A DNA stretch of 64,000 nt from Paraburkholderia phytofirmans PsJN (GTDB lineage: Bacteria > Pseudomonadota > Gammaproteobacteria > Burkholderiales > Burkholderiaceae), in contig NC_010676.1 of NCBI RefSeq assembly GCF_000020125.1, positions 2,480,001 through 2,544,000 on the forward strand. Direction: 5' to 3'. Under the pieces are notes generated by a model, which was not told the origin of the DNA, did no database searches, and worked only from the letters and a program-made list of their open reading frames with translations. Both the position numbers and the translations under genes were made by a program. Below, in pieces: positions 1-64,000 of the stretch; position 1 is the first letter of the stretch; every line of letters starts with the position of its first letter.

Positions 1-432
1 CCGTTTCGGCTGTTGGACAATCGCGCCATGCGCGAGCGCGCTGCGGAGTGTCTTGAAGAAATCGGCGTGCACGTGCCTTCGGTCGACCTGCCGGTCGAGC
101 AGCTTTCCGGCGGGCAGCGGCAGGCTATCGCGGTCGCCCGCGCGGTCAATTCAAATGCAAAGATACTGTTGCTCGACGAGCCGCTCGCCGCGATGGGCGC
201 CCGCGAGGCGGGGCTCATCATCGACCTGATCCTTCGGCTCAAGGCGAAAGGCGGCTTGTCTATCGTCATGATCATGCACAACTACGCGCAGACGCTCGAC
301 ATCGCGGATCGTGTGATGCTGATGCAACGCGGACGTGTGACTTATCAGCGTGAGGCAGCCAGCACGTCCGTCGAGGAGCTGATGGAAATCGTGCGGCGCG
401 AATATCGTGCAATGCGGGCACCGTCGCACTGA
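1..432 (+). CDS. Sugar ABC transporter ATP-binding protein (C-terminal part)
   Basis: This gene enters from the left edge, so its N-terminus and Walker A are missing. The visible part has the ABC signature LSGGQ (VEQLSGGQRQAIAVARA), Walker B (ILLLDEPLAAMG) and the switch histidine (MIMHNY). The form of these motifs and the ending resemble single-domain ATPases of ribose/fructose-type carbohydrate importers (FrcA-like). The enzyme would sit on the cytoplasmic face of the membrane and power sugar uptake. The frame is open from base 1, so the TTG at 13 is not taken as a start. The partner permease and binding protein presumably lie to the left. Confidence 0.85.
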   Translation, partial: PFRLLDNRAMRERAAECLEEIGVHVPSVDLPVEQLSGGQRQAIAVARAVNSNAKILLLDEPLAAMGAREAGLIIDLILRLKAKGGLSIVMIMHNYAQTLDIADRVMLMQRGRVTYQREAASTSVEELMEIVRREYRAMRAPSH

Positions 433-541
433 GCGCACTGAGGCGCACTGAGACCCGCGCCGAACGTGCGCAGAGTCTGCCGCGCGAAAATCATCTTCAG
501 CAACGCACCGACCGGCAGATTGCGGGCGCGTCACTGCCGGA

Positions 542-1144
542 CTAGAGCAGGCCCGCGAAGTGCAGCACGACAAACGACCCCCCGCCGCCCGCAATCAACA
601 CCAACGCGTTGATTCGGGTCGCCATAACCAGCAGCGTCGCGATTGCCGCGGTGAGCCACGCTATCCAGCCGCCGTCGAGCTGTTTCATCAGCACGTAGAC
701 GGCGGCCAGAATCAGACCGGTGGCAACGGGCCGCAAACCCGCCTGCAATGCGTTCAGCCAGCGGGCGCCTTCATGCCTGTTCCACACGTGCACGACACCG
801 CACATCAGGAATGCCGTTGGCCCGAATAAGGCCAGTGTCGCCACGAGCGCGCCGCCAAAACCGCCGACCTGCCAGCCGATCAACGTGGCCAGCAGCGAGC
901 CAGGACCCGGCGCGAGGCGCGCTATCGCGAAGTCGCTGAGAAATTGCGCGTGCGTCATCCAGTGATGCACGTCGACGACTTGCCGTTGGACCTCGGCGAT
1001 GATCCCTTGCCCGCCGCCGACCGTCACGATCGAAAGCGGCGCAAAAACCGAAAACAGTGCGATGAGATTTCTGGACACGTGATGTGCCTTGTTGAGAGTT
1101 GCCCGACTGTCGTTATTGCTGCCGCGGCGAACGGACGTATTCAT
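542..1144 (-). CDS. Chromate transporter, second half (ChrA CHR domain)
   Basis: A 200-residue membrane protein of the CHR family. It has an FAPLSIVTVGGGQG motif near the N-terminus and an APGPGSLLATLIGW motif, both typical of ChrA halves, and about six hydrophobic segments. Together with the upstream gene ending at 1113 it forms the short-chain ChrA pair, in which two separate proteins replace the fused ChrA that exports chromate or a similar oxyanion. The start ATG at 1144 overlaps the upstream gene by 32 bases, which suggests translational coupling. Chromate as substrate is a family inference; many CHR proteins have no tested substrate. Confidence 0.85.
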   Translation of the reverse strand: MNTSVRRGSNNDSRATLNKAHHVSRNLIALFSVFAPLSIVTVGGGQGIIAEVQRQVVDVHHWMTHAQFLSDFAIARLAPGPGSLLATLIGWQVGGFGGALVATLALFGPTAFLMCGVVHVWNRHEGARWLNALQAGLRPVATGLILAAVYVLMKQLDGGWIAWLTAAIATLLVMATRINALVLIAGGGGSFVVLHFAGLL

Positions 1145-1757
1145 AGCCGACGCTCAGTGCGCCCGCGATCAGCACGGTCCACACGAGCGACGCCCTGAAT
1201 AACGCCACCGCCGCGAAGGTCGCGATCAGCATGAAATACGAAAAGAGGCGCCGCGGCAGCCTGCGCGCGGCGGTGATCGCCATCGCCGCGGAAAGGCCGA
1301 TCGCACCTGCCGCCGCACCGGCCAGCGCGATATGCGTGAGGGGAAGATAGGCGATGGCCGAGAAGAACGCGCCGAGCAACACGATCACAATGGCGGGCGG
1401 GAAAATGATTCCGCAAAATCCGGCCAGCGCCCCACGCCAGCCCAGCAAGCGATAACCGATCCAGATGGCCAGGTTCTTGATGTTGACGCCCGGCAGCGCC
1501 TGCGACAACGCCAGTCCGTTAAGGAACTCGTCTTCGCTCAACCATTGCCGGTCATGCACGAATTCGCGCAGGAACCAGCCGCTCAAGCCGCCGCCAAAAC
1601 TCGTCAGGCCGATGCGGGAAAAGACAAGAAACAGCCCTAGCGCGGTTACCTTGACCGGCGCCGGTCCACCGCCTTGTCCGATAGCTTCGCGTCCCGGTGC
1701 CGGTTCGAGAACTTCTCGGCCGTTAGTGCCACTAGTGCCGTGAATGCCGTTAGCCAA
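1113..1757 (-). CDS. Chromate transporter, first half (ChrA CHR domain)
   Basis: A CHR-domain membrane protein of about 214 residues with the motifs LTSFGGGLSGWF and LALSQALPGVNIKNLAIWIGYRLLG, which are the conserved GGG and PGP-like signatures of ChrA N-terminal halves. I chose the TTG start at 1757 because an AAGGAG ribosome-binding site lies six bases upstream; a longer reading frame runs to 1841 without a good site. It overlaps its partner gene downstream, so the two are likely co-translated and assemble as a heterodimer in the inner membrane. Confidence 0.85.
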   Translation of the reverse strand: MANGIHGTSGTNGREVLEPAPGREAIGQGGGPAPVKVTALGLFLVFSRIGLTSFGGGLSGWFLREFVHDRQWLSEDEFLNGLALSQALPGVNIKNLAIWIGYRLLGWRGALAGFCGIIFPPAIVIVLLGAFFSAIAYLPLTHIALAGAAAGAIGLSAAMAITAARRLPRRLFSYFMLIATFAAVALFRASLVWTVLIAGALSVGYEYVRSPRQQ

Positions 1758-2139
1758 TACCCTCTCCTTACGAACTGCATGGCAGAGCCGATGAATGCGG
1801 ACGCGCCATTGACGTTGTTGCGGCCACAACGACGCAATCACTCCGCCGAGCCCTGGAGCTAAATAATAGCTGCAATAAGCCGGCCTAAATCCCCATCATG
1901 AACCGGCGCCAAAGCTTCGCCGCCCGCACGTGAGTGCGAACAGTGTCCTTGACACCCGTTCAGGACGGTATTTAATTTCACTATCTGGCGGCCAGGCCTA
2001 AAAAACAGAAGCGCATCCACCTGCTGCTGCCGGACTTTCCGATGCCGCAATCTCGCCGTGACGGAATGCATCCGCTTTGAATCGAGCGGCTTAACGTACA
2101 GGCAGGTGCAGTCAAGTGTAATCACGCCGGAGACATGCC
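1758..2139. other. Intergenic region between chrA pair and PBP4 gene
   Basis: This stretch of about 380 bases separates two divergent genes and so must carry both promoters. I see no convincing gene, repeat or operator. The reading frames across it lack ribosome-binding sites and look like chance frames. Confidence 0.5.
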
Positions 2140-3774
2140 ATGAGCCCGACAATCGATCGACAGTGGAAATGTTGGGCTGCAATCGCAAGCGCCGTTCTGC
2201 TGGTGTCGTGCGGCGATTCGCTCAGTTCGAATCCGACGGTTCCCGATTCGATCATGCAGGTGATGCAAAAACCGGTCTACAAGAACGCGACCTGGTCGAT
2301 GCAGGTGGTCGATCTCGACTCTGGCCATGTGATCTATGACCTGAATTCGGACGCCCAGATGTTGGTTGGCTCGGTGCGCAAGCTCTTTTCAGTCGGCTCA
2401 GCGCTGAATCAACTGGGTGCGCAGCATCAGTTCGTCACACCGGTTTACCGGCAGGGCACGCTCGATGCGGGCGGTACCCTCACCGGCAATCTGATCCTGC
2501 TGGCAAGCGGCGATCTGACCATGGGCGGCCGAGCCAACCCGGACGGCACGATCGCCATCACGAACTTCGATCACAACGAGGCCAACTCGCTCGGCAACGC
2601 GATACTCGCCACGCCCGACCCGCTCGCCGGCTTCAACTCCCTCGCGACGCAGGTGGCGGCAGCGGGCATCAAAAAGATCAATGGCGATGTCGTGATCGAC
2701 GATCGCCTTTTCGAGCCGTTCGACTTTCGCGGTGAATTCAACGTGCGGCCGATCTTCGTCAACGACGACGTGGTCGACGTCAGCCTGGACCAGAGCGCCG
2801 AAGGCTCCGCCGTTCCGTTCGACTGGCGCCCCAGAACGGCCGCGTTCAGCGTGCAATCCGCGCTCGCGACGGGCAGCGCGGCTTCTCAGCTGGATATCGA
2901 ACTCGCGCCTGAACTGCCGTTGTGCATCGGCTCGCCGGGTTGTATCGGCAACATAACCGGCAACGTGCCGGCCGGTTTCGTGCCGCCACTGACCAACGCC
3001 TACCCGCTGATCCGCACCTTCCGCGTGACCGAGCCTTCCAATTACGCCCGCACGGTCTTCATCGAAGCGCTGGCGCGCGCAGGTGTCTCGGTTACGGCGG
3101 CGCCGGTTGCCGCCAATCCGGTTCAGTTACTGCCCGCGAAAGGCTCGTATTCGAGCGCGACGCAGGTTGCGCAACTCACTTCGCAACCATATGAGCAATA
3201 CGTCCGCTACGTCATGAAGGTCAGCTATAACATCGGCGCCGATACGAGCCTCATGCTGTTCGGTCTCGCACGCGACGGTTCGACGACGCTGAGCGGCGCG
3301 TTAGCGGCGGAACAGGCGGAGTTGTCCACTACGTTCAAGATCGCGTCGAACCAGTACCACTTCATCGACGGCAGCGGCGGCGGCGACTCGACTGCGAGCG
3401 GCACGGCGGTCATCGCCATGCTCAGAGGCATGAGCACGACGCAGGTCTTTTCGCCCTACTTCGACGCGTTGCCGGTGCTGGGCGTGGACGGATCGCTGGC
3501 CACCATCACCGCGTTCGAATCCGATGCGACGCTTGCAGGAGCGAAAGGCCAGGTGCATGCGAAAACCGGCACGTACGTCACGGAGAATCCGAACACGCCG
3601 ACGTTACCGTTCCTGAGAGGACAATCGCTCGCCGGCTATATCGATGCCAAAAGCGGCCACCGGATCGCATTCGTCCTGACGGTGAACAACGTTCCTATTT
3701 CGGGCATCAGCGACGTGCTAGCGGTCTTCCAGGACGAAGGCACGATATCGGCGATGCTCTGGAAACTGCAGTAA
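2140..3774 (+). CDS. dacB: D-alanyl-D-alanine carboxypeptidase/endopeptidase, PBP4 family lipoprotein
   Basis: A 544-residue serine peptidase of family S13 that trims or cuts peptidoglycan cross-links in the periplasm. The three penicillin-binding motifs are present: SVRK (residues 78-81, nucleophile serine 78), SYN in KVSYNIGAD near residue 364, and KTG in HAKTGTYV near residue 477. The N-terminus ends in a lipobox, LVSC with Cys24, so the protein is probably a lipoprotein rather than the freely periplasmic form of E. coli DacB. Length is somewhat greater than E. coli DacB (477). It stands alone between divergent and unrelated genes. Confidence 0.88.
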   Translation: MSPTIDRQWKCWAAIASAVLLVSCGDSLSSNPTVPDSIMQVMQKPVYKNATWSMQVVDLDSGHVIYDLNSDAQMLVGSVRKLFSVGSALNQLGAQHQFVTPVYRQGTLDAGGTLTGNLILLASGDLTMGGRANPDGTIAITNFDHNEANSLGNAILATPDPLAGFNSLATQVAAAGIKKINGDVVIDDRLFEPFDFRGEFNVRPIFVNDDVVDVSLDQSAEGSAVPFDWRPRTAAFSVQSALATGSAASQLDIELAPELPLCIGSPGCIGNITGNVPAGFVPPLTNAYPLIRTFRVTEPSNYARTVFIEALARAGVSVTAAPVAANPVQLLPAKGSYSSATQVAQLTSQPYEQYVRYVMKVSYNIGADTSLMLFGLARDGSTTLSGALAAEQAELSTTFKIASNQYHFIDGSGGGDSTASGTAVIAMLRGMSTTQVFSPYFDALPVLGVDGSLATITAFESDATLAGAKGQVHAKTGTYVTENPNTPTLPFLRGQSLAGYIDAKSGHRIAFVLTVNNVPISGISDVLAVFQDEGTISAMLWKLQ

Positions 3775-3930
3775 TGCCGCGGCGCCCATGCGGGCATCAA
3801 ATCGGGGCTGCTAAGGATTCCCTGACCCAAAGTTCAGCATCGCCCCCTCTCATTTTCTTGATCTCCTGACAGCCTTGCGAAAACTGGCCGCATACGATGA
3901 ACGCATGCCGATCGTCATCCGAGTGCTGCC

Positions 3931-4239
3931 ATGGTTCCGTATCTGTCTGAAAGAGAAAACTCGATCGAGCACGTCAACGCGACGTGCTTACGCCTCTTCG
4001 ACAGGTGGTGCGAAACCAGAAGCGTCGTGCCGCTGACGTATCTGCTAAGAGCCTGGCCGATGATGAACGGCGACCCCGAGACCCTCCGGCGTCTCGCAAC
4101 CGCGTTGCGCGAGATCAGACGGCAACATCTGCACGACTCTAACGACACCGCCTTTCAGGAAATCTGCGAGCTATCGGATTGTGTCGAGGATCTGCTGGCC
4201 CTTTCATCCCTGCCAACGTGGCTGACGAGCGGCTGGTAG
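3931..4239 (+). CDS. Small protein of unknown function, paralogue of the gene at 10449-10790
   Basis: I do not recognise this 102-residue protein. Its core, RLFDRWCETRSVVPLTYLLRAWP, closely matches RLFDIWCESRSVIPLSYLLHCWP in the gene at 10449-10790, followed in both by an LRE-R helix and an EL--C acidic segment. There is no signal peptide or membrane segment. The two paralogues point inward and bracket the 5-10 kb signalling region. TCCTGAC half-sites occur upstream of both. A small regulatory or adaptor protein is possible but not shown. Confidence 0.65.
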   Translation: MVPYLSERENSIEHVNATCLRLFDRWCETRSVVPLTYLLRAWPMMNGDPETLRRLATALREIRRQHLHDSNDTAFQEICELSDCVEDLLALSSLPTWLTSGW

Positions 4240-4291
4240 CGCGAGCGGCGACAGCCGCGCCTGCGCAATGCAATGGGTAGAGGAAGACAGC

Positions 4292-5140
4292 GTGCATTTC
4301 AACGAAATCAGTGACGAAGAGTGGCTGCTGCTCGCGCCCGTCCTCGCGGATCCCCCGATTGTTCACCGCCAGCGCGGCCGGCCACGCGCATCGGTTCGCG
4401 TGGTGGCGAATGCCGTGCTATGGGTACTCACAACCGGCGATTCCTGGTCCATGTTGCCGAGCCACTACCCGTCGGCGCCGACGTGCCGGCACCGCTTCGA
4501 GGCGTGGCGTTCGAGCGGCGCTCTCGCGCAGATGTACCAGATCCTTTCGAGCAGCGGCCGCAAGCTTCGGTGCGGTCCGCAACTGACACTGCAACGCCGG
4601 GACGCCCTAACGCGCGGCATCGATCGCCAGACTCGGGACGAAGGTTGTCGCCGGGTGTTCTGGAGAGACCAGGCGTCGTGGCAGGCGCCGCGCGAAACAT
4701 GGCAGTCGCCCCAAACGGCGGATACGTTCAAGGATATCGCGCGCGAACTTCCGAATCCCGCCAACTCCGCGTATGCCTTACCCGAGCGCGTCGAAGCCCG
4801 CGCGCCGGTGACACCCCTCCATTCCGTGCATCGAATCGAGTCGCCGTGGATGGGCCTCGCATCGAAAGGCCTCACCGAATCCGACCCGCGCGGCTACGTC
4901 ATCTACATCGCCGCCGATCGGCTGGCGAACGCCCGTTTCCGCGGATGGGCCGAGATCGTGCGCGATGATCGGCGAGTTGCGCGCTCAGGGCTGATCGGTC
5001 CGAGCTTCAAGAACCGCGAGACGGCACGGCAATACGCGCTCGAATGGGCGCGGCGGTGGATCGACGAAAAAAGCGGTGAAGACGGCGGCGCCGCCGAACT
5101 GAACAGCGGCGTCCGGCAGCAAAAGACGCGCTCGGGGTGA
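4292..5140 (+). CDS. IS4/IS5-type transposase N-terminal domain protein with unrelated C-terminus
   Basis: Residues 3-75 (EISDEEWLLLAPVLADPP, GRPRASVRVVANAVLWVLTTGDSWSMLP, TCRHRFEAWRSSGAL) match the N-terminal DNA-binding domain found in IS5-group transposases. No DDE catalytic domain follows. Instead there is a linker and a compact C-terminal domain (RGYVIYIAADRLANARFRGWAEIVRDDRRVARSGLIGPSF, then an RQYALEWARRWIDE helix) of a type common in Burkholderia proteins of unknown role. I prefer the GTG at 4292, which has GAGGA seven bases upstream, over the ATG at 4268. This looks like a domesticated transposase domain, not an active element; I see no terminal inverted repeats. Confidence 0.6.
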   Translation: MHFNEISDEEWLLLAPVLADPPIVHRQRGRPRASVRVVANAVLWVLTTGDSWSMLPSHYPSAPTCRHRFEAWRSSGALAQMYQILSSSGRKLRCGPQLTLQRRDALTRGIDRQTRDEGCRRVFWRDQASWQAPRETWQSPQTADTFKDIARELPNPANSAYALPERVEARAPVTPLHSVHRIESPWMGLASKGLTESDPRGYVIYIAADRLANARFRGWAEIVRDDRRVARSGLIGPSFKNRETARQYALEWARRWIDEKSGEDGGAAELNSGVRQQKTRSG

Positions 5141-5190
5141 GCAGCGCATCGACGCGGCGGATGCCCCGGCGCGTCGATGCCTCCGCCGCG

Positions 5191-5400
5191 TCAATGCACC
5201 ACGCCGAAAATCGCGTTGACGCCCTCCGCGGGCGTCAGGCCCACGTCGAAGTAACCTTCCAGCCTCAAAGCGGTCGCGTCGTCGAGTATGAAAGGCGGCC
5301 GGATGAAGCCGGTCGCGAACGCGTGGTCGTACCAATCGCTCAACCACGCGCGCAATTCGGTTTCGTGGCCCGACAGCGTCCCAAGGTTGTCTGCGTTCAT
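5191..5400 (-). CDS. Small protein of unknown function
   Basis: A 69-residue protein beginning MNADNLGTLSGHETELRAWLSDWYDHAF. The ATG at 5400 is preceded by AAAGGAG at seven bases, which is a strong reason to believe the gene and this start. No membrane segment or known motif is visible. It follows the 82-residue gene by 31 bases in the same direction, so the two are likely co-transcribed. Confidence 0.6.
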   Translation of the reverse strand: MNADNLGTLSGHETELRAWLSDWYDHAFATGFIRPPFILDDATALRLEGYFDVGLTPAEGVNAIFGVVH

Positions 5401-5431
5401 CGATAATCTCCTTTGTCCGGCGTCGTTCATA

Positions 5432-5680
5432 TCAACCCACGAGCGGCTCAAAGCTCATTCTGCACAGGTTCTTTGCCGGCGGGAATACGTGCCAGGTACC
5501 GTCGTCGTGCCGGAAGAAGAACAGCAGGATCGGACCGTCCGGACGCCTGATTTCGACGCATACCCGGCAAGTCCGACCGTCCGGCGAACCATGCAGCGTA
5601 AGCACGCGGACCGGCAGCGTGCCTGCCGTTGCCAATAATTTCTCGCGCAGTCCGCGTAGTGAGCTTTTCGTCGCATTCAC
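5432..5680 (-). CDS. Small protein of unknown function
   Basis: An 82-residue protein with alternating strands (VRVLTLHGSPDGRTCRVCVEIRRPDGPILLFFFRHDDGTWHVFPP) that suggest a small beta-rich fold. It contains two cysteines in RTCRVCVE. It lies 137 bases downstream of the response-regulator gene on the same strand and directly before the 69-residue gene. Function unknown; the same-strand placement allows, but does not prove, a link to the two-component operon. Confidence 0.55.
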   Translation of the reverse strand: MNATKSSLRGLREKLLATAGTLPVRVLTLHGSPDGRTCRVCVEIRRPDGPILLFFFRHDDGTWHVFPPAKNLCRMSFEPLVG

Positions 5681-5817
5681 ATCTGCCCCCGCACTTCAGG
5701 TTCCCATTTGACAATCGTGGAACAACGGCGAGGATTCATCAGTCAGCAGCGCCGGATTGTTGATTCGGGAAATGCTGCTTCGAGCCTCAGGATATCCCTA
5801 AAGGCTCCGTCACCCTT

Positions 5818-6450
5818 TCACTCCGTCACCAGACCGTGCCTGACCGCATACCGGATCAGCTCGGCGTTGTTGTTGAGGCCGAGCTTTTGCATGAGACGCA
5901 TCTTGTGGGTGCTGATGGTCTTGGCGCTGAGCGAACACGATTCGGCAATCTCGTTGATGCTTTGACCGGCCGCCAGCATCTGTAATACCTGAAATTCACG
6001 GTCGGATAACACCTCATGCGGCGGCGCATCGCCGGAATGCGTTTCGAAGACCATGGCGTCGACCAGTTTGGGGTCGATGAATCGCCCGCCTCCCGCCAAT
6101 TTACGGATCGCCGCGAGCAGCACGTCCGGGTCGCTGTCTTTCGTTACGTAACCAGTCGCGCCGGCGCGCAGCGCGCGCGACACGACTTGCGCCTCGTTGT
6201 GGATACTGAGCACGAGAATCGGCAAGGGAGGCTGCTCGGCGCGTACGCGCCGGATCAGATCGACTCCGCTGATGCCGGGCATGGTCATGTCCAGCAGCAC
6301 GAGGTCGAAGCGCCTCGCGCGCAGCCGGTCGAGCACTTCCGAACCTTGCGCGGCTTCGGCGGCGACGACGATATCCGTGGTCGTCGCGATAATCTGTTTC
6401 AGGCCGCCACGCACCACGGCGTGGTCGTCAGCAATCAGGACGTCGATCAT
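5818..6450 (-). CDS. NarL/FixJ-family response regulator
   Basis: A 210-residue DNA-binding response regulator. The receiver domain occupies residues 1-120 with acidic pair D8-D9, phosphoacceptor D54 (LVLLDMTMP) and K104 in YVTKDSD. A LuxR-type helix-turn-helix follows (LSDREFQVLQMLAAGQSINEIAESCSLSAKTISTHKMRLMQKL). The start is taken at MIDVLIADDH (6450), because the family begins there; the frame stays open to 6516. It overlaps the upstream kinase gene by 23 bases. The kinase at 6428-8089, of the HisKA_3 class that pairs with NarL-type regulators, is the obvious phosphodonor. Confidence 0.92.
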   Translation of the reverse strand: MIDVLIADDHAVVRGGLKQIIATTTDIVVAAEAAQGSEVLDRLRARRFDLVLLDMTMPGISGVDLIRRVRAEQPPLPILVLSIHNEAQVVSRALRAGATGYVTKDSDPDVLLAAIRKLAGGGRFIDPKLVDAMVFETHSGDAPPHEVLSDREFQVLQMLAAGQSINEIAESCSLSAKTISTHKMRLMQKLGLNNNAELIRYAVRHGLVTE

Positions 6451-8089
6451 TTTCTGCCCCGCCTGTAAGCGGAATGTGAATGGAAATAGCGGTGCCCATG
6501 CCCTGCGCACTGTCAATTGTCATCGCGCCGCCGATCAGGCGCGCGCGCTCCTGCATGCCGAGCAGTCCATAGGAATAACCCGTGCGCGCCATGCCGGGAT
6601 CGAAACCACAGCCGTCGTCGCTCACGTGAAGGTCGAGCGCCGCCGCCGTGCTGGTCAGCGTCACGTCAGCCCGCGTGGCATGCGCGTGGCGCCCGACATT
6701 GGTGAGCGAAGCCTGAACAATACGAAACACGGCGGTGGCACAAGCTTCCGGCAGCACCGGTTCGCCTCCGTTGATATGCAACTGGCAAGGAATGCCGTGG
6801 CGTCGAATGAAGTCCTCCACGAGCCACTCCAATGCGGACACGACCCCAAAGTTCAGCGCCACCGGCCGCAGATGGTTCGCGACATTGCAGACCATCCAGA
6901 TCGTCTTTTCGACGAGTTCGCGCATGTCGTCGGCTTTGCGCATCGCGTCCGGATCCTTGCCGAGGCGCATCTTCAGCAGCGATACGTCCATCTTCAACGC
7001 GGTCAGCAACTGGCCGAGTTCATCGTGAATCTCCATGGCGATGCGCTTGCGCTCTTCCTCGCGAATCGCCTCCATATACGCGGACAACTCGCGCAACTGA
7101 TTGCGCGATTCGAACAGCTCCTGCTCGATGCGCTTGCGCGATGTGATGTCGCTGAGACCCACGTAGATCGCCGGAGCATCGCCGAAAGTCGCCACGCGCG
7201 CGGTCGCTATGGCCCAGAACGGCGAACCGTCCACGCGCCGCATGTGGACTTCGCTATTGTTGAAACTGCCCTCGGCGCGCAGATGCGATACGAGCCGGTC
7301 ACGATCGGCGGGGTCGATATAGAAGTCGACAATGTTGGTCAGCGTGCGCATGCCGGTATCGAGACCGAATAGCTCTCGCAGTGGCTCATTCACGTACAGG
7401 ATGACGCCTTCGGGCATCGACGTGATGCACAGCGGGATCGGGCTGGTTTCGACAATCGTGCGAAAGCGCGCTTCGCTCGCCTGCAAGTTCGCTTCCGCAC
7501 GGCGGCGCTCGTCGATCTGGGCGGACAGCCGCGTGTTCGACTCCGCGAGTTGCCGCGTGCGCTGCTCGACCTGCTGTTCCAGCGCATCGCGCGCGCTCGA
7601 CAGTTCCGTCTCGGCCTGCTGGCGCACCGCGACCTCTTTAAGAAGCAGGCGGTTCTGCACGATGAGCTGCCTGTGCATCACGCGCAAGGCGAGATGCGTT
7701 TCGATGCGCGCCATCATTTCGTTGACGCGCACAGGCTTGGCCACGTAATCGACGCCGCCGGCCGAGAAACCCTCCACCATGTCTTCCGCGCCCGTCAGCG
7801 ACGTCATGAAGATCACCGTGATATCGCGCGTGCGCGCGTCGGCCTTGAGTCGCCGGCAGGTCTCGAAGCCGTCGATGCCAGGCATTTTCACGTCGAGCAG
7901 GATCAGGTCCGGCTGGGAAAACAGCGCGCGTTCGAGCGCCTCTTCGCCGTCGAGCGCAACGAGTACCCGAAAGCCGCGGTCCGTCAGGCTCTCCACGACC
8001 ACGCCGAAATTCGCCGGCGTGTCATCCGCAATCAGGATGGTCGGCCGTTCGCCGGCCTCCACGCTGGCCTCCACATTTGGCTCGTTCAT
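6428..8089 (-). CDS. Cytoplasmic REC-PAS histidine kinase (HisKA_3 type)
   Basis: A 553-residue soluble kinase. Order of domains: receiver (residues 17-135, acceptor D66 in LILLDVKMP), coiled coil (150-200), PAS (205-325), HisKA_3 dimerisation domain with phosphorylated His355 (RIAMEIHDELGQ), and a HATPase domain to the C-terminus (DDGCGFDP, YGLLGMQERARLIGG). There is no membrane segment. The N-terminal receiver suggests it accepts phosphate from the membrane hybrid kinase encoded immediately upstream, with which its start overlaps by four bases (ATGA), and passes it on to the NarL-type regulator downstream. That order of signal flow is inferred from gene order. Confidence 0.88.
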   Translation of the reverse strand: MNEPNVEASVEAGERPTILIADDTPANFGVVVESLTDRGFRVLVALDGEEALERALFSQPDLILLDVKMPGIDGFETCRRLKADARTRDITVIFMTSLTGAEDMVEGFSAGGVDYVAKPVRVNEMMARIETHLALRVMHRQLIVQNRLLLKEVAVRQQAETELSSARDALEQQVEQRTRQLAESNTRLSAQIDERRRAEANLQASEARFRTIVETSPIPLCITSMPEGVILYVNEPLRELFGLDTGMRTLTNIVDFYIDPADRDRLVSHLRAEGSFNNSEVHMRRVDGSPFWAIATARVATFGDAPAIYVGLSDITSRKRIEQELFESRNQLRELSAYMEAIREEERKRIAMEIHDELGQLLTALKMDVSLLKMRLGKDPDAMRKADDMRELVEKTIWMVCNVANHLRPVALNFGVVSALEWLVEDFIRRHGIPCQLHINGGEPVLPEACATAVFRIVQASLTNVGRHAHATRADVTLTSTAAALDLHVSDDGCGFDPGMARTGYSYGLLGMQERARLIGGAMTIDSAQGMGTAISIHIPLTGGAENDRRPDC

Positions 8090-10251
8090 GGCTTGGGCTC
8101 GACATTCAGATGTCGCTCAACCAGATGGAGAATGGCTTTCGACTGGTAGTCGCGAGCGAGCGCGCAGAGTTGCGTGGTGAACGAGCGATAACGTGAATCG
8201 CCCGCCGCCACGCTCTCGGCCCAGACGATAATCTCATGCATGTCGCCAAGGCGGGCAAGATGATGCAGTTCTTCCATCTGTTGCCGAGGCACGGCCGCAA
8301 GACCGATTTCGGGAGTCGCCGCGCGAGTGAATGGGGGCGGCGACGCATGGGTCCACTTCAGCCCGAGCAACGTAGCAATCTGTGTCAGCAGCGCTTCGAG
8401 GTCGACCGGTTTGGACAGAAAGGCATTGGCGCCCGCCTCGATGCTCATCGCCCGGTTGACCCCGGATGGGCTGGCGGACATGGCCACGATGGGAACATCG
8501 GCGAACGCTTGCGATCGACGCAGGTTACGCGTCAGGTCGAAGCCGTTCATCTCGGGCATCACGATGTCCGTGAGAATCAGCGCCGGCCGTTCGCGCTGCG
8601 CCTTCTCCAATGCCTCGCGACCGTTTTCCGCCTCGACGGTATCGAAGCCGAGACGCCCCAGCAGATCCACGACGATCGCGCGATTGATCTCGACATCGTC
8701 GACAACCAGCACCTTCCTGCGCGGCCCTTCATAGCCCGTCGCCGTGGACGACAGCGGCGCCGGGACCGCCGTCTTGCGCAACACGGGCGTCACGCTCGCT
8801 GCCGGCAGTTCGAAGCGGAAAGTACTGCCCTGCCCGATCCGGCTTTCCACCTCGATCTCGCCACCCATCGCACGCACGAATTCGCGGCTGATGGCCAGAC
8901 CGAGACCCGCCCCGCCGGCTCGCCGCTCGGCCGCGCCCAGCTGCTCGAACGGCTCGAAGATCGTATTCAACTGATCGTGACCAATGCCGATCCCCGTGTC
9001 GCGCACTTCGAAACGAACGCGGTTCGACTCGGACCTCGAGATATGCAGGGTGACGCAACCCGAATCGGTGAACTTCACGGCGTTGGCAAGCAGGTTGAGC
9101 ATGACCTGCCGCAGGCGCCGCTCATCGGCACGCACGCCGACGGGGGCATCCCCAGTGATTTCGCAGATGAAGTCGAGGCGCTTCTGCTCCGCTTTCACGT
9201 CGATGATGTCGCGAATGACATCGACGAACCCCGCCAGCGGCACGTCGCCGATTTCCACACGCAGCTTGCCCGCTTCGATCCTCGCGAAATCGAGCGTGTC
9301 TTCGATCAGTGTCAGCAGATGTTCGCCACTATGGCGGATGGACGACGCGCGTTCGCGCTGCCGCTCGCTCAATGCGGCATCGCGTTCGAGGATCTGGGCG
9401 TAGCCGAGAATGCCATTGAGCGGCGTGCGCAGCTCATGACTCATGTTCGCCAGGAATTCGCCTTTGGCCCGGTTGGCCGCTTCCGCCAGATTGCGTGCTT
9501 CGCGTTCGGCCGCCGTGTCCTGCTCGTCGCGGTACGCGCAGTACAGCCGCGCGCCCATCGCATTGAATGCGGCCGCCACGCGATCCAGTTCGTCCGGCTC
9601 GCGCCGTTTGCACCGCTGGAGACTGAACGGCCGGGGCGGTTCACGGAAATCGTAGCTCTCCACCGTGCGCGCGATGGCGGCGACATGCCGCATCACGAGA
9701 CGGGACAGAATGTAGACGATGAACAGCGAGATCAGAAAGGTGTTGGCGGCCTGAGTGACGAGGATCATCACCGCGGTACGCGTCAGGTCATGATAAAGGT
9801 CGAGCAGCGTCGCCTCGACGTAGAGCTTGCCGATCTCGCGCTCCTTGCCCTGCACGCTGTAGGAGAGCGGGAATTCGCGGGCGATGACGGGACCGGCCGA
9901 GCGCCGCCCGGCACTCACATAGGCCGATTGCCCCTCTTTGCCTGTCTCGCGAATTTCCACGGCACGAATGTCGGCAAGACGCAGAATGCCGTTCAACTCA
10001 AGTCGCAGTTGCGAACCGTCGAGGCGCCAGAGCGCCTCCGCGAGACTGTCGCGATTGCTGCGGTCGATGTCCGTCAGGCGATTTTCAATCTGCTCCACGC
10101 CCCGGTAGTAGTCGCCGTAAAGCTGCAATCCGGTCAACAACACGGTGACGACGCAACTGACCAGCAGCACGGTCACGAGAAGCCGCGATACAAGGCTGCT
10201 CCTGAAGCTGCCGATCAAACTCCACCATGCGTCGAACAGGTTGTGCTTCAT
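8086..10251 (-). CDS. Membrane hybrid sensor histidine kinase (HisKA-HATPase-REC)
   Basis: A 721-residue inner-membrane kinase. A first membrane helix (about 24-45) and a second (about 162-185) enclose a periplasmic sensor of about 115 residues. A HAMP-like linker follows, then HisKA (FLANMSHELRTPLNGIL), a HATPase (LLANAVKF, DTGIGI, GAGLGLAISRE) and a C-terminal receiver (VLVVDD; LILTDIVMP; FLSKPVD). The last 90 residues after the receiver are helical but lack a clear Hpt histidine motif. It is the first gene of a three-gene operon with the next kinase and the NarL-type regulator, and probably the membrane input of that chain. The signal is unknown. Confidence 0.88.
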   Translation of the reverse strand: MKHNLFDAWWSLIGSFRSSLVSRLLVTVLLVSCVVTVLLTGLQLYGDYYRGVEQIENRLTDIDRSNRDSLAEALWRLDGSQLRLELNGILRLADIRAVEIRETGKEGQSAYVSAGRRSAGPVIAREFPLSYSVQGKEREIGKLYVEATLLDLYHDLTRTAVMILVTQAANTFLISLFIVYILSRLVMRHVAAIARTVESYDFREPPRPFSLQRCKRREPDELDRVAAAFNAMGARLYCAYRDEQDTAAEREARNLAEAANRAKGEFLANMSHELRTPLNGILGYAQILERDAALSERQRERASSIRHSGEHLLTLIEDTLDFARIEAGKLRVEIGDVPLAGFVDVIRDIIDVKAEQKRLDFICEITGDAPVGVRADERRLRQVMLNLLANAVKFTDSGCVTLHISRSESNRVRFEVRDTGIGIGHDQLNTIFEPFEQLGAAERRAGGAGLGLAISREFVRAMGGEIEVESRIGQGSTFRFELPAASVTPVLRKTAVPAPLSSTATGYEGPRRKVLVVDDVEINRAIVVDLLGRLGFDTVEAENGREALEKAQRERPALILTDIVMPEMNGFDLTRNLRRSQAFADVPIVAMSASPSGVNRAMSIEAGANAFLSKPVDLEALLTQIATLLGLKWTHASPPPFTRAATPEIGLAAVPRQQMEELHHLARLGDMHEIIVWAESVAAGDSRYRSFTTQLCALARDYQSKAILHLVERHLNVEPKP

Positions 10252-10448
10252 ACATCCCCGCGAGTGCTACGGTTCTTGTTTCGTCTATTCTGCACTCGTT
10301 GCCGCCGGGCGGCTCAGACCAATCGGTCGCCGCATCGGCAGGGTGGCGATTTAACGTTTGCCTTCCCCGGCCAGCCAGTCACTCTTATTTCCTGGACTGT
10401 GCCGGCGCTCATTCCGGATGAACGCGTTCCGGCGCATCCGACGTGAAT

Positions 10449-10790
10449 CTACATGACGTACAGGCTCGGCTCGATAGGCGGAGACTCGTTGATCGCGCGC
10501 GGCAGGCAGATTCGCGGATACAGCAGAATCTCATCGATGCATGACGTCAGCTCGCCGAGGATCGGCCGCACGCGGCCGCCGAGCGCGTCGGGGTTCGATA
10601 TCCTCAGTTCGCGCAATCCGTCCGACAATTTTTTCACTGACGCGTATCCCCAATCCGGCAACGGCCAGCAGTGCAACAGATAGCTGAGCGGTATGACGCT
10701 TCGGCTTTCACACCAGATGTCGAACAGGCGCTCGCACGCGGTGTTGAGGGATTCGACCGCGACTTCGCGGCTTTCTGAATGACCGTTCAT
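10449..10790 (-). CDS. Small protein of unknown function, paralogue of the gene at 3931-4239
   Basis: A protein of about 113 residues that starts MNGHSESREVAVESLN at 10790; the frame is open further upstream to 10877, but the paralogue aligns best with the shorter start. The shared core is RLFDIWCESRSVIPLSYLLHCWP. It is predicted soluble. A palindrome TCAGGAAATCCTGA lies 110 bases upstream. Function not recognised. Confidence 0.62.
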   Translation of the reverse strand: MNGHSESREVAVESLNTACERLFDIWCESRSVIPLSYLLHCWPLPDWGYASVKKLSDGLRELRISNPDALGGRVRPILGELTSCIDEILLYPRICLPRAINESPPIEPSLYVM

Positions 10791-10899
10791 AACGGGTCCG
10801 CTGATATAGACGATTTCGATAGTCCATCGTAGGGAGGCCGCTTGCGTCACACAGTCAGGAAGCCCGGAAAAATGCACTTCCGATCTGCTGAATATGCCG

Positions 10900-10913
10900 T
10901 CAGGAAATCCTGA
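10900..10913. promoter_or_regulatory. Palindrome TCAGGAAATCCTGA, candidate operator (copy 1)
   Basis: A perfect 14-base inverted repeat between the divergent genes at 10449-10790 and 11046-11927, about 110 and 132 bases from their starts. A further half-site TCCTGAC follows within five bases. The same 14-mer occurs at 11983. Spacing ahead of starts suggests a regulator-binding site; the regulator is unknown. Confidence 0.45.
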
Positions 10914-11045
10914 ATGGTCCTGACAAAGGGATTACACGGTTTGTCAGCACTGGCAAGACGTGGCACGATAAAACACCGATCGGGCGAGAACCTGTGCGGA
11001 CAAGCGCCGGTTTGAGCGCCTTACTGCTGTTTCGGGAAACTATCC

Positions 11046-11927
11046 ATGCATCGCAGGCGCTTTGTTCTGGCCGCGCTGAGTGCGGTGGGCAGCACGCTTC
11101 ACGCGCGTGCCGCCCCTGCCGACCCTCCCGTCCACTTCGAGATCGTCTATCCTCGCATCCGGCCTACGCGCGACGTGCAAGTCGCGTTTGCGCTCGCCGT
11201 GCTGGATCTGGCCATGAAAACGGCCAACGCCTCGTACACGTTGCGATCGGCCGACATCGAAATGGAACGCGGCCGCGCGCTTGCCGAACTGGCCGGCGCC
11301 GACAATATGATCAATCTGCACTGGACGAGCATGGAGGCGCAAGCCGAGCGCGGCCGGAACGTCGTGCGGATTCCGATACACCGTGGGCTGATTGGCCACC
11401 GGGTGTTCATCATCCGGAAAGAACGGCAAGCCGATTTCGACAAGGTGGCGCGCTTCTCCGATCTCAAAGCGTTCATGTGCGGTCAGGGGCTCGGCTGGAT
11501 CGATACGAAAATCCTGAGAGCAGCCGGCCTGAACGTCCAGACCTCGACCTATGACACGATGTTCGAGATGACCCAAGGCGGTCGCGTCGACTTTTTTCCG
11601 CGCGGCGTGGTGGAAGCATTTGCCGAACTCGACGGACGCCGGCAGTTGGAGCCTGATCTCGTGGTCGAGAACCGCCTGCTGCTGAAGTACCGATCGGATT
11701 TCATTTTCTATGTGGCAGCGGGCCATGAAGCACTGGCACAGACCATTGAAGCGGGGCTCGTCGCCGCGTATCGCAATGGCGCATATATGAGGCTGTTCAA
11801 CACCCATCATTACATTCAGGATGCGCTCGCGCGCGCGGATATCGCATCCCGGTTGATCTTCACGCTCGACAACCCCTTCCTTTCCGAAGCGGACCGGAGG
11901 ATTCCAGACGAGTACTGGATGAGCTGA
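11046..11927 (+). CDS. Periplasmic substrate-binding protein (family 3-like fold)
   Basis: A 293-residue secreted protein with a signal peptide (MHRRRFVLAALSAVGSTLHARA, likely cut near residue 22). The body resembles amino-acid-type periplasmic binding proteins: a first lobe with a basic and hydrophobic pattern, then the hinge region GLIGHRVFIIRKERQADF and a second-lobe motif (LKAFMCGQGLGWIDTKILRAAGLNV, TYDTMFEMTQGGRVDFFPRGVVEA). No permease or ATPase gene is nearby. It may therefore act as a sensor component rather than a transporter subunit, possibly with the orphan kinase at 12645-14891; that link is only positional. Confidence 0.68.
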   Translation: MHRRRFVLAALSAVGSTLHARAAPADPPVHFEIVYPRIRPTRDVQVAFALAVLDLAMKTANASYTLRSADIEMERGRALAELAGADNMINLHWTSMEAQAERGRNVVRIPIHRGLIGHRVFIIRKERQADFDKVARFSDLKAFMCGQGLGWIDTKILRAAGLNVQTSTYDTMFEMTQGGRVDFFPRGVVEAFAELDGRRQLEPDLVVENRLLLKYRSDFIFYVAAGHEALAQTIEAGLVAAYRNGAYMRLFNTHHYIQDALARADIASRLIFTLDNPFLSEADRRIPDEYWMS

Positions 11928-11982
11928 GGCCGCCGGCGGCGGCTTTCCTCCGTTGGCAAAACGGGCAATGCCTGGGCCAAAA

Positions 11983-11996
11983 TCAGGAAATCCTGA
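11983..11996. promoter_or_regulatory. Palindrome TCAGGAAATCCTGA, candidate operator (copy 2)
   Basis: Identical to the 14-base palindrome at 10900. It lies in the short gap after the binding-protein gene and 128 bases before the GTG start at 12124, a spacing close to that of copy 1 from its neighbouring genes. Confidence 0.45.
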
Positions 11997-12123
11997 CATC
12001 AAGCTGCATTGGGCGCCGCCGTTTACATGGAAAGGCGGCGCCAATCCCCCGGCGCGACGTCGTTTCAAATGCAAGCGGGATCATTCATCGCCACTCACGA
12101 ACCCTACACATGGACATCGACAG

Positions 12124-12621
12124 GTGAAGCCGCAGACGTTCGTCCTACAGGCGCGGCTGTGCGATCGCGCCACGGCGCTCAAGACGCGCATGGCCCAGGC
12201 GCATGACAAAGCGAAGCAACTAGTCGAGCGCGCCGAGGGCTGCCTCGCGGTGCTGGATCACGTGCGGCAGGGCACGTCCACCGCGGCCGACATCTCACTC
12301 GCGGACGATGCAGGTCCGCTCATCGAGGCGCTGCATCGCGCGGAAAGCGACTGGCACAATCAGTTGCAGATGTTGAAAGCGCTGCTGACCGAACTCATGC
12401 ATCAAAGTCAAAGCAACCGCGGCGAGATCGAGTCGCTCGCCGCGCTTGCGTTTCGCTTGCAGGCGACTCCTGAAGCGTTCGCCGCCGCCGAGCGCGCCGC
12501 CGAAGCGCATCAGTCCCACTTTGAGGAACTCGACGCGCAACTGGAAACGGCGCGCACATGGTTCGAACGCTTCGATATGCAGATCAACGCGATTGTCGCC
12601 CATTTGCGGAAGTCGCCTTGA
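12124..12621 (+). CDS. Helical protein of unknown function
   Basis: A protein of about 165 residues if the GTG at 12124 is used (VKPQTFVLQARLCDRATALK); the frame is open back to an ATG at 11953, but the extra N-terminus is basic, proline-rich and composed unlike a protein. The body is almost wholly alpha-helical with heptad-like patterns (LIEALHRAESDWHNQLQMLKALLTELM; AAAERAAEAHQSHFEELDAQLETARTWFERF), suggesting coiled coils. It ends 24 bases before the convergent kinase gene. I do not recognise a family. Confidence 0.5.
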   Translation: MKPQTFVLQARLCDRATALKTRMAQAHDKAKQLVERAEGCLAVLDHVRQGTSTAADISLADDAGPLIEALHRAESDWHNQLQMLKALLTELMHQSQSNRGEIESLAALAFRLQATPEAFAAAERAAEAHQSHFEELDAQLETARTWFERFDMQINAIVAHLRKSP

Positions 12622-12644
12622 AGGTTCAAGCAGGTTCCCGACTG

Positions 12645-14891
12645 CTATGAAGCGTCGTCGACCGGTATGCACACGGTGATCGACGTGCCGCTGCCCGGCG
12701 CGCTGCACACCGAAATCTCGCCGCCCAACATCAGTACGCGTTCCCTCATGCCCACCAGCCCGAACGACTTCATCCGCGCCGCCATCGAATCGAAGCCGCA
12801 GCCGTCGTCGCTGATTTCGAGGACCCAGCAGCGTCCGGTCTGTTCGAGCGAAATCGTGACCTGGGTCGCCGCAGCGTGACGCGCGACATTCGTTAGCGCC
12901 TCCTGCACGATGCGAAACAGTGCGATTGCCCGCGCCTCGTCGAGCACCAGATTATCGTCAGGAATCCGTAGATGGCAGGCCACCCGGCCGTCGCGCGAGA
13001 ATTCGGCGGCCAGCCACTCCAGCGCGGCGACGATGCCGGCATCGATTGCGGCGGGACGCAGCGATGCAACCACATTGCGGACCACCTGCATGGTGTCGTC
13101 CGCAAGCGCCAGCAGGTCCCGGAATCGTCCGGCGAGCGCCGGATCGTCCTGCGCGAACTCGATCCGCATGGCCGATACACCAAGCCGCAGCGCCGTCAGT
13201 TGCTGGCCCAGTTCGTCGTGCATCTCGCGGGCAATGCGCTTGCGCTCTTCCTCACGCGCGGTTTCGCGCAACGACGTCAACTCCTGCAACAGCGCATACG
13301 ATTCGCGCAAACGGAGTTCGACTTCCATCCGCTCGGTGATGTCGGTCCAGATCGTCAGCGCACCGCGTATATCGCCGTTCGCGCCGTGCTCGGGTACCGC
13401 GCTAACGTGCCAGCCCACTGGTTTGCCGTTCTTCTCCGACGTGAGGTCCACCTTCGCGCCGATACCGCTTGCCATCACCTGCTCCAGCGTGGCGGTGATC
13501 ATCCGCAACTCGGGCATTACACTGTCCGATAGCTCGGCAGGCGCTTTATCGATGGCGTCCGCTGCGCGCATCCCGTTGACCTGTTCGAACCGCGGATTGA
13601 CGTAGCTATAGCGACAGTTGCGGTCGTAGCGAACGATCATCTCCGGCGCGTTTTCGGTCAGCGTGCGAAACAGTTGCTCACTGCGCTTGAGTTCGTCGAT
13701 GTCGCGGCAGATGGCGAGCACGGTGGCGACCTGGCCGTCGGCGGCAAACTCCGGCACCATCCGCATGTGCCCCCAGCGCACCTCGCCGTTGGCGTTACGG
13801 AACCGCACTTCGTCCATGCGCTCCGTGCCCGTCTCGACGACGCGCTGGAGCTGGTCCCTATACCTCGGCACATCGACCACTGGCGACTCGTCCACGCTTT
13901 CCGTGCCCATGGCTTCGTCAGCCACCGGCGGCAGGATCGCGCGCAGCGCCGGATTGGCGTAGATGCGCCGGCACTCGCGGTCGAAGCGCGCAATGTAGTC
14001 CGGTGAATGCTCGACCAGCGCCCGGAATGCCTGCCCGCTCGCATGCAAACGCTCTTCCGCCTTCTTGCGTTCGGTGATGTCGCGCCCCAGCGCCAGCACG
14101 CTCGTGATCTCGTCATGCAGCCCGCGCTCCGCGAGAATGCGAACGTGGTGATAGCTCACGTCATCCCCGCCGTCGCGCAACGTGAGTTCGTGCGTGCGTT
14201 CCGCGCCCGTTTCGAGCGTGGCCGCCAGCGCATTCTGATAGGCGACGAACTGGGGATCGGCGGTGTGTTCGGTCGGCGTCGCACCGAGCATTTCGTGCAG
14301 GGGTCGGCGCAGTATCGCGGCCAGTCCGGAGTTGGCATAAACCAGCCGGCAGTCGAGGTCATAGCGGCAAATGATATCGGGCGTGCTTTCCGCGAGGCGG
14401 CGGAATTGCGCCTCGAGTTCCAGTTGCGCGATCAGGAGCTGCTCGGTGCGCTTGCGCTCCGTAATATCGCGCACGAGCGCGAGGTTATACGGTTGGCCCT
14501 CGTACTCGAAATAGCTCACGCTAATTTCCACCGGCAAGGTCGTGCCGTCCTCGCGGCGCTGCCTCGACTCGATCATCATCGAGCCGTTCTCGCGCAGCTC
14601 TTTCCAGACGTCGCGCCACCGTTCAAAGTTCCACTCGGGATCGACATCCATCACGCGCATTCGCAGCAACTGCGCCTGACTGTATCCGAGCGAGCGGCAG
14701 GCCGCCTCGTTGACGTAGATGAAGCATGCATTCTGGTCGATCAGATAGGCAGCATCGCTGACCAGGGCGAGCGCGCAGCTCTTCAGGTGCATGAGCGTAT
14801 CTGGCTCGGCCGCGGGGAGCTCGAGGCGCCCATCATCCTGCCGGGTCGCGGCTGCCGGTGCCTTGCGTGGGTCACCGCTGATCTCTTTCAT
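12645..14891 (-). CDS. Multi-PAS sensor histidine kinase (HisKA_3 type), orphan
   Basis: A 748-residue soluble kinase with four PAS/PAC units in series (about residues 38-150, 163-278, 285-403 and 410-525, each ending in DITER or IDELKR-like PAC ends), then a HisKA_3 domain with phosphorylated histidine in RIAREMHDELGQQ and a HATPase (FRIVQEALTNVARHA, DDGCGFDS, FGLVGMRERVLMLGG). No transmembrane helix is visible. The C-terminal half is closely related to the kinase at 6428-8089, so it may feed the same NarL-type regulator; no response regulator is adjacent. Confidence 0.88.
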   Translation of the reverse strand: MKEISGDPRKAPAAATRQDDGRLELPAAEPDTLMHLKSCALALVSDAAYLIDQNACFIYVNEAACRSLGYSQAQLLRMRVMDVDPEWNFERWRDVWKELRENGSMMIESRQRREDGTTLPVEISVSYFEYEGQPYNLALVRDITERKRTEQLLIAQLELEAQFRRLAESTPDIICRYDLDCRLVYANSGLAAILRRPLHEMLGATPTEHTADPQFVAYQNALAATLETGAERTHELTLRDGGDDVSYHHVRILAERGLHDEITSVLALGRDITERKKAEERLHASGQAFRALVEHSPDYIARFDRECRRIYANPALRAILPPVADEAMGTESVDESPVVDVPRYRDQLQRVVETGTERMDEVRFRNANGEVRWGHMRMVPEFAADGQVATVLAICRDIDELKRSEQLFRTLTENAPEMIVRYDRNCRYSYVNPRFEQVNGMRAADAIDKAPAELSDSVMPELRMITATLEQVMASGIGAKVDLTSEKNGKPVGWHVSAVPEHGANGDIRGALTIWTDITERMEVELRLRESYALLQELTSLRETAREEERKRIAREMHDELGQQLTALRLGVSAMRIEFAQDDPALAGRFRDLLALADDTMQVVRNVVASLRPAAIDAGIVAALEWLAAEFSRDGRVACHLRIPDDNLVLDEARAIALFRIVQEALTNVARHAAATQVTISLEQTGRCWVLEISDDGCGFDSMAARMKSFGLVGMRERVLMLGGEISVCSAPGSGTSITVCIPVDDAS

Positions 14892-15150
14892 TGAATTCCG
14901 CGCGTGTCGGGTGAGAAGTTGCGTGTCGTCGTCGATAAACGGCCCCGTCCGCCTGTATCGTGGGCAAGGCAGACAACTTATTCGATAAGCATAGCCGGAA
15001 AGCGCCGGCTAAATATTCGGTCTGGCGCCAGGCGAAGGAGCGCTCAGCCGACGCTTCGCTTTCAACAACGTGGCATTCGTCGCTAATCACCGGGGTTTAC
15101 CCTTCAAGGCATCGCTATCGCTTGCAATCTCTTCGAAGAAAGGCACAGAA

Positions 15151-15164
15151 TGTAAGCGCTATCA
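15151..15164. promoter_or_regulatory. LacI-type operator, distal copy
   Basis: TGTAAGCGCTATCA, an inverted repeat around the AGCGCT centre that is standard for LacI/GalR-family operators. One half deviates from perfect symmetry. The likely ligand is the LacI-family protein encoded at 17731-18807. Confidence 0.6.
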
Positions 15165-15226
15165 TTTGGATATGTAAAGCAAAACTGCTAGTAAAAACCC
15201 CATGATTCGCGCAAAGTGCCGTTAAA

Positions 15227-15240
15227 TGTAAGCGCTAACA
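15227..15240. promoter_or_regulatory. LacI-type operator, proximal copy
   Basis: TGTAAGCGCTAACA, near-perfect dyad, ending 36 bases before the MFS start codon at 15276, so a bound repressor would block transcription of the operon. Related AGCGCTT units appear in the triple repeat at 63463. Confidence 0.65.
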
Positions 15241-15275
15241 TCGGTGACAGAACGAAACATTCGGAGACAACGATC

Positions 15276-16595
15276 ATGAGCGCAACACCGAGCCTCGAGC
15301 AGGCGCCACCGAGAATCCGCCGCGCCCAGATCGTGGCGCTCACGCTGCTGATGGTGAGCGGCATCGTCAACTATCTGGACCGCGGCACGCTCGCAGTTGC
15401 CAATCCGCTGATCCGTCACGATCTCGGCCTGTCGCTTGGAGAAATGGGGCTGCTGCTTTCCGCGTTCTCGTGGAGTTACGCGCTCTTCCAGTTGCCGGTG
15501 GGCGGTCTCGTCGACCGCATCGGGCCGCGCAAGCTGCTCGGCATCGGCCTGATCGTGTGGTCGCTCGCGCAGGCGTCGGGCGGATTCGTCTCGACCTTCG
15601 GCTGGTTCATCCTCGCGCGGATCGTGCTCGGCATCGGCGAGGCGCCGCAGTTTCCGTCGGCGGCCCGGGTGGTCAGCAACTGGTTTCCGCTGCGCGCGCG
15701 CGGCAAGCCGACCGGCATTTTCAACTCGGCGTCGCCGCTCGGCACGGCGCTCGCACCGCTGTGTCTGTCGGTTCTCGTGGTGCAGTTTCACTGGCGCTGG
15801 GCCTTCATCGTGACCGGCGTGGTCGGTCTCGTCGTGGCGCTCGTGTGGCTCGCGGTGTACCGCGACCCCGTCAAGGCCACCATGACCGAAGCCGAACGGC
15901 ACTATCTCGAAGGCGACGACGCGGACCGCAAGCCGGCCCCCACGGTCACCTTTGCCGAATGGCGCTCGCTGTTTTCGCACGGCACCACGTGGGGCATGCT
16001 GATCGGTTTCTTCGGCTCGGTGTATCTGAACTGGGTGTACCTCACGTGGCTGCCTGGCTATCTGACGATGGAACGCCACATGAGCCTGATGCACACGGGC
16101 GTCGCGGCATCGATACCGTTCTTCTGCGGCTTTCTGGGCTCGCTGACGGCCGGCTGGTTCTCCGATCTCATCACGAGCCGCAGCACGAGCCCGGTCGCGA
16201 GCCGCCGCAATGCGGTGGTGATCGCGATGCTCGGCATGGTCGCGTTCACGATTCCCGCAGCGCTCGTCGAAAGCAACACGATCGCGATCGTGTGCATCTC
16301 GGTGGTGATCTTTCTGGCGAATGCCGCATCCGCGAGTTCATGGGCGCTCGCCACTGCCGCCGCGCCGCCGAACCGCGTCGGCTCGCTCGGCGCGATTCAG
16401 AACTTCGGCGGTTTTCTGGGCGGCGCGCTCGCCCCGATCCTGACGGGCTATATCGCGCAGAGCTGGTCGTTCGTCCCCGCGCTGCTGACGGCCGCGGGCA
16501 TCGCGTTTATCGGCGCGATGAGCTACCTCCTGCTGGTGCGCAAGCCGATCGAAGACCCGTCCACCCCAACCGAACCCGTGCGAGCGCCCGCGTGA
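15276..16595 (+). CDS. MFS transporter, anion:cation symporter (sugar-acid) type
   Basis: A 439-residue carrier with about 12 membrane helices. The first helix region reads MVSGIVNYLDRGTLAVANPLI and the second loop GGLVDRIGPRKLLGIG, as in the ACS family that imports hexuronates, glucarate and galactonate. The start is taken at ATG 15276 with GGAGA upstream; the frame runs open to 15216, but that segment contains the proximal operator. It is followed 50 bases later by the DHDPS-family gene and then by a LacI regulator. Together they look like an import and breakdown unit for a sugar acid. Confidence 0.85.
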   Translation: MSATPSLEQAPPRIRRAQIVALTLLMVSGIVNYLDRGTLAVANPLIRHDLGLSLGEMGLLLSAFSWSYALFQLPVGGLVDRIGPRKLLGIGLIVWSLAQASGGFVSTFGWFILARIVLGIGEAPQFPSAARVVSNWFPLRARGKPTGIFNSASPLGTALAPLCLSVLVVQFHWRWAFIVTGVVGLVVALVWLAVYRDPVKATMTEAERHYLEGDDADRKPAPTVTFAEWRSLFSHGTTWGMLIGFFGSVYLNWVYLTWLPGYLTMERHMSLMHTGVAASIPFFCGFLGSLTAGWFSDLITSRSTSPVASRRNAVVIAMLGMVAFTIPAALVESNTIAIVCISVVIFLANAASASSWALATAAAPPNRVGSLGAIQNFGGFLGGALAPILTGYIAQSWSFVPALLTAAGIAFIGAMSYLLLVRKPIEDPSTPTEPVRAPA

Positions 16596-16645
16596 AACGC
16601 GCGCACCGCCCAGACTCAACGAACCCTTTCCGGGAGATCACGAGC

Positions 16646-17614
16646 ATGACCACTTCCAAGCAATTCGCCACGTCGATCGAAGGCATCGTGCCGGTGATGC
16701 TGACGCCGTTCGACGACGCCGGCGCCATCGATTACGCCGGACTCGAACGCCTGATCGAGTGGTATATCGCGCATGGATCGGACGCGCTCTTCGCCGTCGC
16801 GCAGTCGAGTGAAATGCAGTTCCTGACGCTCGCCGAGCGTGGCGCGCTGGGACGCTTCGTCGTCGACAAGGTGGCGGGCCGCATTCCGGTCGTCGTCTCC
16901 GGCCATATCAGCGACGACCCCGACGCGCAGGCCGAAGAACTCAACGTCGCCGCCGCCACCGGCGCACAAGGCATCGTGCTGGTGACGAACCGGCTCGACC
17001 CGAAACAGCAAGGCACGCAGACGTTCGCGGCGAATCTCCGGCAACTGCTCGCGCGCCTGCCGTCCGACGTTCCGCTCGGTCTGTACGAATGCCCCGCGCC
17101 CTACCGCCGCCTTCTCTCCGACGACGAATTGAAGCTGTGCATCGACACCGGCCGCTTCATCATGCTGAAAGACGTGAGCTGCGATCTCGCTACGGTCAAA
17201 CGGCGCGTCGCGCTCGCCGAAGGCTCGCCGCTGAAAATCCTGAACGCCAACGCGGCCATTGCGTGGGACGCGATGAAGGCGGGTTCCGCCGGCTTCAACG
17301 GCGTGTTCACGAACTTCCATCCGGATCTCTACAAGTGGCTACGCAACGATGCGGCGCAAGACCCGGCCCTGGCAGAAGAACTCGCTACGTTTCTGGTGCT
17401 CGCCGCGGTCTCCGAGTCGCTTGGCTATCCGGCGTTCGCGAAGATCTACCACCAACGGATCGGCACGTTCGACTCCATTCGCTGCCGCGTGATCGACTAC
17501 GACGTGCGTGAACGTTTCTGGGCCCTCGACGCGGTGCTCGATAAGATCGTCGTCGGCACCGAGCATTTTCGCAGCCGTATCGCGGCACTCGGTGCGAACC
17601 GCTCGGTTCGCTAG
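16646..17614 (+). CDS. Dihydrodipicolinate synthase/N-acetylneuraminate lyase family protein
   Basis: A 323-residue class I aldolase-fold enzyme. The Schiff-base lysine is K175 (FIMLKDVSCD) and the paired tyrosine is Y147 (LGLYECPAP). The usual GTTGE motif is replaced by AQSSEM, so it is not a lysine-pathway DapA; the family also includes aldolases and dehydratases of 2-keto-3-deoxy sugar acids. The neighbouring MFS carrier and LacI regulator support a catabolic role on a sugar acid. The exact substrate cannot be read from sequence. A ribosome-binding site CGGGAG lies upstream of ATG 16646. Confidence 0.82.
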   Translation: MTTSKQFATSIEGIVPVMLTPFDDAGAIDYAGLERLIEWYIAHGSDALFAVAQSSEMQFLTLAERGALGRFVVDKVAGRIPVVVSGHISDDPDAQAEELNVAAATGAQGIVLVTNRLDPKQQGTQTFAANLRQLLARLPSDVPLGLYECPAPYRRLLSDDELKLCIDTGRFIMLKDVSCDLATVKRRVALAEGSPLKILNANAAIAWDAMKAGSAGFNGVFTNFHPDLYKWLRNDAAQDPALAEELATFLVLAAVSESLGYPAFAKIYHQRIGTFDSIRCRVIDYDVRERFWALDAVLDKIVVGTEHFRSRIAALGANRSVR

Positions 17615-17730
17615 CCGTTGGACGGGGTGGAGGATTTCCGGATTACAGGTACATCCGCTGAAGCCGTCACGCGCGTTCACGGCGGTAAGATGGCGGGCGT
17701 TCCCCGATTCACTTTGCGCTCACCAACCTG

Positions 17731-18807
17731 ATGCCCGACTCTCTCGACCCACCGGCCGCCGCCCGCACCCAGACGAACCGCGCTCGCCGCAGCACGGGCC
17801 GCAGCGTGCTTTCCGATGTGGCCAAGCTCGCGGGTGTCTCCACGGCGACCGTCTCGCGGGTCTACAACGAGCCGGACAAGGTCTCCGCGAACGTGCGTGA
17901 GCGCGTCGAGCACGCCGCGCTCACACTCAACTGGTTTCCGAATGCGGCGGGCCGCGCCCTCGCCTCCACGCGCAGCCACATTGCCGGCATCATCATTCCG
18001 ACTCTGGATGATCGCGTGTTTGCTTCGCAGGTAAGCGGCATGCAGGCGGCGTTCGCGGCGCGCGGCATCACGCTGGTGCTTGGCTGCTCGAATTACGACC
18101 CCGCGCAGGCGCTCACGCAGGTGCGCGCAATGCTGGCGCGCGGCGTGGAAGCAATGGCCGTGGTAGGCGAGGCTCATCCGGCCGAACTATTCGATGCATT
18201 GCGGCTCTACCGCGTGCCGTATGCGGTGACATACGCGTATCGCAAGGACAGTCCGCACACCTGCATCGGGTTCGACAATCATGCGGCCTATGCGGAGATT
18301 ACCGAACATCTGATCGGCCTCGGGCACCGCGCGTTCGCGGTTTGCATCCAGCCGACGCGCGACAACGATCGCGTGCAGGCACGCGTCGCGGGCATTCGCG
18401 CGACACTCGAACGTCACGGCCTCGCGGTGCGGCCGGAGCATATGTTTGAAGGCGAATCGACGATGGGATTCGGGCGGCGCAGTCTGCGCACGATCTGGCA
18501 AGCGTCGGGCGAGCGCCCCACCGCGATCATCTGCGGCAACGACCATATCGCGCTGGGCGTGTTGCGCGAGGCCGAGGAGCTGGGCATTGCGATTCCGGGC
18601 GAACTGTCCGTCACCGGATTCGACGATCTGGAAATGGCGCAGGAAATCCGCCCCGCGTTGACCACGATGCGCGTCGACACCTACGAGATCGGACAGCTAG
18701 CCGCGCAGTATCTGCTCGACACGCTCGACGGCAAGCGTCCGCTGCACGGGCACGAGGTGCATGCGTTGTTTCAGCTCCGGCAATCGACGGGACCGGCCGC
18801 GAGATAG
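17731..18807 (+). CDS. LacI-family transcriptional regulator
   Basis: A 358-residue repressor. The helix-turn-helix and hinge helix are at residues 26-72 (VLSDVAKLAGVSTATVSRVYNEPDKVSANVRERVEHAALTL, then PNAAGRALAS). A periplasmic-binding-protein-like sensing domain follows (IAGIIIPTLDDRVFASQVSGM; AIICGNDHIALGVLREAEELGI; LSVTGFDDLEMA). The family binds AGCGCT-centred palindromes, and two such sites lie upstream of the MFS gene at 15276, which it probably controls. It may also act on the related sites at 63 kb, though another LacI protein outside the window could do so. Confidence 0.88.
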   Translation: MPDSLDPPAAARTQTNRARRSTGRSVLSDVAKLAGVSTATVSRVYNEPDKVSANVRERVEHAALTLNWFPNAAGRALASTRSHIAGIIIPTLDDRVFASQVSGMQAAFAARGITLVLGCSNYDPAQALTQVRAMLARGVEAMAVVGEAHPAELFDALRLYRVPYAVTYAYRKDSPHTCIGFDNHAAYAEITEHLIGLGHRAFAVCIQPTRDNDRVQARVAGIRATLERHGLAVRPEHMFEGESTMGFGRRSLRTIWQASGERPTAIICGNDHIALGVLREAEELGIAIPGELSVTGFDDLEMAQEIRPALTTMRVDTYEIGQLAAQYLLDTLDGKRPLHGHEVHALFQLRQSTGPAAR

Positions 18808-18947
18808 TCTCGCCGCGCGATGCCTCGACGGCGGACTACAGCGTGGCGGTCACGCCGCCGTCCACGAATTCTCCGCGGCTTTTGCGCTCGGATCGTCAGG
18901 AACTTGCGGGCCCGAAACCAGACCGGATCGCTGCCCTCCACCGCCCA

Positions 18948-21521
18948 TCAATCACTCACAGCGTCCCCGTGATCGCCACGCGCTTTGGCTGAAGCGAAAA
19001 AGGTCTGCAGCGCGGGGGCCGAATGGTCGCTCAACGAGCAGATTCGCGCCAGCCAGTCGGCTTCCGCGGGCCATTCCCCTTCCACCACGCGCGGATAGAT
19101 TTGCCGCACGAACTGATGCAACGCCTTTGCGCCGATATTGCCGCTGATGCCAAGCAGCACGTGCAAGGCGCCATGCGTCGATTCGAGGTCCCGGGCCGCC
19201 ACGCTTGCGGCGAGTTGCGCCACGGTCGAGCGAATCTGTTCGATGCCGTTGAGGAACGTCTGATCCAGCAAATCGAGCGCCACCAGTTCCTCGAGGTGTT
19301 TCTCGTCGAGCAACGGGCCTTCCTTGATCGGCTCCGGCTTGCCGGCTTGCACGGCGGGTGTCTGTGCCGGTTCCGCCCTGACCGGCGCATGCGACACACG
19401 TTGCTGGGCAAACTGTCTTGCAAGAGACGCATAGAGGGCGCCGATCTGCACGGGCTTGATCATGACCTCGTTCATGCCCGCGGCGAGACATGCCTGCACG
19501 GCTTTCATGTCGGATTGGCCGGTCAATGCAACGACGGGGATCCGGGAATATGCGTCGGCACGCGCGCGGATCAACGCAGTCGTTTCCACGCCGCCCATTC
19601 CGGGCATGTTCATGTCCATCACGATGGCATCGACGGCGGCGTCCTCCTCCAGCCTCGCCAGCACGGCCGGCCCATGCTCGGCCTCGACGACGCGCGCGCC
19701 GCATCGTTCCAGATAACCTTTGGCAATCCGCCTGCTGTAGGTGTCGTCGTCCGCGACCAGTATCGTTTTGCCGGCGAATCCGTCGAATGGATGGCTGTGA
19801 TCGTGCCGATTGCCGCTTTCGAAGAGCGTCTTGAGCGCGGTGATCAATTCCACCGGGCTGACGGATTTGCTGATCATGTCGTCCATGCCGGCACGCCGGG
19901 CGAGTACCCGCGTCACATTGACCGGCTCCGTCGTGAAGGCGGCGATCAGCACGTTCCGGTTCGGGTGTTGATGGTCGGCGCGGATCGTCTCGGCGGCGGT
20001 GTAGCCGTCCATGACCGGCATATTGATGTCCATTAGCACGAGGTCGTGCGGCGTCGACTGTCGAAGCAACCTCAATGCCGCCTCGCCGTTTTCCGCCTCG
20101 CTCACCTCGGCGCCGACCTTCGACAACGCGCGGCGGCTTCGCGCCCGCTGGGCGGCATCGTCGTCCACGATCAGAATGCGTTTGCCGGCGAAAAAAGGCG
20201 TGGCCCGCTCGAAAACCTTCTGCTCATGCTCCGCCACCTCGCGGCTGGAAACGGCGGGGAATTGCAGCGTGAACTGCGTAAATTTTCCGACTTCCGAGCG
20301 ACAGGCAATCGTGCCGCCGAACGCCCGCATGGCGCGCTGGCAATAGGCAAGGCCGAGCCCCGTCCCCGCCGAATTGCCCGCGGTACGGAACGGCTCGAAC
20401 AGATGCGGCAGGAGGTCGGCCGCGATGCCGGGGCCGGTATCGTGAACCAGCACCGTCTGGCGGTCGATGGTCAATGTCAGCGTTGCCAGAGGATGCGCGG
20501 CGATGTGATGCAGCGCGTTCTTGATCAGATTGAACAGCGTGAACAGATAGACGGTCTCGTCGACCTTAAAGATGAAGTCTTCCAGCACCGCGAGCCGGAC
20601 TTTGGCGCGCTCCTTCTGATCGCCGAAACCGTATTCGTCCAGCGCTTTACGCGTGGTGGCCGCCGCGCTCAGATAGGTGAAATGATCCGCGCGGATGGGT
20701 TTCGCGCTGACTTCATCGAGCGTCATGGCGATGATGCGCAGGCCCCGGTCAATCGACAATTGGCCGTGGGCGAGATGCCGGTAAAGCAACGCCGCCCTGT
20801 CATGCGACATGGCCGGCGACGGGTTGGCGTCCGTCACCGCGGGCAGCGCCTCTTCCATGCGATCCAGCACGTGCCTCAGCTGGCTGAGAGGATTGCGCAT
20901 TTCATGAGCGATCGAACCGGCGAGCGCACGAAATGCCACGTTTTTTGCCTGCGCGACGATGCCCTTGAGGTTGCTGTAACTGAACGTAAGGCCGGCGAAA
21001 ATAGCGAATGTAAAAACCGGCAGATACGTGTAGAGAAATAACTGTCCGTCCACGTGGAGGGATTGCGGAATGACGACCCTGGCGCATAAAACGGCAAGAC
21101 CCATCCCCAGAATCAGATTGAGTGCTAACGCAACGACCGACGGAAAGATGGCGATGAGGAAAAACACCATGCCCAGCTCGGCCATCGACCAGAGCATCGA
21201 ATAGTGACCGGCGATCAGGTAGTAAGTGAAAAAGAACGGTAGCGTATAAGCTACCGTTACGAAGTAGTACCACGGCAGGAAGCGCACGACCGGAGCGGGC
21301 CAGAAACGGCGCAATAGCAGCAGCGCACAGGCGGCTGTACCGAAAGCGCGCATCAGCAGGCTTTCGTTGGGTTGAGGGTCGATATACGTCCACCACGCCC
21401 AGTACAGCGGATGTCCGATCGTACCGATTACGCCAACAGCCAGCACGCTGTAGTCCGACACCTTGGCCGAGTCATAAACCAGTCGGTTGAGGTAACGGAT
21501 GCTCGTTGAAATGGCTCTCAT
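18948..21521 (-). CDS. CqsS/PhcS-like membrane hybrid histidine kinase with two receivers and an Hpt-like domain
   Basis: An 857-residue kinase. Residues 1-190 hold about six membrane helices that resemble the sensory part of quorum-sensing kinases CqsS, LqsS and PhcS, notably the pattern GHPLYWAWW, DPQPNESLLMRAF, and WYYFVTVAYTLPFFFTYYLI. The HisKA box follows with His206 (GSIAHEMRNPLSQL), then HATPase (DTGPGI, GTGLGLAYCQRAM), a first receiver (ILIVDDD, LVLMDINMP), a second receiver (ILVADDD, AIVMDMNMPGMGG) and an Hpt-like domain (ALHVLLGISGNIGA). It starts 28 bases after the ketosynthase gene at 21550-22587. Sensing a small diffusible molecule is inferred from the membrane domain; the ligand is unknown. 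Confidence 0.88.
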   Translation of the reverse strand: MRAISTSIRYLNRLVYDSAKVSDYSVLAVGVIGTIGHPLYWAWWTYIDPQPNESLLMRAFGTAACALLLLRRFWPAPVVRFLPWYYFVTVAYTLPFFFTYYLIAGHYSMLWSMAELGMVFFLIAIFPSVVALALNLILGMGLAVLCARVVIPQSLHVDGQLFLYTYLPVFTFAIFAGLTFSYSNLKGIVAQAKNVAFRALAGSIAHEMRNPLSQLRHVLDRMEEALPAVTDANPSPAMSHDRAALLYRHLAHGQLSIDRGLRIIAMTLDEVSAKPIRADHFTYLSAAATTRKALDEYGFGDQKERAKVRLAVLEDFIFKVDETVYLFTLFNLIKNALHHIAAHPLATLTLTIDRQTVLVHDTGPGIAADLLPHLFEPFRTAGNSAGTGLGLAYCQRAMRAFGGTIACRSEVGKFTQFTLQFPAVSSREVAEHEQKVFERATPFFAGKRILIVDDDAAQRARSRRALSKVGAEVSEAENGEAALRLLRQSTPHDLVLMDINMPVMDGYTAAETIRADHQHPNRNVLIAAFTTEPVNVTRVLARRAGMDDMISKSVSPVELITALKTLFESGNRHDHSHPFDGFAGKTILVADDDTYSRRIAKGYLERCGARVVEAEHGPAVLARLEEDAAVDAIVMDMNMPGMGGVETTALIRARADAYSRIPVVALTGQSDMKAVQACLAAGMNEVMIKPVQIGALYASLARQFAQQRVSHAPVRAEPAQTPAVQAGKPEPIKEGPLLDEKHLEELVALDLLDQTFLNGIEQIRSTVAQLAASVAARDLESTHGALHVLLGISGNIGAKALHQFVRQIYPRVVEGEWPAEADWLARICSLSDHSAPALQTFFASAKARGDHGDAVSD

Positions 21522-21549
21522 GTCGTGCTTTATCTTGACTTATCCAGCC

Positions 21550-22587
21550 TCAGAATCTGAAGCTGCTGACGTTGAACGACATGCCGGCGCTGCCGACCCA
21601 GCACAGCACTCTGTCGCCTCTCTTCAACCGCCCGCCGTCTTTCGCCAGTGAAATGGCCGCCGGAATCGAAGCCGAGACGAGGTTTCCCGTCTCCGGATAG
21701 ATGTGATACATCTTGTCGTCGATCCCTACCTTGGCGCCGTAACCCTGCCACGCAGCCTTGGAGGATGCGTGGGTGAAGACGATGTCGATGTCTTTCTTGG
21801 GAACTGGCAGTTTAGTCAATACCGCGGACAGTTCGTCCGAATTCTTGTGAAGCTCATGGCCGAATGATGTGAAACGCATGTCGCCGTTCTTGCCGATCCG
21901 TTCGGTCGGGTGGCAATACCCTTCGTAGCCGGGGATTGGAATGGTGCACAGGTCCGACACTGCCGGCTTCGCGCGGAACGCAAAGGTGAAGTTATCCGGC
22001 TCTTTGGCGACGAGCAAGGTAGCGGTCGCCGCCTCGCCAATCGTAAACGACGGCAACGTATATTCGATTTGAGCCTGGCTCTTCAACGCGAAATTCCCCG
22101 GATAGAGTGGGCCGCCCGCAAGCATATTGAACTCGGCGTTCACAATCATAGCGTTTCTGTACTGACCCGACTTGAAAAGGCTGTCGATGATCGCCATGGC
22201 CCGGGTCCAGCTCATGCAGGCGTCGACCACGTCGAAACACTCGGCGTTCACGAAGCCTAGCGTGCTGGCCATCATGTGGCTGTTGCCGGGCTCAAGAAAC
22301 CCTCGTCCAATACCGACGTAAATAAACAGCTCGATATGTTCCGGCTTCAGATACGTTTCCGATAACGCCTTGCGCGTCGCCATGGCGACGTGATCGATAG
22401 GCGACTCGTGGCTTTCACACCAGCGCCGGTTGACCAGTCCGCTTCTGTCGAGCAAGGTCTTGATGGTGCGCATCCCCCGGTCGATGTCGCCCTCGTAATC
22501 CTTGGAATGGAATCGAATCATATCGATCACTTCTTCGTTCGTAACGATCCTGGAGGGCAAGCTGACGGCTACGTCTTTAATAAGCAT
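21550..22587 (-). CDS. KAS III-like ketosynthase (FabH/PqsD superfamily), possible signal synthase
   Basis: A 345-residue thiolase-fold condensing enzyme. The catalytic triad is intact: Cys124 (DVVDACMSW), His273 (VFTHASSK) and Asn302 (TGNLVSASIP). It is more divergent than housekeeping FabH: the usual PHQAN motif is THASS and no other fatty-acid gene is near. Such stand-alone KAS III proteins can make secondary metabolites or signals, for example PqsD and PpyS. It forms an apparent operon with the CqsS-like kinase downstream. The reaction product is unknown; signal synthesis is inferred from this pairing. An upstream 20-base dyad lies at 22649. Confidence 0.82.
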   Translation of the reverse strand: MLIKDVAVSLPSRIVTNEEVIDMIRFHSKDYEGDIDRGMRTIKTLLDRSGLVNRRWCESHESPIDHVAMATRKALSETYLKPEHIELFIYVGIGRGFLEPGNSHMMASTLGFVNAECFDVVDACMSWTRAMAIIDSLFKSGQYRNAMIVNAEFNMLAGGPLYPGNFALKSQAQIEYTLPSFTIGEAATATLLVAKEPDNFTFAFRAKPAVSDLCTIPIPGYEGYCHPTERIGKNGDMRFTSFGHELHKNSDELSAVLTKLPVPKKDIDIVFTHASSKAAWQGYGAKVGIDDKMYHIYPETGNLVSASIPAAISLAKDGGRLKRGDRVLCWVGSAGMSFNVSSFRF

Positions 22588-22648
22588 AAAGAATCCATGA
22601 ATAAATTAACGCGGTGGGTAGAAGTACGTTTTGCGCCATGGCACGCGA

Positions 22649-22668
22649 GTATCTGGGACGCCAGATAC
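22649..22668. promoter_or_regulatory. 20-base perfect dyad upstream of the ketosynthase gene
   Basis: Arms GTATCTGG and CCAGATAC are separated by GACG. The dyad sits 62 bases upstream of the ketosynthase start at 22587. Its length and symmetry fit a dimeric regulator's operator. It could equally form an RNA hairpin with a four-base loop; no T-run follows in either direction. Confidence 0.45.
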
Positions 22669-22834
22669 GCGGCCTCGCGGCGCTGGTACATTAACGCGTC
22701 CACCACGATTCATGAAAAAAGTCCCGTCTGGCGTGTTGCCAATGGGAATGTTGGGCGGCGGGTCGGGCCCGGGCGCCGGGGTGGAATGGATCTGGGCGGT
22801 GACGTTCAGCGGCGTGTCCGTTCGCCCGGGATCG

Positions 22835-23009
22835 GCCCTTTTTCGTGTCCTGTTCCGTCAAGAACGTGACCTCATCCGCCGCATGCGCCCACGGCCTCTT
22901 TCGAGCGACTAGACTTGGCTTCGGTCTTTCGAGGGGGCGCTTCTCTCAAGCGAACCCCACCCCTCGATCTTTCAGCCTGCCGCTCCCTCGGGCGGCAGGC
23001 TCTTTTTTT
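22835..23009 (+). ncRNA. Candidate structured small RNA, copy A
   Basis: A stretch of about 175 bases that is conserved, with changes, in a second copy at 25612-25785. It contains a first stem (22847-22855 with 22862-22870), a second stem of TCGAGGGG (22929-22936) with CCCCTCGA (22960-22967), and a strong intrinsic terminator. Conservation of stems with variable loops, plus the terminator, indicates a small RNA or a leader RNA rather than a protein; the reading frames across it do not match between copies. The strand follows from the terminator's T-run. The 5' end is approximate. Confidence 0.6.
22975..23009 (+). terminator. Rho-independent terminator of small RNA copy A
   Basis: Nine-base perfect arms GCCTGCCGC and GCGGCAGGC around an eight-base loop, followed by TC and seven T residues. 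Confidence 0.85.
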
Positions 23010-23172
23010 GTGGGCCGCTCGAATTCAGGCAATAGTCGCTCGTGACCTAAGAGGATCAGGCCGATGCATGCCGCCGCCAAGGTTCATCCACGATTGCGAT
23101 TGCTGTCCTCACCTGTGAGTCGAAGACGACCACAGTTCCAGCGGAAAACCGCGTGACGCTTTCGAGGAAAGC

Positions 23173-23370
23173 ATGCAGATACCGAACGTAAATAATTTCA
23201 TCAAAGACTCGCAGCACGGCGTCACCTACAACATCTGCGCCTATCGCAAGCTGTCAGATCAGGAGATGGCACGCGCGATGCAAGTCTTCATCCAACAACA
23301 GGGCGAGCGCCAGCCGAAGCAAGGGTCAGTCGTCAAGATCTTTTCCCTGCTCGGGTTTGGGGATGAGTAG
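23173..23370 (+). CDS. Small protein of unknown function
   Basis: A 65-residue soluble protein (MQIPNVNNFIKDSQHGVTYNICAYRKLSDQEMARAMQVFIQQQGERQ) with a GAGGA ribosome-binding site just upstream of its ATG. It begins 164 bases after the small RNA terminator. It contains no recognised domain; a central helix is rich in glutamine. It could depend on read-through from the upstream RNA or have its own promoter. Confidence 0.6.
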   Translation: MQIPNVNNFIKDSQHGVTYNICAYRKLSDQEMARAMQVFIQQQGERQPKQGSVVKIFSLLGFGDE

Positions 23371-23475
23371 CCGTGTCGACGCTTTGGACGTCCATGGACG
23401 GAGGTTGGAAGCGCTCGCCAATCGCACGCGCAATAGCATGCCGCGCGGCAAGATGAACCGTGTCGACTGAGCCGA

Positions 23476-23661
23476 CTAATCCAGTACCGACAATAGATCG
23501 GCGAGGTTGGTGTCAGGCAATCGCTTCGCAACCATGTCCCAGAAGATCACGTCGCGCATTGCGCTGGCATCTTCCGCCGTCTTCCATTCGCGCGCACCGA
23601 CGATGGAATCGGCCGTTTCGCGAGCTGCGGATACGATTGTCTGAATGTCTTGTTTATGCAT
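23476..23661 (-). CDS. Small 61-residue protein, paralogue of the gene at 52209-52394
   Basis: A 61-residue protein with core DIQTIVSAARETADSIVGAREWKTAEDASAMRDVIFWDM. It shares 43 of 61 residues with the protein at 52209-52394, and both genes precede, on the opposite strand, a GlxA-type AraC regulator. Conservation between copies and absence of gaps show it is a real gene. It is likely helical and soluble. Function unknown. Confidence 0.7.
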   Translation of the reverse strand: MHKQDIQTIVSAARETADSIVGAREWKTAEDASAMRDVIFWDMVAKRLPDTNLADLLSVLD

Positions 23662-24198
23662 GAACCCGTTAACGGTCGCATAGCGAGCTTATTTAGCCTC
23701 ATGCGCAATCGTTTGCTAAAAAATTTTAACCACTGCCCTCCGCTTTGCACGATGCCAGCGCGGTAATCGAAAACCGAACATGGCGCATCACGGAGTTCAA
23801 ACGTTCGCCGTGCCCGACGAGGCGGGACAAGGCGCCTGCCCTGCGTTCCAGATGAACGGCGATGCGTGTGAGCACGCACTTGAAATTCGCGCATCCTGAA
23901 CGTCGGGCGAAATTCTACCTCTTCCGCTGCGCCGCACCGTATTGCGGCGCTTATCGGAAAACTTAAGTCCGAAAGGAGCACATTGTTGGGGCCGCTTCCC
24001 ACCGACCCGAGGCACATGTTCTCTCTGCATCGGCCGTGGGGGTAGGCGGCAATACCGTGCGCGGTGCAGCAAATGCACCACTTTTGACCAATCAGAGTGA
24101 CATGCATTCACCACAAACTATTTCAACGCCAATGAACAACGCACTGTTATTGAGCACAATTAGCCCAATAATGACATAAAACGATAAAGGAATGCACT

Positions 24199-24264
24199 AT
24201 GCATGCCGCCCTGTCTGTTGCGAAATACGATAATTCTTTCTTAATCTTACGCAATCACGGATAA
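24199..24264 (+). CDS. Possible 21-residue peptide frame
   Basis: ATG to TAA encoding MHAALSVAKYDNSFLILRNHG, with AAAGGA seven bases upstream of the start. It ends about 55 bases before the CCAA-N4-TTGG element of regulator A. Such a short frame may be chance; the good ribosome-binding site is the only support. Confidence 0.2.
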   Translation: MHAALSVAKYDNSFLILRNHG

Positions 24265-24319
24265 AATCCGGCGCTCAGCAAGCGCTGCTCGCCATCTCGC
24301 CGTTCGACGTCCGCAACAG

Positions 24320-24331
24320 CCAATGTGTTGG
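24320..24331. promoter_or_regulatory. CCAA-N4-TTGG element upstream of AraC regulator A
   Basis: CCAATGTGTTGG followed by an AATTCAGCCAT segment, ending 115 bases before the start at 24446. The same layout recurs before the regulators at 26499 and 52931, with matching distance to the start. Likely an operator for autoregulation or for a common regulator. Confidence 0.55.
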
Positions 24332-24445
24332 TGAATTCAGCCATGAAATACTGACAAGAGAATTACACGTATAGCATGCTCTAATAAAAAAGACGGAGTC
24401 TTGGGGAGAAGTCTCTGTAGACCACACATTTCCGGGGAAAAATAA

Positions 24446-25516
24446 ATGGATTTGGGACATACTCTGCAGCGCAGTTCGCCGCACAGTGCCGCGCCGATGC
24501 AAACGAACGCTCTGACTCGCATCGACATTGCGCTGTTCAACGGATTCGCCTTGCCTACGGTCGCCGCACTCATCGAGATTTTCCAGAGGGCTAACTCGCT
24601 AGTCGCCGCACCGCGCTCGGGCCGCGCACGTTACGACGTCTCGCTGCTTTCCGCCGCGGGCGGACGCATCGCCAGTTCGTCATCGGTCTTTGTCTGGACC
24701 GACGACGTCCAGTCGCATCGAGGCACCAACGAGCCACACCTGTTGTTCATTGCAGGCGGCGCCGGCGTGCAGCAGGCATGCCGCGATGAGCGATTGAGCG
24801 AGTGGCTTCGCCGCAGGCATCCGTTCAGCGAGATCGTGCATCCGATCGCGGAAGGCCAACTGCTGCTTCAGGCCGCCGGGCTGCCCAGCCGCTACTGCCC
24901 GCTTCTCTATGGAGACAACGAAGCACCCGGCTTGCATCCGGCGCGGTTGACAGAAGCGCCGGGCGCCGTATCGACCGCGCTGCGTATCGTCGAAGAGGAT
25001 CTCGGTGCCGATCTCGCGCAGCGGGTTGCCGAATCGATCGCGCCGCAAACCAGAACGCCTTTCAGCTCGTCGATCACGCCCGCCGTGGCGCCCCAGATCA
25101 GCGATAAGATCCTCGCGTCGGCACGCTGGCTGGAAGCGAACGTCGACCGGCCCGTCTCGATCGACGACGCGGCCCAGGTCGCAGCGATGAGCGAGCGCAA
25201 CTTCCTGCGCCGCTTCAAGAGCGAGATCGGCATGACGCCCTCCGACTATCTGCTTCGCGCACGCCTGAATATGAGTTGCCGGATGCTGGTGGAATCGCGG
25301 CTGCCCGTCGACAAGATCGCGCGCCGCTGCGGCATCGGCAGCGGCGGCCAGTTGTCGAAGTTGTTCAGAAAATATCTGGAGACGACGCCGACGGACTATC
25401 GAACGCGCAACCATGTGGCACAGCAGAAACCAAACGCACAGGTACGGGATCAACGGCGCGAGTTCGATCCAGGTGTTCTGATCGAAGCCGACTACGCGAC
25501 TCAAGTCGAAGCGTAA
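24446..25516 (+). CDS. GlxA-type AraC-family transcriptional regulator (A)
   Basis: A 356-residue regulator. Residues 20-190 form a DJ-1/PfpI-like domain (IDIALFNGFALPTVAALIEIFQRAN; LLSAAGGRIASSSSVFVWTD; LLFIAGGAGVQQACRDERL), and residues 225-330 carry two AraC helix-turn-helix motifs (ISIDDAAQVAAMSERNFLRRFKSEIGMTP; VDKIARRCGIGSGGQLSKLFRKYLETTPTDYR). The DJ-1 domain lacks an obvious catalytic cysteine and probably senses a ligand. It is closely related to the proteins at 26499-27494 and 52931-53923, and more distantly to 31073-32074. Location beside the polysaccharide cluster suggests that it controls surface polymer genes; this is inference. Confidence 0.85.
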   Translation: MDLGHTLQRSSPHSAAPMQTNALTRIDIALFNGFALPTVAALIEIFQRANSLVAAPRSGRARYDVSLLSAAGGRIASSSSVFVWTDDVQSHRGTNEPHLLFIAGGAGVQQACRDERLSEWLRRRHPFSEIVHPIAEGQLLLQAAGLPSRYCPLLYGDNEAPGLHPARLTEAPGAVSTALRIVEEDLGADLAQRVAESIAPQTRTPFSSSITPAVAPQISDKILASARWLEANVDRPVSIDDAAQVAAMSERNFLRRFKSEIGMTPSDYLLRARLNMSCRMLVESRLPVDKIARRCGIGSGGQLSKLFRKYLETTPTDYRTRNHVAQQKPNAQVRDQRREFDPGVLIEADYATQVEA

Positions 25517-25611
25517 GTCAGAACCCGGCGGTACATCTCTACCGCCGGAATACAAACACGGCCACCCGAGTCCATACAGGCCCAGGATACCTGGACGATC
25601 GTGTCGCGCTG

Positions 25612-25785
25612 AGCCCTTCTTATGTCATGTTCAGTCAACAACATGACGCAATCCGCCTCTCGCGTCTTGAGTCTGCTTCGAACGAATACACTGGCGTCGG
25701 CCTTTCGAGGGGCGCCTCTCTCAGTCAACCCCAACCCCCTCGATTTTCCCGCCTGCCGCTCCTTCGGGCGGCAGGTTCTTTTTTT
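25612..25785 (+). ncRNA. Candidate structured small RNA, copy B
   Basis: About 174 bases homologous to copy A at 22835-23009. The first stem is perfect here: GTCATGTT (25624-25631) with AACATGAC (25640-25647). The second stem TCGAGGGG (25705-25712) pairs with CCCCTCGA (25736-25743), and a terminator ends the element. Blocks such as ATCCGCC, CTTTCGAGGGG and CTCTCTCA are shared with copy A while intervening bases differ. Confidence 0.6.
25751..25785 (+). terminator. Rho-independent terminator of small RNA copy B
   Basis: Arms GCCTGCCGC and GCGGCAGG around a TCCTTCGG loop, then TTC and seven T residues. It matches the terminator at 22975-23009. Confidence 0.85.
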
Positions 25786-25890
25786 CCGCTGTATCAGGTT
25801 CGAGTCGCACGTCTAACTAAGCGCATGCGTCTCGCGAGGCGCATGCTTCCACGTCCTCGATTCATACGAAAACTCCCGAACGGAGCACAC

Positions 25891-26118
25891 ATGGATGAGA
25901 AAGTGACTTACGTGTACGAGTATACGGGTGGCTTTGGTACGTACCGTACTACTGGGAAAAGGTTCGCATGCCATCTCCCCCTTGTTGGCGACAATGTAGT
26001 CATGAAGGTCGAGGAACTGGGATTCGATGATGTATTTAAAGTGAAGTCTCGACTCTTCGAATACGACAAGGCGGGTTCCCTGACTGTTACGTTGACGCTA
26101 TCTCATACCGTCGCATAG
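25891..26118 (+). CDS. Small protein of unknown function
   Basis: A 75-residue protein (MDEKVTYVYEYTGGFGTYRTTGKRFACHLPLVGDNVVMKVEELGFDDVFKVKSRLFEYDKAGSLTVTL, given here only in part) with CGGAG upstream of its ATG. The alternating hydrophobic pattern suggests a small beta-barrel or sheet fold. It starts 106 bases after the terminator of small RNA copy B, an arrangement like that of the 65-residue gene after copy A, although the two proteins are not related. A 24-base dyad (GCATGCG with CGCATGC arms, about 25823-25846) lies between the terminator and the gene. Confidence 0.6.
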   Translation: MDEKVTYVYEYTGGFGTYRTTGKRFACHLPLVGDNVVMKVEELGFDDVFKVKSRLFEYDKAGSLTVTLTLSHTVA

Positions 26119-26498
26119 GATCACTATATATTGAATGTTGACGATCAATATTCTTCTTCATTAGTCGTGTTCCTTATCACGCCCACAATAGACAACTCAA
26201 TTCACAATAAAACTTAAGCCTTCCCGGTTCTTTGCGCGATACTCCGTCTCCGCAAGCCTAATAGAACTGTACTCCATTCCCACTTCAGACCCGCCCGCGC
26301 TTTCGAATTAAACCAGCCAATTATCCAACGGGTAATTCCCCTGCCATGGAAAGACATCGCAACTTGGCAATTCTGGCCAACACCTTGGCAAATTCAGCCA
26401 GTCATTAATGCAGCGCAACAACGTTATGTAGCATTCGATCAAACAATTAAAGGCGGCTTAGAGACAGCCGGCAAGTCACTCATTTCCGGGGAAGTACG
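26119..26498. other. AT-richer intergenic region upstream of AraC regulator B
   Basis: A 380-base non-coding stretch with low GC for this genome. It holds the CCAA-N4-TTGG element at 26377 and the CATTTCCGGGGAA leader at 26481. A second TTGGC-N6-GGCCAA dyad overlaps the element on its left side. No gene seen. Confidence 0.55.
26377..26388. promoter_or_regulatory. CCAA-N4-TTGG element upstream of AraC regulator B
   Basis: CCAACACCTTGG followed by CAAATTCAGCCAG, ending 111 bases before the start at 26499. The four central bases differ from copies A and C while the arms and the following AATTCAGCCA block are kept. Confidence 0.55.
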
Positions 26499-27494
26499 AT
26501 GGAGTTTCTTTGCAACGTGAAGCATAAGAATGCACTTCAAGCACCCGCTTTGCCACAGACCGCCAGCGTAAACCATATCGGTATTGCATTGTTCAATGGA
26601 TTTGCTCTACCCGATGTGGCTTCCATCATTGAGATATTCCAATCGGCGAATGCCCTGAGCGACACAGGCGAACCCCGTCGAACTCGCTATGAGGTCTCGC
26701 TATTGTCGGCATCCGGCGGGCGTATTGCGAGTTCTTCTTCGGTGTTCGTGTGGACCGACAGCGTCGAATCGCGCGGGAACGGGGACAACTTCCGCGCGCT
26801 TTTCATTGCAGGCGGCACCGGCGCAACGAACGCGTTCCTTGACGATCGTCTGATCGTATGGCTTCGGCAGGCTTTTCCGAAAAGCGGCATGGTCCATGCA
26901 ATCGCCGAGGGACGCCTGATGCTCGAAGCGGCGGGTTTCTCGAATGCCTACAGTGCGCGCATCGAGAACGACCGTCACGCACGAAACGCATTCCCTTCCC
27001 GATCTCTTGTGGACTCGCCCAGCCCGCTGCGAACCGCCTTGCGCATCGTTGGCGACGATCTTGGACCGGAAGTCGCGCAGCAGGTCGCCGATTGGGTTGC
27101 GCCTCAAGGCGAAACGCAATTCAGCACCATCCTGCGTAGCAAAACGGCATCGCATATCAGCGATAAGATCCAGGCGTCCGCGCAATGGCTCGAGGCCAAC
27201 GGCGCACGCCCGATATCGATCGACGACGCCGCACAGATCGCGGCAATGAGCGAACGGAATTTCCTGCGGCGCTTCAAGAGCGAAATGGGTGTGACTCCGT
27301 CGGAATATCTGCTCTATGTGCGTCTCGACATGAGCTGCCGCCTTCTCGCCAAAACAAGCCTGCCCGTCGACAAGATCGCGCGTCGCTGCGGCATCGGCAG
27401 TGGCGGGAGGCTCGCGAAGCTGTTTCGCAAGCACCTGCTCACCACGCCCACGGAGTATCGAATCAGCAAACAAGGTTCGCGCAGAGCATCGTAA
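26499..27494 (+). CDS. GlxA-type AraC-family transcriptional regulator (B)
   Basis: A 331-residue regulator with an N-terminal DJ-1/PfpI-like domain (IGIALFNGFALPDVASIIEIFQSAN; LLSASGGRIASSSSVFVWTD; ALFIAGGTGATNAF) and a C-terminal pair of AraC helix-turn-helix motifs (ISIDDAAQIAAMSERNFLRRFKSEMG; VDKIARRCGIGSGGRLAKLFRKHLLTTPTEYR). It lies 58 bases from the convergent end of rfbD. It is a member of the same regulator group as A and C and shares their upstream element, but at DNA level it has diverged further. It probably regulates nearby surface-polysaccharide genes or its paralogues. Confidence 0.85.
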   Translation: MEFLCNVKHKNALQAPALPQTASVNHIGIALFNGFALPDVASIIEIFQSANALSDTGEPRRTRYEVSLLSASGGRIASSSSVFVWTDSVESRGNGDNFRALFIAGGTGATNAFLDDRLIVWLRQAFPKSGMVHAIAEGRLMLEAAGFSNAYSARIENDRHARNAFPSRSLVDSPSPLRTALRIVGDDLGPEVAQQVADWVAPQGETQFSTILRSKTASHISDKIQASAQWLEANGARPISIDDAAQIAAMSERNFLRRFKSEMGVTPSEYLLYVRLDMSCRLLAKTSLPVDKIARRCGIGSGGRLAKLFRKHLLTTPTEYRISKQGSRRAS

Positions 27495-27551
27495 CGCAGG
27501 CCGGCGGCGAACCTTCGGTCTCGTTCCGGCGCTTTGGCTGATCTGGAATGC

Positions 27552-28454
27552 TTAAGCGGTACGCTCGAATCGCTCATCCAGCGTCTGAGCAAGTGCGTCC
27601 CACCAATGCGGCCGCACAAGTCCGAAGCGCTCATCGAAGCGGTCGTTGTTAAGAGCCGAATTGCGCGGCCGAGCAGCACGCGTCGGGAACGCCTCGCTCG
27701 GTACGGGCTCGATGTGTGTGACGCGTACCCGACCTGAAGGTGCGAGATTACGCGCATAGTCGATGATCGCGGAAGCATAGCCGTGCCAACTGGTCACGCC
27801 TCGCGATGTCAAATGAAAAAGTCCACTCTGGAAGCGTGCTTCCCGGCGCTCGCGCATTGCTTGCGAAATCGCGTGGGCGGTAACGTTGGCAAGCATTCTT
27901 GCCGGAGTCGGTGCACCAAGCTGGTCATCGACGATCTTCAACGCTTCACGTTCGCCGGCGAGCCGCAGCATCGTCAGCATGAAGTTTGCCCCGCGCGTCG
28001 CATAGACCCAGGATGTGCGGAAAATCAGATGATCGCATTCGGACGCGATGATCGCGAGTTCCCCGTCGCGCTTGGTCGCGCCGTACACATTCAGCGGCGC
28101 CGTCTCGCAATCTTCCGAATAAGGCTCTGGCGACTTGCCGTCAAATACATAGTCGGTCGAGAAATGAACGAACAATGCGCCCGCGCGTTTCGCCGCACGG
28201 GCCATGACGTCGACTGATTCGGTATTGACGAGCCGCGCCGTTACGCAATCGTCTTCCGCCTTATCGACCGCCGTATAGGCTGCGGCGTTGACAACGACGT
28301 CCGGGCGGTAAAACCTCATCAATCCGTCGAGCAGTGCCGGCTTGCTGAGATCCGCAACTTCCCGGTCCCAGCGGACCACGTCACCCAGCGGCGCAAGCGA
28401 GCGTGCGAGCTCCCAGCCGAGTTGCCCCTGTACGCCCGTGATCGCGATTCTCAT
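27552..28454 (-). CDS. rfbD: dTDP-4-dehydrorhamnose reductase
   Basis: A 300-residue NADPH-dependent reductase that performs the last step to dTDP-L-rhamnose. The glycine-rich nucleotide motif is GVQGQLGWEL near the N-terminus, and the catalytic YxxxK is in YGATKRDGE, preceded by the FSTDYVFDG block. It is the last gene of the rfbBACD operon; its ATG overlaps the stop of rfbC by one base. Length is normal. Confidence 0.93.
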   Translation of the reverse strand: MRIAITGVQGQLGWELARSLAPLGDVVRWDREVADLSKPALLDGLMRFYRPDVVVNAAAYTAVDKAEDDCVTARLVNTESVDVMARAAKRAGALFVHFSTDYVFDGKSPEPYSEDCETAPLNVYGATKRDGELAIIASECDHLIFRTSWVYATRGANFMLTMLRLAGEREALKIVDDQLGAPTPARMLANVTAHAISQAMRERREARFQSGLFHLTSRGVTSWHGYASAIIDYARNLAPSGRVRVTHIEPVPSEAFPTRAARPRNSALNNDRFDERFGLVRPHWWDALAQTLDERFERTA

Positions 28455-29002
28455 CAGTAGACCTCAGCCTCGTTAAAGCGGCTACCGGCGGCGTCTTTCG
28501 ACGAAACGAACGGAACACCATTCAGTTCCCATTCGACAGCAATATCCGGATCGTCCCAACGCAAAGTACGTTCGTGTTCCGGGTGCCAGAATGCAGTCGC
28601 TTTATAAAGGAACTCGGCGACATCCGACAATACGACGAAGCCGTGCGCAAAGCCCGGCGGAATCCATAGCTGCCGCCGGTTCGACGCGGACAGCCGCACG
28701 CCGACCCATCGCCCGAACGTGGACGACCAGCGCCGCAGATCGACCGCAACGTCGAACACCTCACCCACTACAACTCGAACCAGCTTGCCTTGCGGATGCT
28801 GGATCTGGTAATGCAGGCCTCGCAGAACGCCCTGCGCTGAAATGGAATGATTGTCTTGCACAAACGTATAACCGCGCGCCACTTTCTCTTCGAACTCGAC
28901 CTGATTGAACGTCTCGAGAAAAGCGCCCCGTGAATCTCCGAACACTTGCGGCTCGATGACCTTCACGTCAGGAATCGCGGTATGTCTAACTTGAATGGTC
29001 AT
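28454..29002 (-). CDS. rfbC: dTDP-4-dehydrorhamnose 3,5-epimerase
   Basis: A 182-residue cupin epimerase. It has the family motifs [31 protein letters not shown] (including the catalytic His in GLHYQ) and [15 protein letters not shown]. It inverts C3 and C5 of dTDP-4-keto-6-deoxyglucose. The start overlaps the end of rfbA by four bases, so translation is coupled. Confidence 0.94.
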
Positions 29003-29886
29003 GTGTGGATGGCAGGAACGAGAGATGACAGATATCGGCCGTAGTCGGTCTTCTGCAAAGGCGCCGCGAGGCGGGCCAGTTGCTCGGCATCGATCCAGCC
29101 ACGCCGGAATGCGACTTCCTCCGGGCTTGCAACCAGCAAGCCCTGCCTCTGTTGCAGCGTCGCGATAAACGTCGCCGCATTGATCAGTGATTCGTGCGTG
29201 CCGGTGTCGAACCAGGCAAAGCCTCTACCCAGCGTCTCCAGATGAAGCGCTTCGCGCTCCAGGTAGTGCCGATTCACATCCGTGATTTCCAGCTCTCCGC
29301 GTGCAGACGGCTCGATATTCGCGGCAATATCGCAGACGTCGCCGTCATAGAAATAAAGACCGGTAACGGCAAAATTGGAACGCGGCTTCAGCGGCTTCTC
29401 TTCGATCGACAGCACCTTACCCCGACCGTCGATCTCGACCACGCCGTAGCGTTGCGGGTCGTGCACGTGATAGCCGAAGACCGTCGCGCCTTTGGTTCTG
29501 GAATGCGCACTGCCCAGATGGGCACCCAGGTCCGCGCCATAAAAAATGTTGTCGCCCAGAATCAGCGCGGAGGGTTTCCCGTCGATAAATTCGCGGCCGA
29601 GTATGAACGCTTGGGCGAGCCCATCCGGCGACGGCTGCACGGCGTAGGTGATCTGCATGCCCCACTGGCTGCCGTCGCCGAACATCGCCGCGAAGCGCGG
29701 CGTGTCATCCGGCGTCGAGATCAGCAGAACCTCGCGAATGCCCGCCATCATCAGCGTGGACAGCGGGTAGTAAATCATCGGCTTGTCGTAGATCGGCAGC
29801 ATCTGCTTGGAGATAACGCGCGTGATCGGGTACAGCCGCGTTCCAGACCCGCCGGCGAGAATAATGCCCTTACGGTTCGAGTCCAT
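28999..29886 (-). CDS. rfbA: Glucose-1-phosphate thymidylyltransferase
   Basis: A 295-residue nucleotidyltransferase that makes dTDP-glucose from glucose-1-phosphate and dTTP. The signature [16 protein letters not shown] lies at residues 7-22, and the sugar-binding segments [10 protein letters not shown] and [20 protein letters not shown] are present. Length and order in the operon are standard. It begins four bases after the stop of rfbB. Confidence 0.95.
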
Positions 29887-29889
29887 CGT

Positions 29890-30951
29890 TCACGCTCTCT
29901 TGAGTATGCTTTCGGGGTTCCAGCGCCGATATGCGCCAGAGCGGATTTCTTCGAGCCACGCACCGTTTTCGACGTACCACTGCACCGTCATCGACAAGCC
30001 GCTGGCAAACGTCTCGCGCGGCACCCAGCCGAGCTCGCGGCGCAGCTTCGTGGCATCGATCGCGTAGCGCCTATCGTGTCCCTTCCGGTCCGTGACGAAA
30101 GCGATCTGCTCGCGATAACTGCCGCTCTCGCGCGGTTTTATCGCGTCGAGAAGATCGCAGATGAAATGAACGACTTCGACGTTGGTTTTTTCGTTATTGC
30201 CGCCGATGTTATATGTCTCCCCCGGCGTGCCGCGGGCGAGCACCGTACGGATCGCATCACAATGGTCGCGTACATACAGCCAGTCGCGCACATTGCGGCC
30301 ATCGCCGTACACCGGTAGCGCGTCGCCGCTCAGTGCCCTTTGAATCATCAACGGAATCAGTTTCTCCGGAAACTGGTAAGGCCCGTAGTTGTTCGAACAG
30401 TTCGTGGTGAGCGTAGGTAATCCATAGGTGTGGTGGTATGCACGAACGATATGATCCGAACTGGCTTTCGATGCCGCATAGGGACTGTTTGGCGCGTATG
30501 GTGTCGTCTCCGTAAATGCGGCATCGTTGGCCGACAGCGAACCGTACACTTCGTCCGTCGACACATGCAGGAAGCGAAACGAATTACGTTCCGCATCGCT
30601 TAGCCGCTCCCAATACAGTCGCGCGACATCCAGCAGTTCACCGGTACCCGTCACATTTGCATCAATAAATTCACGTGGACGGTCGATCGAGCGATCGACG
30701 TGACTTTCCGCTGCAAAGTGCACCACGGCACGCGGCCGATATTGTTCGAAGATAGCGCTCATGGCTGTGCGATCGCCGATATCGCGACACGCGAACACGT
30801 GACGAGGATCGTCGTGCAGCGCTTGCAACGTGCCGTAATTGCCCGCATACGTCAATTTGTCGATATTGAGTATCGGCTCATCGTGGTGGGCAAGCCAGTC
30901 GATGACAAAATTTGCGCCGATAAAACCGGCGCCACCCGTTACGAAGATCAT
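29890..30951 (-). CDS. rfbB: dTDP-glucose 4,6-dehydratase
   Basis: A 353-residue short-chain dehydrogenase-fold enzyme, first gene of the operon. It has the NAD motif GGAGFIGANF, the THR/YxxxK-type active site (VSTDEVYGS and YAASKASSDH) and the substrate loop NNYGPYQFPEKLIPL. It converts dTDP-glucose to dTDP-4-keto-6-deoxyglucose in the cytoplasm. A regulator gene lies 121 bases upstream on the same strand. Confidence 0.95.
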   Translation of the reverse strand: MIFVTGGAGFIGANFVIDWLAHHDEPILNIDKLTYAGNYGTLQALHDDPRHVFACRDIGDRTAMSAIFEQYRPRAVVHFAAESHVDRSIDRPREFIDANVTGTGELLDVARLYWERLSDAERNSFRFLHVSTDEVYGSLSANDAAFTETTPYAPNSPYAASKASSDHIVRAYHHTYGLPTLTTNCSNNYGPYQFPEKLIPLMIQRALSGDALPVYGDGRNVRDWLYVRDHCDAIRTVLARGTPGETYNIGGNNEKTNVEVVHFICDLLDAIKPRESGSYREQIAFVTDRKGHDRRYAIDATKLRRELGWVPRETFASGLSMTVQWYVENGAWLEEIRSGAYRRWNPESILKRA

Positions 30952-31072
30952 TTGAAGTTCTCTTAGATGACGGCTCTTACATTTTGAATCGTAAAGGCGC
31001 GACTATTTTTGCATCGGCCATATAGTTGGCGCATTCCGACATTCGCCAGTTTCCCGCTTGAGTGGCTCGCAC

Positions 31073-32074
31073 TCATTCATTCAGATCGATCCCGTACGTG
31101 TCCGGATTCAATCCCTGCCGATTCGCGTCACGAAACTCGCTCGGCGTGAGAGACAGTCGACGTCTGAATATTTTTGCAAGCCGCTCGCCACTTCCCATTC
31201 CGCAACGTCGCGCGATCGTATCGATCGGCACATTGGTCCGCTGCAGCAGACTGCACACGAAACCCAATCGAATCTCGAGCAAGTACTCCGAAGGCGTGAT
31301 CGATGCCTCCGCCCTGAAACGACGCAAAAAAGTTCGTTCGCTCATATTCGCGACTTGCGCCGCATGCGCAATTGAGATCGGGTGCATGTAGTTCTCTCGC
31401 AGCCAATTTGCCGCCGCTCTGATCGGTGCGGTCCATTCCATCGATGAGGCATCGACGGTTTGCGCATCGCGACTGCCAGTCGACGTCCCAAGACTCGCGT
31501 GCTTTCTCACAGCATTGCGCGACGATGTGAGATAAAGCAGAATCTGCGATTCGATTTGTTTTCGCGCATGCGCGCCGGTCGCCGCCAACGCCGCAACGAA
31601 CGACACCCCTGCTTCCGTCATAGACGGCGCCAGTCTCGAACGCGCGCGAGCACTGCCCAAGCGTCGCCCGCGCCGCGCTGTACCCGGCGAAGCCATCACG
31701 AATCGATACAACGAGCTATCGCTATCCCACACGACGACATCGGCTCGCGCCACCAAAGTCGACATGGCGCGCAACACATCCGGCTCTTCAGCCGCCCGCA
31801 GCCTGCACTTCGCTCCCACCACAAACACACCGTCGAATTTCTCCGATAAACGAGGTTCGACTGGATCCGTCCAAATCCGGATTGAAAGCGAGTCATCAAC
31901 ATAGCCGCCGCCAATCGACAGTAACGACACGTTGAATATCAGGCCAGGCGACGGCGCCTTTTCCTCCACGATATCGTTGCCGTGAACGCGGTTAAAGATA
32001 TCCGCCAGCGCATCGACCTCCTTGATGGAGAACCCGGCAAATACGACTATCGCAATCTTCACTACTGATTCCAT
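31073..32074 (-). CDS. GlxA-type AraC-family transcriptional regulator (D), divergent
   Basis: A protein of about 333 residues if started at MESVVKIAIVVF (32074); the frame extends to 32140 without a better ribosome-binding site, so the start is uncertain. It has a DJ-1-like N-terminal region (IAIVVFAGFSIKEVDALADIFNRV; LLSIGGGYVDDSLSIRIWTD) and AraC helix-turn-helix motifs (ISIAHAAQVANMSERTFLRRFRAEASITPSEYL; IDTIARRCGMGSGERLAKIFRRRLSLTPSEFR). It is set within the cluster between kdsD and rfbB, on the same strand. Its leader contains CATTCTCCGGGAA, like the leaders of regulators A to C, but I find no CCAA-N4-TTGG element upstream. Confidence 0.82.
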   Translation of the reverse strand: MESVVKIAIVVFAGFSIKEVDALADIFNRVHGNDIVEEKAPSPGLIFNVSLLSIGGGYVDDSLSIRIWTDPVEPRLSEKFDGVFVVGAKCRLRAAEEPDVLRAMSTLVARADVVVWDSDSSLYRFVMASPGTARRGRRLGSARARSRLAPSMTEAGVSFVAALAATGAHARKQIESQILLYLTSSRNAVRKHASLGTSTGSRDAQTVDASSMEWTAPIRAAANWLRENYMHPISIAHAAQVANMSERTFLRRFRAEASITPSEYLLEIRLGFVCSLLQRTNVPIDTIARRCGMGSGERLAKIFRRRLSLTPSEFRDANRQGLNPDTYGIDLNE

Positions 32075-32293
32075 GAAAGGTGGCGCGACGTTCCCGGAGA
32101 ATGCTCCTTTAGCTCTTGTGCGGTTTGTGTACCGGTGCATGTTCCTGTTTCCGCGGGCAGCGCTGGCTTGTCATTTATCCTGACTGCCGATATTACTCAC
32201 AGCGTGCTGTCGACAATGATCGCTGGCTACCGGTGCCATGGATTTGTCTGAAACAACGCTAGCCACTGTGCCCAACGCACCGAGCATGTACTT

Positions 32294-33229
32294 TCACTTC
32301 TTGAAAACACCGACAATCTGCTGGTGTTCGAATACCAGCAACGACGTAATCCGCCGTTGGTCGAGCAAGGCCAACGCGTCCTGTACGCGCGTTGCGGGCG
32401 ACACCATCGTGGGCTCTCTCGACATGAAGTCTCGCGCGCATTTTTCGAATGCATGGGGTCCGTGGACCTCGATCAAACGGCGAACGTCACCGTCGGTGAT
32501 CAGCCCCCAGCCTGTTTCGTCGCGAACGATTGCAATCCCCAGACTGCCGCGCGTCATCTCGCTGACGATTTCCATAGCCTTCGCGTCGGGCCCGACGAAC
32601 GGAAGCCTGTCGCGAACCATCTCATCGCCCACTGTGCTCAGCAGTCGCCGGCCAAGCGATCCTCCCGGATGAAAACGCGCGAAGCCCTCGGGCTTGAAAT
32701 CGCGCGCCTCCATTAACGTCACGGCGAGCGCATCGCCCATTGCCAACGTCGCAGTCGTCGAAGCGGTCGGCGCCAGTTGCAGCGGACAAGCCTCTTTCTC
32801 GACGCCGATATCCAGATGACAATGCCCCGCGCGGGCAAGCGTCGACTCACGATTACCCGTCATTGCGATCACGAAATTGTGATTGTTTCGCAGAAATGGG
32901 AGCAATTGCACAACCTCGTGGGTCTCGCCCGAATTTGAAATGGCGAGAAATACGTCGTCGCTGGTGACCATCCCGAGGTCACCGTGATACGCCTCGCCGG
33001 GATGCATGAAAAACGCCGGCGTGCCGGTGCTGGCGAAGGTCGCGGCAATCTTCTTACCTATGATTCCAGACTTGCCCATGCCGCATACGATCACACGGCC
33101 GCGCGTTTCGAGAATACGCGCGATCGCCTGGGGATAGTCGTCGTCCAGAGCCGACGCGAGCGCGGCAATCGCACTGGACTCCAGAGCGAAAACCCGTTTC
33201 GCCGACGAGATGTAATCGTGAGCCGTCAT
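32294..33229 (-). CDS. kdsD: D-arabinose 5-phosphate isomerase (KdsD/KpsF type), shortened C-terminus
   Basis: A 311-residue sugar isomerase that converts ribulose-5-phosphate to arabinose-5-phosphate, the first step to Kdo. The SIS domain has VCGMGKSGIIGKKIAATFASTGTPAFFMHPGEAYHGDLGMV and two CBS domains follow. The start at 33229 overlaps kdsB by four bases. Compared with usual KdsD/KpsF (about 325 residues) the protein stops at IVGVFKK, just before the last helix of the second CBS domain. The active site is in the SIS domain and appears intact, so activity is probable. A second full-length copy probably exists elsewhere in the genome for LPS. Confidence 0.87.
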   Translation of the reverse strand: MTAHDYISSAKRVFALESSAIAALASALDDDYPQAIARILETRGRVIVCGMGKSGIIGKKIAATFASTGTPAFFMHPGEAYHGDLGMVTSDDVFLAISNSGETHEVVQLLPFLRNNHNFVIAMTGNRESTLARAGHCHLDIGVEKEACPLQLAPTASTTATLAMGDALAVTLMEARDFKPEGFARFHPGGSLGRRLLSTVGDEMVRDRLPFVGPDAKAMEIVSEMTRGSLGIAIVRDETGWGLITDGDVRRLIEVHGPHAFEKCARDFMSREPTMVSPATRVQDALALLDQRRITSLLVFEHQQIVGVFKK

Positions 33230-34000
33230 GATCTCCCCGAAGCGTTCACAAAAAGTATTTCCCTCACTCGCGCTACGTCCTCTTTCGTATCGACACCCGG
33301 CGGCGGGGGTTCCGGCCATTCGAATACGCGGATCGGCATGCCCAGCCAGATCGCACGCATCTGTTCCAGTCTTTCGAGTTCTTCAAGCTCGCATGAAGGT
33401 GTCTCCGTCAGCCGGTAGAGCGCCGAACATCGATAGGCGTAGATACCGACATGACGCAAGTATGCGGACAGGGGCCATTCGTTCTGCGGAAGATCCCGGC
33501 AAAACGGAATTGCGGAACGTGAGAAGACGATTGCCTGCCCCTGCGCGCCGACCACGAGTTTGACGACGTTTGGATCGGTCAAATGGGACACTTCCGTCAA
33601 AGGCACCGCAACAGTCGCCATGTCGAAAGCCTGCGCGTTCGCGCAAAATTGCACGAACGACGCAAGCAACGGCTGTGGAACGAGCGGTTCGTCGCCCTGC
33701 ACGTTGACGACCAGATCGTCCGAATTCCAGCCCAATTCACGCGCGACTTGCGCGCACCGATCGGTTCCCGACTGATGTTCGGGGTCGGTCATCCGAACGG
33801 GAATCCGGTACGCCTCCAGACTTCCGACAATCCGCTCGTCATCCGTCGCCACCACAATGTTCACCGTTTCAGGCAATGCCGCTCGAACCGCCTCATAAAC
33901 ACGCACGATCATCGGCTCGCCAGCCAAATCAATGAGCGGCTTGCCCGGCAAGCGAGTCGACCCGAAGCGAGCCGGAATCACCACGTGAATCGAAGCAGGG

Positions 34001-34017
<17 letters not shown>
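33226..34017 (-). CDS. kdsB: 3-deoxy-manno-octulosonate cytidylyltransferase
   Basis: A 263-residue enzyme that activates Kdo with CTP to CMP-Kdo. The signature VIPARFGSTRLPGKPL is at the N-terminus, followed by QGDEPL and the VGIYAYR segment. Its start overlaps the end of kdsC by 17 bases. It is part of a compact four-gene Kdo operon whose siting inside a polysaccharide cluster implies that Kdo is used in this polymer. Confidence 0.94.
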
Positions 34018-35415
<1,398 letters not shown>

Positions 35416-35526
35416 TCACGTCCACGCCAGAAAGAGTTAGAACGGTTGACCTCGACCTTCGTACCCGGAGATATCCGAGCACGGCGATCTTCAGTCCTTT
35501 GGTCTCATGCGCTGCACACATTGACG

Positions 35527-37770
35527 CTAGCTACGCGTCTCGCCACCGTATTCATAGGCTGCATAGCGATATGAGCCGTATTTGGAGCCGTAGCCATACC
35601 GTGCGTGCGACAGATTGAGCCCGTTAAAGAGTACGCCGTTTGCCTCGACCCCGTTTTGGGCGAGCCGCTTGACCGACTCCGTGATCTCGCCCGCTTTTGT
35701 CACCGCCGCCCGGGCGACCAGGAACACCGTGCCGGCATTCGGCGCGAGAATCCCGGCGTCGGCGGCTGCGAGTGTAGGCGCCGAGTCGATCAGCACGATG
35801 TCGTACCGCTTCGACAGCTCTTCGATACAAGACGCCACCCGCTCACCCAACAACAGTTCCGCGGGATTTCGCGGCAGCGTTCCTGTCGAAACAAAGTCCA
35901 GTCGCGCAAGCAGATCGCGACGCACGACCTGCTCGAATGTCGAAAGCCCCGACACCAGCTCTGAAAATCCGCCACCGCGTTCAAATCCGAACGACTGATG
36001 CAAATGCCCTTTGCGCAAGTCACCGTCGATCAGCAGCACTTTTTTGCCCCCTGCCGCGAGCACCGCCGCAAAATTCACCGACACGAACGACTTACCCACC
36101 GCCGGCGCAGATCCAGTCAACAGTACGACGTTGTTTCGCGCATTCACCATCGCAAACTGCAGCGCAGTTCTCAGACTTCGTAAGCTTTCGATAGCCGGAT
36201 CGCTGGGCGAATCGGCGGCGAGAACGTGTGTACCCGCTTTCTTCGCACTCGACACCCTGCTTATCTCCTGCTGACGCTTGCTCAACGGGATCGTCGCGTA
36301 CACGTGCAACCCTGTGCGGCGCTCCAGCTCGGTCGGGTCACTGATGCCGCGGAACAGCATGTTGCGCACAAAGGCCAGCACCGCTCCTGCAAACAAGCCG
36401 ACAACCAGCGATCCTGCAAGCACGATCAACTTTTTCGGCTTGACCGGCTTCTCAGGAATCGCCGCCGTGTCGACCAGACGCACATTCCCCGTCTTGCCCG
36501 CCTTGACGAGTTGCAATTGCTGAAAGTTGTTCAGCAACGACGTGTAGAGATCGGTATTGACCTGAACGTCGAGTTGCAACTGAACGATCTGCTGCTGCAC
36601 GTCGGGCAATTGCTTGATTCTGGCGGATGCCGCGTCGCTGTATTGACGCAATGTCGCAATCTGCGAGTCGATCGTGCGGATTGCCGGATGGTGTCCATTG
36701 AATCGCGCCGCGAGACCTTGGCGTTGCTCCTCGAGTTCGAGTAACTTGGTCTTGGCATCGACGGACTGCTGCAATACCACCTTCGCTTCCTCAGTCAGGT
36801 CGACGCTGCCGAGTTTGTTCCGTGCCGCCGTATACCGCTGCTGGGCCTCGTCGAGCCGTTGCTTGATCACAGGCAATTGCGAGTTTAGAAACTCCAGAGA
36901 TTGCGCAGCTTCAGCGGACTTTCGTTCGACGTTCTGCCGGATGTACTGATCGCCCACCGCGTTCAACTCCGCCGCTACGCGCACCGGGTCGGTATCGAGC
37001 AGACTCGCAATCAATACGCCCGATTGCTTCACTTTCTCTTGAACGTCGAGGTTGTTTTGCAAGTCGGTGATACTCTTCATACGCGAATGGCGTCGAAGCA
37101 CGAACTGCGTATCCGGCCGGCCTTTAATGGATTTCACCCAGAGAAGGATCTTTCCGCAACACGACGGTACGGACTCGACCCGTCCAATCTGCCCGACAAA
37201 TGGGTCGGTGAGATCGTCGCCGGTCAGCCGATAGTGCGTCGCGTCGATCACCGTCAGCCGGAATTTGTCGTCCTCGAGCGATACCGGCACGTCGAACTGC
37301 GCCACATCGATATGTTCGTTCCCCCACGCGTAGCCACCCATGCCGAACAGGCCGGGCGTGGATAACTCCTGACTGCGACGCGCTATCCAGTTCCCGATCA
37401 ACGGGAAGTAGCGCGGCTGTGCGTCGATAAACAGTTTGAGGTTGTCGACCGCACGCGTAACGACCAGGCGTGACGCCAGAATCTGGCTTTCGGCGGCAGC
37501 CGTCGATTTCACGTCGAACAACGACGAAACATCGCCCAGCAAGCCCTTTTCCGCCGAGCTCTCCGGGCTGTCTTCGACCTGTATGAGAAGATCGGCTTCA
37601 TAGACCGGATTGCTCAGAAACGCGTAGAGCGTGCCGGTCACGACGAAGAAGGCAACGACAATGCCGATCAGCCAACGGCTTTCTATCAGCACGTCGAGAA
37701 TCGTCACGAAATCCAGTTCTTCTTCACTATCAGGTGCCCCCGTGGGAGGCAATTTAGTTTGCGTCATCAA
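35527..37770 (-). CDS. wzc: Polysaccharide co-polymerase and tyrosine autokinase (Wzc/BceF type)
   Basis: A 747-residue inner-membrane protein. A Wzz-type domain opens with a membrane helix at about residues 33-53, a long coiled-coil periplasmic part follows, and a second helix lies at about 443-465. The cytoplasmic BY-kinase has Walker A (GSAPAVGKS, near 545), Walker A' (VLLIDGDLRKG) and Walker B (IVLIDSAPTL). The C-terminus is tyrosine-rich (YGYGSKYGSYRYAAYEY), the site of autophosphorylation in this family. It governs chain length and export with Wza. The paired phosphatase gene lies 39 bases upstream. Confidence 0.93.
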   Translation of the reverse strand: MMTQTKLPPTGAPDSEEELDFVTILDVLIESRWLIGIVVAFFVVTGTLYAFLSNPVYEADLLIQVEDSPESSAEKGLLGDVSSLFDVKSTAAAESQILASRLVVTRAVDNLKLFIDAQPRYFPLIGNWIARRSQELSTPGLFGMGGYAWGNEHIDVAQFDVPVSLEDDKFRLTVIDATHYRLTGDDLTDPFVGQIGRVESVPSCCGKILLWVKSIKGRPDTQFVLRRHSRMKSITDLQNNLDVQEKVKQSGVLIASLLDTDPVRVAAELNAVGDQYIRQNVERKSAEAAQSLEFLNSQLPVIKQRLDEAQQRYTAARNKLGSVDLTEEAKVVLQQSVDAKTKLLELEEQRQGLAARFNGHHPAIRTIDSQIATLRQYSDAASARIKQLPDVQQQIVQLQLDVQVNTDLYTSLLNNFQQLQLVKAGKTGNVRLVDTAAIPEKPVKPKKLIVLAGSLVVGLFAGAVLAFVRNMLFRGISDPTELERRTGLHVYATIPLSKRQQEISRVSSAKKAGTHVLAADSPSDPAIESLRSLRTALQFAMVNARNNVVLLTGSAPAVGKSFVSVNFAAVLAAGGKKVLLIDGDLRKGHLHQSFGFERGGGFSELVSGLSTFEQVVRRDLLARLDFVSTGTLPRNPAELLLGERVASCIEELSKRYDIVLIDSAPTLAAADAGILAPNAGTVFLVARAAVTKAGEITESVKRLAQNGVEANGVLFNGLNLSHARYGYGSKYGSYRYAAYEYGGETRS

Positions 37771-37809
37771 ATAGGTGCCAAGGTAGCGAGAGGAAAGACG
37801 CCTGCTCGG

Positions 37810-38247
37810 TTAAGCCACAATTTTGAGTCGCTCGACCCAGCCTTCGATCGCGCGGTCAATCAAGGTGAGGCACGCTTGAAAATCTGAACGCTCGCCTCCG
37901 TAAGGGTCGAAAATATCCTGATCAATGAATTCGCCCAGCCGAAATACCTTTCCACGCGTGGTCGGATAACGATCGACCACGCTCTGCTTCTGTCTGGCGT
38001 CCATCACGAAGATCACATCCGACTGCGCGCACAGAGGCGCCGAGAGCGGGCGGGCGCGGTGATCGTCGATCACGATGTCGCGCTCGCGCATCAACTCACG
38101 CGCGATCGCGTCGGCCGGGTGGCCGATAAGAGCGCCGAGTCCCGCGGACTCCACGCGAACATGGCGCAGCCGTGTGCGCAGAAGCCCTACCGCCATCGGG
38201 CTTCGGCAGATGTTGCCGACACAGACCACGAGAACCGATTGGACCAT
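37810..38247 (-). CDS. wzb: Low-molecular-weight protein tyrosine phosphatase (Wzb/BceD type)
   Basis: A 145-residue phosphatase. The P-loop VCVGNICRSPMA has the C-X5-R motif (Cys9, Arg15), and the general acid is in DIFDPYGGER. It dephosphorylates the tyrosine tail of the Wzc-like kinase, a cycle required for polymer assembly. It follows the wza-like gene by two bases and precedes the kinase gene. Confidence 0.92.
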   Translation of the reverse strand: MVQSVLVVCVGNICRSPMAVGLLRTRLRHVRVESAGLGALIGHPADAIARELMRERDIVIDDHRARPLSAPLCAQSDVIFVMDARQKQSVVDRYPTTRGKVFRLGEFIDQDIFDPYGGERSDFQACLTLIDRAIEGWVERLKIVA

Positions 38248-38249
38248 GT

Positions 38250-39407
38250 TCAGTTACCCGTTGTAGTTCGTTGCAGGTAATACGCTCCGGTCGCACTGCC
38301 CACCAGAGGCGTCACGACGCGGTACCACCTGATCACGCCTGGCGCGTCGACATACACGACGTCGTCCGGCTTCATTTCAAAACCAGCGGCAAGCACCATT
38401 CCGGTCGGCGACTTGCTGTCGAGATGGAATATCTTCGGTAGTCCATCGTCCGATTTCGCGCGCACCACATAGATTTCACCCGCATCGCCGCTCAACTGGC
38501 TGACACCGCCCGCGTCGCCGAGCGCATCGCTTAGCGTCAAATGACCATTCGTCTTGAACACGACAGGCCCCGGCTTCACGACTTCGCCTGACACCACGAC
38601 CCGATGCTCGATCAAAGGCGGGACCCGGATCGCGTCCTGGTCACGGATCGCAATGTCCTTCGGATTGATTCCGCGTTTCAGCATCTCGGGAAGATTGATC
38701 CAATGTGTGATGCCGCCGCGAGTCAGTTCGATTCTGCTCAGATCGCCTGTGGCCGCAACGCCGTTTGCCAGATTCAGCATCTCGGCCAAAGTCATCGGGA
38801 CATCGGTGATCTGCTTGACGCCCGGCTGGCGTACTTCGCCATCGATATAGGCTTTCTGACTGCGGTATCCGATCACGCGCACCGTTACTTGCGGATCGTT
38901 GAGGTTCTGCTTCAGGTGATCGATCAATTCCTGCTGCAGTTGCAACTCGGTCAGTCCACTGGCCTTGATCTTCTTCACATAGGGAAACTGGACATAGCCG
39001 TCCTTGCTGACCACAAAGCCAGGCAGGCTTTGTGCCGCCATGCCGACGGTAGCCGGAGAAGCGCCCGAATCGGTACCGATCGCATAACTCAGGTTAGGCA
39101 TCACCAGTTCCGGGTGATCCCAAACGATGATAGACAGCACGTCTTGGGCTCCGATCCGATAGGGAGCCGGTGGCGCGATCAACGATGCATAGCTGGTGTC
39201 GGCCGCTATGGCTGCCTTGCGCGCCGACGACTCCTGCTCGATCAGCTTGAACGTAATCGGAGTGATCACCGGCACTGAAGAAGGATCCTCCGGATCGATC
39301 GGTTTATGTGGATCAAAACTCATCCCCGGCGCAAATGCGCAAGCACCAAGCGCAACCACCGAACACAGGGACAAGCGTTGAATAAGTGATGCAAAGCGAT
39401 TTCTCAT
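38250..39407 (-). CDS. wza: Outer-membrane polysaccharide export lipoprotein (Wza type)
   Basis: A protein of 385 residues started at MRNRFASLIQ (39407), which gives a lipoprotein signal with lipobox LGAC. The frame stays open to 39530, but the extra N-terminus is unlike a signal peptide. It has the poly-export domain (YRIGAQDVLSIIVWDHPEL; VSKDGYVQFPYVKKIKASGLTELQLQQELIDHL) and soluble-ligand-binding beta-grasp repeats (AYIDGEVRQPGVKQITD; VVVSGEVVKPGPVVF). It forms the outer-membrane channel for polymer secretion. It is the first gene of the minus-strand arm. Confidence 0.92.
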   Translation of the reverse strand: MRNRFASLIQRLSLCSVVALGACAFAPGMSFDPHKPIDPEDPSSVPVITPITFKLIEQESSARKAAIAADTSYASLIAPPAPYRIGAQDVLSIIVWDHPELVMPNLSYAIGTDSGASPATVGMAAQSLPGFVVSKDGYVQFPYVKKIKASGLTELQLQQELIDHLKQNLNDPQVTVRVIGYRSQKAYIDGEVRQPGVKQITDVPMTLAEMLNLANGVAATGDLSRIELTRGGITHWINLPEMLKRGINPKDIAIRDQDAIRVPPLIEHRVVVSGEVVKPGPVVFKTNGHLTLSDALGDAGGVSQLSGDAGEIYVVRAKSDDGLPKIFHLDSKSPTGMVLAAGFEMKPDDVVYVDAPGVIRWYRVVTPLVGSATGAYYLQRTTTGN

Positions 39408-39894
39408 TGGCAGTGTGCTAAGGCAGTGTGGGTCTGCAGACTTCGAAATGACTGGCGGAAAGAGCGATGATCTATGGGCTGTTCGACCGCTCTTGAATGT
39501 CAGTCGCGCTCTACGGCTGTGAGACCGCATCGCACAGTCTGCCGTCGCGTTCTTGACGGCTTGTCTTACCGGGATCGGATATTACCGATGCTGCGGCGCG
39601 GCGAAGCGCGTTGACCGAAAACGGCATGCATTTGGCGAAATACGGAAAGTCCCGGGCTGCGCTCAATGGTTTCGAGGCCCAAGCGCTAAGGCTTCTGACC
39701 CAATATGGATAAATCGGACATCTAGTCGCCGCGCGGCTTCCGGCCGATGTCAAAAAGCAATCAATGCGGGCGTTGATTCGATTCGGACGATTCATTGCCG
39801 TTTTCCGTCATCGGATTTTTCACCGCCAACCTCGTGGTTATGATGCGACGCAAAACCGGTTAGCGCCCGCAAACAAATCGCTAGGGGAATGCAA
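39408..39894. promoter_or_regulatory. Divergent promoter region of the polysaccharide cluster
   Basis: A 487-base gap between the diverging export and assembly arms, so it should hold both main promoters. I see no JUMPstart element, no clear operator dyad and no convincing small gene. It is typical in composition for the genome. Confidence 0.5.
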
Positions 39895-41310
39895 ATGCAA
39901 TCAGTCAAACCGCTTGGTTTTCATCCCGGCACTCGCGCACCTGCCTTTCTTTTTGCGTTGCTCGATGCGTGTTTCGTATTGGCGGGCGCCGCAATTGCGT
40001 ATGTATTCCGTTTTGACGATTTCACTGCGTGGAGCGATGCCACGCTGCTTCTCGTTGCCTTCAATACGGCGATGACCGTTCTGCTATTCCCCACGCTCGG
40101 CATCTATCAATCGTGGCGCGGACGGAGTCCGCTGGAAATGGTGTCGCTCGTCACGATCGGCTGGGTAGCCGTCTTCGTTCTGGGACTCGTACTGGTTTTC
40201 ACGACGCATCAGGCGCGCACCCTGTCGCGGCTCTGGTGCGGCACGTGGCTAGTCACATCGCTTGTGCTCCTCGTCGGCTTGCGGCTCGCGAAGTATCAAT
40301 TGTCGAAACAGCTATGGCGTCGCGGCATCAATGTCCAGCCCGTCGCGATCGTCGGTGCAAATCCGCTCAGCCTTACGCTGATCGATCGCTTGCGTAAAAA
40401 CGCCCAGTCGGGTTTCTCTCCGGAATGTGTATTCGACGAAGATCCGCTTGCCTCCACGTACGCCGGTGGACTTCCGGTGGTCGCTTCTCTCGAAGGACTT
40501 GCCGATGCGGTGCGTACCCGCGGCATCAAGGAAATCTGGCTGGTTCTGCCGCTGCGGGAGGAAGCACGTGTACACGCCGTATTGAACGCATTCCGGCATG
40601 ACTTCGTGAACGTCCGCTTCATTCCGAACGTGCGTGACTTTTCCCTCTTCAACCACTCGGTCTCGGAGGTCGTCGGGTTATCCGCAATCAATTTATTGGC
40701 ATCACCGTCGGCAGATCCGCGTTTTGTACCCAAACAGATTTTCGACCGCACATTCGCGGCGCTCGCATTGCTCTGTTTGTTGCCGCTGATGCTTGTCATC
40801 GGAATTCTCGTGAAGTTGTCCTCGCCCGGGCCGGTTTTCTTCCGCCAATGGCGCAAGGGTGCGAACGGCAACGAATTCCAGATCTACAAGTTCCGGACGA
40901 TGGTGGTTCATTCAGAAGATGCCGGCCAGCTGACCCAGGCCAAACGCCGCGATCCTCGTGTGACGCCAATAGGTGCGCTGCTCCGCAAGACCAGTCTCGA
41001 CGAATTGCCGCAGTTCATTAACGTGCTCAAAGGCGACATGTCCGTGGTCGGTCCGCGTCCGCATGCCTTGCAGCACGATGAACTCTACAAAGACCTCGTG
41101 CATGGCTACATGTTTCGCTACAGGATCAAACCCGGCATTACGGGCTGGGCGCAAATCAATGGCTATCGCGGTGAAACCGACAAGATCGAGAAGATGCAAG
41201 GACGAATCGCATTCGATCTCTATTACATCGAGAACTGGACTTTCGGTCTTGATCTCAAGATCGTTCTAAAAACCTTTATTCATGGTTTCGGCGGCGCCCA
41301 CGCTTATTGA
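39895..41310 (+). CDS. wcaJ: Undecaprenyl-phosphate sugar phosphotransferase (WcaJ/GumD family)
   Basis: A 471-residue membrane enzyme that starts the repeat unit by placing hexose-1-phosphate, usually glucose, on undecaprenyl phosphate. Four N-terminal helices, a CoA-binding-like central domain (VAIVGANPLSLTLIDRL) and a fifth helix precede the C-terminal transferase domain (FFRQWRKGANGNEFQIYKFRTM; LLRKTSLDELPQFINVLKGDMSVVGPRPH; YRIKPGITGWAQINGYRGETD). I use the ATG at 39895, six bases after AGGGGA; an ATG at 39889 is also in frame. Confidence 0.92.
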   Translation: MQSVKPLGFHPGTRAPAFLFALLDACFVLAGAAIAYVFRFDDFTAWSDATLLLVAFNTAMTVLLFPTLGIYQSWRGRSPLEMVSLVTIGWVAVFVLGLVLVFTTHQARTLSRLWCGTWLVTSLVLLVGLRLAKYQLSKQLWRRGINVQPVAIVGANPLSLTLIDRLRKNAQSGFSPECVFDEDPLASTYAGGLPVVASLEGLADAVRTRGIKEIWLVLPLREEARVHAVLNAFRHDFVNVRFIPNVRDFSLFNHSVSEVVGLSAINLLASPSADPRFVPKQIFDRTFAALALLCLLPLMLVIGILVKLSSPGPVFFRQWRKGANGNEFQIYKFRTMVVHSEDAGQLTQAKRRDPRVTPIGALLRKTSLDELPQFINVLKGDMSVVGPRPHALQHDELYKDLVHGYMFRYRIKPGITGWAQINGYRGETDKIEKMQGRIAFDLYYIENWTFGLDLKIVLKTFIHGFGGAHAY

Positions 41311-41457
41311 AGATATGCGTTCTTAGTGCTACACGCACTCGTGCCGGCTAGTCGCCCAAATTCGTGTCTCGCGTTCCAGGATTAGCGCTGTGATTCACCT
41401 CTGCGATTCACCGTGAATGCAGCCCCTTTTGGCCTTTATTTCTATCTTCGAGCTCGC

Positions 41458-42597
41458 ATGAATATCCTGATCACCGGCGGTGCCGGCTTTATCGGCAGTG
41501 CCCTCGCGCGTGCCCTTAACCGCCTCGGCGACACTGTTACCGTACTGGACAACCTCTCTCCACAGATTCACGGAACGAATCCCGATGACTCGCCCTTGTT
41601 CAAGTCGCTGCCTGAATCCGTGCGCCTCATCAAAGGTGATGTACGTCGCCGTGAAGACTGGCTGGCCGCACTGGAAGGTCAGGAAGCCGTCATTCATCTG
41701 GCCGCGGAAACGGGTACCGGCCAATCCATGTACCAGATCGACCACTATGTCGAGACCAATGTGCGTGGCACGTCGCTGATGCTCGATCTACTCGCCGAAG
41801 CGCGTGACGCCGGGCATGGCACGGTCCGTCGGGTCGTTGTCGCGTCGTCCCGTTCCATTTACGGCGAAGGCAAATATCGCGGGCACGCGGGCTACGTATA
41901 TCCGGGCGCGCGGAAAGCCTCTGATATGCGTCTCGGACTATATGATTGCCTTTGCCCGGAAACCGGCGAACGCCTCGAACTGGTTCCGACCGACGAAACT
42001 TCCAAGACACATCCAAGCTCTGTCTACGGCATTACGAAGCTGTTCCAGGAGCAACTGGTTCTGACCGTCTGCGAGACGCTCGATATCGGCGCTATCGCAC
42101 TTCGCTTTCAGAACGTGTATGGGCCGGGACAGTCGCTGCGCAATCCGTACACCGGTATTCTCTCCATCTTCTCCACGCTGCTGCTTCAAGGCAAAGACGT
42201 CAACATTTTCGAAGACGGCCTTGAGAGTCGCGACTTTGTATATATCGACGACATTGTCGAATCCATTGTGCTCGCGCTCGATGCAACGAATAAGGCAGGC
42301 GTTGCCTACAACGTAGGATCAGGCAAGGCAACCAGCGTGCTTCAGGTCGCGCAAACGCTGAAGCGCTTCTACGGCGCCACCGGCGCGCTCAATATCACGG
42401 GCAATTTCCGCCTCGGCGACATCCGCCATAACTACGCGGATCTGAAAAAGATTCGCAAGGAGCTCGATTTCGAGCCGAAGGTGTCCTTCGCGGAAGGGGC
42501 GATGCATTTCTGCAAGTGGGTCGAGGAACAAACCATCTCCGATGCAGGCTACGACCAGTCGGTCGCCGAGATGCGCAGTCGCGGATTGTTGAACTAA
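41458..42597 (+). CDS. NAD-dependent epimerase, probable dTDP-L-rhamnose 4-epimerase
   Basis: A 379-residue extended short-chain dehydrogenase. The NAD motif is GGAGFIGSAL and the active site YGITK. The insert CLCPETGERLELVPTDE before PSSVYGITK and the block ALRFQNVYGPGQSLRNPYTGILSIF are hallmarks of the WbiB-like dTDP-L-rhamnose 4-epimerases, which make dTDP-6-deoxy-L-talose. The presence of the rfbBACD operon fits that substrate. Related epimerases with UDP-sugars cannot be excluded. The start at 41458 is preferred since the NAD motif follows at once. Confidence 0.75.
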   Translation: MNILITGGAGFIGSALARALNRLGDTVTVLDNLSPQIHGTNPDDSPLFKSLPESVRLIKGDVRRREDWLAALEGQEAVIHLAAETGTGQSMYQIDHYVETNVRGTSLMLDLLAEARDAGHGTVRRVVVASSRSIYGEGKYRGHAGYVYPGARKASDMRLGLYDCLCPETGERLELVPTDETSKTHPSSVYGITKLFQEQLVLTVCETLDIGAIALRFQNVYGPGQSLRNPYTGILSIFSTLLLQGKDVNIFEDGLESRDFVYIDDIVESIVLALDATNKAGVAYNVGSGKATSVLQVAQTLKRFYGATGALNITGNFRLGDIRHNYADLKKIRKELDFEPKVSFAEGAMHFCKWVEEQTISDAGYDQSVAEMRSRGLLN

Positions 42598-42627
42598 GCG
42601 CACCTCCACTCTTCAAGGAAATTCGCG

Positions 42628-43494
42628 ATGAAAATTGGCATTGTGACCGTGCTTTTCAAATCGGACCCTGTGATCGCCGGGTTTATTGCGAGCATGAACG
42701 CTCAACGATTCACGGATTTCCATGTCCTCTGTATCGAGAACGACGTCGAAAACCCGGCCTGCGAAGCGGCAATTCGCGCGGATCTGAAGGTCCCGTTCAC
42801 GTTCATTCGCAACAAGTCGAACGTGGGTGTCGCCACGGCGAACAATCAGGGACTTGACTTTTTTCTTCCAGATGAGAGCTTCACGCATATCCTCTTCCTG
42901 AATAACGATATCGAGGTCGATGCCGATTTCCTCCAGCGGCAAGTCGACATTCTGGTCGCCAATCCGCGCGTCGACGCCCTGGCGCCGAAAAGTTTCTACT
43001 ACGACACGCCCGGCAAGCCGTGGTACGCCGGCGGCAAACTGAGCTATCTGAAAGGCGGCTGCCGTCATTTCGGCCATAACAAACCTGATCGACTGACCAA
43101 AAATCTGCTGTATCCGGTCGACTACGCGCCAACTTGCTCGCTGATCGTCAAATCGCGGCCGTTAAAGGAGTCGGGAATCCGGATGTGGGAAGAACTTTTC
43201 GTCTACTACGACGACACGATCTTCTGCCTCGAATTGAAAAGGGCCGGAATCAAGATGTATTACACGCCGACCATTCATCTTCAGCACAAGATCAGCTCTT
43301 CTACGGGCGGTAGTCGCTCAGATTTCTCACGCTATTACCTGACGCGCAATTGGCTTTACTGCGGACTGAAAACGCGCAATCTGGCCGTCGCCGCATCGGC
43401 AATCGTGTTGACGGTTTTCCATGCAGTAGCACGTCACAAGATCGAACTTCGTGCAATGCGCGACGCGTTCCTGATGAAACGGACTGTCGCATAA
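42628..43494 (+). CDS. Glycosyltransferase family 2, rhamnosyltransferase-like
   Basis: A 288-residue GT-A fold enzyme. It opens with IGIVTVLFKSD, the nucleotide-sugar site NVGVATANNQGL and the metal-binding LFLNNDIEVD (DxD-like NND). The later EELFVYYDDTIFCLELKRAG matches the ED/YYDD region common in rhamnosyltransferases. Acts on the cytoplasmic face to extend the lipid-linked unit. It lies 30 bases after the epimerase gene, whose product it may use. The donor sugar is inferred. Confidence 0.82.
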   Translation: MKIGIVTVLFKSDPVIAGFIASMNAQRFTDFHVLCIENDVENPACEAAIRADLKVPFTFIRNKSNVGVATANNQGLDFFLPDESFTHILFLNNDIEVDADFLQRQVDILVANPRVDALAPKSFYYDTPGKPWYAGGKLSYLKGGCRHFGHNKPDRLTKNLLYPVDYAPTCSLIVKSRPLKESGIRMWEELFVYYDDTIFCLELKRAGIKMYYTPTIHLQHKISSSTGGSRSDFSRYYLTRNWLYCGLKTRNLAVAASAIVLTVFHAVARHKIELRAMRDAFLMKRTVA

Positions 43495-43541
43495 CCACGT
43501 TCGGCATCGCATCCAGCCGGCGCCTGGCTCGCTCACACACT

Positions 43542-44822
43542 ATGAAAACTAAAGTTGTCACGCTGGTTTACTACCATCCCATGGCGCGCTTCTTCTGCGC
43601 GATAGAGGATGCATGGAAGCAGCTGGATCCCAATGTGGAATTTCTCCACCTAGCGGTTTTCCCAAGTGCGTGGGCGTACTTCCGGTTGCATGGGCGTGCG
43701 ACCAAGGCGCTGTCATGGAAGGCATTTCTGACAAGGTCAAAGGATCGTTCGACTGACCCGGACGTGATATCGGCTCTGATCCGCTTCCACTCGTCCGATC
43801 CGGGCATGACCGATCCGCAACGGGACGCACTCAACCGCCAGGCGCGGGCGATGCTTGAAGTGAGCCGATCGGTGATCGAGCAATTCGATCCGGACGTAGC
43901 CATTCTCAGTGGCGATACACGCTTGCCGGCCGAAGTGTTGATGCGCACACTGGCCGATTCGCGCGCAACGACGTGGTTCTTCGAGCAGGGGCCGTACCGC
44001 ACGACGCTACTGGATCGCGAGGGCGTCAACGCGAATTGTTCGTTCCGGACGGCCCTTGCCTATCTGCCCGCCGCGGGTCCTGAGTTGGTCGTACCTAACC
44101 AGCGCCCGAGATGGAACAATCGTCTCTACTCGATGGTCGACAAGTTTATCGTTGCGCAGTCCCGGCTTACCGGCTTGCTGCCGCCCGATCTCCGTCCGTA
44201 TCGGCTGGAGAAGTGTCCGTCTTCACGTTACAAGGCATTGGTGCGCAAATCAGACACCGTGTCCGACAGGCGAAAGACGCTCCTTCTCGCCATGCAGGTG
44301 CCCGAGGACGCGAACAACATCTATCACAATCCACTTCAGCTCAGCGATGCCGGACTGATCGAGTTCGTCATGTCGGGTATCCCACCCGACTGGAAAGTCG
44401 TCGTCCGTGAACATCCGCTGTACCGCCGCAAATATAGCGCGGCATTCTATGCGCTGGTGGAGCGTCTGGAGAGAATCGAACTCAGCGGCCGGTCGCTATC
44501 CGATGATATTGCCCGCACATGCATAACGGTCACGGTCAACTCGCTGACGGGACTCGACGCCTTCGCGGCCGGCCACAGGGTCATCGTGCTCGGCGAATCG
44601 TTTTACGATCATCTCAACGGAATCCTGCCGGCCCGGACGCCCGCTGAACTCGGGCATCTGGTCGAACATCCCACCGACAGGTCGAAGCCCGCGCCGAATA
44701 TGTTGCTTGGCGCACTAGTCGACCGGTACTTCTTCCCCGGCCACTTCACCGATGTCGATCTCGGCTATACGCGCGGTATCGCCGCGCGCGTAATGGAGTC
44801 GCTCCGAGTTGAGACTCGATAA
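43542..44822 (+). CDS. KpsS-like capsule synthesis protein, probable beta-Kdo transferase
   Basis: A 426-residue protein. Residues 146-168 (FFEQGPYRTTLLDREGVNAN), the QVPEDANN motif at 252-259, REHPLYRRKY at 289-298 and VNSLTGLDAFAAGHRVIVLGESFYD at 332-356 match the capsule-synthesis family (KpsS/KpsC and relatives), whose known members are retaining beta-Kdo transferases. In group 2 capsules these build the lipid linker; here there is no ABC-2 export system, and the gene sits in a Wzx/Wzy cluster beside its own kdsACBD operon. Kdo is thus more likely a sugar of the repeat unit. This role is inference. Confidence 0.72.
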   Translation: MKTKVVTLVYYHPMARFFCAIEDAWKQLDPNVEFLHLAVFPSAWAYFRLHGRATKALSWKAFLTRSKDRSTDPDVISALIRFHSSDPGMTDPQRDALNRQARAMLEVSRSVIEQFDPDVAILSGDTRLPAEVLMRTLADSRATTWFFEQGPYRTTLLDREGVNANCSFRTALAYLPAAGPELVVPNQRPRWNNRLYSMVDKFIVAQSRLTGLLPPDLRPYRLEKCPSSRYKALVRKSDTVSDRRKTLLLAMQVPEDANNIYHNPLQLSDAGLIEFVMSGIPPDWKVVVREHPLYRRKYSAAFYALVERLERIELSGRSLSDDIARTCITVTVNSLTGLDAFAAGHRVIVLGESFYDHLNGILPARTPAELGHLVEHPTDRSKPAPNMLLGALVDRYFFPGHFTDVDLGYTRGIAARVMESLRVETR

Positions 44823-44829
44823 AACAGAT

Positions 44830-46194
44830 ATGACGCCAACCGGACTTCCGCGCTCGCCGACCATTCTCAAACGTATTGCGTCGAGTTTCGTCTTCAGGCT
44901 ATCGGGCGCGGTGACGAATTTCTCGTTCGTGATCTTCCTCGGGCGTTACCTCGGCGCGTCGCAGACGGGTCTCTACATGATTGGCCTAGGGTTTCTGTCG
45001 GTGCTGTCGACATTCTGCCGTCTCGGCCTCGAACAGATCGTCATTCGCGACGGCGGCCCGATGGTGCGTGATCGTCAGTGGGCACAGCTACGATCCTTGT
45101 ACCGCCAAACCATGCTTCTCGCCGCTGCTGCGAGTCTCGCCCTGACGCTTACGGTCATTCTTCTATCGACACCCCTTGCACTGTATGTTTTTCACAAGCA
45201 GGAACTTGCCTCTGTATTGGTGTGGTTCGCAGTAGCATTGTTACCCACTTCGATCGCGATGATGCACGTGCCGTTTCTGCAGATCATCGGCAAGCCGGAA
45301 AGAAGTATTGCCGTTTTCAGCGTCTGGGTGCCGCTCCTCTCGTTTCTTTCACTGTTCTGCATGCCGCCGTCGAGCGCGGTGACGGCGGCATATATCTTCG
45401 TCGGCGCATCGACCGTCAACCTTGCCATTGCGTACATTCCCTTCGGTAGATTCATGCGTAGCGCCGGTGGACTCCCCGGCCCAATCGGCCCGCTCTGGAA
45501 CGTCCGCTTGCTTCGACCGGCACTGCCGCTGCTGATCGGCAACACCTGCCAGATGGCGCTGCTCTGGATTGCGGTTTTCGCCGTGGGGATCCACTCTTCT
45601 CCCTCTGACGTAGGCGGATATTCGGTCGCACAACGCGTTGCGCTGACACTATCGGGATTTCTCGTCCCACCTATCGACGCGCTAGTCGGGCCCAGACTCT
45701 CGATGATGCGCGGCACTTCCAGCAAGCACGATATCGAGTGGATCGTTCAACGCGTGTCGGCTGCGCTGCTGATCCTCGTATCGGGTCTCTTCGTCGTATT
45801 GGTCGTGTCAGGTCACCAACTGTTGCGGCTGTTTGGCAATGACTTCGGGGCAGGTTACGGCCCACTCCTCTTCTTGAGCGCGGGACAACTCGCCGTGGTC
45901 GCAAGCGGTTCGATACGTCCTTTACTGGTCGTTCACGGACTCGAAAGAGTCATCCGCAATGCGATGGTGATTGCGACCCTGGCGTGCATAGCCCTTGCCG
46001 CGATTCTCGTGCCGACGCTTGGCGCAACCGGCGCGGCACTCGCTACCGCGCTTGCACTGGCAGGCGAAAAACTCGCGGAGGGACTTGTGGCATGGAAGGT
46101 TCTAGGTATCTGCGTCTACCCGTCGCTGTCGTTCTACCGGCGTGAGATCGCCACGCTCCTGAAGCACCACGCCAAACGCACACAAACGGAATAG
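44830..46194 (+). CDS. wzx: Polysaccharide flippase (Wzx type)
   Basis: A protein of about 454 residues with roughly 12-14 membrane helices (SSFVFRLSGAVTNFSFVIFLGRYLGASQTGLYMIGLG at the start is typical of the MATE/PST flippases). It moves the lipid-linked repeat unit across the inner membrane. I take the ATG at 44830, eight bases after the previous stop; an ATG at 44809 overlaps the previous gene and is also possible. Confidence 0.88.
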   Translation: MTPTGLPRSPTILKRIASSFVFRLSGAVTNFSFVIFLGRYLGASQTGLYMIGLGFLSVLSTFCRLGLEQIVIRDGGPMVRDRQWAQLRSLYRQTMLLAAAASLALTLTVILLSTPLALYVFHKQELASVLVWFAVALLPTSIAMMHVPFLQIIGKPERSIAVFSVWVPLLSFLSLFCMPPSSAVTAAYIFVGASTVNLAIAYIPFGRFMRSAGGLPGPIGPLWNVRLLRPALPLLIGNTCQMALLWIAVFAVGIHSSPSDVGGYSVAQRVALTLSGFLVPPIDALVGPRLSMMRGTSSKHDIEWIVQRVSAALLILVSGLFVVLVVSGHQLLRLFGNDFGAGYGPLLFLSAGQLAVVASGSIRPLLVVHGLERVIRNAMVIATLACIALAAILVPTLGATGAALATALALAGEKLAEGLVAWKVLGICVYPSLSFYRREIATLLKHHAKRTQTE

Positions 46195-46198
46195 CCAC

Positions 46199-46840
46199 GT
46201 GAACATAGGCATCTTCTTCAAGGTTCGAAATCGGCTCAGGACGTCACTTCAGGGGCTGATCTATCCGTTCTTCTTCGCACGGTTCGGGGCACGTTCCCGC
46301 ATTCTCAGGCCAATCCGGATCGACGGATCGGACAACATCGCGATTGGCACCGACGTATTCGTTAACAATTTCGCATGGATCGAGACGATTCGCGCGTTCT
46401 CCGTGCAACCCCGACTCGATATCCGGGACCGCGTTTACATCGGCAACAGCGCGCACATTATTGTCACCCACTCGATCGAGATCGGATGCGACGTACTGAT
46501 CGCCGATCGAGTCTATGTCGCCGACTATATTCACGGATACGAAGACATCCACACACCAGTCAAGACGCAAGACCTGATTCAGCGCCGCCCGGTCAACATC
46601 GGCGACGGCTCGTGGATCGGCGAGAACGTCGTGATACTCGGAGCAAGAATTGGCCGCCACTGCGTGATCGGCGCTAATGCCGTCGTCACAAGCGACATCC
46701 CCGATTTCTGCGTCGCCGTCGGCGCACCCGCTCGCGTGGTTCGACACTGGCATCCGGATCGTAAGCAATGGTTAAAGGGCGCACCTTCTGCCCGCGCCGC
46801 CTGTTCCGCTAGTGTCACGAACGAAATCAATCATGCTTAG
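46199..46840 (+). CDS. Hexapeptide-repeat O-acyltransferase
   Basis: A 213-residue left-handed beta-helix enzyme of the WcaF/Maa type. It shows hexapeptide-like turns (SDNIAIGTDVFVNNFAWIETI; RVYIGNSAHIIVTHSIEIGCDVLIADRVYVADY; GDGSWIGENVVILGARIGRHCVIGANAVVTSDIP), with catalytic-type His in the HGYED region. It likely adds acetyl groups to a sugar of the repeat unit. GTG start at 46199, five bases after the flippase stop. Confidence 0.85.
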   Translation: MNIGIFFKVRNRLRTSLQGLIYPFFFARFGARSRILRPIRIDGSDNIAIGTDVFVNNFAWIETIRAFSVQPRLDIRDRVYIGNSAHIIVTHSIEIGCDVLIADRVYVADYIHGYEDIHTPVKTQDLIQRRPVNIGDGSWIGENVVILGARIGRHCVIGANAVVTSDIPDFCVAVGAPARVVRHWHPDRKQWLKGAPSARAACSASVTNEINHA

Positions 46841-48014
46841 TTCCCTCTTCCGGCGCGAAATCCGCGCCTCGCTACTGCTGACCGCAATTCTGCTTGTCAG
46901 CGGCGGTTGGATCGTTGTGGTTCGAGTTGGTAATTCCGCAATGATCGCCGCAATCGTGGTGGTTCTATTTTGCAGCTTCCTGGTATCGGTACGCTTTCCT
47001 CGAGCAATCCGCGGTAGCTATGGGATTCTGGTTATCGCGATCCTCGTCGCCAGTTATGTGCAGGACTTTCAGATCGACGACAAGGAACTGTTCGTCATTT
47101 TGAAAGCGCTGATTGCGGGCGTCGCATGCATCTATTTCAAGCGCACACGTCGCGACTTTCGCGAGCTTTTTGTCGACGTGATGTATTACATGGCGATCAT
47201 CTCGCTAGTGCTTTATCCGCTCGCCTATGTGGCCCCCGGCATCGCACGCCATATCGACGACGAATACAGCACGGTCTTCGGCCTTCTCTATGTCCGCTCG
47301 ACCGATTTGCAGCGCTTCAATCACTACCGCAACCAGGGCATCTTCTGGGAAGCCGGTGTGTACGGCGTCATGCTGACGATGGCCTTCGCGTACAACTTCT
47401 TGAAGTACAAAAAGAGACCCAACTGGGTGTTTCTTCTGGCCGCTCTCTCGACTCAATCCATGGGAGCCCTATCGGTCTTGATGCCATTCGCGGCTTACTG
47501 CTACATGCATCAGCGCCAGCCGCGACTCGCGAATCTCGCGGCGATCATGTTGGGCGTCGTGGTGACTCTGGTACTGGCCGCCCCCGGCGCGATAGACGAC
47601 GCCTTCTCGACCCTGTTCGGCCGCTCGCTGCAAGGCGACTCGAGTATCACCGTGCGAATCAACGACATGACACTCGGCGCGCGCGCGGCAGCTGACAGCT
47701 TGCTGCTCGGCCGTCCGAGCGGCGACCTCGACGCTTACAACGCTCTGGCGCTGGACGAGTATGGCTACATCAAGGAGAACGACGCAGGTATATCAAATTC
47801 GATTACCGGCATGATCTACAAATACGGCGTGCCCGTCACCGTCATCTATTGCTGGGTTCTCTGGCTCCGGGTGCGTAGAGATTTCGGCGGTATGGCGCCA
47901 CTTGTCTTTGCCGTTTTCACAGGTCTGCTGATGATCGAACCACTCGGTCTGTCGATCTTCGTCTTCATGCTTCTCGCCTATCGAGACTATCCGTCAATCG
48001 CCGGCCGGCAATAG
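46833..48014 (+). CDS. wzy: O-antigen/exopolysaccharide polymerase (Wzy type)
   Basis: A membrane protein of about 393 residues with some 10-11 helices and two larger periplasmic loops, the common plan of Wzy polymerases. The segment FNHYRNQGIFWEAGVYGVMLTMAFAYNFL resembles the conserved R-x-GIFWEPG pattern of the family. It polymerises flipped repeat units. The ATG at 46833 overlaps the stop of the acyltransferase gene; an earlier ATG at 46812 is possible. Little primary sequence is conserved in this family, so the call also rests on context. Confidence 0.82.
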   Translation: MLSSLFRREIRASLLLTAILLVSGGWIVVVRVGNSAMIAAIVVVLFCSFLVSVRFPRAIRGSYGILVIAILVASYVQDFQIDDKELFVILKALIAGVACIYFKRTRRDFRELFVDVMYYMAIISLVLYPLAYVAPGIARHIDDEYSTVFGLLYVRSTDLQRFNHYRNQGIFWEAGVYGVMLTMAFAYNFLKYKKRPNWVFLLAALSTQSMGALSVLMPFAAYCYMHQRQPRLANLAAIMLGVVVTLVLAAPGAIDDAFSTLFGRSLQGDSSITVRINDMTLGARAAADSLLLGRPSGDLDAYNALALDEYGYIKENDAGISNSITGMIYKYGVPVTVIYCWVLWLRVRRDFGGMAPLVFAVFTGLLMIEPLGLSIFVFMLLAYRDYPSIAGRQ

Positions 48015-48163
48015 GATCGACGTGTGTCACAAACGCCCTGTGCAGCTCTTTTGTAGTGGGTTACCCGGATCTGCCAAAAGTATGTCGAATTAAGACAGTA
48101 GACGCACAACACATGGGTTGCTCAGTAGAGTCACATCGAACGAGGCATACAGGATAGAAGCAC

Positions 48164-49597
48164 ATGAGCATTTTCCCAGTTGTTCTATGTGGCGGCAGTG
48201 GAACTCGGTTGTGGCCGATGTCTCGTGGCGGTCAACCAAAGCAGTTCCTCACGCTCGCGGGCGAGCACTCGCTGTTGCAGACTACGCTGAGACGCGTCAA
48301 TGCTCTCGATAACACCAGGCCGCCGGTTCTGGTTTCAAATGCCGAATACCGCTTTCAGCTTGCCGATCAACTGAAGGAAATCGCTCTGGACGTCTCTGCG
48401 ATCATCCTAGAACCGGTTTCGAGAAACACCGCAGCGGCGATTGCAGCCGCGGCGCATTTCGCTATTCAGGATGATCCAAAAGCGCTGTTGCTCGTGCTGC
48501 CATCCGATCACGTCATTCAGAATGCTGACGCGTTTCACAATGCCGTCGAGACCGGCATTGCTCTGGCACGCGATGGACGGCTCGTCACATTCGGAGTGGT
48601 GCCGACTACACCGCATACCGGGTTCGGATACATCCGCAAGGGCGAATCGTTGGCGGACAAGGAGCACGAGGCATACAACGTTAGCGCTTTCGTCGAGAAG
48701 CCTGACGCCGCGCTCGCCGCCGAACTGCTGGCCAGTGGCGATTACTTGTGGAACAGCGGAATTTTTCTGTTTGGCGCAGGTGTCTACCTGGACGAACTGA
48801 AACGATACGAGCCAGACGTCGCCCGCTTCGCGGATCAAGCGTACAAAGATGCACATCCCGATCTGCAATTTCTCAGGCTCGGCAAAGACGCCTTCACCGA
48901 CTGCCCAAGCATCTCGGTGGACTACGCAGTTCTGGAGCGTACCGATCGCGCAGCAGTTATCTCTGTGGACGATCTCGGCTGGAGCGATATCGGATCGTGG
49001 TCCGCACTGCATGAGATTGCGCCGCACGACGAGCAGCGCAATGCCCTTATAGGCGACGTGCTGCAAGATTCCGTGTCGAATTCCTATATCCGCGCTGAAC
49101 ACCGCATGGTCGCGGCGATCGGCGTCAGCGACCTGATAATCGTCGAAACGGCAGACGCTGTGCTCGTCGCACATCGCGATCTCGCCAAGAACGTAAAGAC
49201 TATCGTCGACAGTCTCAATGCAACGGGACGGCGCGAGTCCGTTACGCATCGGCGCGTGACGCGCCCGTGGGGTTCGTATGAATCCATCGACCAGGGCGAG
49301 CGCTTCCAGGTCAAACGGATAGTTGTCAATCCCGGTGCCCAATTGAGTCTTCAACTGCACCATCACCGCGCCGAGCATTGGATCGTAGTCAGGGGCACAG
49401 CGTTAGTTACGAACGGCGAACGCGAGGACTTACTGACGGAAAACCAGTCTACGTATATTCCCGTTGGCGTATCGCACCGGCTGTTCAATCCGGGAAAGAT
49501 CCCACTTGAACTGATCGAAGTCCAATCCGGAGCGTATCTCGGCGAGGACGACATCGTTCGGCTTGAGGACCGATATGGCAGAACCGGCACTGCATAG
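48164..49597 (+). CDS. manC: Mannose-1-phosphate guanylyltransferase/mannose-6-phosphate isomerase
   Basis: A 477-residue two-domain enzyme. The N-terminal transferase has FPVVLCGGSGTRLWPMSRGGQPKQFL; the C-terminal cupin isomerase has RPWGSYESIDQGERFQVKRIVVNPGAQLSLQLHHHRAEHWIVVRGTA. It supplies GDP-mannose, so mannose or a derivative may be in the polymer. It has a 149-base upstream gap and may have its own promoter. No manB gene is seen in the window. Confidence 0.94.
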   Translation: MSIFPVVLCGGSGTRLWPMSRGGQPKQFLTLAGEHSLLQTTLRRVNALDNTRPPVLVSNAEYRFQLADQLKEIALDVSAIILEPVSRNTAAAIAAAAHFAIQDDPKALLLVLPSDHVIQNADAFHNAVETGIALARDGRLVTFGVVPTTPHTGFGYIRKGESLADKEHEAYNVSAFVEKPDAALAAELLASGDYLWNSGIFLFGAGVYLDELKRYEPDVARFADQAYKDAHPDLQFLRLGKDAFTDCPSISVDYAVLERTDRAAVISVDDLGWSDIGSWSALHEIAPHDEQRNALIGDVLQDSVSNSYIRAEHRMVAAIGVSDLIIVETADAVLVAHRDLAKNVKTIVDSLNATGRRESVTHRRVTRPWGSYESIDQGERFQVKRIVVNPGAQLSLQLHHHRAEHWIVVRGTALVTNGEREDLLTENQSTYIPVGVSHRLFNPGKIPLELIEVQSGAYLGEDDIVRLEDRYGRTGTA

Positions 49598-49794
49598 CGC
49601 TTAGCGCTGCTCGCGCACGCTTCCACGGAGGCGGCCCGGCGCATCCTATCGTGGCGATGCTGGGCATATCAAGCCGACAAAGACCGACTCAAGGTCAGTT
49701 CAGCAAGATTCTCACTTAGTTAGTTTTCCAAAGTCTCCGATTGAATTTTCAGTCGGAGCGCTTCGTCACGTCCTATCGACCTGAGGCCTGTTAA

Positions 49795-50574
49795 ATGACC
49801 ACCAAATGCACGATGTTCGGGATAGAGATAGACGCCATTTCAATGGACACGGCGGCAAAGACATTGGCGCGGTGGCTCGAATCGCCGCACGCAAGATGCC
49901 GTTACGTGGTCACGCCGAATGTGGACCATATCGTCAAACTTCGAAACTCTCTGGCATTCCAGGCCGCGTATGCAGGCGCGTCGATGGTACTCGCCGACGG
50001 TAAGCCGCTAGTACTCGCATCGCGGATGATGGGTCGCGCGTTGAAGGAAACCGTGCCGGGCAGCGACCTCGTACCGAGTCTCCTTCATCAGGCGCGGTCC
50101 ATGAATCAGCCCATGCGCGTGTTTCTGCTCGGTGCCGGCTCCGGCGTTGCTCAGCGTGCCGCGCGTATTATTGCGCAGCGCTGGCCGAACGTTCTGATAG
50201 CCGGTACATACTCCCCTCCTTTCGGATTCGAGACGTTGCCGTCCGAGTGCAATCGCATTCTCTACGAGATCGCAGCTGCTGAACCGGATCTGTTGATCGT
50301 TGGACTCGGCGCACCCAAACAGGAACTATGGGTACATGAGTACAGAGCTCGCATCCACGCAAAGGTGGCGATCTGTGCGGGTGCGACGATCGACTTCATT
50401 GCGGGCGAGAAGGCGCGCGCTCCAGTCTGGATGCGCAAGACCGGCCTCGAATGGCTGCACCGGATCGTCACGGAGCCCCGGCGTCTGCTGCGCCGCTACG
50501 CACACGACGCTTTGGTATTCCCGACTGTCCTTGTCAAGGAACTCGTCAGCAACGCAGTTGCACGCAATAAATGA
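49795..50574 (+). CDS. WecG/TagA/CpsF-family glycosyltransferase (GT26)
   Basis: A 259-residue enzyme with the family blocks YVVTPNVDHIVKLR, LADGKPLVLASR, RVFLLGAGSGVAQRAA and LLIVGLGAPKQELWVHEY, plus a C-terminal membrane-associating helix pair (RKTGLEWLHRIVTEPRRLLRRY). The family adds ManNAc, ManNAcA or glucose to the lipid-linked unit. It is the fourth transferase of the cluster. Donor unknown. Confidence 0.9.
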   Translation: MTTKCTMFGIEIDAISMDTAAKTLARWLESPHARCRYVVTPNVDHIVKLRNSLAFQAAYAGASMVLADGKPLVLASRMMGRALKETVPGSDLVPSLLHQARSMNQPMRVFLLGAGSGVAQRAARIIAQRWPNVLIAGTYSPPFGFETLPSECNRILYEIAAAEPDLLIVGLGAPKQELWVHEYRARIHAKVAICAGATIDFIAGEKARAPVWMRKTGLEWLHRIVTEPRRLLRRYAHDALVFPTVLVKELVSNAVARNK

Positions 50575-50595
50575 TCGACGAACGAGAGTCATACC

Positions 50596-52107
50596 GTGAC
50601 TAACAGAAGGCAGGCAATCAAGGGTGCCCTGGCAGGCACGATTCTCAGCGCGGCGGCGGCCGTCAATGGGCAAACGAAACCGGACGCGTCATCTGTAGAT
50701 ACGGGGTTGTCGAAAGACACGCCGTCGGGAACAGGCAACGCTCAATCAATCGCATTCAAGGCGGCAGCACCGACGAGTATCGTCCGGACGGTGGCCGAAG
50801 AGTTGAACGATGCCGATATCAATCCCAAGCGATTTGGTGCAAAGGGTGATGGCCGCTCGGATGACAGCGTCGCGATCCAGTCCGCGATCGACCTGCTCGA
50901 ATCACGTGGCGGCGGAGTAGTCCGCTTTCCTGCTGGGCGCTATCGCTGCAATATCGTCCTGAAGAACGGCGTGTCGCTGGTGTCGAGTAGCACGATGTTC
51001 GGTTATCTTCCGGGCCATATTTCTGGTGTAACTCTGGTACAGGCGGACCACGGCTTCGTGGTCGATACTCCGTCGACGCTCGTGCGCGGTATCGGCATCA
51101 GCGGCATCAATTTCGAAGGATGTGGCGCAAATTTAAATGGTGGCGGGGTGCGCTTTCAACTGGTCAAATGGGCCGCTATTCGACGTTGCACCGCCAACAA
51201 TTTCGCCGACCAGGGATTTCAGCACCTCGCAGGATTTGGCGTCGTCTTTGAAGATATTCTGACGACAAACGTTTTGCTCAATCGCCAGCGCGACCGGATT
51301 TCCGGGTGTATCGAAACGTTCGGCACCGACGATTTCCTCAACCGTATCGAAGCCAACCCTTCCCTGATCGCGGGTCGCGGCCTGGTGACGCCGGACCTTC
51401 TTCTGTGCGGGATTGTCGTTGGCGGGGCAAATAATTTCCTGTCGAATTGCATTGGCGAAGACGCCGAGCGTGGCATCTACATCGCACCGTTGCGAGGATC
51501 ACAGCACCGCATTTCGCAGTGCCGCGGCGACTCCAATATCGGCCACGGGTTCTATGTCGATGGCAGCGCGATATGGAGCACGTGCTTCGGCTATAACAAT
51601 AGTTCCGCCGGGGTCGGCACCTATAGCGGCTTCTACATGTCGTCGAAGTCGCGCTCGAACATACTGACCTCATGCCGCTCTGAGGGTCGAAAAGAGCGTC
51701 TTCAGAAGTATGGTTTCGAGGATTACGTCAGTGAATCCGACCCGGATGCGCGCAATCAATACTTTGCATGCGCGGGAAGCTTCAATCAGGCCGGGTTGTT
51801 CCTGGTCCAGAACCATGAAGGGTCGAGCGTAGCCGGTGCGCCGCTCACCATTAAGCCTCCGGCTGGGACGCGGATCGTCAACGTCACCGGCTCAGGTCTC
51901 GTGGTGCTGGATAACTACATGACGCCCACGGAAATCTCGTATTTTTCCGGCGCCGCCGATGGTCAAACGATTCGCGTACTGGGGAATCCGAATGTGACCA
52001 TCGTTCACGGATCGGGCATCGTGACGCGCTTATCTAAGGACGTTGTGCTGAAAGCGGACACAATCTACGCATTCACCCGATACGTCGACAAGTGGTACAT
52101 GAATTGA
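50596..52107 (+). CDS. Secreted right-handed beta-helix protein (pectate-lyase-3-like)
   Basis: A 503-residue protein with a twin-arginine signal (NRRQAIKGALAGTILSAAAAVNG) and the domain opening INPKRFGAKGDGRSDDSVAIQSAIDLLESRGGGVVRFPAGRYRCN that marks the Pectate_lyase_3 superfamily. The rest is rich in short beta-strand turns with Asn and Gly. Such proteins act as polysaccharide lyases, hydrolases or epimerases in the periplasm or outside. Its site at the end of the polymer operon suggests it cuts or modifies the same polymer. GTG start at 50596, 21 bases after the transferase gene. Confidence 0.8.
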   Translation: MTNRRQAIKGALAGTILSAAAAVNGQTKPDASSVDTGLSKDTPSGTGNAQSIAFKAAAPTSIVRTVAEELNDADINPKRFGAKGDGRSDDSVAIQSAIDLLESRGGGVVRFPAGRYRCNIVLKNGVSLVSSSTMFGYLPGHISGVTLVQADHGFVVDTPSTLVRGIGISGINFEGCGANLNGGGVRFQLVKWAAIRRCTANNFADQGFQHLAGFGVVFEDILTTNVLLNRQRDRISGCIETFGTDDFLNRIEANPSLIAGRGLVTPDLLLCGIVVGGANNFLSNCIGEDAERGIYIAPLRGSQHRISQCRGDSNIGHGFYVDGSAIWSTCFGYNNSSAGVGTYSGFYMSSKSRSNILTSCRSEGRKERLQKYGFEDYVSESDPDARNQYFACAGSFNQAGLFLVQNHEGSSVAGAPLTIKPPAGTRIVNVTGSGLVVLDNYMTPTEISYFSGAADGQTIRVLGNPNVTIVHGSGIVTRLSKDVVLKADTIYAFTRYVDKWYMN

Positions 52108-52208
52108 GTGGAAACAATAGAGGTCTGCGCGATGCCGGGTAAGCGGATCACTTGAATGACAATGTGCTTGGCGGGTGGTGTCTCGTCCTGAGCCCGCCTC
52201 GCACGGTG

Positions 52209-52394
52209 CTATTTCAGAATCGACAGCAGATCAACAACGCTTATATCCGGCAATTGCCTGGAAAGCATGTCCCAGAAGATGATGTCGTGCATTGCGCTCG
52301 CATCTTCGGCCGTAGTCCACTCACGCGCGCCGACTATGGAATCGGCAGTTTCGAAAGCGGCGCTAATGATTGTCTGAATATCTTCTATACGCAT
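52209..52394 (-). CDS. Small 61-residue protein, paralogue of the gene at 23476-23661
   Basis: A 61-residue protein (core DIQTIISAAFETADSIVGAREWTTAEDASAMHDIIFWDM) that shares 43 of 61 residues with the 23.5 kb copy. It too is followed on the opposite strand by a GlxA-type regulator. Sequence upstream of the start (CCGATAACG) is also alike. Function unknown. Confidence 0.7.
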   Translation of the reverse strand: MRIEDIQTIISAAFETADSIVGAREWTTAEDASAMHDIIFWDMLSRQLPDISVVDLLSILK

Positions 52395-52930
52395 GTATGC
52401 GTTATCGGCTACGTTCAGGACTTATTTAGCCCTGCGCGCTGAGAATATGGCAAACCGCCAAAAAGATTCTGCGTGGATCCGGTTAAGGCGGGCGAACTGC
52501 CGACAGCGACCCCATGATAGCGGGAGTTTCGACCGGAAATTACCCAGGAAAGCCCTACCTTGAAAAAGATCGAAACGAGTGACATCTCGTAAGGTTGAGC
52601 GGGAGTAATGAGCAGTGTCTTTCCGATTCTTTTCATAACACACTCTCGCACAAACCGTCTCCACGAAGACGCTATCCATTCCGTCTTATTTCTCGCCGAA
52701 TTTATCCCAAGAGCATAAATTCGCTCAATTCAGATTTTGGACACATTCGACGGCGGATTTTCTCCGCTAAACCGGAAATTTTTTCAGCCGGGTCGTGAAC
52801 GGCCAATGTGTTGGCCAAATCGGACATGTAATAATTACGTTAGAATTGGTTGTATAGCATCCAAAGATAAGAAAAAAACAGAGAGTCTAGGGAAGAGCTT
52901 CGAAGGCCAAAACATTCCGGGGAAAAGCAA
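52395..52930. other. Intergenic region upstream of AraC regulator C
   Basis: A 536-base non-coding stretch, AT-richer than the flanks, equivalent to the region before regulator A. It holds the CCAA-N4-TTGG element at 52803 and the leader CATTCCGGGGAA at 52913. I find no copy of the small RNA of 22.8 and 25.6 kb here. Confidence 0.55.
52803..52814. promoter_or_regulatory. CCAA-N4-TTGG element upstream of AraC regulator C
   Basis: CCAATGTGTTGG, identical to copy A, within the longer dyad GGCCAA-TGTG-TTGGCC. It ends 117 bases before the start at 52931. Confidence 0.55.
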
Positions 52931-53923
52931 ATGGAGCTGGTAAATACTCTGCCGCGCTGCTCGCGGCAAAGTGCCATGAGAACGCAGACGCGTGAGTTGA
53001 CTCGCGTCGACATAGCGTTGTTTAACGGGTTTGCGCTGCCAAAAGTGGCGGCAATCATCGAGATCTTCCAGAAAGCGAACGCATTCGGCGCATCGCAGCA
53101 ATTGCATCCGCGTTACGACGTCTCATTGCTGTCGGCTGCGGGCGGCCGTATTGCAAGCTCGTCTTCGGTATTCGTCTGGACGGAGAGTGTCGACTCGCAC
53201 CAGGTCACGGATGACAGACATCTGCTATTCATCGCAGGCGGCGCGGGCGTACCCCATGCCTGCCGCGACGAACGCCTGAGCAATTGGCTGCGCCGCAGGC
53301 ATCCATTCAGCGAGATCGTTCATCCGATCGCCGAGGGCAGACTGCTCCTGGAAGCAGCCAAGCTTCCCAGCCGCTACAGTGCCCTCCTATATGGCGACAG
53401 TGAAACGAGCGACTACTATCAAGTGCGCGCACTGAGCGAAGCTCCGACTGAGGTCGCCACAGCACTGCGTATCGTGGAAGAGGATATGGGATCGGAGGTG
53501 GCGCGTCATGTCGCTGAATCGGTTGCGCCTCAGCAGGATATGCCTTGGGACATGTCCGTCTCCCGCAGCGGAGCGCCCAAAGTCAGTGAAAAGATTATGG
53601 CGTCGGCGCGCTGGTTGGAGGAAAACGTCGACCGGCCTGTTTCTATCGACGCGGCCGCGAAGATTGCCGCGATGAGCGAGCGCAACTTCCTGCGCCGCTT
53701 CAAGAGCGAGATCGGCATGACCCCCTCCGACTATCTGCTTCGTGCTCGTCTTAACATGAGTTGCCGGATGCTCGTCGAGTCGCGCTTGCCTGTCGATAAG
53801 ATTGCACGGCGTTGCGGCATTGGCAGTGGCGGCCAGTTGGCCAAGCTGTTCAGGAAGTATCTCGCGACGACACCCACCGATTACCGCATGGGCAGGGAGG
53901 CGTCTCCGGCGGAGCAAGCCTGA
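52931..53923 (+). CDS. GlxA-type AraC-family transcriptional regulator (C)
   Basis: A 330-residue regulator, the nearest paralogue of regulator A. It has a DJ-1/PfpI-like N-terminal domain (VDIALFNGFALPKVAAIIEIFQKAN; LLSAAGGRIASSSSVFVWTE; LLFIAGGAGVPHACRDERL) and two AraC helix-turn-helix motifs (VSIDAAAKIAAMSERNFLRRFKSEIGMTPSDYLL; VDKIARRCGIGSGGQLAKLFRKYLATTPTDYR). A 74-base stretch over the first helix-turn-helix is almost identical in DNA to regulator A, although the rest has diverged at synonymous sites. Confidence 0.85.
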   Translation: MELVNTLPRCSRQSAMRTQTRELTRVDIALFNGFALPKVAAIIEIFQKANAFGASQQLHPRYDVSLLSAAGGRIASSSSVFVWTESVDSHQVTDDRHLLFIAGGAGVPHACRDERLSNWLRRRHPFSEIVHPIAEGRLLLEAAKLPSRYSALLYGDSETSDYYQVRALSEAPTEVATALRIVEEDMGSEVARHVAESVAPQQDMPWDMSVSRSGAPKVSEKIMASARWLEENVDRPVSIDAAAKIAAMSERNFLRRFKSEIGMTPSDYLLRARLNMSCRMLVESRLPVDKIARRCGIGSGGQLAKLFRKYLATTPTDYRMGREASPAEQA

Positions 53924-54354
53924 TCGACTGTCTCGGCTAAGGCCCTCCGACAGAGAAGACCGTGATTTTGTTTGCCGCCCGTTCTTCCTGAACCTTCCGC
54001 GAAAAAATTATTTTCAGCGGATTTCGCCAATGATATTCGTACGTAGCATCGTTACACGCTGATTGGGTAGCAACAGGCCCTCGCCGCTGTCATCGATGCT
54101 GTCGACGCGCGCCATGCGTTCCCCTTCGCGGTGCTCCCGCAAAGCCTGCGTGTATTCGTTTTAGCCAATAGCGGTGCCTGTTCCGCCATCTCGCATCAAT
54201 AGTTGGCTTTCGCCTTTATGGTTGCGCTCGTCCACCCTGAGTCGATCTGCCAGACGATACGCAAACACTGTCTGATCAGCTTCGCTTTGGGTCCGTCTCT
54301 TTAAGCAAGCAGGCTAATCTCTAACGTCGTTATCGCGAACACCCCGGACAACAC
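53924..54354. other. Intergenic region before galU
   Basis: About 430 bases with no clear gene. It contains an AT-rich patch near 53998-54020 and mixed GC-rich sequence after that. It must carry the galU promoter; I could not pick convincing -35 and -10 boxes. Confidence 0.45.
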
Positions 54355-55236
54355 ATGCTCAAAGTTACCAAGGCCATATTTCCGGTGGCGGGTCTCGGCA
54401 CCCGGTTCCTTCCCGCCACGAAGGCGAGCCCGAAAGAGATGCTCCCGATTGTCGACAAGCCGCTGATCCAGTACGCGGTGGAAGAGGCAATGGCGGCCGG
54501 CATCACCGAAATGATCTTCGTCACGGGCCGCAGCAAGCGCGCAATCGAAGACCACTTCGATAAGTCGTATGAAATCGAGGCGGAACTCGAGGCACGCGGC
54601 AAGGACAAGCTGCTGGAACTCGTGCGCAGCATCAAGCCGAGCCATGTGGACTGCTTCTACGTGCGTCAGCCGGAAGCATTGGGTTTGGGCCACGCGGTGA
54701 TGTGCGCCGAAAAGCTCGTGGGCGACAACCCGTTCGCCGTCATTCTCGCGGACGACTTGCTGTACGGCACGCCACCCGTTATGACGCAAATGATCGAAGT
54801 GTTCGACCACTATCACAGCTCGGTGATCGGCGTCGAAGAGATTCCGGCAGAGGAGACCAGGTCGTACGGGATTGTCGACGGCAAGAAATGGGAAGACTCG
54901 ATCATCAAGATGTCGCGCATTGTCGAGAAGCCGGAACCGAGCATGGCGCCGTCGAATCTCGGCGTGGTGGGACGCTATGTGCTGAAGCCGCGCATCTTCG
55001 AACATCTGCGTGCATTGAAGCCGGGCGCGGGCGGCGAATTGCAGCTCACGGACGCAATTCAGTCGCTGCTCGCCGACGAACAGGTGCTCGCGTACAAGTA
55101 TCACGGCACGCGTTTCGACTGCGGCAGCAAGCTGGGTTATCTCAAGGCGACCGTCGAGTTCGCCTTACGTCACCCGGAAGTGGCCGCCGATTTCGAAGGG
55201 TACCTGCTTGCGCGCTCGCCAGTACCCGCATGCTGA
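54355..55236 (+). CDS. galU: UTP-glucose-1-phosphate uridylyltransferase
   Basis: A 293-residue nucleotidyltransferase that makes UDP-glucose for exopolysaccharide and LPS. It begins KAIFPVAGLGTRFLPATKASPKEMLPIVDKPLIQYAVEEA, with the later blocks AVILADDLL, IVEKPEPSMAPSNLGVVGRYVL and FDCGSKLGYLKATVEFAL. Length and motifs are normal. Confidence 0.95.
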   Translation: MLKVTKAIFPVAGLGTRFLPATKASPKEMLPIVDKPLIQYAVEEAMAAGITEMIFVTGRSKRAIEDHFDKSYEIEAELEARGKDKLLELVRSIKPSHVDCFYVRQPEALGLGHAVMCAEKLVGDNPFAVILADDLLYGTPPVMTQMIEVFDHYHSSVIGVEEIPAEETRSYGIVDGKKWEDSIIKMSRIVEKPEPSMAPSNLGVVGRYVLKPRIFEHLRALKPGAGGELQLTDAIQSLLADEQVLAYKYHGTRFDCGSKLGYLKATVEFALRHPEVAADFEGYLLARSPVPAC

Positions 55237-55477
55237 CAGACTGATCCGTCGCGACACGGCCAACACGCCACCATCGATTTCGCGAAAAAAAAGAATAGGC
55301 GTTCGGCCGACGGCCCGTGAGTCTTGACGATATCGGCCAAGACTATGGTTCATTCAGCCGCGCCGTCGTGCCGCTAGCGTTGCATCGGTACTATCGAGAC
55401 CTGTCGGCTCGACCCTCGACGTCGAACGGGTGATCTTCAATCCAAGGCGGTTTAACGTAGCGGGTGCACAGAAAGTC

Positions 55478-55786
55478 ATGGTCGAGTTTATTCCAGAGTA
55501 TCTGGTCCGCGAACAGGCAGCCGTCGGCGCGCTCGTATTGTTCGCCATTCTGCGCATTGTTTCCGCTGCTGTCGCCGTCGAGAAGGGCTGGCGCATATCC
55601 GTCGCGCAATCCTATTGCATAGCGATTGCAGTACTTTACTGTCTACCCCAGTTATTCGATCTGTTCATGCATTCGTATGGAATGCAGGCTGCGGCTGCGG
55701 CCGCCGAACTCGAAGGCAAAGCGGCGGGCTCGGCGATTGCACTCTTTTTCGCGCCTATTCTGAGTCACAAGCTCGGCTACGAATAG
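55478..55786 (+). CDS. Small membrane protein of unknown function
   Basis: A protein of about 102 residues from ATG 55478; a GTG at 55430 is also in frame. It has two or three hydrophobic segments (AAVGALVLFAILRIVSAAVAV; SYCIAIAVLYCLPQLFDLFM; AGSAIALFFAPILS), so it is probably an inner-membrane protein. No known motif. A weak terminator-like hairpin follows its stop. Confidence 0.5.
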   Translation: MVEFIPEYLVREQAAVGALVLFAILRIVSAAVAVEKGWRISVAQSYCIAIAVLYCLPQLFDLFMHSYGMQAAAAAAELEGKAAGSAIALFFAPILSHKLGYE

Positions 55787-55787
55787 A

Positions 55788-55820
55788 AACCCCTCACGTT
55801 TCAAGTCCTCGTGGGTTTTT
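55788..55820 (+). terminator. Possible terminator after the small membrane protein gene
   Basis: An imperfect stem (AAACCCC-TCACG side against CGTGGGTTT side, with a small bulge) and a run of five T residues. Confidence 0.45.
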
Positions 55821-55851
55821 CGACAAGTCGCGATCAATCTGATGGCGAGGG

Positions 55852-58593
55852 TTACCGCACTGCCGCCGCAGCAGCATCCTCCCCCACTGCCGAATCCGCC
55901 GACGCAACATCGGCCGCAACATGCGACAGCTTCATCATGCGCGGCTGAAGCAGCAGCGCGACGAGCCCGCTCCACCCGGTCTGGTGCGAAGCCCCGACGC
56001 CGCGTCCGTTGTCACCGTGAAAGTACTCATGAAACAAGATGAGATCCTGCGAACGCGGGTCGGCTTGCAGCATCGGATAAGCCGCCATCACGGGCCGCAC
56101 ACCTTGTGCATTCTTGAGAAAGAGCGTGGTGACGCGCCGCGCAAGGTCGTCGGCAATCTCGCTCAGCGAGAAAAGGTTTCCCGATCCTGTCGGATAGTCG
56201 ACGCGAAACTCATCGCCGTAGTAGCGATAGAACTCATACAACGATTCGATCAGCAGGTAGTTGACGGGTATCCAGACCGGCCCGCGCCAGTTCGAATTGC
56301 CGCCGAAAACACGCGAGTCCGATTCAGCCGGCTGGTATTGAATGCAGACTTTCACGCCGTCATGGTCGAACACATAAGGTGCATCGCGATGCACGAGCGA
56401 CAGCGCCCGCACGCCATGCTCGGAGAGAAACTCGTTTTCATCGAGCGCGCGGCGCAGCAGTGTTTTCATCCGGTGTCCGCGCAACAGCGACAGCAGCGTG
56501 GTATTGCCCTTGCCCGGCTCGGTCCAGCGCGACACCAGCTTGGCCAGATTCGGCCGATGATCGAGGAACCAGGCCAGCCGTTCGCGCAATCCCGGCAAAT
56601 GGCCATACACGCGATCTTCGAGCACGTGAACAGCGAACAGCGGGATCAGCCCGACGATCGAACGAATGCGCATCGGCACACGGGCGCCGTTCGGAAGGTG
56701 GAGTACGTCGTAGAAGAATTCGTCTTGTCCGTCCCATAGCCCCGTTTTGCACCCTTCGTCGCAACTGACCGCTTCCGCGATATACAGAAAGTGCTCGAAG
56801 AACTTCACTGCAATTTCGACATACGCGCTGTTCGTCATGGCCAGTTCCAGGCCGATCTGCATCAGATCTAGCGCGTACGAGGCCATCCATGCCGTGCCAT
56901 CGGCCTGATCGATGCGGCCGCCGGTAGGCAGTGGCGAAGACCGGTCGAAGATGCCCACGTTGTCGAGCCCAAGAAAGCCGCCCTGAAAGATGTTGCGATC
57001 ATCCGCGTCCTTGCGGTTGACCCACCACGAGAAATTGAGCAGGAGTTTGTGAAACATGACTTCAAGAAACTCGTGATCGCCAACGCCCGTCACCTCGCGG
57101 TCGAGTTCGTACACACGCCATGTGGCCCACGCATGAACCGGCGGATTGGCATCGCCGAATGCCCACTCGTAAGCGGGCAATTGGCCGTTCGGATGCATAT
57201 AGCGCTCCTTCACGAGCAGAAGCAATTGCTTCTTCGCGAAGTCGGGATCGATCATAGCGAACGCGACTGCATGAAATGCGAGATCCCACGACGCGTACCA
57301 TGGGTACTCCCACTTATCCGGCATCGACACGATGTCGCCATTGCACATGTGCCGCCAGTCCGCATTGCGGCCGTGCCTGCGTGCTCTCGGCGGCGGCGGC
57401 TGGCCGGGGTCGCCGTCGTGCCAGCGCGTCACGTCGAACTGGTAGTACTGCTTCGACCACAACATGCCGGCGAGTGCCTGACGCTGCACGAGCCGCGCAT
57501 CGGCGTCTGCAATGTCGTGCTGAAGCGCCGCATAGAATTCGTCGGCTTCCGCTTGCCGGCGCGTGAAGAGCGCTTGCATGTCGAGAGGCGCGGCATCCGC
57601 AGCCGCTTCGGGACGCCAGCGCAGATACACGACCGAGCGCTCATGAGGCGCGAATTGCAGGCTCACATGCGCGGCGGCACGAGTGCCCTTGTCGCGCCGG
57701 ACGGCCTGCTCGTCGCCGTCGACGAGGTAGTCATTGAAGCCGTCCTTGAACGGCCCCGCTCCATCGATACCGAAAATACGGCGTACATTCGTTTCGTTTT
57801 CGCAGAAGAGCCACTCGATCGGCTGTTGCGCTGACGCCGTGACGATCATCGTGGCGTGCGCGGGATGGCGCGCGATAACGCGCGTCCCATTCTCTGTATT
57901 CGACTCCAGCGTAAGCGCCGGCTTGCCGGGCTTGCCCGACCAGGCCCATCTGTTGCGCGCCCAGAATTGCGGTAACAGATGAAGCGCCGCGCGCTGATCC
58001 GCTCGGTTTTCGACGGTCACGCGCATCACGATATCGTCGGGAGTGTGCTTCGCGTACTCGACGCAAACGTCGAAGTAGCGGTTATCGTCGAACACGCCCG
58101 TATCGAGAATTTCATATTCGGGCTGTTCCGCGCCGCGCCGCAGATTTTCGTCAATGAGGTCCTGGTACGGGTACGCGTCTTGAGGATACTTGTACAGCAT
58201 CTTCATGTAGGAATGCGTCGGCGTGCCGTCGAGATAGAAGTAAAGCTCCTTCACGTCCTCGCCGTGATTGCCTTGCTCGTTCGCTAAGCCGAAGAGCCGT
58301 TCCTTGATGATCGGATCGTGCCCGTTCCAGAGCGCGAGCGATACGCACCAGTCGAGCGGGTCGTTGCCGAATCCGGCAATGCCGTCCTCGCCCCAGCGGT
58401 ACATGCGGCTGCGCGCATGATCGTGCGGAAAGTAGTCCCATGCGGTGCCGTATTCGCTATAGTCTTCGCGAACAGTGCCCCATTGCCGCTCGCTCAGATA
58501 AGGCCCCCAACGGCGCCAGCGGTCGAGCTCCGGGCCATGGAGCCGGGCACCTTCCGTCGACTGGAGCAGATTGATTGCGCGTAGCGGTGGCAT
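55852..58593 (-). CDS. GH63-like glucosidase (MGH1-like glycoside hydrolase)
   Basis: A protein of about 913 residues from ATG 58593, which has GGGAGG five bases upstream; the frame is open to 58821, but that part is low-quality. The N-terminal half is beta-rich; the C-terminal half is an alpha/alpha-barrel with WEYPWYASWDLAFHAVAFAMIDPDFAKKQL, PAYEWAFGDANPPVHAWA, and NWRGPVWIPVNYLLIESLYEF, the patterns of GH63-type enzymes that act on alpha-glucosyl or glucosylglycerate-type substrates. No signal peptide is seen, so it is cytoplasmic. The substrate is uncertain. It is divergent from psuG. Confidence 0.82.
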   Translation of the reverse strand: MPPLRAINLLQSTEGARLHGPELDRWRRWGPYLSERQWGTVREDYSEYGTAWDYFPHDHARSRMYRWGEDGIAGFGNDPLDWCVSLALWNGHDPIIKERLFGLANEQGNHGEDVKELYFYLDGTPTHSYMKMLYKYPQDAYPYQDLIDENLRRGAEQPEYEILDTGVFDDNRYFDVCVEYAKHTPDDIVMRVTVENRADQRAALHLLPQFWARNRWAWSGKPGKPALTLESNTENGTRVIARHPAHATMIVTASAQQPIEWLFCENETNVRRIFGIDGAGPFKDGFNDYLVDGDEQAVRRDKGTRAAAHVSLQFAPHERSVVYLRWRPEAAADAAPLDMQALFTRRQAEADEFYAALQHDIADADARLVQRQALAGMLWSKQYYQFDVTRWHDGDPGQPPPPRARRHGRNADWRHMCNGDIVSMPDKWEYPWYASWDLAFHAVAFAMIDPDFAKKQLLLLVKERYMHPNGQLPAYEWAFGDANPPVHAWATWRVYELDREVTGVGDHEFLEVMFHKLLLNFSWWVNRKDADDRNIFQGGFLGLDNVGIFDRSSPLPTGGRIDQADGTAWMASYALDLMQIGLELAMTNSAYVEIAVKFFEHFLYIAEAVSCDEGCKTGLWDGQDEFFYDVLHLPNGARVPMRIRSIVGLIPLFAVHVLEDRVYGHLPGLRERLAWFLDHRPNLAKLVSRWTEPGKGNTTLLSLLRGHRMKTLLRRALDENEFLSEHGVRALSLVHRDAPYVFDHDGVKVCIQYQPAESDSRVFGGNSNWRGPVWIPVNYLLIESLYEFYRYYGDEFRVDYPTGSGNLFSLSEIADDLARRVTTLFLKNAQGVRPVMAAYPMLQADPRSQDLILFHEYFHGDNGRGVGASHQTGWSGLVALLLQPRMMKLSHVAADVASADSAVGEDAAAAAVR

Positions 58594-58713
58594 GGAACCT
58601 CCCGACCCGACATTGACCATCCTAATGATAAGCGCCATCGCATCGCAACGAGTGAACCCTGGAGCCGCCCCCTGTTGCATACTTGAACGCAATAAACCGC
58701 CGGGAACATCGCG

Positions 58714-59667
58714 ATGATTACGGATCCTGCTCGCTCGTGGTTGAGTTTCAGCGCACCTGTGGCCGCTGCGCAAGCCGCCGGCCGCCCGCTCGTGGCGCTG
58801 GAATCGACCATCATCGCTCACGGCATGCCCTATCCGGAGAACGTTCGCACTGCGCGCGAAGTGGAGGCCGTAATCCGCAGCCTGGGCGCCGAACCGGCGA
58901 CTATCGCATTGATCGACGGGCGAATCCGCATCGGTCTTTCAAACGACGAACTGGAACTGCTTGGGCGCTCGGACCAGGTACACAAGGTCAGCCGCCGCGA
59001 CCTGCCAGCCGTGCTGGCCGCCGGCGGGCTTGGCGCCACGACAGTGGCTGGCACGATGATATGCGCTGCCCTGGCCGGCATCGAGGTATTCGTGACCGGA
59101 GGCATTGGCGGGGTGCACCGGGGTGCGCCGGAAACCTTCGACATTTCGGCCGACCTGCAGGAACTGGCGAAGACATCAGTGGCGGTGGTCTGCGCGGGGG
59201 CGAAGTCCATTCTGGACATTGGACTCACGTTGGAATATCTGGAAACGCACGGCGTGCCGGTGCTCAGTTGCGAGCAGGACAATTTCGCCGCGTTTTACAC
59301 GCGCGACAGCGGTTTTCGCGCGGACTTCAGGCTGGACGATGCGGCGCAGCAGGCACGCTTCATCCGGACCAAGTGGGACTTGGGGCTCGTCGGCGGCGTG
59401 GTATTGAGCACGCCGGTGCCGGAAGCGGCAGCGATGAAGTCCGAGGAGATCGACGCGCTGACCCAGCAGGCGCTCGCCGAGGCCGCGGCGAAAGGTATCG
59501 CCGGTAAGGCCGTGACGCCCTTCCTGCTGGCTCGTATCAAGGCATTGACGAGTGGACGCAGCCTGGCGACAAACATTGCGCTCATCAAACACAATGCCGA
59601 GGTCGGGGCGAGATTGGCGCTGGCGTTGGCACATGCCGGGCGCGGGGCCTGTTCAAATGGCCGATGA
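58714..59667 (+). CDS. psuG: Pseudouridine-5'-phosphate glycosidase
   Basis: A 317-residue enzyme that reversibly splits pseudouridine-5'-phosphate to uracil and ribose-5-phosphate. The family blocks PLVALESTIIAHGMPYPEN, TVAGTMICAALAGIEVFVTGGIGGVHRGA and VVCAGAKSILDIGLTLEYLETHGVPV are all present. No psuK kinase gene lies next to it, which is unusual since the two are often paired. Confidence 0.93.
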   Translation: MITDPARSWLSFSAPVAAAQAAGRPLVALESTIIAHGMPYPENVRTAREVEAVIRSLGAEPATIALIDGRIRIGLSNDELELLGRSDQVHKVSRRDLPAVLAAGGLGATTVAGTMICAALAGIEVFVTGGIGGVHRGAPETFDISADLQELAKTSVAVVCAGAKSILDIGLTLEYLETHGVPVLSCEQDNFAAFYTRDSGFRADFRLDDAAQQARFIRTKWDLGLVGGVVLSTPVPEAAAMKSEEIDALTQQALAEAAAKGIAGKAVTPFLLARIKALTSGRSLATNIALIKHNAEVGARLALALAHAGRGACSNGR

Positions 59668-59738
59668 CCTCGTCCTTTGTTTGAGCCCGTGAGGCACTAT
59701 AGTGAAGACAACCTTCACTCCACGGCAAGAGGGCTTCC

Positions 59739-60188
59739 ATGATCGCATGCAACCGTCGCACCTGGGCCAACGGGCTTCTGGTCGCTACATTGCTCTATTT
59801 CCCAACGGCCCACGCCCAACTCGGCAATCTTCTCAATCAGGGCGGAAACGGCGCGGCCGCAGGTGGACTTGGCAGCCTGGGCGGTTTAGGCAGTGGGTTG
59901 TCGTTGCAGTCGCTAACGTCCGGCAGCACGGGCAATGTCGCGGGCGTGCTTGAATTTTGTATCAAGAACAACTATCTCGGCGGCGGCGCGTCGTCGGTCA
60001 AAGATGGGCTCATGAGCAAGCTGCCGGGCGGTTCATCGTCGAGCGACAGCGGGTACACCGACGGCGCCAAAGGCATCCTGAACAGCGGCGACGGTAAGCA
60101 GGTCGACTTGAGTGGCGGCGGCCTGAAGGAGCAGATCACGAAACAGGTCTGCGACAAGATTCTGGCCCAAGGGAAATCTTTGCTTTGA
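59739..60188 (+). CDS. DUF2501 family secreted protein (YjjA-like)
   Basis: A 149-residue protein with a signal peptide (WANGLLVATLLYFPTAHA), a glycine- and serine-rich middle, and a C-terminal segment (AGVLEFCIKNNYLGGGASSVKDGLMSKL; LKEQITKQVCDKILAQGKSLL) that matches the DUF2501 family. Two cysteines (in EFCIK and KQVCDK) could form a disulphide in the periplasm. Function unknown. Confidence 0.82.
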   Translation: MIACNRRTWANGLLVATLLYFPTAHAQLGNLLNQGGNGAAAGGLGSLGGLGSGLSLQSLTSGSTGNVAGVLEFCIKNNYLGGGASSVKDGLMSKLPGGSSSSDSGYTDGAKGILNSGDGKQVDLSGGGLKEQITKQVCDKILAQGKSLL

Positions 60189-60288
60189 GCGAGTGACGAC
60201 GGTCGCCACGTAAAGCGGGTGGCAGACTTCGTTCGCGTAGCGAGCGGCCACACGACATCGAATTCGTGTGCGACATCGCTCGCTAAGT

Positions 60289-60492
60289 TCAGGCCGGCAG
60301 CTTGCCTTTCCTGCGTAACACGCCGACTACCTCTTCGATACTCGCGTTCTTCAGCAGGCGGCCACCGGCCGCCGTCCGTTCGGCGTTGATGGCATCGATG
60401 CTCCGCTGCATCGCGGAAGCCTTGGCCGTGATATAGACGGCCATGCCATAACCAAAGCGCTCAATCAGATCGTTACGCAGGAAGGTTTTCAT
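60289..60492 (-). CDS. Small protein of unknown function with an upstream Fur-box-like site
   Basis: A 67-residue basic, helical protein (MKTFLRNDLIERFGYGMAVYITAKASAM). The composition and length suggest a genuine small gene. A Fur-box-like dyad lies 37 bases upstream of the start, so it may be induced under iron limitation. No known family recognised. Confidence 0.55.
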   Translation of the reverse strand: MKTFLRNDLIERFGYGMAVYITAKASAMQRSIDAINAERTAAGGRLLKNASIEEVVGVLRRKGKLPA

Positions 60493-60528
60493 AGTTCAGC
60501 ACGACAGCGAAACCAGCAGTTTATACGC

Positions 60529-60548
60529 AATTGAGAATCATTCGCAAT
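60529..60548. promoter_or_regulatory. Fur-box-like dyad
   Basis: AATTGAGAATCATTCGCAAT is close to the proteobacterial Fur consensus (GAGAATCATTC core with AATT flanks). It lies between the 67-residue gene (minus strand) and open space to the right. Confidence 0.5.
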
Positions 60549-60779
60549 TATATAGGACTATGAGGATGACAAACGTGCCGGGCCGCCGAAGGGCAATACG
60601 TGCTGGCGCAAGCGTGGGACTTCTACAACTCGGAATCGAGCAGATGTCTCCCGATACTGCATCGCGCGAGCTCGCCAAAGAGCGCATGGGCTACCGGCAT
60701 GGTTCGTGGAGAGCGCCGGCCAATCTCATGACCGCCGGCATCTGTTCCATCGGGACGACCTTCGACCGGAACAGGCTAG

Positions 60780-62069
60780 TTAGTGCTCGAGTTTCACCGG
60801 CGTCATGCGCGGCATGAGCAAATGGATGATGCCGAGCGCGACCAGATAAGCCGATGCGCCGACAGCGAAGAGCACCCAATACTGACCGGTGCGCTGCAAC
60901 GTCTCGCCGATAACGCCCGAGTAAAAGAACGAGCCGATCATCCCTGCGACGCCGCCGATACCGACCACCGTGCCGACCATCCGGCGCGGAAACACGTCGC
61001 CGACCGTCGTGACGAGATTGGCCGACCATCCCTGATGAGCCGCCGCGGCGAGCCCGACAGCGAATACTGCGTACCAGAGGCTCTGAAAGAGCGAAAGTGT
61101 GGCAATCGGAAGGACGCACAGCGCGCAGACGCCCATCGCGATCTTGCGTGCGACATTAGGTTTGTGGGACCGCTGCATCAGCCGGGACGACAACCATCCT
61201 CCAGCCACACTGCCGACGGATGCCATCGTGTAAATGACGATCAACGGCAGCCCAAGATTGGCGATGTCGATGTGCCTCGACTCATTGAGCCATTTAGGCA
61301 GCCAGAACAAATAGAACCACCACACCGGATCGGTCAGCAGTTTGCCGAAGATGAACGCCCACGTTTCGCGGTACTTCAGCACCGAAAGCCAGCTCACGCG
61401 TTGCTCGACGCTCTCGTCCCGATCCGAGTTGATGTAGTCGAGCTCGCGCTTCGATACCGAGGCATGCTCCGCCGGAGGACGGTAGACGAGCAGCCACACC
61501 GCCAGCCACACGAAACCGGCCGCCCCTCCCGCAATGAATGTCGCGCGCCAGCCCCACATGACAGCGGCGATCGGTACGAATGCGGGCGCAACGATTCCGC
61601 CTACGGTTGCGCCCATGTTCCATAGGCCCGTGGCCAGCGCACGCTCCTTCTTCGGAAACCATAGCGCCGTGGTGCGAATGGCGACGGGGAAATTGGCCGC
61701 CTCGCCGAACCCGAGCAAACCGCGCACCGCTGCGAAGCCGGGGACGGTCGCCGCTATTGCGTGCAGCATCGCGGCGAGGCTCCACATCGCCATAGCGCCA
61801 CCGTAGACCACTTTGGTGCTGATCCGATCCGCGATACGGCCGAACGTCGCGAGACCCACCGCATAGGCGACCGTGAACACCATCACGGTCTGCGCGTACT
61901 GAACCTGAGTCCAGCCGATGTCTTTTTGCAGCAGCGGCGCGAGCAGCCCAAGCATCTGACGATCCATGTAGTTGATCGTCGTTGCAAAAAAGATGAGTGC
62001 GCAGATGGTCCACCTATATCGTCCGACGGCCGTTTGGTCGGCGACGGAACCGGCTTCTAATATTTTCAT
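60780..62069 (-). CDS. MFS transporter, hexuronate (ExuT-like) type
   Basis: A 429-residue ACS-family carrier with about 12 membrane helices. The N-terminal pattern RWTICALIFFATTINYMDRQMLGLLAPLLQKDIGW and FGRIADRISTKVVYGGAMAMWSLAAMLHAIA, and the LGFGEAANFPVAIRTTALWFPKKERALATGLWNMGATVGGI block, are those of ExuT-like uptake systems. GGAG lies six bases before ATG 62069. It is followed upstream by a second ACS carrier in the same direction, and beyond that glucarate dehydratase; all may belong to sugar-acid use. Confidence 0.86.
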   Translation of the reverse strand: MKILEAGSVADQTAVGRYRWTICALIFFATTINYMDRQMLGLLAPLLQKDIGWTQVQYAQTVMVFTVAYAVGLATFGRIADRISTKVVYGGAMAMWSLAAMLHAIAATVPGFAAVRGLLGFGEAANFPVAIRTTALWFPKKERALATGLWNMGATVGGIVAPAFVPIAAVMWGWRATFIAGGAAGFVWLAVWLLVYRPPAEHASVSKRELDYINSDRDESVEQRVSWLSVLKYRETWAFIFGKLLTDPVWWFYLFWLPKWLNESRHIDIANLGLPLIVIYTMASVGSVAGGWLSSRLMQRSHKPNVARKIAMGVCALCVLPIATLSLFQSLWYAVFAVGLAAAAHQGWSANLVTTVGDVFPRRMVGTVVGIGGVAGMIGSFFYSGVIGETLQRTGQYWVLFAVGASAYLVALGIIHLLMPRMTPVKLEH

Positions 62070-62115
62070 CGTGTCTCCGGGAGTTTCTAATCAGGCAAAC
62101 TGGTTCACGTATCGC

Positions 62116-63444
62116 CTACAGCGCGAGGGCGGACCGCCCCTCGCGAGGCTTCATCCGGGAAAAGAAGACGACCCCGGCGGCCACCACAGACATCACGGCC
62201 AGCCCGGTGAGACCGCCTTCGATCGAGCCGGTTTTCTGCTCCAGCAAGCCGAAGGCCGCCGGCGCAACGAAGCCGCCGAGATTACCGATCGAATTGATCA
62301 GCGCCAGCACCGCCGCTGAAATGCGCGCGTCCAGGTAGCCCTGCGGAATCGGCCAGAACAACGCCGACGCGGCTTTAAAACCAATCGCCGCAAAGCAGAT
62401 CGCGACGAACGAGAACAATGGACTGCCCTGGCCAGCTGCATACATGCCGAGCGCGGCGATCAACAGCACGCACGCGACCCATGCCTGCTGAAACTTGAAG
62501 CGTGCCGCGAGCATCGCGAAGAGATACATCGCCACGATCGAGATCAGCCACGGGATCGAATTGAAGAGCCCGACCTGAAAATCGTTGAAATGGCCCATCT
62601 TGCGGATGATGCTGGGCAGCCAGAACGTTGCACCGTAAATCGTCAGCGATACCGAAAAATAGATCACACAGAAGATCAGAATCTGCGGGTCGCGCAGCAG
62701 AGTCCAGACGGACGGCATGACCGCATGCGCCGCGTCGCGTTCGCGCTGCTCCTCCTCTATCTCGGCGACAATCGCATTCTGCTCGGCGCTGCTCAGCCAT
62801 CTGGCGTCGCGCGGTTTCGAATCGAGCCAGAACCAGATGAAGCCGGCCAGCACGACCGAGGCCATGCCTTCGATCACGAACATCCACTGCCAGCCGTGCA
62901 GACCTCCGCCGCTGATCAGCATCAGTGCGCCGGAGATCGGCCCGGACAGTATCGAGGCGAGCGCCGAGCCGCTGAGAAAGATCGCCATCGCCTTGCCTCG
63001 CTCACCGCGTGGCAGCCATTGGGTGAAATAGAAGATGACGCCCGGAAAGAAGCCGGCCTCGGCGGCGCCGAGCAGCAAGCGCATTGCATAGAACGACGTC
63101 TCGCCGCGAACGAACGCCATGCCGACCGCGGCCAGACCCCACGTGAACATGATGCGCGTGAGCCAGGCCTTCGCGCCGAAGCGCTGCAACAGCATGTTCG
63201 ACGGCACTTCGAAGATCGCATAGCTGACGAAGAAAAGCCCCGCGCCAAGTCCATAGGCGGCGGCACCAATGCCGAGATCTGCGCTCAGATGCTGGCGGAC
63301 GAAGCCGATGTTCACCCGGTCGATGTAGTTGACGACGAACATCACAACGAAGAGCGGCAGCACATGCCACTTAATCTTGCGCACGGCGCTTGCGAGTGCA
63401 TCCGTTCGGTCCGGGCCGGCCGTGGCCGGAATGGATCTGCTCAT
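62116..63444 (-). CDS. MFS transporter, glucarate/galactonate-type ACS family
   Basis: A 442-residue carrier. The start is taken at ATG 63444 (AAAGGAGA seven bases upstream); the frame is open to 63504, but that part lies in the repeat region. Motifs: VVMFVVNYIDRVNIGFVRQHLSADLGIG, RFGAKAWLTRIMFTWGLAAVGMAFV, LLGAAEAGFFPGVIFYFTQWLPRGERGKAMAIF. The last motif is standard in the tartrate/4-hydroxyphenylacetate/glucarate carriers of the family. It is 46 bases before exuT-like 62069 in transcription order. The triple 49-bp repeat lies just upstream of its start. Confidence 0.86.
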   Translation of the reverse strand: MSRSIPATAGPDRTDALASAVRKIKWHVLPLFVVMFVVNYIDRVNIGFVRQHLSADLGIGAAAYGLGAGLFFVSYAIFEVPSNMLLQRFGAKAWLTRIMFTWGLAAVGMAFVRGETSFYAMRLLLGAAEAGFFPGVIFYFTQWLPRGERGKAMAIFLSGSALASILSGPISGALMLISGGGLHGWQWMFVIEGMASVVLAGFIWFWLDSKPRDARWLSSAEQNAIVAEIEEEQRERDAAHAVMPSVWTLLRDPQILIFCVIYFSVSLTIYGATFWLPSIIRKMGHFNDFQVGLFNSIPWLISIVAMYLFAMLAARFKFQQAWVACVLLIAALGMYAAGQGSPLFSFVAICFAAIGFKAASALFWPIPQGYLDARISAAVLALINSIGNLGGFVAPAAFGLLEQKTGSIEGGLTGLAVMSVVAAGVVFFSRMKPREGRSALAL

Positions 63445-63462
63445 CGGCTTGTCTCCTTTGTC

Positions 63463-63606
63463 GACAGCAGTTAGCGCTTTAGCGCTTACTGCTGTCCCAT
63501 GCACAGCGGTCGATCAGAGTTAGCGCTTTAGCGCTTACTCTGGTCCCATGCAAAGCGGTCGACCGCAGTTAGCGCTTTAGCGCTTACTGCGGCCCCATGC
63601 AAAGCG
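63463..63606. repeat. Three tandem 49-base repeats, each a LacI-like dyad with compensating arms
   Basis: Unit centres TTAGCGCTTTAGCGCTTA start at 63471, 63520 and 63569, with a period of exactly 49 bases. Each centre has two AGCGCT half-sites. The eight-base flanks are GACAGCAG/CTGCTGTC in unit 1, GATCAGAG/CTCTGGTC in unit 2 and GACCGCAG/CTGCGGCC in unit 3. The flanks differ between units but keep pairing within each unit. CCATGCAAAGCG-type spacers separate them. The array sits just upstream of the MFS gene start at 63444. Confidence 0.85.
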
Positions 63607-63664
63607 TTCCCATACAACATAGTTGCCGAGTGGCAATGCCCATCGCGCGGGACTCCCGCTTGAA

Positions 63665-64000
63665 TCAGAAGCGCGGGTTCTTACCACTGAAACTCGGGTC
63701 GTACTTCTGCATCTGCTTCAAGTCGTCGCGATTGCGCACGCCGCACGTTAGATACTGAGCATGCAATTCAGCCAGCCGCTCACGGTCGAGTTCGACGCCG
63801 AGGCCCGGTGCGCTGGGCACGCGCACCGCACCATTGTCGAAGCTCACGCGGCCACCCTTGATGACTTCTTCTTCCTGCCACGGGTAATGCGTGTCGCACG
63901 CATACGTCAGATTAGGAATGCTCGCCGCGACGTGGGTCATCGCCATCAAGCTAATGCCGAGGTGCGAGTTCGAGTGCATCGACATGCCGAGATCCCACAA
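63665..64000 (-). CDS. gudD: Glucarate dehydratase (C-terminal part)
   Basis: The gene runs off the right edge. The visible 111 residues end an enolase-superfamily enzyme; MSMHSNSHLGISLMAMTHVAASIPNLTYACDTHYPWQEEEVIKGG and the tail LHAQYLTCGVRNRDDLKQMQKYDPSFSGKNPRF fit glucarate dehydratase of the Pseudomonas type. It converts D-glucarate to 5-keto-4-deoxyglucarate. It reads in the same direction as the MFS carriers, about 220 bases upstream, and likely provides the substrate context for them. Confidence 0.9.
   Translation of the reverse strand: MWDLGMSMHSNSHLGISLMAMTHVAASIPNLTYACDTHYPWQEEEVIKGGRVSFDNGAVRVPSAPGLGVELDRERLAELHAQYLTCGVRNRDDLKQMQKYDPSFSGKNPRF

Follow-up and report, generated by a model that had tools for sequence, protein, structure and literature searches.

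What signal would a receptor kinase of the CqsS/LqsS type perceive when the gene beside it encodes a β-ketoacyl synthase-like condensing enzyme (KAS) rather than a PLP α-oxoamine synthase? The question is raised by two genes in the window, that is, the whole stretch of 64,000 nucleotides analysed here. We find that the best account of them is a two-gene autoinducer module, an OleA-like synthase with a CqsS/LqsS-type receptor, to which we assign a probability of about 0.68. The features are as follows.

21550..22587, minus strand: KAS III/OleA-like condensing enzyme, 345 aa, with Cys124, His273, Asn302 and Glu99-Pro100
21522..21549, minus strand: intergenic gap of 28 bp, from the KAS stop codon to the kinase ATG
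18948..21521, minus strand: hybrid histidine kinase, 857 aa, with a CqsS/LqsS-type sensor
20961..21521, minus strand: membrane sensor domain, residues 1-187, sharing 23.5% identity with the genome's own paralogue
20232..20960, minus strand: DHp/catalytic domains, residues 188-430 (SIAHEMRNPL; His206), sharing 76.5% identity with that paralogue
19827..20180, minus strand: receiver 1, residues 448-565 (Pfam)
19407..19766, minus strand: receiver 2, residues 586-705 (Pfam)
19002..19286, minus strand: Hpt-like region, residues 746-840; its His787 is invariant across alignment A1 (12 kinases)

The condensing enzyme and kinase genes are a conserved pair

Both genes, their lengths and the 28-bp gap are just as a preliminary description of this DNA had given them, and the pairing extends well beyond one strain. 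The two genes are adjacent in all 24 Paraburkholderia- or Burkholderia-labelled loci, two of which (L006 and L027) carry a broken kinase and are omitted from the 22-locus region identities; the gap is 24-42 bp in the relatives examined. The flanking genes mostly differ among the 24 loci, which places the pair at mostly different genomic sites. Among the sampled family genomes, 13 have a KAS at least 81% identical, and in all 13 the sensor adjoins it; this count overlaps the first, as at least 11 of these genomes have contigs of the same length as named loci. The pairing thus exceeds chance.

The close pair is seen only in Paraburkholderia- and Burkholderia-labelled genomes, beside metagenomic relatives known as single proteins, P0013 (KAS, 76%) and P0166 (kinase, sensor 53%); both list a longest contig of 21,623, which suggests that they too form a pair. 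Wider KAS searches return, the window's own genome included, 3 of 369 genomes in the class (E ≤ 1e-60) and 2 of 399 in the order (E ≤ 1e-90), and in the phylum the own genome alone (1 of 259, E ≤ 1e-60). At the distant KAS loci L067, L068 (a 4.3-kb contig) and L182, whose contig is as long as that of L031, no sensor lies beside the KAS. Searches of an open-access library returned no description of KAS-kinase pairs, or of the reductase-kinase pairs described below.

The condensing enzyme resembles OleA

The catalytic residues Cys124, His273 and Asn302, named in the preliminary description, are all present and near-invariant in alignment A3 (Cys 44/44, His 43/44, Asn 44/44; the 44 rows include the KAS of the window). 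Glu99-Pro100 aligns with the Glu117-Pro general base motif of OleA; it is found in 42 of the 44 aligned members, and none of the three further KAS III-like proteins matched in the same genome has it. OleA of Xanthomonas campestris is an acyl-CoA:acyl-CoA condensing thiolase. According to PMC7064751, the motif is essential in that enzyme and the mechanism is one that only OleA homologues use. Among fold matches OleA ranks first, its chains filling the first 14 Foldseek rows, and it is the joint best sequence match at about 22% identity; PqsD and PqsBC are also among the fold matches. By motif and fold match the enzyme is OleA-like rather than FabH-like, differing from OleA in its distant sequence and in its pairing with a receptor kinase. 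With Glu99-Pro100 in place, a condensation of two acyl groups without decarboxylation is more probable than the usual KAS III reaction. No ole operon (oleB/C/D partners) was recognised by eye among the window ORFs at 14-28 kb.

An auxiliary FabH of fatty-acid synthesis that lies next to the kinase by accident would equally show the KAS III fold and the Cys-His-Asn triad, both of which FabH shares with OleA. This is very improbable: the enzyme scores 71 bits against a FabH family cut-off of 292, the genome holds three other KAS III-like genes, the OleA motif is present and the pairing is conserved. On the first three of these observations a housekeeping FabH was rejected, an identity that the preliminary description had named, together with a sensor clustering away from the CqsS/PhcS group, as refuting its proposal.

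A KAS III fold in signal synthesis has precedent in PqsD/PqsBC, and DarB is another such enzyme of signalling pathways. The signals of these systems act on cytosolic LuxR/LysR-type regulators, whereas the window pair involves a CqsS-type kinase.

The sensor belongs with kinases beside CqsA/LqsA-type synthases

The proposed CqsS-type patterns GHPLYW, PQPNES and YTLPFFFTYYL are present in the sensor and strongly conserved. Its profile matches the sensor of a kinase beside a CqsA/LqsA-type synthase with an hhalign probability of 99.7%, and the two kinds share a tree of 65 sensors; judged in this way, via CqsA/LqsA-linked kinases, the sensor is assigned by sequence to the CqsS/LqsS superfamily, as had been claimed. 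Kinship with PhcS, also proposed, finds no support, with an hhalign probability of 0.4% against the one methyltransferase-linked kinase read in this genome, which is PhcS-like by architecture only and is not labelled PhcS. For the six membrane helices proposed, a simple hydropathy scan gives no confirmation: three segments before residue 250 exceed 1.4, one of them long enough for two helices. The whole kinase scores 267 bits against a LuxN family cut-off of 1550, its best stretch being transmitter residues 189-555.

In the 65-sensor tree, 45 rows carry a label for the neighbouring enzyme (CqsA/LqsA-like, KAS, reductase or haem-oxygenase-like), and 3 changes, as few as possible, account for these labels; shuffled labels need a mean of 18.2, and 0 of 200 shuffles are as low as 3. 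The KAS-linked sensors and unlabelled kin form one clade (support 100/99). The sensor clade thus matches the enzyme type of the neighbour gene, and in Burkholderiaceae at least three enzyme types, the KAS among them, are found beside CqsS/LqsS-type sensors. CqsA/LqsA-like synthases are the commonest of these neighbours (20 of 36 Burkholderiaceae loci read), and the three that were scanned all score above the threshold of NCBIfam NF005526. No sensor ORF was recovered at L164 or L169, and a 224-aa gene upstream at L127 matches nothing in Pfam or NCBIfam and nothing credible in the PDB.

The known partners are missing, as the preliminary description had it. Neither a CqsA/LqsA family synthase nor a match to the genome's own methyltransferase-like protein of L077 exceeds 60 bits in the window or the 24 loci, and the same holds for an LqsR-type response regulator. 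In the whole genome the best CqsA/LqsA matches reach just 26-28%, compared with 46-73% for CqsA-like neighbours elsewhere (query L138), so that by this search the genome has no CqsA/LqsA.

This absence, the homology to CqsA/LqsA-linked sensors and one genome (G164) with the sensor and no KAS would all fit a kinase that eavesdrops on α-hydroxyketones of other species, with the KAS an unrelated passenger. We consider this improbable, given adjacency in 24 of 24 loci at mostly different sites and the single clade of KAS-linked sensors and unlabelled kin. A less remote alternative, though still an unlikely one, is that the KAS makes a lipid which stays inside the cell or in its membrane, and that the kinase monitors this lipid as a feedback or envelope sensor with no part in cell-cell signalling. 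The sensor is membrane-embedded, distant KAS relatives sit in biosynthetic clusters, and OleA products elsewhere feed membrane hydrocarbons (PMC7064751). Against this, the studied members of the sensor superfamily are autoinducer receptors, their commonest neighbours here are CqsA/LqsA-like synthases, and in the ORFs read by eye the two-gene unit does not continue into another gene for an enzyme or a transporter.

A paralogous kinase shares the transmitter and has another sensor

The domains that Pfam calls in the kinase are two receivers and a HATPase domain, and the receivers of the preliminary description therefore stand. Its Hpt-like domain is less secure: this part has no Pfam call in the window kinase at E ≤ 1e-3, the paralogous kinase gives E 2.1e-4, under the curated cut-off, and precomputed PF01627 is found in 7 of 48 relatives.

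The paralogue, a second kinase in the same genome, is 74-78% identical in the transmitter (DHp/CA 76.5, REC1 73.7, REC2 78.3, Hpt 75.8) and 23.5% in the sensor, and the DNA similarity between the two genes sets in sharply at nucleotide 595 within the gene. Its gene is preceded by one for an enzyme of acyl-ACP-reductase fold. The profile of this reductase-like family matches 6jzu/6jzq at E 2.4e-6; among its Foldseek matches, the ten top rows are the carmabin-pathway "TAD" domain and rows 11-17 cyanobacterial acyl-ACP reductase (E 5.6e-14 and weaker). Unlike the latter, it adjoins a receptor kinase and falls far below the NCBIfam acyl-ACP reductase cut-off (18 versus 450 bits).

Overall, the data do not support concerted evolution of the paired transmitters inside a genome, as same-genome and cross-genome DHp/CA identities are alike (73.1 versus 72.3%, 8 genomes). 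REC1 identity is 74-75% in the own genome and G201, against a cross-genome mean of 59.5%.

In each of the 8 genomes that carry both kinases, one of the two, and never both, has a PhcR-type regulator gene close by. At the KAS loci it is intact in 10 of 24 and partial in 1 of 24; six sampled genomes have the KAS-type and no reductase-type kinase, G254 among these being outside the regulator table. In the own genome, the candidate regulator has a single full-length relative, at G000:C1:859750-860910, which lies 1.64 Mb from the window pair on the same contig and close to the paralogous kinase, in line with the unlinked regulator that had been proposed.

A candidate signalling module and its relation to known systems

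In the two-gene autoinducer module that we favour, the KAS would join two acyl thioesters, with no decarboxylation, into a β-keto acid, which may lose CO2 to give a dialkyl or methyl ketone, as the OleA motif and fold suggest. This lipid would leave the cell and be bound by the membrane sensor of the adjoining gene, setting kinase/phosphatase activity. From the domain order, phosphate would pass from His206 through the internal receivers to the Hpt-like His787, and, from gene neighbourhood, on to a PhcR-type REC-HisKA-HATPase regulator without a DNA-binding domain, probably the one near the paralogous kinase. We infer the ligand chemistry, export, binding and density dependence of this module.

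The pair resembles CqsA/CqsS of Vibrio and LqsA/LqsS/LqsR of Legionella and many Proteobacteria in its homologous membrane sensor, its synthase gene adjoining the kinase gene and the lipid-like ligand expected. It differs from both in its OleA-like KAS, where they have a PLP α-oxoamine synthase, and in uniting two receivers and an Hpt-like region in one kinase, and from Lqs in a regulator of PhcR rather than LqsR architecture. Known CqsS and LqsS ligands are α-hydroxyketones and amino relatives. The regulator architecture is that described for PhcR (PMC8578825) and is shared with PhcB/PhcS/PhcR/PhcQ of Ralstonia and Cupriavidus; in contrast to Phc, the pair has no methyltransferase partner and kinship of the sensor is not demonstrable.

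With a similar transmitter, another sensor and a reductase-like neighbour in the paralogue, two lipid signals would feed into a single regulator. Our best reading is that synthase and sensor changed jointly on a shared output, so that circuits now run in parallel, each with a lipid signal of its own. More tentatively, and with the odds slightly against it, CqsS/LqsS-type receptors may be a signal-inventing platform, in which a DNA cassette, made up of the synthase gene and the adjoining 5' part that encodes the sensor, is replaced while the transmitter downstream of it stays constant, and a single output pathway thereby gains autoinducers of new chemistry. The synthase chemistries already in use would then number at least four (PLP α-oxoamine synthase, OleA-like KAS, acyl-ACP-reductase-like and haem-oxygenase-like), with a ketone or β-keto acid as the signal of the window pair.

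Paraburkholderia are common soil and plant-associated bacteria, for which no such signalling system was found in the open-access literature searched. These findings suggest that the pair is a variant of CqsS/LqsS-type signalling with a signal not yet described. If so, this receptor class would gain new lipid autoinducers, made by an OleA-like enzyme and an acyl reductase, and the origin of new signal-receptor pairs free of crosstalk would have an explanation that can be tested, in which enzyme and sensor change jointly while the output stays constant.

The KAS III-kinase pair is conserved in Paraburkholderia and Burkholderia

The own genome (8.2 Mb, three contigs) carries, on contig 1 within the window (G000:C1:2480001-2544000), a gene for an OleA-like KAS III condensing enzyme (KAS) adjoining a hybrid kinase gene with a CqsS/LqsS-type sensor:

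21550-22587, minus strand: KAS III gene, 345 aa; Pfam ACP_syn_III and ACP_syn_III_C
18948-21521, minus strand: hybrid kinase gene, 857 aa; Pfam HATPase_c and two receivers

We find that KAS comes first and that 28 bp separate the two genes, exactly the spacing given in the preliminary description. Two similar neighbouring regulators with AraC-type C-terminal ends, as judged by eye, lie on the plus strand (24446-25516 and 26499-27494).

A pattern scan with KAS across GTDB species genomes yields 27 loci, with the closest relatives all labelled Paraburkholderia or Burkholderia. The preliminary description had proposed conserved adjacency as a check, and a kinase relative indeed lies directly 3' of KAS in 24/24 loci so labelled; the Amycolatopsis, Chlorogloeopsis and Lautropia loci (KAS 43-48%) have no kinase relative directly downstream. 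Genes flanking the pair mostly differ among the 24 loci. Decaying copies occur, with the kinase split over two frames (L006) or both genes damaged (L027). KAS is detected at E<=1e-60 in 17 of 299 Burkholderiaceae genomes, 13 of which (own genome counted) encode an enzyme 81-100% identical to that of the window, with the sensor 24-42 bp downstream in 13/13; at least 11 of these 13 coincide with named loci, so the 24/24 and 13/13 counts are not independent. Five matches are distant (38-42%; L058-L062), and the surroundings of four (L059-L062) resemble, by eye, fatty-acid/polyketide-type clusters. A search of the 299 genomes with A2, a profile built from 11 sensors, finds the KAS-type sensor in 14; in one of them, G164, the KAS position is taken by what looks like an ABC-transporter gene. 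At another locus (L067:4946-13592), LuxI-type synthase (PF00765), DUF3419, acyl-CoA-dehydrogenase-like and AMP-binding/carrier (FAAL-like) genes stand in a row with a KAS 48-49% identical to the window's and an ABC1/class III aminotransferase fusion.

A paralogous kinase follows a reductase-like enzyme

The same genome encodes a second putative synthase-sensor pair:

C1:863788-866301: paralogous kinase, 64% identical to the window kinase over residues 21-853
L040:8783-12586 (G000:C1:863782-867585): the whole pair, reductase-like enzyme and CqsS-type hybrid kinase

The enzyme, a 408-aa protein, is encoded 18 bp ahead of the kinase. Its family profile matches, in the PDB, a domain of an 'amino acid adenylation domain protein' (E 3.3e-13) and cyanobacterial acyl-ACP reductase (E 2.4e-6); these two fill the first 17 Foldseek rows for its model (pLDDT 85.4), and the next match is several orders of magnitude weaker. 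The family also appears in Oxalobacteraceae, Rickettsiales and Porticoccaceae records.

The two kinases are 23.5% identical in the sensor, against 76.5% in DHp/CA, 73.7% in REC1, 78.3% in REC2 and 75.8% in the Hpt-like part, with DNA similarity running from nucleotides 595 to 2540. Among 29 kinases classed by sensor, about 7 changes per column separate KAS-type from reductase-type sensors. By contrast, the DHp/CA tree places the KAS-type kinases (97/95) within the reductase-type ones, beside G270 (95/89; midpoint root), and the receiver tree leaves the classes unseparated (three changes, G270 within KAS-type rows). The simplest reading is that the 5' part was swapped; with the synthase gene directly adjoining the part that encodes the sensor, a single crossover would transfer both. 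Concerted evolution within genomes was also tested, with no overall support.

Sensor relatives and their neighbouring enzymes

A2 homologues occur in 67/299 family genomes and 17/369 class genomes (own genome included). Of 36 Burkholderiaceae sensor loci whose neighbours were read, 20 have a CqsA/LqsA-like PLP synthase, in many cases together with an LqsR-like regulator; at 11 the kinase gene is immediately preceded by that of a reductase-like enzyme of 379-475 aa, and five (L108, L109, L118, L127, L131) have neither. All three PLP enzymes scanned exceed the NCBIfam cut-off for alpha-hydroxyketone-type autoinducer synthase. The class-wide set (18 regions, 17 sensors recovered) has five sensors with a CqsA-like neighbour, three with a Haem_oxygenas_2 gene, two sharing a YcaO gene and seven with no clear synthase among neighbours. 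The Haem_oxygenas_2 (PF14518) genes (L168:5746-7776, L171:4687-7533, L178:4657-6596) come from three different families, and the YcaO gene lies between two LqsS-type sensor kinases (L180:249-4342). In L127:5239-8836, a 224-aa gene that resembles a GNAT acyltransferase by eye, but for which database searches give no match, lies upstream of a hybrid kinase of 717 aa whose sensor is of this type.

In a 65-sensor tree, the 45 labelled rows (25 CqsA, 11 reductase, six KAS, three haem-oxygenase-like; 20 unlabelled rows not counted) require three label changes, the minimum possible, one of them for the Haem_oxygenas_2-linked sensors; shuffled labels average 18.2, and 0/200 shuffles are as low. The tree program flags long branches that meet, which leaves it uncertain whether KAS-type and reductase-type sensors are sisters. 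The sensor profile matches the CqsA-linked kinase of L138 with an hhalign probability of 99.7% and the own genome's methyltransferase-linked kinase with 0.4%. At L077:4285-8634 (G000:C3), a gene row resembles a phc operon by architecture, with a methyltransferase-like gene, as judged by eye, beside kinase and receiver genes.

Passages of earlier reports describe Lqs clusters as widespread across the Alpha-, Beta- and Gammaproteobacteria (PMC10653808) and note Burkholderia xenovorans lqsA/lqsS homologues in 2012 (PMC3376566); those passages make no mention of KAS- or reductase-linked sensors, and a search of open-access titles and abstract starts finds nothing naming them. Some databases label KAS relatives 'acyl-CoA:acyl-CoA alkyltransferase' and such kinases 'CAI-1 autoinducer sensor kinase/phosphatase CqsS', and the ligand that the latter label implies is probably wrong for the window kinase.

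A PhcR-type regulator probably serves both kinases

The commonest recurring neighbour of the pair is one convergent regulator gene, intact at 10/24 loci and partial at L019, encoding REC-HisKA-HATPase without a DNA-binding domain, the architecture described for PhcR (PMC8578825). The own genome's only full-length relative (66%) lies downstream of the paralogous kinase, at a distance of 2.9 kb and with two ORFs between, and hence none lies near its KAS pair. Eight sampled genomes have both kinases, and in each the regulator is near exactly one, the reductase-type in six and the KAS-type in two. In the five of those six other than the own genome, its absence near the KAS pair shows both in the stretch taken from the genome and, over 17 kb, at the corresponding named loci (L005, L008, L012, L013, L026); one regulator therefore probably serves both. 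It is intact in two, partial in one and absent in two of five KAS-type-only genomes, and present in 5/8 with only the reductase-type sensor.

What is observed directly is the pairing, together with the residues, the folds, the trees and where the genes lie. In the mechanism inferred, an acyl-acyl condensation would give a beta-keto acid or ketone that would leave the cell and be bound by the adjacent sensor, and phosphate would flow to the PhcR-type regulator. As a genome search finds no CqsA/LqsA in the own genome but two LuxI-type synthases above cut-off (0/14 control genomes match), the KAS-sensor module would be one among several circuits.
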